From IMG/VR virus record IMGVR_UViG_3300042391_000035, positions 1 to 20,002 of that record: a DNA stretch of 20,002 nt. One strand, given 5' to 3'. Source of the DNA: a virus. The stretch's first letter is position 1. The number at the start of each line of letters is the position of its first letter. The notes under the pieces were generated by a model. The model searched no databases. It saw only the letters and a list, made by a program, of their open reading frames with translations, and was not told where the DNA came from. A program made the translations under genes and the position numbers. Below are positions 1 to 20,002 of the stretch, piece by piece.

Positions 1-32
1 CTGAAATTGCCCGACAGTTTGGAAAGATGTAA
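1..32 (+). CDS. 3' end of upstream phage gene (partial)
   Basis: Only the last nine codons are visible, read in the frame starting at base 3 (EIARQFGKM, then TAA at 30-32). The stop overlaps the ATG of the next gene by one base (TAATG), the coupling style used throughout the window, which supports this being a real gene end. The product cannot be identified. By position before the scaffold and capsid genes it would be another head or portal-region protein, but that is inference. Confidence 0.55.
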   Translation, partial: EIARQFGKM

Positions 33-880
33 TGGCTGAACCAGTAGCACCACCAATGGATGCCCGCGATGTATTTACTCGCACTCTTAAAGACCTTGGG
101 TTTAGCGACGCACAGATCAATGAACTGCTACCGCAGGTTACTCAATGGCAATCGGTTTACACACCAACCCAGATCGTTACCGATTTGTTACCTACCACAA
201 CTGTTTATCAGCAAAGATTTTCTGCTAATGAAACTCGCGTGAAGAATGGCTTAAAGCCACTTAGCCCAAGTGAGTACTTGTCTCTTGAAACAGCCTACCG
301 AGCCACACTTAAAGACGCTGGACTTCCTGCGGGTTTTTATGATAGCTCAGATGACTTTGCTGGATTCATTGGCCAGGATACATCTGCTGCTGAGATTAAA
401 CTACGTGCAGATGCAGCAGCTCGCGCTGTAAACAATACAGATCCTGCATACACACAAGCACTTAGGGACATATACGGAATAGATGAAGGCATGATGACCG
501 CGTTTATGTTAGACGCAGAACGTGCCCGACCTCTAATTGAAAAGCAAGCCAAGGCTGTTGAGTTTGGAACTGCCGCTGTTAGACAGGGTTTGCAAGCTAC
601 CAGAGTTGGCGAACAGTTTGCAGATCGTGGACCTGCTACTGGCTACACTGCAGATCAAGGCTACAGCGCTATTGCTGGGATGCTACCAACTGCTTCAAAG
701 CTTGGTCAGGTTTATGGTCAAACTTACGACCAGGCAACGGCAGAGCAAGAGGTCTTCTCTGGTCTTGAGTCTGCAAAGCGCAAGCGTCAGAAACTTGGAC
801 AGATGGAAACAGCAACTTTTAGTGGACAGTCTGGCGTAGCCGCTGGTTCATTGAAGTCAAGTAAGTCGGGACAGTTCTAG
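32..880 (+). CDS. Putative virion structural protein upstream of scaffold and capsid
   Basis: This 282-aa, hydrophilic, mostly helical protein has no signal peptide or membrane segment. The ATG at 32 is preceded by GGAAAG at 21-26 and overlaps the previous stop by one base. The first 120 residues have several short amphipathic helices; residues about 120-195 (around LRDIYGIDEG, then ERARPLIEKQAKAVEFG) form a long helical stretch; the tail beyond residue 250 is basic and Ser/Gly-rich (KRKRQK, then GQSGVAAGS), suggesting disorder. I recognise no enzyme motif. Its position just before scaffold and major capsid genes suggests an internal virion, head-completion or ejection protein. That is contextual inference only; it could also be a portal-associated protein. 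The coding call is secure, the function is not. Confidence 0.8.
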   Translation: MAEPVAPPMDARDVFTRTLKDLGFSDAQINELLPQVTQWQSVYTPTQIVTDLLPTTTVYQQRFSANETRVKNGLKPLSPSEYLSLETAYRATLKDAGLPAGFYDSSDDFAGFIGQDTSAAEIKLRADAAARAVNNTDPAYTQALRDIYGIDEGMMTAFMLDAERARPLIEKQAKAVEFGTAAVRQGLQATRVGEQFADRGPATGYTADQGYSAIAGMLPTASKLGQVYGQTYDQATAEQEVFSGLESAKRKRQKLGQMETATFSGQSGVAAGSLKSSKSGQF

Positions 881-886
881 TCCCAA

Positions 887-963
887 GGGTGTGACAGGCA
901 AGACCGAATCTAAATCCGCATGACGGACAGATACGGGACGCGGTTCGATTCCGCACACATCCA
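887..963 (+). ncRNA. tRNA-like structure in the gap before the scaffold gene
   Basis: A 7-bp acceptor-like stem pairs GGGTGTG (887-893) with CACATCC (956-962), with one G-U pair, followed by discriminator-like A963. A T-arm lies directly inside it: GCGG (940-943), loop TTCGATT (944-950), CCGC (951-954), with a C939-A955 mismatch where a fifth pair would be. Total length of 77 nt is tRNA-like. The anticodon region is poor: TCCG/CGGA (915-918/924-927) closes a 5-nt loop rather than a 7-nt loop with U33, and no proper D-arm is seen (only AGA/TCT at 901-903/909-911). No CCA is encoded (ACTC follows). It could be a degenerate tRNA, a tRNA-mimicking regulatory RNA, or a captured tRNA 3' end such as an attachment site. 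A normal decoding tRNA is unlikely. Confidence 0.45.
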
Positions 964-966
964 CTC

Positions 967-992
967 CGCACGGATCGGTCGGCCCATGTGCG
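967..992 (+). other. Stem-loop in the scaffold 5' leader
   Basis: CGCAC (967-971) pairs perfectly with GTGCG (988-992), and GG (972-973) can pair with CC (984-985) across a two-base bulge. It lies four bases after the tRNA-like element in the otherwise non-coding 881-1085 stretch and may be part of the same structured RNA. No T-run follows, so it is not an intrinsic terminator. I see no convincing promoter in the rest of this gap. Confidence 0.3.
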
Positions 993-1085
993 TGTAAATA
1001 AGCCCGATAGTGAAAGCCAACACAGGTTCCCCTGCTTGCGTTGTGGTTCGCGACTAACCTAAAAAAACGAAAGGGAGTGGCTGCT

Positions 1086-1547
1086 ATGGCCAACCAGTAC
1101 AACGATTACGATGACGACGACGACTTCGATACCGAAGAAGAAAGCGGTCCTGCAAACCTACGCAAGGCTTTGAAAAAAGCTGAACGTGAATCAAAGCAGC
1201 TCCGAGATGAACTTAATTCTTTGCGATCAGAATCGCGTTCACGAACCGTAAAGGACGTTCTGGAAACCAAGGGCGTTAATCCAAAGATTGCTGCGTTCAT
1301 TCCAGCAGATGCGGATACACCCGAAAAGGTTGCCTTATGGCTTGACGAATACTCAGATGTATTTGGGTATCAATCCAATGGGCAATCAGACGACATTGTG
1401 GCTCCAGAATCGGCTCGCCGTATTCAGGAATCCACTTCTACTGCTGCAAGTTCAAGTCGTGAAGAGGACTTAGGTGCTCGTCTCGCAGCAACTAACAGTA
1501 AGGAAGAGCTGGATCAACTGATCTTTGGTATGTCCACAGGTCGTTAA
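1086..1547 (+). CDS. Capsid scaffolding protein
   Basis: The product is 153 aa from the ATG at 1086, chosen because AAGGGAG (1071-1077) sits eight bases upstream; an upstream in-frame TTG at 1041 lacks such a site. The N-terminus is intensely acidic (YNDYDDDDDFDTEEE, residues 4-18). A charged coiled coil follows at about residues 24-50 (KALKKAERESKQLRDE). The C-terminal end (NSKEELDQLIFGM) forms an amphipathic helix of the kind that contacts capsid protein. An acidic, coiled-coil protein directly before the major capsid gene is the standard arrangement for phage scaffolding proteins, which guide procapsid assembly and then leave. Assignment rests on composition and position rather than a sequence signature. 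Confidence 0.75.
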   Translation: MANQYNDYDDDDDFDTEEESGPANLRKALKKAERESKQLRDELNSLRSESRSRTVKDVLETKGVNPKIAAFIPADADTPEKVALWLDEYSDVFGYQSNGQSDDIVAPESARRIQESTSTAASSSREEDLGARLAATNSKEELDQLIFGMSTGR

Positions 1548-1570
1548 CAGCAACTACAAAACCCCTAAAA

Positions 1571-1584
1571 TCCCTAAGGAGGGA
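1571..1584 (+). promoter_or_regulatory. Capsid gene ribosome binding site within a small hairpin
   Basis: The capsid gene has a near-perfect Shine-Dalgarno AAGGAGGG at 1576-1583, six bases before its ATG at 1590. TCCCT (1571-1575) can pair with AGGGA (1580-1584), putting AAGG in a tetraloop and half the ribosome site in the stem. This could tune capsid translation or be a chance by-product of a purine-rich site. Confidence 0.4.
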
Positions 1585-1589
1585 AATAA

Positions 1590-2549
1590 ATGCCTAACGC
1601 ATTTACCGACACAGGCACGGGTTCGCTTGGTACCAGTTTGGTCCAAGCCGCCTATGACCGTTATGTTGAGTTTGCACTTCGCGCAATCCCATTGATTCGC
1701 GACGTAGCAGACAAGCGCCCAGCGCAACAGGCAATGCCAGGTTCCTCAGTCGTGTTCCAGCTTTACAGCGACATGGCTAAGGCTACCAGCCCATTGACCG
1801 AAACCACAGATCCAGATGCAGTTGCTCTTGGCAACACCACATCTGTATCAGTAACACTGAACGAATATGGTAACGCAGCACTTGCAACTCGTAAGCTTGA
1901 ACTATTCTCGCTTTCCGATGTTGATCCAGCTATTGCTAACATCATTGCGTTCAACATGGCTGACTCACTAGATGAACTAGCTCTTACCGAACTACGCGGT
2001 GGAACTAACGTAATCTACTCAGCTAACTCAACAGGTACTGCCGCAACTGGCACTGCCTACATTGGTACAACCAACACCCTTAAGTCCGCTGACGTACGTA
2101 AGGCAGTTGCCAAGCTTCGTGCTGGCAAGGCTGTCCCACGTATGGGCGAACTATACTGGTGTGGTATTCACCCAGAAGTTTCACACGATCTTCGTGCTGA
2201 GACTGGTGCAGGTGGATGGCGCGAAGCCCACGTATACAACGATTCAGGTGCAGGCAACCTATGGCCAGGATCTATCGGTACATACGAAGGTGCAATGTTC
2301 GTTGAATCACCACGTCTATACAACGCAACAGATGGCGCAACAAGCACTCGCGTGTTCCGCACCATCGTTGCAGGTCAGCAAGCACTTGCAGAAGCAGTTG
2401 CAGAAGAGCCACATGTAATCATTGGCCCAGTTGTTGACAAGCTAATGCGCTTCCGTCCAATCGGATGGTACGGCGTACTTGGTTGGAAGCGTTACCGTGA
2501 AGCTGCGCTTTACCGTATCGAATCCACATCAAGCATCAACAACGCTTAA
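1590..2549 (+). CDS. Major capsid protein, HK97 fold (N4 gp56-like)
   Basis: This 319-aa protein forms the icosahedral shell. The sequence reads like the N4-gp56 type of major capsid protein: an N-terminal helical segment (YVEFALRAIPLIRDVAD), a stretch of VTLNEYGNAALATRKLE with SLSDVDPAI, a spine-like helix (NMADSLDELALTELRGG), a segment ADVRKAVAKLRAG leading to YWCGIHPEVSHDLR, and a C-terminal region PVVDKLMRFRPIGWYGVLGW ending AALYRIES. Length is near the family norm. No N-terminal protease-like delta domain is fused; the separate scaffold gene upstream covers that role. The Shine-Dalgarno is the strongest in the window, consistent with high expression, and a strong hairpin follows the gene. 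Confidence 0.88.
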   Translation: MPNAFTDTGTGSLGTSLVQAAYDRYVEFALRAIPLIRDVADKRPAQQAMPGSSVVFQLYSDMAKATSPLTETTDPDAVALGNTTSVSVTLNEYGNAALATRKLELFSLSDVDPAIANIIAFNMADSLDELALTELRGGTNVIYSANSTGTAATGTAYIGTTNTLKSADVRKAVAKLRAGKAVPRMGELYWCGIHPEVSHDLRAETGAGGWREAHVYNDSGAGNLWPGSIGTYEGAMFVESPRLYNATDGATSTRVFRTIVAGQQALAEAVAEEPHVIIGPVVDKLMRFRPIGWYGVLGWKRYREAALYRIESTSSINNA

Positions 2550-2561
2550 TTTAAGCGACAC

Positions 2562-2615
2562 GGTGTGGTCCCTGTCATATAACGGGCAGGGGCCGCACCA
2601 CCCTCATAACTTTTG
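2562..2615 (+). terminator. Strong hairpin after the capsid gene, likely terminator or attenuator
   Basis: The arms GGTGTGGTCCCTG (2562-2574) and CAGGGGCCGCACC (2587-2599) form an uninterrupted 13-bp stem including two G-U pairs, with a 12-nt loop. It starts 12 bases after the capsid stop. The T-tract is weak: only TTTT at 2611-2614, about 11 bases past the stem. It may partly terminate transcription or protect the 3' end of the capsid message, giving the capsid more transcript than the fibre genes downstream. Confidence 0.6.
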
Positions 2616-2626
2616 AAAGGACAGCA

Positions 2627-2887
2627 GTGACTTACTACTTCATTCCACCTACAGTTGAAGAGGGTCCTGCTGGTTCTTCACGCTTGTTTTGGCGTTACCG
2701 CCTTAACCGAGCAGATACCGTCCTACTTAACAGCGACGGATCCTACTCACACTTTCGCTCCCCTGGTATCGAGGAACTTGAAGCTGCAGTTCGGTTCTAC
2801 CAAGGTGGACACAAATATCAGATTACAGACGCGGAACGTACCAGCCTAATTGCAGGTGGCTACGGTCCAAACATTACGGAGGAATAG
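2627..2887 (+). CDS. Small hypothetical virion protein
   Basis: An 86-aa protein begins at a GTG (2627) with GAAAGGA at 2615-2621. Its stop shares one base with the next gene's GTG (TAGTG). It has an aromatic-rich start (TYYFIPPTVEEGPAG), a middle LFWRYRLNRADTVLL, and a tail with YQITDAERTSLIAGGYG. No cysteines, signal peptide or membrane segment are present. I do not recognise a family. Position between capsid and tail-fibre genes suggests a small head-tail or baseplate-associated structural protein. The coding call is supported by start, ribosome site and coupling. Confidence 0.75.
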   Translation: MTYYFIPPTVEEGPAGSSRLFWRYRLNRADTVLLNSDGSYSHFRSPGIEELEAAVRFYQGGHKYQITDAERTSLIAGGYGPNITEE

Positions 2888-3233
2888 TGCAACCTGGTCG
2901 TTTCAACTTTCGCATCTATCAGGGCGACACATTCAGCACTGCTCCTGCCTGGAAAATTAACAACACTTACGTAAACGTAACTGGCTATTCCGCAGACATG
3001 CAGGTACGCCAAGATGTTAATTCTGCCTCTGTTATTGTAGAGCTTTCTACTGCCAATGGCCGTATCGTTACTGGCACTACTGACGGTAAGTTTACCCTTA
3101 CTCTTACTGCCGCTGAGACAGCTCCACTTCCACCAGGCAACTATGTCTACGACCTTGAGGTCACATCCCCTGGTGGTATCGTAACTAAACTTTTAACTGG
3201 TGGCTTTGCCATAATTGCTGAGGTAACCCAGTA

Positions 3234-3234
<1 letters not shown>
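2887..3234 (+). CDS. Small beta-rich baseplate/fibre-associated protein
   Basis: This 115-aa protein starts at GTG 2887 with ACGGAGGA just upstream and overlaps the neighbouring genes by one base on each side. It has the pattern FRIYQGDTF near residue 8, alternating beta strands ([33 protein letters not shown]) and a closing strand [13 protein letters not shown]. This resembles the N-terminal beta domains of phage upper-baseplate or fibre-anchor proteins (BppU-like). The family name is by resemblance, not proven. It is coupled to the collagen-like fibre that follows and could be its anchor on the tail. Confidence 0.7.
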
Positions 3235-5517
<2,283 letters not shown>

Positions 5518-5522
<5 letters not shown>

Positions 5523-5540
5523 TGGCTTGTAGAACAGGAT
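5518..5540 (+). repeat. 23-bp direct repeat, copy 1, at a gene junction
   Basis: These 23 bases, including aatggcttgtagaacaggat, are identical to 8081-8103. Each copy spans the end of one gene (TATAA) and the first codons of a MACRTG reading frame. A diverged version lies at about 9253-9272. Here the repeat also carries AGGA (5536-5539), the likely ribosome site for the gene starting at 5547. Confidence 0.75.
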
Positions 5541-5560
5541 TAAATAATGCCAACAACTAG
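5522..5560 (+). pseudogene. 12-codon remnant of a MACRTG-type small gene
   Basis: An ATG overlapping the fibre stop (TAATG) opens MACRTGLNNANN and then TAG. The first six residues match the starts of the proteins at 8085 and 9255, and the DNA is identical to the 8085 copy through base 5540; after that the sequences diverge completely. This looks like a recombination scar that kept only the gene's first codons. It may survive because its AGGA serves as the ribosome site for the next gene (5547), or be translated as a coupling micro-ORF. Confidence 0.5.
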
Positions 5561-6392
5561 ACCAGGATTTATTTGGAGTGGCACTGAATGGGTTGCCATT
5601 GGGCAAGAAGCGGTAGTCAATCCTTTTTACTACCAAGCAACAGCTCCTACAGGTGCAGCTACTGGTGCGATCTGGATTGAGTCAGACGTAGACGTACCAA
5701 GCATTGACTCATCACAGTTCTTGCGTTGGCGCAAAACTATGGCAGGCGGAGAAACTTCCTTGTCAGGCAATGATGATTCATCTCTACCGCTTGCTTACAC
5801 TCCAGGATACGAACAGTTATACATCAACGGTGTATTGCAAGTGCGTGGTGGTGACTACACCGCAACTACTGGCACTACAGTTACTGGACTTACAGCGCTG
5901 GTAGCCAATGATGTTGTTGAAATCTTTAGCGCAGTTGCTCGTACCGTTGCTGATGTTTACACACAGACTCAGAGTGATGCTCGGTTTGCTTCACAAGTTA
6001 ATTTTCCTTCTGGTGCTTGGATTCCATTTACTCCTACTTGGAGTTCATTTACTCCTGGAAATGCAACCGTTTCTTGTTTTTATACTCAACAGGGTAAAAC
6101 AGTTACTTACACTGGAAGCGTAACTCTTGGTACTACAAGTTCTGTTGGAACTAACTTTGTCAACGTAAGTATTCCAGTTCCTCAAAAACGTGGACAACAG
6201 ATTGGTTCTGTTGCTTATACCGATTCAGGTGTAGCAACTATTGGTGGAACTTTTGTTGTTCAAGCAAGTGGATTGGGTGCGTTTCAACTTACAAACACAA
6301 CTTCAAACTTTGGTTCAATGGGAACTAACTTTCCGTTTACTTGGGGTGCTAATGATTTCTTTTCTTGGACCGTTACATATGAGGCAGCATAA
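5547..6392 (+). CDS. Tail fibre / adhesin protein
   Basis: A 281-aa protein starts at ATG 5547 with AGGA seven bases upstream. The N-terminus (RPGFIWSGTEWVAIGQEA) is a short linker-like beta motif. Residues about 60-130 hold a domain with YTPGYEQLYINGVLQVRGG followed by TTVTGLTALVANDVVEIFS, a pattern common in phage tail-fibre proteins. From residue about 157 there is a tip-like beta domain: GAWIPFTPTWSSFTPGN, then a strand with QGKTVTYTGSVTLGT and SIPVPQKRGQQIG. It resembles receptor-binding tips but the ligand cannot be inferred. It is coupled to the following small lectin-like gene (TAATG). Confidence 0.8.
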   Translation: MPTTRPGFIWSGTEWVAIGQEAVVNPFYYQATAPTGAATGAIWIESDVDVPSIDSSQFLRWRKTMAGGETSLSGNDDSSLPLAYTPGYEQLYINGVLQVRGGDYTATTGTTVTGLTALVANDVVEIFSAVARTVADVYTQTQSDARFASQVNFPSGAWIPFTPTWSSFTPGNATVSCFYTQQGKTVTYTGSVTLGTTSSVGTNFVNVSIPVPQKRGQQIGSVAYTDSGVATIGGTFVVQASGLGAFQLTNTTSNFGSMGTNFPFTWGANDFFSWTVTYEAA

Positions 6393-6676
6393 TGACTAGA
6401 GCGAGAGACCTTGCAAGTGCTACACCTGGTTCAGCAGGTATTCCATTTCGTATGGCTAGCGGAATTGTCTATGGTGGTGCAGGTGCAACCGTAATTACTT
6501 TTCCATCTGGAAGATTTACTCAGGTTCCTATGTTAAATCTTTCTAATTATTCAAATGTTCATCCAAATATAAATTCTGTTACAGCAACTAATTTTAGTTG
6601 GCAAACTGCTAATGGAAGCAACGACACTACTTATTGGACAGCAATTCAAATGACATCTACATCGGGAGCAGGATAA
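6392..6676 (+). CDS. Small lectin-like fibre-tip protein
   Basis: A 94-aa protein is coupled to the previous fibre by TAATG. The N-terminus MTRARDLASATPG is a short linker of the kind found at the start of phage fibre-tip domains. Residues about 25-90 (ATVITFPSGRFTQVPMLNL, then NFSWQTANGSNDTTYWTAIQMTS) follow the strand pattern of H-type lectin-like domains, where FPSGRFTQVP marks the first strand and turn. It may act as a detachable or alternative sugar-binding tip. Function is inferred from resemblance and neighbourhood. Confidence 0.65.
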   Translation: MTRARDLASATPGSAGIPFRMASGIVYGGAGATVITFPSGRFTQVPMLNLSNYSNVHPNINSVTATNFSWQTANGSNDTTYWTAIQMTSTSGAG

Positions 6677-6678
6677 TA

Positions 6679-6837
6679 ATGGATGACGTAACTTTTGCAG
6701 AGTTTGATGTAACCTGCCATAGCGCAGGGTGCGAGAACTCAGAGATAACTATTCGTGTTAGCGCAGTAGCAGATTCACCTTACGTAGTATGTGGTCCTTG
6801 CAGTATCCAGATAGAGGATGTGATTCCAGTTGGCTAA
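6679..6837 (+). CDS. Small zinc-ribbon-like protein
   Basis: A 52-aa protein starts at ATG 6679, just after the previous stop, with GGGAG at 6664-6668; the longer frame opening at 6634 is less likely because it would extend back into the upstream gene. Four cysteines in two pairs (C13 and C18 in TCHSAGC; C38 and C41 in CGPC) suggest a structural zinc site on a small beta scaffold (ITIRVSAVA). There is no DNA-binding evidence; in a fibre operon it may be a structural or assembly factor. Confidence 0.65.
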   Translation: MDDVTFAEFDVTCHSAGCENSEITIRVSAVADSPYVVCGPCSIQIEDVIPVG

Positions 6838-7933
6838 GAAAGCATTTGTCTATGACGGCACTAACTGGATTGACATAGCGCAGTCCACAGCTGATCTATC
6901 TAACTACGCCAACATGACCACTACCCCTATCAGTGGTTTTCGCAATGCCATTATCAATGGTGGATTTAGTATTAACCAACGCAACGAGTCTAGTTACACA
7001 GTTGATGGCTCATACACATTTGACCGTTGGAATTTAATTCAAGGTGGCATTACATCACCTTCTGTCACCAGAACAGCAAACATTGCAGAGTCAGGATTAC
7101 CAGAGAGCATCGGATGGTATGCGTCTTTAAGTGGTACAAACAATGCAAGCACTGGTTACTTTTACTTCGGACAATCCATTGAAGATGTAAAAACTTTTGC
7201 TGGGCAAACTGTAACAGTTTCTTTTTATGCCAAAGGTTCTGTTGCTGGAACTATTGGAACTAGAATGTTGCAAAACTTTGGGACTGGCGGTTCATCAGGT
7301 ATTTATCTAAATAGTTCTCAAGGAACTACAGGTTCTTCTCACGCTATTACTACATCTTGGCAAAGATACTCTGTGCAATATACAGTTCCGTCCGTAGTCG
7401 GAAAAACAATAAACGATGCTAACTCTAGTTTAGGATTTAATTTTGTTAGAGTTCTTGGTTCTAACTACACACCAGCCTCTTTATATGGATACCCTAGTAG
7501 TTTTAACTACACTGGAACTTTATCTGTTACAGGTGTTCAAATAGAATTAGGCTCAATACCAACACCAGTTGAGCGCAGACCTGTTGGTACAGAACTATCG
7601 CTGTGTCAAAGATATTACCAAGTGTATGGATTCAAAAATCAAACTGGATTATTCAATCTTGTTCAGTATGATGCAGCAAGTATCTATGGCACAATAACTT
7701 TGCAAACAAAAATGCGGGCTGCTCCAACAGCAGACATTACTAACGCCACTAATGCGTTTACAAAATATGCAAATTCTAGCGCAATTGGTTTTGCAACTAT
7801 TTCAATTATTGCTGGCGGTACTACTGATTCTATAGTTGAGGTGTCAGCCAGTGTCTCTGGTACTGCGGGTCATGCTTGTTGGATAAGAGCAAATGCAGCA
7901 ACAACAAAAGTCGGATTCAGTGCGGAGTTATAA
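6830..7933 (+). CDS. Tail fibre / receptor-binding protein, paralogue of the collagen fibre tip
   Basis: This 367-aa protein is read from TTG 6830, overlapping the previous gene by eight bases, with AGAGGA at 6813-6818. Residues 1-30 are a short linker (KKAFVYDGTNWIDIAQ). From residue 35 it carries SGFRNAIINGGFSINQR and TFDRW, then a beta-sandwich region resembling carbohydrate-binding modules (residues 70-240), then VERRPVGTELSLCQRYYQ at about 247-264, and it ends in FSAEL. These blocks align with residues 500-762 of the collagen fibre, including the last three residues. It lacks collagen repeats, so it may be a second receptor-binding tip or an alternative adhesin. Confidence 0.8.
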   Translation: MAKKAFVYDGTNWIDIAQSTADLSNYANMTTTPISGFRNAIINGGFSINQRNESSYTVDGSYTFDRWNLIQGGITSPSVTRTANIAESGLPESIGWYASLSGTNNASTGYFYFGQSIEDVKTFAGQTVTVSFYAKGSVAGTIGTRMLQNFGTGGSSGIYLNSSQGTTGSSHAITTSWQRYSVQYTVPSVVGKTINDANSSLGFNFVRVLGSNYTPASLYGYPSSFNYTGTLSVTGVQIELGSIPTPVERRPVGTELSLCQRYYQVYGFKNQTGLFNLVQYDAASIYGTITLQTKMRAAPTADITNATNAFTKYANSSAIGFATISIIAGGTTDSIVEVSASVSGTAGHACWIRANAATTKVGFSAEL

Positions 7934-8085
7934 TGTATAAAATAATTAAATTTCCATTTGGAGAATCTTTAATAATTGACAGAGAAGATGGAATTAGCAC
8001 ATCAATTCCATACGATGAAGCAAACACAGATTACCAAAAATATCTAGCGTGGGTAGCGCTAGGTAATGAAGCAGAAGAAATATAA
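7933..8085 (+). CDS. Small fibre-associated hypothetical protein
   Basis: A 50-aa protein starts at ATG 7933 overlapping the previous stop (TAATG) and ends overlapping the next start in the same way. It begins MYKIIKFPFGESLIIDRED and ends with IPYDEANTDYQKYLAWVALGN. The I-P-x-D-x-x-N-x-D-Y-x-x-Y-L-x-W-x-x-x-G-N pattern is common in short phage tail-associated proteins. A fibre accessory or assembly role is likely, but no biochemical function can be assigned. Confidence 0.7.
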   Translation: MYKIIKFPFGESLIIDREDGISTSIPYDEANTDYQKYLAWVALGNEAEEI

Positions 8086-8103
8086 TGGCTTGTAGAACAG
8101 GAT
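8081..8103 (+). repeat. 23-bp direct repeat, copy 2, at a gene junction
   Basis: Identical to 5518-5540. It covers the last bases of one gene and the first six codons of the next (ATG GCT TGT AGA ACA GGA). After the shared segment this copy continues as a 31-codon Cys-rich gene, while copy 1 runs into a stop six codons later. Confidence 0.75.
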
Positions 8104-8180
8104 GCTCAACTCAGGACTGTGAATCATACGCAGACTGCTGTAAAGGTGTAGCTATAAACAAATCGTCACTTCGCCCATAG
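8085..8180 (+). CDS. Tiny Cys-rich MACRTGC protein
   Basis: A 31-aa reading frame starts at ATG 8085 overlapping the previous stop and ends TAG at 8178-8180. It reads MACRTGCSTQDCESYADCC and then about 12 further residues, with cysteines at 3, 7, 12, 18 and 19. The N-terminus matches the 105-aa protein at 9255 (MACRTGCRTQDHATWGDC), supporting real coding. The C-terminal region of the longer homologue is absent, so this may be a shortened paralogue. The cysteines could bind a metal or form disulfides. Its end overlaps the promoter of the glycosyltransferase. Confidence 0.6.
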   Translation: MACRTGCSTQDCESYADCCKGVAINKSSLRP

Positions 8181-8198
8181 TATGATACAATCTGGGCA
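8163..8198 (+). promoter_or_regulatory. Putative leaderless promoter for the glycosyltransferase
   Basis: A -10 element TACAAT (8186-8191) preceded by TG at the extended -10 position (TGATACAAT) follows a -35-like TCGTCA (8163-8168) by 17 bases. Exactly six bases separate the -10 from the ATG at 8198, so transcription would start on or beside the start codon. No Shine-Dalgarno lies before that ATG, consistent with a leaderless message as is common in Actinobacteria. Confidence 0.5.
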
Positions 8199-9265
8199 TG
8201 GTAAAGATAGCAGTGTACGCCATTGCCCTCAATGAGGCAAAGCACGTAGCTCGCTGGGCCAAGGCCACAGCGGGTGCTGATGTAAGAATTGTAGCAGATA
8301 CTGGGTCAACAGACAACACAGTACAACTGCTCAACCAATACCGCATAGAGACCTACGAGATCAACGTAAGCCCTTTTCGCTTTGATGATGCCCGTAATGC
8401 AGCCCTAGCCCTAGTGCCTGCTGACGTGGATGTGTGTGTCTCCTTGGACATGGACGAGATTCCAGACCCAGACTTCTTTGACAAGATCAGGGATGCTTGG
8501 GTTCCAGGCACGGAACGTGCATGGGTTGCATGGGATACTGGCCAGCAATGGATGAATAACAATAGGGTTCATGCCAGGCAGGGATACCGCTGGGTTAAAC
8601 CGTGTCACGAAGTGACAATGGCTTATCCACCACGGCAAGAGCAAGATGTAGTCATAGAGACCATGGTGCAACATAAGCCAGATGATAGTAAGCCAAGGTC
8701 ACAGTACCTGCACTTACTGCAAATGGGAGCTGCTGAGGATCCATCAGATTCCCGCATTAGATTTTACCTTATCCGAGAATACTACTTTCACAAGCAATGG
8801 GAGAACGCAGTCCATGAAACAGAAAGACTCTTCTCTGATAAGCGAGTGGAAGGTGGCTGGCCTGTTGAGCTTGCTGCCGCTTGTCGCGGTGCTGGCGATA
8901 GTCTTGTCGAACTAGGCAGACACGATGAGGCATACGATTGGTTCCTCAAGGGAACTGAACTAGCCCCAGACCAGATGGAAGCATGGTTTGCTTTAGCCCA
9001 CTTCCTGTATACACAGAAACGCTGGCAAGAATGTTTTGATGCGGCTAATAAAGTAAACAAACTTAAAATGGATACTCATTACTTGATTGACAGTTCAATC
9101 TACAAGTGGCGAGCATATGATCTTTTAGCTATATCTTCCTGGAACCTAAGTAAAAAGGGTTCGGCTAAAAAATGGGGACGGCTAGCAGTAGAGGGAAACC
9201 CTACGGATAAACGACTCATTGATAATTACCAATTCATGCTGAAGGGACATACTAATGGCATGTAG
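8198..9265 (+). CDS. Family 2 glycosyltransferase with C-terminal TPR-like helices
   Basis: This 355-aa protein transfers a sugar from a nucleotide-sugar donor. The N-terminal GT-A fold shows the entry motif AIALNEAKHV (residues 8-17), the nucleotide-binding ADTGSTDNT (33-41) and the metal-binding DMD (84-86, in SLDMDEIPD). Residues about 150-345 are helical with TPR-like repeats (DSLVELGRHDEAYDWFLKG and MEAWFALAHFLYTQKRW). No signal or membrane segment is seen, so it acts in the cytoplasm. Possible acceptors are virion proteins or host surface glycans, the latter as modification against superinfection. It has an apparent own promoter and overlaps the next gene by 11 bases. Confidence 0.85.
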   Translation: MVKIAVYAIALNEAKHVARWAKATAGADVRIVADTGSTDNTVQLLNQYRIETYEINVSPFRFDDARNAALALVPADVDVCVSLDMDEIPDPDFFDKIRDAWVPGTERAWVAWDTGQQWMNNNRVHARQGYRWVKPCHEVTMAYPPRQEQDVVIETMVQHKPDDSKPRSQYLHLLQMGAAEDPSDSRIRFYLIREYYFHKQWENAVHETERLFSDKRVEGGWPVELAAACRGAGDSLVELGRHDEAYDWFLKGTELAPDQMEAWFALAHFLYTQKRWQECFDAANKVNKLKMDTHYLIDSSIYKWRAYDLLAISSWNLSKKGSAKKWGRLAVEGNPTDKRLIDNYQFMLKGHTNGM

Positions 9266-9572
9266 AACAGGTTGTCGCACACAGGATCACGCCACATGGG
9301 GTGATTGCTTACGTGCTTCTAACATCCAAATGAACGCTGGCGATGCAGCCAGTGGCAAGGCAATGTCCAATGCCAAGTGGAACGGTGAGCTAGATGCTTA
9401 CGCTAACGCTAGAGCACAGGGCATACAGCCAGCAGGTACTCGCATGGGTCAGATCATCGAGGCTGAAAAGGCTAGTGAAACTTTGGGTAGAGCGTATGAC
9501 GCAGGTACTATGCCAGCCGCAAAGACAATAGATAAAGCAACCGCAAGCACTATGAAGGAAGTTGGACTGTAA
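9255..9572 (+). CDS. MACRTGC-family small phage protein
   Basis: A 105-aa protein starts at ATG 9255 inside the end of the glycosyltransferase gene (11-base overlap). It begins MACRTGCRTQDHATWGDC with cysteines at 3, 7 and 18, followed by helical, Ala-rich sequence (AYANARAQGIQPAGTRM, then SETLGRAYDAGTMPAAKT). This is the full-length version of the module whose start recurs at 5522 and 8085. The N-terminal Cys motif looks metal-binding or disulfide-forming. I know it as a recurring type of small actinophage protein without known function. Confidence 0.72.
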   Translation: MACRTGCRTQDHATWGDCLRASNIQMNAGDAASGKAMSNAKWNGELDAYANARAQGIQPAGTRMGQIIEAEKASETLGRAYDAGTMPAAKTIDKATASTMKEVGL

Positions 9573-9685
9573 TGTGTGCTGAATGTAAGTGTAATGGAAA
9601 TCAAATTGGAAAGATCAACGACAAGTTAACTGGCAAGCCTGACAAACCAGGTGGCGGTTACGAAGGCGTTGGCGGTTCTAAATAA
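9572..9685 (+). CDS. Tiny CxxCxC protein
   Basis: A 37-aa reading frame starts at ATG 9572, overlapping the previous stop (TAATG), with AAGGA at 9555-9559. It opens MCAECKCNG (Cys at 2, 5 and 7) and has a Gly/Lys-rich tail ending GGGYEGVGGSK. Directly after the stop, another frame reads NNNKSKKKGK and stops at 9713 just before the next ATG, so the true protein might have a basic tail reached by a frame change. With so little sequence this is only a possibility. Confidence 0.5.
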   Translation: MCAECKCNGNQIGKINDKLTGKPDKPGGGYEGVGGSK

Positions 9686-9715
9686 TAATAAGTCTAAAAA
9701 GAAGGGTAAGTAATT

Positions 9716-9970
9716 ATGGCTGCTGGTGATGGTCGCACAATGCAATACCACCTAAACCGTTTGGCTGGAACATTGAACGCTTTTGATGTACCGCGCTATG
9801 ACGCTCAGGGTGCTGCAAACATTTGGGCTGGAACCACTGGCCTTGCCCTTCAAGGTGCTTTGAATAACAAGGCTGGTACATCTGGTCTTGCTACTCAAGG
9901 CGCATTAAACAAACTAGCTGGGACTTCTGGTCTTGGCGTTAACGAAGCCGCAGCAAGGATCACAGCATGA
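9716..9970 (+). CDS. Small structural protein with 15-residue tandem repeats
   Basis: An 84-aa protein starts at ATG 9716 with GAAGGG (9701-9706). After an N-terminal LNRLAGTLNAFDVPRYDAQG it has three in-frame 15-residue units at residues 33-47, 48-62 and 63-77 with consensus ALNxxAGTSGLAxQG. It ends with an ATGA overlap with the next gene. Comparable AGT-containing repeats occur in phage virion proteins, and the neighbours are structural, so a virion role is likely. Repeat number could vary between relatives. Confidence 0.7.
   Translation: MAAGDGRTMQYHLNRLAGTLNAFDVPRYDAQGAANIWAGTTGLALQGALNNKAGTSGLATQGALNKLAGTSGLGVNEAAARITA
9812..9946 (+). repeat. Three 45-bp tandem repeats, in frame
   Basis: The units are 9812-9856, 9857-9901 and 9902-9946, each encoding 15 residues. 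All three keep A(G)TxGL in the middle; units 2 and 3 share AGTSGL and start ALN. Third-codon positions differ, so the duplications are old or under protein-level selection. Confidence 0.75.
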
Positions 9971-10854
9971 ACTTTGGAGATATGGTAGATGAGGTTCTCA
10001 TCAACGTGGCTGGCTACACTCAGCGCCAGGACCAAGCAACATTCCTAACGGTTGCCATGGTTGAAGCAGACCTACAGTTCACAGTACAAGATGGCACGGT
10101 ACTATCTCGTGGTCTTATAGAAATTGATGATGAGCTTGTATGGGTTGACCGCTTTGACCGCGCTAATGGTATTGCCTACATTGCACCGTCTGGTCGTGGC
10201 TTCCGTAACTCAGTGGTAGCACCACACTCCGTTGGTGCTCGCGTTGTTATCAGCCCTGCGTACCCACGTGTCGTAGTTAAGAAAGCACTTAACAATGCTA
10301 TTGCTGGTGTATATCCTGATCTATTTGGTACGTTCTACACCACGTTCCCATTTGTAGCCACACGCTCTACTTACCAGCTACCTTCAGATGCACTAGATGT
10401 ACTTGCTGTATCCTGGCAGACCGTAGGTCCTACAAAGGAATGGTTACCAGTACGTCGTTGGCGCATTGACAAGACCGCAAACCCACAAACATTTAACACA
10501 GGTAAAACACTATCCGTCTATGACGGCATTGTTCCTGGACGTACAGTAAACGTGGTCTACTCAAAGAAGCCAACTAAACTTGTACTTAACTCAGATGACT
10601 TTCTAGACTCAGGTCTACCTGATTCTGCCGAGGAAGTTATTATCCTTGGTGCTTCATACCGCGTAGCTGCTTACCTAGATCAAGCACGTGTTACAGGTAT
10701 GTCCGTTGAAGCTGACGCTATTGACCAGTCTAACCCATCAGGTGCTGGTGCTCAGGTTTCTCGTTACCTCTTTGCTCAATACAGAGATCGCTTAAGTGTT
10801 GAGGTACGTCGTCAGCAAGAATACTTCCCAGTCCGCGTTCACTACACCCGATAG
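9967..10854 (+). CDS. Virion connector/adaptor-like protein
   Basis: This 295-aa protein starts at ATG 9967 (ATGA overlap) with AAGGA seven bases upstream. Residues 25-100 form a beta domain with LIEIDDELVWVDRFDRANG, PSGRGFRNSVVAPHSVGARV and VISPAYPRV, a pattern common in phage proteins at the head-tail interface or tail. It is followed by a helix (VVVKKALNNAIAGVYPDLF), a further beta region, and a C-terminal helical section (DSAEEVIILGASYRVAAYLD, then QYRDRLSVEVRRQQEYF). The helix-beta-helix plan would suit a gp11-like tail adaptor of podophages, but this is inference from shape and from the 635-aa neighbour. Confidence 0.7.
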   Translation: MNFGDMVDEVLINVAGYTQRQDQATFLTVAMVEADLQFTVQDGTVLSRGLIEIDDELVWVDRFDRANGIAYIAPSGRGFRNSVVAPHSVGARVVISPAYPRVVVKKALNNAIAGVYPDLFGTFYTTFPFVATRSTYQLPSDALDVLAVSWQTVGPTKEWLPVRRWRIDKTANPQTFNTGKTLSVYDGIVPGRTVNVVYSKKPTKLVLNSDDFLDSGLPDSAEEVIILGASYRVAAYLDQARVTGMSVEADAIDQSNPSGAGAQVSRYLFAQYRDRLSVEVRRQQEYFPVRVHYTR

Positions 10855-10861
10855 GTAAACC

Positions 10862-12139
10862 ATGCCAGCAGTAAATCGTTATTATTCATCAGTTGCCGTT
10901 GATACAACATTAAAGTTTTCAATCTCAAGTTCTGATTTAACCCTTGAGGTTAATTCAACGGCTGGCTTTCCAACCTCATACCCATACACACTTGCCCTTG
11001 GCTATGACCTAAGTAACGAAGAGCTTGTCACCATTATTGGTGCATCAAGTAACGTGCTTACCGTAGGTACTACTGTTGCTGGTGGCGCTAACATTGCTGG
11101 CCGTGGCGTAGATGGTACAAACGATCAAGCACACGCTGCAGGTGAACCAGTAAAGCACGTAATCTCTGCACGTGACATGACTGAATCCCAGGCTCACATT
11201 GCTTCCGAGGCTGGCACTCATGGCATTACAGGTAGCTTTGTTGGTACAACAGACACACAAACTCTAACTAACAAAACCATAACTGGTGGAACTGTTAACC
11301 CAACCACACTCCAGCAAGCTGGTGTTGCTGCGGTTACAACTACAGGAACCCAGACCCTAACCAATAAGACCATAACTTCACCAGCTATTAGTGATGCAAC
11401 TATAACTGGCACTACTACGGCTACATCTGGAACTATTGCTCTTGGAACTAATGCTTCCGCAATTACAGCAAATAGTACAACCATTAGCGCTACCGAAGTT
11501 GGTTACTTAGATGGCGTTACTTCTGCTATTCAAACTCAAATAAATACAGCCAATACTACAATTACAAATAATACTCCAGTTGGCGCTGTAACTATGTGGG
11601 TTGCAGCTGATGCCCCTACTGGCTGGACATTATGTCAAGGCCAAGCTATTAGCAGAACAACTTACGGTTCATTGTTTACGGTAATTGGAACTGCATATGG
11701 TGCTGGAGATGGAAGCACTACATTTAACTTGCCTGACCTACGTGGTCGTGTACCTATGGGTGCTGGCCAGGGTCGTAATGTTGCTGGCGATGCCAACTTA
11801 CCTTCTACCCGTACTCTTGGTGCAAAGATATCTGATGCTGAAACAGTAACACTTACTGCAAACCAATCTGGTCTTCGTCAACACAATCACACTGCAGACC
11901 AACCAGAACACAACCATGCCACTGAAGTTTACTCAACTTCTGATAAGGCATACGGTGGAGGATTTGGACAAATCACCACCTTTGCACGTGGCGGTGGAGA
12001 GTATATACAAAACTCGCAACTTGTTACAACAATGTCTGACCCAGGAATTACAGTAAACAATGTTGATCCTGCTAATGCTATTGACGCACACAACAATACA
12101 CAGCCATCCACTGTTATTAACTTCATCATCAAGCACTAA
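10862..12139 (+). CDS. Tail collar domain fibre protein
   Basis: This 425-aa protein has a beta N-terminal domain (residues 1-110) related in pattern to the preceding gene (ELVTIIGA, then GRGVDGTNDQAHAAGEPV). It then has two copies of TQTLTNKTIT (near residues 131 and 164) typical of fibre shafts. A phage tail collar domain at about residues 239-305 shows WVAADAPTGWTLCQGQAIS, GTAYGAGDGSTTFNLPDLRG and RVPMGAGQGR. It ends with HNHTADQPEHNH and NNTQPSTVINFIIKH, the usual close of collar-domain proteins; the His clusters may bind metal as in long-tail-fibre tips. It is probably an additional fibre or appendage protein. Confidence 0.87.
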   Translation: MPAVNRYYSSVAVDTTLKFSISSSDLTLEVNSTAGFPTSYPYTLALGYDLSNEELVTIIGASSNVLTVGTTVAGGANIAGRGVDGTNDQAHAAGEPVKHVISARDMTESQAHIASEAGTHGITGSFVGTTDTQTLTNKTITGGTVNPTTLQQAGVAAVTTTGTQTLTNKTITSPAISDATITGTTTATSGTIALGTNASAITANSTTISATEVGYLDGVTSAIQTQINTANTTITNNTPVGAVTMWVAADAPTGWTLCQGQAISRTTYGSLFTVIGTAYGAGDGSTTFNLPDLRGRVPMGAGQGRNVAGDANLPSTRTLGAKISDAETVTLTANQSGLRQHNHTADQPEHNHATEVYSTSDKAYGGGFGQITTFARGGGEYIQNSQLVTTMSDPGITVNNVDPANAIDAHNNTQPSTVINFIIKH

Positions 12140-12147
12140 GGACTGAC

Positions 12148-14055
12148 ATGGCTGAATACAGCATTACAGAAGATCCAGTCAATCCCATAGGTAGACCACC
12201 TCAGACTTCTATTCTGTACACAAATCAAAACAATGTGTATGACGTAGCTATTGGTGGTCAACCATTCTTCCTGGGTGCTTCGGATAAATACCCGTACCAC
12301 AGAGAGACTGCATCCTATAAACGACAGCAGTTAGACCTCACCCAACAACCAGGTGAGCAGACCTTTGAAGGCTGGTGGCTACGGTCCCAGTCTTCTTGGC
12401 ATTTAGGCGCAGGTATTAATTACCTTGAGCCATTGCAGGGTGAAGATGTTATCTACCGATTCAACAAATCAAACGGTGTAGATGTATGGACTCCAGGCGA
12501 GGCAACCTTGTTGCCAGATGTAGTTAATGTACTAGCCGTGTCTGGCGAGAGCCAGCTTGTTGGTGGTATTGATGGCAACAATGTGTCTTGCGTATTTGTA
12601 TCTGATGGATCAGCGCTTAAGCGCGTTGCCCCTACTGGCGCTACTGGTTCGGTAACTACCGTAACTTATGGTGGTTCAGGATCTGACATAGTTTCTTTGA
12701 CCCAAGATGGCACAAACTATTACGCAGCAAATAGCACTGGTATCTACAAAGGTTTATTAACTGGCGTAGGCACTGGAGCTATTGCATGGAATACTGGCAC
12801 AGCCAAGGTATCTATGGGCTGGGTTAAGCAACGTCTGTTTGCTGGCATTGGCGCATCACTTTATGAACTAGTGGGAGGTAGTCCTCCAACTTTACCAAGT
12901 GCTATCTATACACATCCAAATAACAACTGGACATGGACCTCTATTGTTGAAGGTCCAACCGCAATCTATGCTTCGGGTTTTGCAGGTACATCTTCCGCTA
13001 TTTACAAGATAAGCCTGGATGCAGACGGTGGTTTACCTACGTTGGCATCCGCTGTAACAGCAGCTGACTTTCCAGATGAAGAGCACGTAACTAGCCTTGG
13101 AACATACCTTGGTAAGTACATGCTTATCGGAACTAATAAGGGTGTGCGCGTAGGTTTAATAGATACCGCAGGTAACGTAGCCTACGGCGGTCTAACCTAC
13201 AATCAGGAATCTAACGACCACATTACTGGCTTTGCTTTCCAGGATCGCTTTGCTTACGCAACCGTAACCCAGGACATTGACGGTAAGTCTGGCTTAATTC
13301 GCATTGATTTATCTGCACCTAACAGTGATGGCTTGTACCCATGGGCCAATGACCTTGTTTCAACAGCAACTGGTAACTGTAACAACGTGGCTTTTATAGG
13401 TGAAACTAATCGCCTTGCTTTTGTGGTTGAAGGTAGTGGTCTGTACTTCCAGCACCCTACTCAACTGACAGCGCAGGGTTACTTAGACACTGGTGCTATT
13501 CGTTACAATACCATGGAGAAGAAGCACTTTAAGTTAATCAAGGTTCGCATTGCTTCCCCATTTGAGGGAACGGTTGCTATTTCAACCATTGCTAAAGATG
13601 GTGACATATCAAGCATCATTACCGTAGGTAGCGCAGCTTCAGCAGACCAAGACTTTACAACTAACATCACAACACCGCAAGAGCAACTGGCATTTAGGTT
13701 TACCCTTAACCGTAGCTCCGTTGATACCAGTAAGGGTGGCGGTATTGTTGGTTACCAGGTTAAAGCACTACCTGCAAACAAGAGAACCCGCAGTATCTCA
13801 GTACCTTTATTGTGTTACGACTTTGAGCAAGACCGTAACAACATCATGGTTGGTTGGGATGGCCGTGCTTGGGCACGTCTAAACGCACTAGAAAACATTG
13901 AGTCCGATGGTAACACCATTACGATTCAGGACTTTACTAGCGGTGAGCAAGTTGAAGGTCTTATTGAAAAGATTACCTTTGATCGCATCTCTCCACCTGA
14001 CCGTAGGTTCCAGGGTTTTGGTGGAATTATTTACGTAATGATTCGGACAACCTAA
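12148..14055 (+). CDS. Large tail protein, possible nozzle / tail tubular protein B
   Basis: This 635-aa protein starts at ATG 12148 with AAGGA five bases upstream. It is beta-rich throughout, with recurrent blade-like segments (VNVLAVSGESQLVGGIDG, GTNYYAANSTGIYKGLLTG, VKQRLFAGIGASLYELVGG, YMLIGTNKGVRVGLIDTAG), suggesting a beta-propeller. The C-terminal 200 residues include a TMEKKHFKLIKVRIASPFEG beta domain. Podophage nozzle proteins (T7 gp12 type) combine a propeller with beta domains, and an adaptor-like protein lies nearby. No signature confirms it, and it could instead be a siphophage distal tail protein. No signal peptide. Confidence 0.65.
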   Translation: MAEYSITEDPVNPIGRPPQTSILYTNQNNVYDVAIGGQPFFLGASDKYPYHRETASYKRQQLDLTQQPGEQTFEGWWLRSQSSWHLGAGINYLEPLQGEDVIYRFNKSNGVDVWTPGEATLLPDVVNVLAVSGESQLVGGIDGNNVSCVFVSDGSALKRVAPTGATGSVTTVTYGGSGSDIVSLTQDGTNYYAANSTGIYKGLLTGVGTGAIAWNTGTAKVSMGWVKQRLFAGIGASLYELVGGSPPTLPSAIYTHPNNNWTWTSIVEGPTAIYASGFAGTSSAIYKISLDADGGLPTLASAVTAADFPDEEHVTSLGTYLGKYMLIGTNKGVRVGLIDTAGNVAYGGLTYNQESNDHITGFAFQDRFAYATVTQDIDGKSGLIRIDLSAPNSDGLYPWANDLVSTATGNCNNVAFIGETNRLAFVVEGSGLYFQHPTQLTAQGYLDTGAIRYNTMEKKHFKLIKVRIASPFEGTVAISTIAKDGDISSIITVGSAASADQDFTTNITTPQEQLAFRFTLNRSSVDTSKGGGIVGYQVKALPANKRTRSISVPLLCYDFEQDRNNIMVGWDGRAWARLNALENIESDGNTITIQDFTSGEQVEGLIEKITFDRISPPDRRFQGFGGIIYVMIRTT

Positions 14056-14366
14056 TGGGTGTTCAATACTGGGCAAGTGTCGCACAAATAGCATCTATCG
14101 TAGGGGGCGTGTTGTTTGCATTATGGAAGATCTGGCGCAAGATAGACATACACCAGGCAAACAGTGCAGCTCGCTCAAACATTTTGGAAGTAAGACTTGA
14201 ACGTATTGAATCCCAGTTTGGACCTAATGGCGGTGGCCTGCGTGAAGCAGTTAATCGTATTTCATACGACATAAACAGTATGGATAAGAAACTCGATGGA
14301 GTTACTAAAGAAGTATCTGAACTCAAGGGTGAGTTTAGACAACATGTAAAAGAGAGTGGAGAATAA
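14055..14366 (+). CDS. Membrane-anchored coiled-coil protein (DUF2746-like)
   Basis: A 103-aa protein is coupled to the previous gene by TAATG. One membrane segment at about residues 7-25 (SVAQIASIVGGVLFALWKIW) is followed by a basic patch (RKID) and a long charged coiled coil (residues 40-100). It contains FGPNGGGLREAVNRI, resembling the DUF2746 type of actinophage membrane protein often found near lysis genes. It may be a holin partner, antiholin or envelope-tethering protein. The family link is by recognition of the pattern only. Confidence 0.68.
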   Translation: MGVQYWASVAQIASIVGGVLFALWKIWRKIDIHQANSAARSNILEVRLERIESQFGPNGGGLREAVNRISYDINSMDKKLDGVTKEVSELKGEFRQHVKESGE

Positions 14367-14600
14367 ATGTTAGAGATCGGCAAGAAGATAGTGGCAGCCT
14401 TTGCGGTTGCTTGCCTCGGTGTTATTGGTGCTGGTTCTATCCTCGGTGTTGAGGTATGGAAGTCTGCAGCTATGGCTGGTATCGGTGCTTGTGCAGTTAT
14501 CGTTGAAAAGTTATGCCGTGCGTACCTAGAAGATGGCAAGCTAACTAACGAAGAAGTAGACGAGATCTTTGCATCCTACGAAAAAGGTTCCAAAAAGTAA
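14367..14600 (+). CDS. Holin candidate (two membrane segments)
   Basis: A 77-aa protein starts at ATG 14367 directly after the previous stop, with GGAGA upstream. Hydrophobic segments lie at about residues 8-28 (IVAAFAVACLGVIGAGSILGV) and 34-47 (AAMAGIGACAVIVE), followed by a charged, helical cytoplasmic tail (GKLTNEEVDEIFASYEKG). Two membrane passes, small size, a charged C-terminus and an endolysin gene 1.3 kb downstream fit a class II holin that would release the endolysin. No sequence signature proves it; the 60-aa protein at 15720 is an alternative holin. Confidence 0.68.
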   Translation: MLEIGKKIVAAFAVACLGVIGAGSILGVEVWKSAAMAGIGACAVIVEKLCRAYLEDGKLTNEEVDEIFASYEKGSKK

Positions 14601-15719
14601 TTGAATAAACTATTCCGCTTAGGGATTGTTTTATTTGTAATAAGTATGTTCATGGTGTCCTCACCAGCAAGTGCCAACGTGGTGTGTAATACCTATACAT
14701 ACCGTGGTGATGATGACTCTGCATTTGCAGCTAACCTACCATTTACCCTTTCGCTAGGTGCCACAGAATACAGCAATGTGTATGTGTCAACTAACGGAAC
14801 ACTAACCTTTGGCAGACCTGATGGTACGTACTGGGATTATCCTCAGACACCATCGGTGTCCGTTGCAGGATATGACTGGGTAAGTTTCGGTGAAGGTGCA
14901 TACCTATCGTTTGGTTCGACAGAGAATACCTTTTGTGCTGAGTGGAGTGTTAGACCATTCCCTCAATCAACAGGTGAACTAACTCAGATCAGGTTGGTAA
15001 TCAATCGTGCATCTGATGGTGGTTGGCATGGAGAGATAGTTACCTTTGGGTGGCTACCTAACAACGTAAGGCGTGGCATTAGGTTTGAGCAGGGTCAACC
15101 TGTTGTACCTATGGAAGCTGCCTTTGATGTTAATGGTGGTGTACCCGTAGAGGTACCACCAGCACCTGCTCCACCATCATTCACGGAACCGCCAGTGCTA
15201 CCTACGCCAAGCCCTGAACCAGTCCCAAGCATCGTACCAAGCTTGGACCCAGAGCCAACGCCAATACCTGAACCTACTCAAAGTGAATCACCATCCCCAG
15301 AACCTACAGTAGAACCAAGTCCTACCCCTACTGAAATTGTAGCTGAACCTACCCCCACTCAAGAGGTAGTGATACCAGTACCCGTAGAGCCAACCCCTAC
15401 CCCAACACCAGAGGTTGAGCCTACCCCTTCCCCTAGTCCTACAGTAGAAGAATTAGCCCCAGAAATAACCCCAGAACCACAGCCTACAATGGCTGTTCCT
15501 GCCCCTGTAAGCGACGTAGAGACGTTTTTAGCCCAGGTTGATATCCAAGTACCAACCTACCTAGAAAACGTGCCTGGAGTCGTACAGTTGGCGCAGGCTG
15601 CGGAGTCAATCATGGCTATAGGTAGTGACATGACACCTGAAGAACGAGAGGAATCTCAGGGTGTCGTAGTTGCTGCCGTTATCGTAAGCCAATTAGCCCA
15701 GATCAGGAGACTCAAGTAA
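14601..15719 (+). CDS. Secreted proline-rich surface protein
   Basis: A 372-aa protein begins at TTG 14601, abutting the previous TAA; this start gives a full Sec signal peptide (basic NKLFR, hydrophobic core, cleavage after SPASA at residue 25). Residues 26-170 form a beta domain with YVSTNGTLTFG and two cysteines (29, 112), like beta-sandwich domains of surface proteins. Residues 180-300 are a PTPSPEP-type Pro/Thr/Glu linker. The C-terminal 70 residues are helical (TPEEREESQGVVVAAVIVSQ). This plan suggests an extracellular protein spanning or associating with the wall. In a lysis cassette it may aid lysis, modify the host surface or block superinfection; none is proven. Confidence 0.78.
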   Translation: MNKLFRLGIVLFVISMFMVSSPASANVVCNTYTYRGDDDSAFAANLPFTLSLGATEYSNVYVSTNGTLTFGRPDGTYWDYPQTPSVSVAGYDWVSFGEGAYLSFGSTENTFCAEWSVRPFPQSTGELTQIRLVINRASDGGWHGEIVTFGWLPNNVRRGIRFEQGQPVVPMEAAFDVNGGVPVEVPPAPAPPSFTEPPVLPTPSPEPVPSIVPSLDPEPTPIPEPTQSESPSPEPTVEPSPTPTEIVAEPTPTQEVVIPVPVEPTPTPTPEVEPTPSPSPTVEELAPEITPEPQPTMAVPAPVSDVETFLAQVDIQVPTYLENVPGVVQLAQAAESIMAIGSDMTPEEREESQGVVVAAVIVSQLAQIRRLK

Positions 15720-15902
15720 TTGTTTAACAGGCTAAAGAAATACTTGAAAGAAATCACAGCAGAAATATACACCTTATGCGGTCTTGCCATAGCTTACTTT
15801 ACGTTAGACGGCAGTGCCAAAAAGGTTACAGGAATCATAGCAATATCTTGCTTTCTTGTATGGCTAGTAACAATACCACTAAGAGAAGAGGATGAAGACT
15901 AA
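15720..15902 (+). CDS. Small two-TM membrane protein, possible second holin
   Basis: A 60-aa protein starts at TTG 15720 immediately after the previous stop, with AGGAG at 15704-15708. A basic start (FNRLKKYLKE) precedes two hydrophobic segments at about residues 16-29 (IYTLCGLAIAYFTL) and 36-52 (VTGIIAISCFLVWLVTI), and it ends in acidic REEDED. It is coupled by TAATG to the M23 endopeptidase. It could be the holin or antiholin; two candidates in one cassette are common in phages of Gram-positive hosts. Confidence 0.68.
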   Translation: MFNRLKKYLKEITAEIYTLCGLAIAYFTLDGSAKKVTGIIAISCFLVWLVTIPLREEDED

Positions 15903-16306
15903 TGGCTTCACCAATGAAAGATCCAAAGTACAAGGTCACGACACCGTTCGGAGTCAAGGGCGATCGCTGGTCCTCTGGCCGCCACGAAGGAGTAGACTAC
16001 GCAGCACCAGTAGGCGCAGTTGTTGTTGCTCCTGTTGATGGCAAGGTAGTAAAAGTTGGCCAGTGCTGGGGCGCAGCCTTCGGTCAGAACTCAGTGCTTG
16101 TAAAGGTAAAGGGTGGACACCTACTGTTCGCTCACCTAGCTTCACATAGCTGCAAGGTTGGCCAGGAACTTAAGACTGGCGACGTTATCGGTAAGTGCGG
16201 TAAAGACGGAAATGTCACAGGTCCACACTTACACATGGAACTTCAGAAGGGCCCAGGCTGGGTCAAAGGCGGAGGCCTAGATCCAAAAGCAATCATCGAG
16301 GCGTAA
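15902..16306 (+). CDS. M23 (LytM) peptidoglycan endopeptidase, endolysin
   Basis: A 134-aa single-domain zinc metallopeptidase cleaves peptide cross-bridges in the cell wall. The M23 zinc ligands and catalytic residues are in place: H28 and D32 (GRHEGVDYAAP), H78 (LFAHLAS), and H109 and H111 (GPHLHMEL). The barrel core VVVAPVDGKVVKVGQ and GDVIGKCG are typical. There is no signal peptide and no wall-binding domain, so export would rely on a holin. It is coupled to the upstream membrane protein by TAATG. Overall size is about the minimum for the family. Confidence 0.9.
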   Translation: MASPMKDPKYKVTTPFGVKGDRWSSGRHEGVDYAAPVGAVVVAPVDGKVVKVGQCWGAAFGQNSVLVKVKGGHLLFAHLASHSCKVGQELKTGDVIGKCGKDGNVTGPHLHMELQKGPGWVKGGGLDPKAIIEA

Positions 16307-16777
16307 TTGTTTCGCAAGACAATAGGGATATCTTTAAGTATTGCTCTAGTTCTTACGTTATCGGCATCTCAAGCTGATGCTGGCAACAGCAAGTTAAAGA
16401 AAGATACGAGCACGGTATCCCTAAAGACTGGAAAGTGGACCAACGTACCATTTGAAGGTGGCAATTCGTTTAGCTTAAACGGAGAGCGAGCGCTATGGTT
16501 ATCGCAACTACACGTACAGTGTGAGAAAAGACCACGGTACATAAAGATGCGGTACGCCAGGGAATTACCTAACGGTAAACTTGACACCACTGGAACTAAT
16601 ACTTGGGCTTGGCCCAAGGGTATAAAGGTATGGCAAGGTACATTAGTTTGGGAAACCAAGAGCACTTACCCTATGACAGTCCAGTACAAGATCATAGGTG
16701 GTAGTGGATGCAGCTCATCCAACCGTCAGTTCAAATGGTGGCAACCAGGAGAGCCAGTTCCGTTAGACATGCAATAG
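16307..16777 (+). CDS. Small secreted protein of the lysis cassette
   Basis: A 156-aa protein begins at TTG 16307 abutting the endolysin stop, with GAGG six bases upstream. Residues 1-25 are a Sec signal peptide (FRKTIGISLSIALVLTLSAS, cleavage after ADA). The mature part is beta-rich and basic with many tryptophans (NTWAWPKGIKVWQG, QFKWWQPGEP) and two cysteines (72, 135) that could form a disulfide. No family is recognised. It is the last gene before the terminator. An extracellular role during infection or lysis is implied by the signal peptide only. Confidence 0.72.
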   Translation: MFRKTIGISLSIALVLTLSASQADAGNSKLKKDTSTVSLKTGKWTNVPFEGGNSFSLNGERALWLSQLHVQCEKRPRYIKMRYARELPNGKLDTTGTNTWAWPKGIKVWQGTLVWETKSTYPMTVQYKIIGGSGCSSSNRQFKWWQPGEPVPLDMQ

Positions 16778-16787
16778 CAAGAGACTT

Positions 16788-16827
16788 GAGGGTCACTTGG
16801 TACTTCGGTATCAGGTGGCCCTCTTTT
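16788..16827 (+). terminator. Rho-independent terminator ending the structural/lysis operon
   Basis: A 16-bp uninterrupted stem (16788-16803 with 16808-16823, including three G-U pairs) is capped by a TTCG tetraloop closed by C-G and followed by TTTT (16824-16827). It starts ten bases after the last lysis gene stop. This is the clearest regulatory structure in the window and separates late genes from the DNA-metabolism module. Confidence 0.93.
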
Positions 16828-16874
16828 GTCGTTCCTGGGGCAGGACTAAGGGGTTTACCAACCATGGCCCTGTT

Positions 16875-16891
16875 GGGTGGTGTAACCACCC
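16875..16891 (+). other. Small perfect hairpin between modules
   Basis: GGGTGGT (16875-16881) pairs with ACCACCC (16885-16891) around a 3-nt loop. It lies in the 228-base gap between the terminator and the nuclease gene; TTT follows only after a further five bases. CCAAC (16858-16862) can instead pair with GTTGG (16872-16876), giving a competing fold. It may be a backup terminator or a protein site. Confidence 0.35.
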
Positions 16892-16962
16892 TACCTGTTT
16901 ACTCGCTGTCGCTCGTATTATACTCACACCCTCAAGGAACCTGTCAAATCACGGCGTTACCA

Positions 16963-16987
16963 AGCCAGTTTGCATTGTGCACTGGCT
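16963..16987. promoter_or_regulatory. Inverted repeat, possible operator over the nuclease promoter
   Basis: AGCCAGT (16963-16969) and ACTGGCT (16981-16987) are perfect 7-bp inverted arms around an 11-base centre that itself contains GCA/TGC. The centre holds the -35-like TTGCAT of the putative promoter. A dimeric repressor bound here would block polymerase. As RNA it would also form a stable hairpin on read-through transcripts. Confidence 0.5.
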
Positions 16988-17006
16988 GGGTGTACAGTGT
17001 GTGGCA
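16970..17006 (+). promoter_or_regulatory. Putative leaderless promoter for the DNA-metabolism module
   Basis: TTGCAT (16970-16975) and TACAGT (16993-16998) are 17 bases apart, and seven bases separate the -10 from the ATG at 17006. No Shine-Dalgarno precedes that ATG. The layout matches the promoter before the glycosyltransferase (8163-8198). A second candidate -10, TATACT (16919-16924), lies upstream but has a poorer -35. Confidence 0.45.
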
Positions 17007-17200
17007 TGGGAATAATAAAAGAAACAACGATAGGACATAGATCCTTCTCGTCATTTACATCCTGGGTCAAGTGCGGTAAGTCATGGCAACTTGAACGGGA
17101 GCTGAAGGTACCCACTGATACAGCGTGGTACTTTGTCGGAGGGTCAGCCTTCCACCTAGCAGTAGAGCGTTACCTCAAGGGGGAACTACCTGATGCTTAA
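17006..17200 (+). CDS. Cas4-like Fe-S exonuclease, N-terminal part (split gene)
   Basis: A 64-aa product matches the start of Cas4/RecB-like PD-(D/E)XK nucleases: HRSFSSFTSWVKCGKSWQ contains the first cluster cysteine (C23), followed by the His motif GGSAFHLAVERYL (H50). It ends in GELPDA and TAA exactly where related proteins continue into the catalytic core, which is encoded in the +1 frame by the overlapping gene at 17193. ATG 17006 was chosen because it fits the conserved start and the promoter spacing. Alone it cannot be an active nuclease. It either pairs with the second product or is joined to it by frameshifting. Confidence 0.72.
   Translation: MGIIKETTIGHRSFSSFTSWVKCGKSWQLERELKVPTDTAWYFVGGSAFHLAVERYLKGELPDA
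17177..17183 (+). promoter_or_regulatory. Strong internal ribosome binding site at the nuclease split
   Basis: AAGGGGG lies nine bases before the ATG at 17193 and inside the first half-gene. It supports genuine re-initiation for the second half rather than a plain frameshift error. The same G-run could also stimulate frameshifting. Confidence 0.55.
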
Positions 17201-17876
17201 CATCAAACTATTATGGGAGCAAGCTTTCAATGAAAGCATTGGTGCCGAGCAAGAGAAGTATGGCACTAACCCTGTTGATTGGAAAGCATCTGGTAGAACC
17301 AGCAAGGCTTGGCCTAACAAAGAGAACGGTGACTGGTGGGCTGAAAAGGGACCAGAGATGGTCGGTAACTTCATTGACTTCTGGGAGCAGTCAGGCTGGC
17401 AGGTATGGGAAACACCTGAAGGTATCAAGGCTATTGAACTACAACTCAACATTGACTACGGTGACGTACGTATCAAGGCTTTCGTTGACCTTGTTGCTGT
17501 TACCCCTGATGGTGAACTTGTAGTCATTGACTTTAAGACTGGTGCAAACATGCCAACCAATGCAATGCAGCTAGCGCTGTATGCCTGCAGTATCGAGAAG
17601 CAGTTTGGCATACGCCCAAGTCAGGGCTATTATTACGACGCACGCAATGTCATGCTGTTACCAGCCGAAGGCTTTAACAACTGGACATACCCACTGTTTA
17701 CTGAACTGTTTAGGCAGTTCGAGTTTGCAGTAGAGAACAAGATCTTCTTACCAAACTTGAGCATGATGTGTAGCTATTGCTCAGTGAAAGACTTTTGCTA
17801 CGCATACGGCGGAGACTTCAAGGATGCCGTAGATCCATTAGCACTAATCGCACACCCAAAGGAAACAAATGTTTAG
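17193..17876 (+). CDS. Cas4-like Fe-S exonuclease, C-terminal catalytic part (split gene)
   Basis: This 227-aa product carries the PD-(D/E)XK core: IELQLNIDYGDVRIKAFVDL (D99), VVIDFKTG (D113, K115) and QLALYAC (Q126, Y130), the order seen in RecB-family/Cas4 nucleases. The C-terminal CSYCSVKDFC supplies three cluster cysteines (193, 196, 202); the fourth is in the preceding 64-aa product. Such enzymes degrade or trim DNA ends in phage replication and recombination. The start overlaps the upstream stop by eight bases. In the +1 frame the two parts would join as GELPDA to NIKLLWEQAF. A split with both halves functional, a programmed frameshift, or a sequencing/assembly error are all possible. 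Confidence 0.85.
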   Translation: MLNIKLLWEQAFNESIGAEQEKYGTNPVDWKASGRTSKAWPNKENGDWWAEKGPEMVGNFIDFWEQSGWQVWETPEGIKAIELQLNIDYGDVRIKAFVDLVAVTPDGELVVIDFKTGANMPTNAMQLALYACSIEKQFGIRPSQGYYYDARNVMLLPAEGFNNWTYPLFTELFRQFEFAVENKIFLPNLSMMCSYCSVKDFCYAYGGDFKDAVDPLALIAHPKETNV

Positions 17877-18018
17877 TAACAGTAAAAAGAAAATCCAGAT
17901 TCTACAAGACGAGCTATACATCCTAAGACTAGAGAACGCATCACTTCGTTCACGTCTTGCAAAGGCAACACCTAAACAACCAGTAGTTAGAAAAACCACA
18001 AAGAAAGAAGCTAAGTAA
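17869..18018 (+). CDS. Mini coiled-coil (leucine-zipper-like) protein
   Basis: A 49-aa reading frame starts at ATG 17869, overlapping the nuclease end by eight bases, with AAAGGA at 17859-17864, and ends TAA overlapping the next ATG. Residues 3-32 form a heptad-type helix (KKKIQILQDELYILRLENAS) with leucines and isoleucines at a/d positions; the tail is strongly basic (KQPVVRKTTKKEAK). The basic and zipper parts suggest a small DNA-binding or oligomerising factor, but no family is recognised. It is well supported by its ribosome site and coupling on both sides. Confidence 0.65.
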   Translation: MFSNSKKKIQILQDELYILRLENASLRSRLAKATPKQPVVRKTTKKEAK

Positions 18019-18425
18019 TGAGCGCACCAGAAAGCACTAAGTTCCAAGCCAACTTTAAGACAGCATCGGGTGCACTGTACAACGTGTACGCCAGTAGTAC
18101 AGAAGAGTTCATTAGCGCACTCAATGACATGGGTGACCTAGTTGCAGTAATCACATCCGTTGAGCAGGCCCTGGCTACAGGTCAGACCATTGCCCAGCAC
18201 ATCCCACTAGCACCTGCATCACAGCAAGCTGCTCCAGTGCAGGCACCAGCACCAGTACAGCAACCAGTTCAGGATGCTTCATCAGCTGCACCATCTGCAC
18301 CAATGTGTCGTCACGGCGCAATGGAATGGAAGACTGGTAGCAAGAACGGCAAGGACTGGAAAGCCTGGATGTGTTCAGCGGCAAAGGGTGCGGCTGACAA
18401 GTGTGATCCACAGTGGGTCCGATAG
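18018..18425 (+). CDS. Zinc-binding C-terminal domain protein, possible ssDNA-binding accessory
   Basis: A 135-aa protein is coupled by TAATG to the gene upstream. An N-terminal 60-residue domain (FQANFKTASGALYNVYASS, then a helix SALNDMGDLVAVI) is followed by a Pro/Ala/Gln linker (65-95) and a compact C-terminal motif CRHGAMEWKTG ... WKAWMC ... KCDPQW with C97, H99, C119 and C129 as likely zinc ligands. This C-x-H-G...W-x-x-W-x-C architecture recurs in actinophage DNA-metabolism modules. A role in nucleic-acid binding alongside the nuclease and ATPase is plausible but unproven. Confidence 0.75.
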   Translation: MSAPESTKFQANFKTASGALYNVYASSTEEFISALNDMGDLVAVITSVEQALATGQTIAQHIPLAPASQQAAPVQAPAPVQQPVQDASSAAPSAPMCRHGAMEWKTGSKNGKDWKAWMCSAAKGAADKCDPQWVR

Positions 18426-18428
18426 TCC

Positions 18429-18653
18429 ATGACCGTACGCAAGGGAACTAAGGTACACCCTGCGTCGTTTGAAATAGTGCTCAAGTTAAAAGATCACTGG
18501 GGTTTTACTTATGAAGACCTCAGTGATCTACTTGACGTTACTCCGTCGCGGGTACAGCAAATAGTATTACACCAACGCAAGAGAGGATTAGACGATGTTG
18601 ACTCTCGCTCAAGCAGCGAACAAGCAAAAGAGTGGAGCTCAATTACTTCCTGA
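18429..18653 (+). CDS. Helix-turn-helix DNA-binding protein
   Basis: A 74-aa protein starts at ATG 18429. Residues about 24-52 (WGFTYEDLSDLLDVTPSRVQ, then QIVLHQRKRG) match a helix-turn-helix of the sigma-factor/Xre type with the recognition helix at TPSRVQQIVLHQ. The last 20 residues lie within a 59-base overlap with the ATPase gene and are low in structure (SRSSSEQAKEWSS), so they are constrained by the other frame. It is a candidate regulator of the module, possibly acting at the inverted repeat at 16963-16987; that link is speculation. Confidence 0.72.
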   Translation: MTVRKGTKVHPASFEIVLKLKDHWGFTYEDLSDLLDVTPSRVQQIVLHQRKRGLDDVDSRSSSEQAKEWSSITS

Positions 18654-19422
18654 TCTATTCCCTGCGTTGGCTAATGATGGTGTCAGGTTCCGTAGGGGAC
18701 AGGTCACTATGATTGCAGGTCAACCCAATAGTGGTAAGTCACTGCTTGCTTTGTTCTATGCGGTTAAGTCAGATGTACCAACATTGTACGTCAGTGCTGA
18801 TACAGATGCCTATACCACAGCAATCCGAGCTGCCGCAGTTATCACAGGTAACCAGGTATCCAGTGTTGAAGAATCATTTAACAGTGGCAATGGGTATGAG
18901 TTCTACCAGGACGAACTGGAGACATTGAAGAACTTACAGTTCAGCTTTGATCCATCACCTACCTTGGATGACATTGACCTGTCTATCCAGGCGTACGGTG
19001 AAGCGTTCGGGGAATACCCACACCTGATTATCATTGACAACTTGATGAACGTAGCTGCACTACATGACAACGAGTGGACTGGTATGCGTGACATAGCCAA
19101 GGCTATGCACCACGTGGCCAGACAAACAGAAGCTGCAGTATTCCTGTTGCACCATACGTCCGAGGGTGAGGGTAGACCAGAGCTACCTCCATCACGCAAG
19201 TCTATCCAAGGTAAGATCAGTCAGTTACCTGAGATGATCCTTACTGTAGCAATGGACCATGACACTAATGAGTACCGCATAGCGTGTGTTAAGAATCGCT
19301 TTGCTAAGAACTCAGCAAGTGGTGCTAACTTCACGGTGTTGTATGCTGATGCTTCACGCATGACGCTATACAATGACCGTCAAGGTGGTAACAATGCAGA
19401 ATACTGGAGAGGATTATCGTGA
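18595..19422 (+). CDS. RecA/DnaB-like P-loop ATPase
   Basis: This 275-aa ATPase starts at ATG 18595, six bases after GAGAGGA. It has Walker A GQPNSGKS (residues 42-49) preceded by RRGQVTMIA, Walker B PHLIIIDNL (142-150), and a RecA-type strand AAVFLLHHTS (180-189) with candidate sensor histidines. A later SRKSIQGKISQ segment fits the loop region of DnaB/RepA-like proteins. It lacks the N-terminal domain of replicative DnaB, so it is more like RepA-type or RAD55/KaiC-like phage ATPases. It probably acts as helicase or recombinase in replication with the neighbouring nucleases. Confidence 0.87.
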   Translation: MLTLAQAANKQKSGAQLLPDLFPALANDGVRFRRGQVTMIAGQPNSGKSLLALFYAVKSDVPTLYVSADTDAYTTAIRAAAVITGNQVSSVEESFNSGNGYEFYQDELETLKNLQFSFDPSPTLDDIDLSIQAYGEAFGEYPHLIIIDNLMNVAALHDNEWTGMRDIAKAMHHVARQTEAAVFLLHHTSEGEGRPELPPSRKSIQGKISQLPEMILTVAMDHDTNEYRIACVKNRFAKNSASGANFTVLYADASRMTLYNDRQGGNNAEYWRGLS

Positions 19423-19637
19423 GCTACAAAGTTTATGTAACTAAAGATTGCCCGCACTGCAAGAAAGGTGGGATGCTAACCATTTGGGAACACGACATGG
19501 ATAGGTATCTTAATGGAGCCAATGCTCAAGATGCTTTTCCTGATTTGATAGCACCAATTCGTGAGCAAATAATTAGTGGCACTCACCCTAAATGTTGGGA
19601 TGAAATGTTTGAAGGTTGGGATGATGGCCAGGAGTAA
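19419..19637 (+). CDS. Small CxxC protein
   Basis: A 72-aa protein starts at GTG 19419 (GTGA overlap) with GGAGAGGA upstream. The N-terminal KVYVTKDCPHCKKGG recalls glutaredoxins (C11, C14) but the rest does not continue the thioredoxin fold. The remaining sequence, DMDRYLNGANAQDAFPDL followed by IREQIISGTHPKCWDEMF, is a pattern found in small actinophage zinc proteins, with C59 and H56 as possible further ligands. A zinc-binding role is more likely than redox activity. Its job beside the ATPase and resolvase is unknown. Confidence 0.7.
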   Translation: MSYKVYVTKDCPHCKKGGMLTIWEHDMDRYLNGANAQDAFPDLIAPIREQIISGTHPKCWDEMFEGWDDGQE

Positions 19638-19983
19638 GCAAGCTGCGGCTAAGGCACGTGGCTCACAGTTTGAGACAGGTGTACTTAAGTGGCTACGTAC
19701 CAAAGGTGTAACTGCTGAACGGCTACGCCTAGCAGGTAAGGCTGATGAGGGTGACATTGTTTGCTTTGTATCTGGCCAACCTTATGTGTTGGAACTCAAG
19801 GCAACAGCAAAGCTGGACTTGCCTGGGTTCTGGCGTGAAGCGGTAGCTGAAGCAGAGAACTACGCAAAGGCACGGGGTATTACTCCGACACCACCAGCGT
19901 ACGTTATTGTCAAGCGACGCAATGCAAGCATTGACCAGGCATGGGTAGTACAAACCCTTGAGCAATGGATAGGACAACAGTGA
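19621..19983 (+). CDS. PD-(D/E)XK nuclease, Holliday-junction-resolvase-like
   Basis: A 120-aa nuclease overlaps the upstream gene by 17 bases. The start is ATG 19621 or the adjacent ATG 19624; GAAGG at 19611-19615 suits both. The Hjc-like arrangement is visible: RGSQFETGVLKWLRTKG with E18, a basic loop ERLRLAGKADEGDIV with D45, and the catalytic E58-x-K60 in YVLELKAT. The closing helix AVAEAENYAKARG is also typical. It would cut branched DNA during replication and packaging. A VRR-NUC or other small PD-(D/E)XK nuclease cannot be excluded. Confidence 0.8.
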   Translation: MMARSKQAAAKARGSQFETGVLKWLRTKGVTAERLRLAGKADEGDIVCFVSGQPYVLELKATAKLDLPGFWREAVAEAENYAKARGITPTPPAYVIVKRRNASIDQAWVVQTLEQWIGQQ

Positions 19984-20002
19984 ATAAGAAACAATGGAAT
20001 GA
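19980..20002 (+). CDS. Start of next gene (partial, runs off the window)
   Basis: GTG at 19980 overlaps the resolvase stop as GTGA, the same coupling as at 19419. Seven codons are visible (MNKKQWN). The overlap makes a real start likely, but the product cannot be judged. Confidence 0.5.

What the first reader, a model, noticed from the sequence alone, without database searches (positions are those of the whole stretch)
17006..17876. Split Cas4-like Fe-S nuclease with cluster ligands on two polypeptides
C23 and the His motif are in the first 64-aa product while the D-x-K core and the other three cysteines are in the second, +1-frame product. A strong ribosome site (AAGGGGG) sits before the second start, and the frames overlap by only eight bases, so both pieces could be made. 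If real this is a two-subunit Fe-S nuclease or a programmed +1 shift at GCT TAA C; if not, it is an inactivated gene or sequence error.
Basis: partly seen in the sequence, partly recalled or inferred. Interest (0 to 1): 0.72.

Follow-up and report, generated by a model that had tools for sequence, protein, structure and literature searches.

The report
Phage Fe-S nuclease split between genes
A widespread group of uncultured bacterial viruses makes a Cas4-like DNA-cutting enzyme from two separate genes instead of one, so that the amino acids expected to hold its iron-sulphur cluster and its active site are shared between two proteins that would have to come together to work.

Summary
ORF A (17006-17200, 64 aa) carries C23 and the His motif. 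ORF B (17193-17876, 227 aa) carries D99, D113-x-K115, Q126/Y130 and C193/C196/C202. Together they match one continuous phage Cas4-like exonuclease (phrog_1870, PF12705). All 15 close relatives that reach far enough upstream keep the split; none is continuous. Among 174 non-identical loci with both parts, 128 are split and 46 continuous. In 24 split loci the halves are separated, mostly by one to three other small genes. The ligand and catalytic residues are essentially invariant in both states, and dN/dS is about 0.05 for each half. These facts, the varied junctions (8- and 14-nt overlaps, ATGA, TAATG, TAG-TTG, inserts; all three relative frames) and Shine-Dalgarno sites in many lineages argue for two independently translated subunits, not a programmed +1 shift. 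AlphaFold folds the joined chain well (pTM 0.84), with the break in a loop between two helices. Closest precedents are phage 'genes in pieces' (NrdA of Aeh1, T4 gp39/60). I found no report of a split Cas4-like nuclease in the open-access papers searched. The Fe-S cluster, assembly and activity are inferred, not shown.

The parts
17006..17200 (+). N-subunit ORF (64 aa): S-x-S / W-V-K-C23-G motif (first Fe-S Cys) and G-G-S-A-F-H50-x3-E (active-site His helix)
   Evidence: phrog_69 E 3e-10; S, S, C and H essentially invariant in 174 loci
17193..17876 (+). C-subunit ORF (227 aa): KAWPNKENGDWW motif, D99, D113-x-K115, Q126-L-x2-Y130, C193-x2-C196-x5-C202
   Evidence: phrog_1870 E 3e-35; PF12705 50.4 bits, cut-off 22
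17072..17074 (+). codon of Cys23, predicted first Fe-S ligand, on the N-subunit
17153..17155 (+). codon of His50, predicted active-site residue, on the N-subunit
17177..17183 (+). AAGGGGG, Shine-Dalgarno-like site for the C-subunit, inside the N-subunit ORF; becomes AAGGGAG or AAAGGAG in relatives
17193..17200 (+). ATGCTTAA, 8-nt overlap of start (B) and stop (A); compatible with translational coupling
17769..17798 (+). codons of Cys193, Cys196 and Cys202, predicted remaining Fe-S ligands, on the C-subunit
16970..16998 (+). conserved TTGCAT-17 nt-TACAGT (TTGACA in L013) ending 7 nt before the ATG of A: probable promoter giving a near-leaderless mRNA
   Evidence: by eye; the consensus scan did not list it

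Best explanation
This is a two-subunit PD-(D/E)XK Fe-S exonuclease of the phage Cas4-like (RecB-family) kind, encoded by two adjacent, separately translated genes. The 64-aa subunit supplies the first three helices, the first cluster cysteine and the active-site histidine. The 227-aa subunit supplies the PD-(D/E)XK core and three cysteines. The two associate non-covalently into one Cas4/AdnA-like nuclease domain, and the cluster is expected to be bound 1+3 across the interface. The second gene is translated from its own ribosome site and/or by coupling to the first. The enzyme most likely processes DNA ends in phage replication and recombination, beside a DnaB-like helicase and a RusA-like resolvase. 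Shown: recurrence of the split, conservation, selection, separability of the genes, predicted fold. Inferred: both proteins made, assembly, the cluster, nuclease activity and role.
For: Relatives: all 15 close relatives with upstream sequence are split. Of 174 non-identical loci with both parts, 104 are split-adjacent, 24 split with the halves apart, 46 continuous. Small ORFs of several kinds lie between the halves, with no intron or homing endonuclease detected in those scanned. The only C-parts without an N-part (8) start within 45 nt of a contig end. Residues S15, S17, C25, H52 (query numbering) and D98, D112, K114, Q125, Y129, C192, C195, C201 are essentially invariant in split loci. dN/dS is 0.055 for N and 0.041 for C. 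N and C divergence is correlated within each split clade (Mantel r 0.82-0.98). Junctions vary in frame and start/stop overlap, with AAGGAG-type sites in many lineages. No second PF12705 protein was found in five split contigs of 35-41 kb or in OX376640. Structure: the joined chain has pLDDT 86.9 and pTM 0.84, with the break in the loop between helices 41-58 and 66-85. The C-subunit alone falls to pLDDT 52-56 around the cysteines, against about 86-92 in the joined model. Foldseek aligns the joined model end to end with the Cas4 family exonuclease of Streptomyces phage WRightOn (TM 0.74/0.76) and with ACE1, AdnA, Dna2 and Cas4. Helicase and RusA-like resolvase lie downstream.
Against: No expression, interaction or activity data exist. 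The AlphaFold chain was joined artificially (a few linker residues changed), its alignment was built on continuous homologues plus N-halves, and no complex was predicted. The lower confidence of the C-subunit alone may partly reflect a different alignment. In the L085 lineage no clear Shine-Dalgarno precedes the C start, so coupling is assumed there. In the L070/L079-L083 lineage an in-frame TAG-TTG would also allow stop read-through.
Confidence: 0.85

Rival explanations
1. A programmed +1 frameshift at GCT-TAA-C joins the two ORFs into one protein.
For: In the window the overlap is short, and a +1 step at the stop would give a full-length protein. The relative frame is +1 in many adjacent-split loci.
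Against: The TAA-C site is missing in L006, L007, L009, L010 and L016 although the split stays. Other lineages have frame +2 (ATGA, TAATG) or frame 0 with a TAG. 24 loci have the halves apart, mostly with whole ORFs between them, so no shift can join them. Shine-Dalgarno sites precede the C start in many lineages.
Confidence: 0.05
2. The gene is broken: one or both halves are remnants, and the nuclease is dead.
For: Cultured actinophage homologues sampled (GaugeLDP, D29, Anaysia, Hiro, Success) are continuous.
Against: dN/dS 0.04-0.055 in both halves; invariant catalytic and cysteine residues in both halves across three deep clades; no other PF12705 protein to replace it in the contigs searched.
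Confidence: 0.03
3. Assembly or sequencing indel.
For: A single-base indel can create a +1 break.
Against: The same split appears in independent assemblies from many metagenomes and in the phage record OX376640, at different junction sequences.
Confidence: 0.01
4. A trans-acting joining step (split intein, trans-splicing) produces one polypeptide.
For: Would also restore one chain; no direct evidence was found.
Against: The products end or begin directly at the break, with no room for intein halves: A has only a few residues after the His helix in the window lineage, and B begins at the next helix. No intron family of Rfam was found in ten sources.
Confidence: 0.02
5. The C-subunit works alone and the N-subunit is a regulator rather than part of the catalytic domain.
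For: The C-subunit holds D, D-x-K and Q/Y and folds with fair confidence alone (pTM 0.72).
Against: The N-part holds the invariant His and one of four invariant Cys; in continuous homologues the same segment is part of the domain. Foldseek TM to 9IAB and AdnA falls when the N-part is left out.
Confidence: 0.08

Closest known systems
Actinophage Cas4-family exonucleases (phrog_1870 / PF12705; e.g. D29 gp69, GaugeLDP gp69, Cutibacterium phage exonuclease)
   Same: Same motifs, the same four cysteines, full-length alignment with the two halves in order, and a position upstream of a DnaB-like helicase gene in several.
   Different: Those sampled are one polypeptide of about 265-315 aa; here two genes.
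Argonaute-associated Cas4 family ACE1 (9IAB, 9IAC) and AdnA nuclease domain (6PPU, 9NP6)
   Same: Best solved-structure matches of the joined model (E 1e-9 to 1e-6).
   Different: Single chain, or the C-terminal domain of a helicase; about 11-18% identity.
CRISPR Cas4 (8D3L, 4IC1, 4R5Q; PF01930)
   Same: PD-(D/E)XK fold with four Fe-S cysteines, one N-terminal and three C-terminal (4-Cys module, PMC5704561; placement of the first cysteine from general knowledge).
   Different: Below the PF01930 cut-off (17.3 of 22.7 bits). The Cas4 phylogenomics paper discarded short or disrupted sequences and does not use the word 'split' (PMC5704561).
Phage genes-in-pieces: NrdA of Aeh1, gene 43A/43B of Aeromonas phage 25, topoisomerase gp39/60 of T4
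   Same: One enzyme encoded by two ORFs that reassemble; split NrdA is fully functional and 43A/43B co-purify (PMC2988022).
   Different: Those involve homing endonucleases or an untranslated insert in few phages; here no homing endonuclease was found, the split spans three clades, and the residues divided include predicted Fe-S ligands.

Membership tests
Phage Cas4-like / RecB-family exonuclease (PF12705, phrog_1870) | Profile match above the curated cut-off | tested here: met
   C-subunit PF12705 50.4 bits, joined 69.1 (cut-off 22); phrog_1870 E 2.8e-46 joined
Phage Cas4-like / RecB-family exonuclease (PF12705, phrog_1870) | H, D, (D/E)-x-K, Q-x3-Y catalytic set | tested here: met
   Invariant or nearly so in 174 loci; H on A, the others on B
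Phage Cas4-like / RecB-family exonuclease (PF12705, phrog_1870) | Four cysteines, one before and three after the core | tested here: met
   C23 on A; C193, C196, C202 on B; essentially invariant
Phage Cas4-like / RecB-family exonuclease (PF12705, phrog_1870) | One polypeptide | tested here: not met
   Two ORFs in the window and in 128 of 174 loci
Phage Cas4-like / RecB-family exonuclease (PF12705, phrog_1870) | Bound Fe-S cluster and nuclease activity | not testable with these tools
   Needs protein
CRISPR-associated Cas4 | PF01930 match above cut-off | tested here: not met
   17.3 bits against 22.7
CRISPR-associated Cas4 | cas1/cas2 neighbours | not tested
   Window ORFs were listed and only some scanned by profile; those near the gene are a DnaB-like helicase and a RusA-like resolvase
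Phage genes-in-pieces | Gene continuous in relatives, split here, both parts under selection | tested here: met
Phage genes-in-pieces | Homing endonuclease or intron at the break | tested here: not met
   Inserted ORFs scanned have no endonuclease match; no Rfam intron in ten sources
Phage genes-in-pieces | Parts assemble into active enzyme | not testable with these tools
   Needs co-expression
Programmed +1 frameshift | Conserved slippery/stop site and fixed frame relation | tested here: not met
   Site lost in L006/L007/L009/L010/L016; all three relative frames and inserted genes occur

The most novel reading that the evidence does not exclude
The same breakpoint was opened independently in up to three phage lineages, and Fe-S cluster insertion across the 1+3 interface is the assembly step or switch that turns an inactive pair into a nuclease, so that activity depends on the host's Fe-S supply. 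In some lineages the zinc-ribbon protein encoded between the halves may be a third component.
Probability: 0.2. Interest if true: 0.78.

Novelty: new variant of a known kind. Interest (0 to 1): 0.62.

Why it matters
Cas4-like nucleases are treated as single-chain enzymes in the literature I could search. A natural, conserved two-gene version with predicted cluster ligands on both chains would be a ready-made split Fe-S nuclease. It would let one test directly whether the cluster holds the domain together, how phages time the nuclease, and how stable gene fission is in viruses. It also affects annotation: the 64-aa half is easily missed and the 227-aa half looks like a truncated Cas4 that lacks its first cysteine.

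Tried and rejected
Rejected: sequencing error, pseudogene, programmed +1 shift, split intein or intron (see rivals). Led nowhere: DNA-level search of the phage collection (no match); first genome scan (no relative); the second gave one continuous, probably phage-derived copy in Lentzea, the other loci checked being mostly helicase-nuclease proteins. Paper searches gave no split Cas4; open-access full text only. Tree: three changes of state, but a single origin is not rejected (AU p 0.41), so the number of fissions is open.

Full report
What is there. The window is a 20-kb IMG/VR virus record with a major head protein (phrog_1357), and a replication block with a DnaB-like helicase (phrog_243) and a RusA-like resolvase (phrog_244). 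At 17006-17200 lies a 64-aa ORF with W-V-K-C23-G and G-G-S-A-F-H50; at 17193-17876, in the +1 frame, a 227-aa ORF with D99, D113-x-K115, Q126-L-x2-Y130 and C193-x2-C196-x5-C202. Each hits one stretch of the same exonuclease profiles, in order and without overlap (phrog_69: 88-140 and 145-328 of 501; phrog_1870: 13-60 and 79-292 of 313). Reading both as one chain raises phrog_1870 from 32 and 123 bits to 159.

Not an error. A protein search of IMG/VR returned 18 loci; every one of the 15 close relatives whose contig reaches far enough upstream has the same split. They come from many different metagenome assemblies. In L006, L007, L009, L010 and L016 the codon after GCT or GTT is no longer a stop: A ends two codons later and overlaps B by 14 nt, yet the two frames stay separate.

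A wide phenomenon. Three more IMG/VR scans with alignments and named-phage records brought the set to 247 loci in all. After removing identical copies, 174 had both parts: 104 with the halves adjacent, 24 with the halves apart, 46 with one continuous gene. Junction types include the 8- and 14-nt overlaps, ATGA (L067, L077, L170, L220), TAATG (L084) and TAG followed by an in-frame TTG (L070, L079-L083). The loci with the halves apart hold different things between them: a 59-aa zinc-ribbon-like ORF (L018/L019), a 62-aa ORF (L021), two or more small ORFs including a related zinc ribbon (L026-L038, L184), a 35-aa CxxC ORF (L081), ORFs of about 71-109 aa (L117, L145, L155, L175, L234), and 107- plus 218-aa ORFs (L109); L169 has 134 nt or more without a convincing ORF. 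Those scanned show no homing endonuclease and no Rfam intron. In all these cases the N-part ends after the helix that carries the His, and the C-part starts at the next helix. The only eight C-parts without an N-part lie within 45 nt of a contig end.

Under selection as one enzyme. C25 and H52 (query numbering; C23 and H50 of A) and D98, D112, K114, Q125, Y129, C192, C195 and C201 (one less than B numbering) are essentially invariant, in split and continuous loci alike. In the window clade dN/dS is 0.055 for A and 0.041 for B. N and C distances correlate within each split clade (Mantel r 0.82, 0.95, 0.98; continuous yardstick 0.82). Five split contigs of 35-41 kb and OX376640 have only the two halves and no other PF12705 protein, so there is no spare copy in the sequence held.

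Structure. AlphaFold on the two ORFs read as one chain (four-letter step GGGG=G, which alters a few linker residues) gives pLDDT 86.9, pTM 0.84. The break falls at residues 59-65, a loop between helices 41-58 and 66-85. B alone folds with pTM 0.72, and its Cys region drops to pLDDT 52-56 against about 86-92 in the joined model; the two alignments differ, so this is only suggestive. Foldseek: BFVD best hit is the Cas4 family exonuclease of Streptomyces phage WRightOn, TM 0.74/0.76 over 288 columns; PDB best hits are ACE1 (9IAB), AdnA and Dna2, then Cas4. With B alone the E-values and TM-scores weaken. No coordinates were at hand, so distances between the four cysteines were not measured.

How it is probably made. 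Upstream of A a conserved TTGCAT (TTGACA in L013), 17-18 nt, TACAGT lies 6-7 nt before the ATG, so A may be read from a near-leaderless mRNA (inference). B has AAGGGGG 9 nt before its ATG, AAGGGAG or AAAGGAG in relatives, and AAGGAG-like sites in several distant lineages; in the L085 lineage no such site is clear and re-initiation after the A stop is likely. Translational coupling at overlapping start and stop codons is a known phage arrangement (UAAUGA of nrdA/mobE, PMC2988022).

Evolution. In the tree split loci form three groups (window plus L026; L066 plus L085; L067) with continuous lineages between: three changes, but a tree with one split clade is not rejected (AU p 0.41). The five cultured phage homologues read (GaugeLDP, D29, Anaysia, Hiro, Success) and the two Cutibacterium phages are continuous, so continuity is probably ancestral. 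The only split noted in the named-phage collection is the unannotated pair OX376640/OX376641; not every named phage was read.

What is known. The Cas4 phylogenomics study describes the four-Cys module, discarded disrupted sequences and does not use the word 'split' (PMC5704561). Phage genes-in-pieces that work are known: Aeh1 NrdA, 43A/43B of phage 25, T4 topoisomerase (PMC2988022). This case belongs to the Cas4-like exonuclease family by sequence and fold, but fails the single-chain feature; mechanistically it resembles genes-in-pieces without their usual homing endonuclease. Fe-S clusters shared by two chains are known elsewhere (nitrogenase Fe protein, photosystem I; from memory). I therefore call it a new variant of a known kind.

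Limits. No protein data; no complex prediction; the searches kept only the best 80 loci per scan, so 128 of 174 is not a census; open-access papers only.

Noticed in passing
window 16970-17006; L013, L020, L021, L022 upstream of the N-ORF: Conserved -35/-10-like pair ending 6-7 nt before the ATG, with no Shine-Dalgarno: the N-subunit gene may be translated from a near-leaderless mRNA, and a strong terminator-like hairpin lies just upstream at 16788-16823.
   Followed up: partly
L018:687-869, L019, L032:515-730, L029:2578-2805, L035, L184: A small conserved zinc-ribbon-like protein (CPCGxD...CxxC, no Pfam or PHROG match for the two scanned) is encoded between the two nuclease halves in two lineages; could be a third partner or an unrelated cargo gene.
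   Followed up: partly
L070:2986-2991, L079:1563-1568, L080:2944-2949, L082, L083: Halves separated only by an in-frame TAG followed directly by TTG; stop read-through would also give one chain in this lineage.
   Followed up: no
L015:2806-3345 and downstream: A close relative has an internal deletion that removes the C-terminal cysteine region of the C-subunit; possibly an assembly artefact or a broken copy.
   Followed up: no
window 3234-5522: Long collagen-like (GxTGPTG repeat) protein, probably a tail or fibre component, with a C-terminal non-repeat domain.
   Followed up: no
window 8198-9265: Glycosyltransferase (phrog_13126, beta-1,4-glycosyltransferase, E 1.6e-75) in the structural half of the phage.
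   Followed up: no
OX376640/OX376641 (L085): Deposited phage records (Caudovirales sp. ct2KA10) carry the split nuclease but have no annotation at all; a possible physical source for tests.
   Followed up: partly
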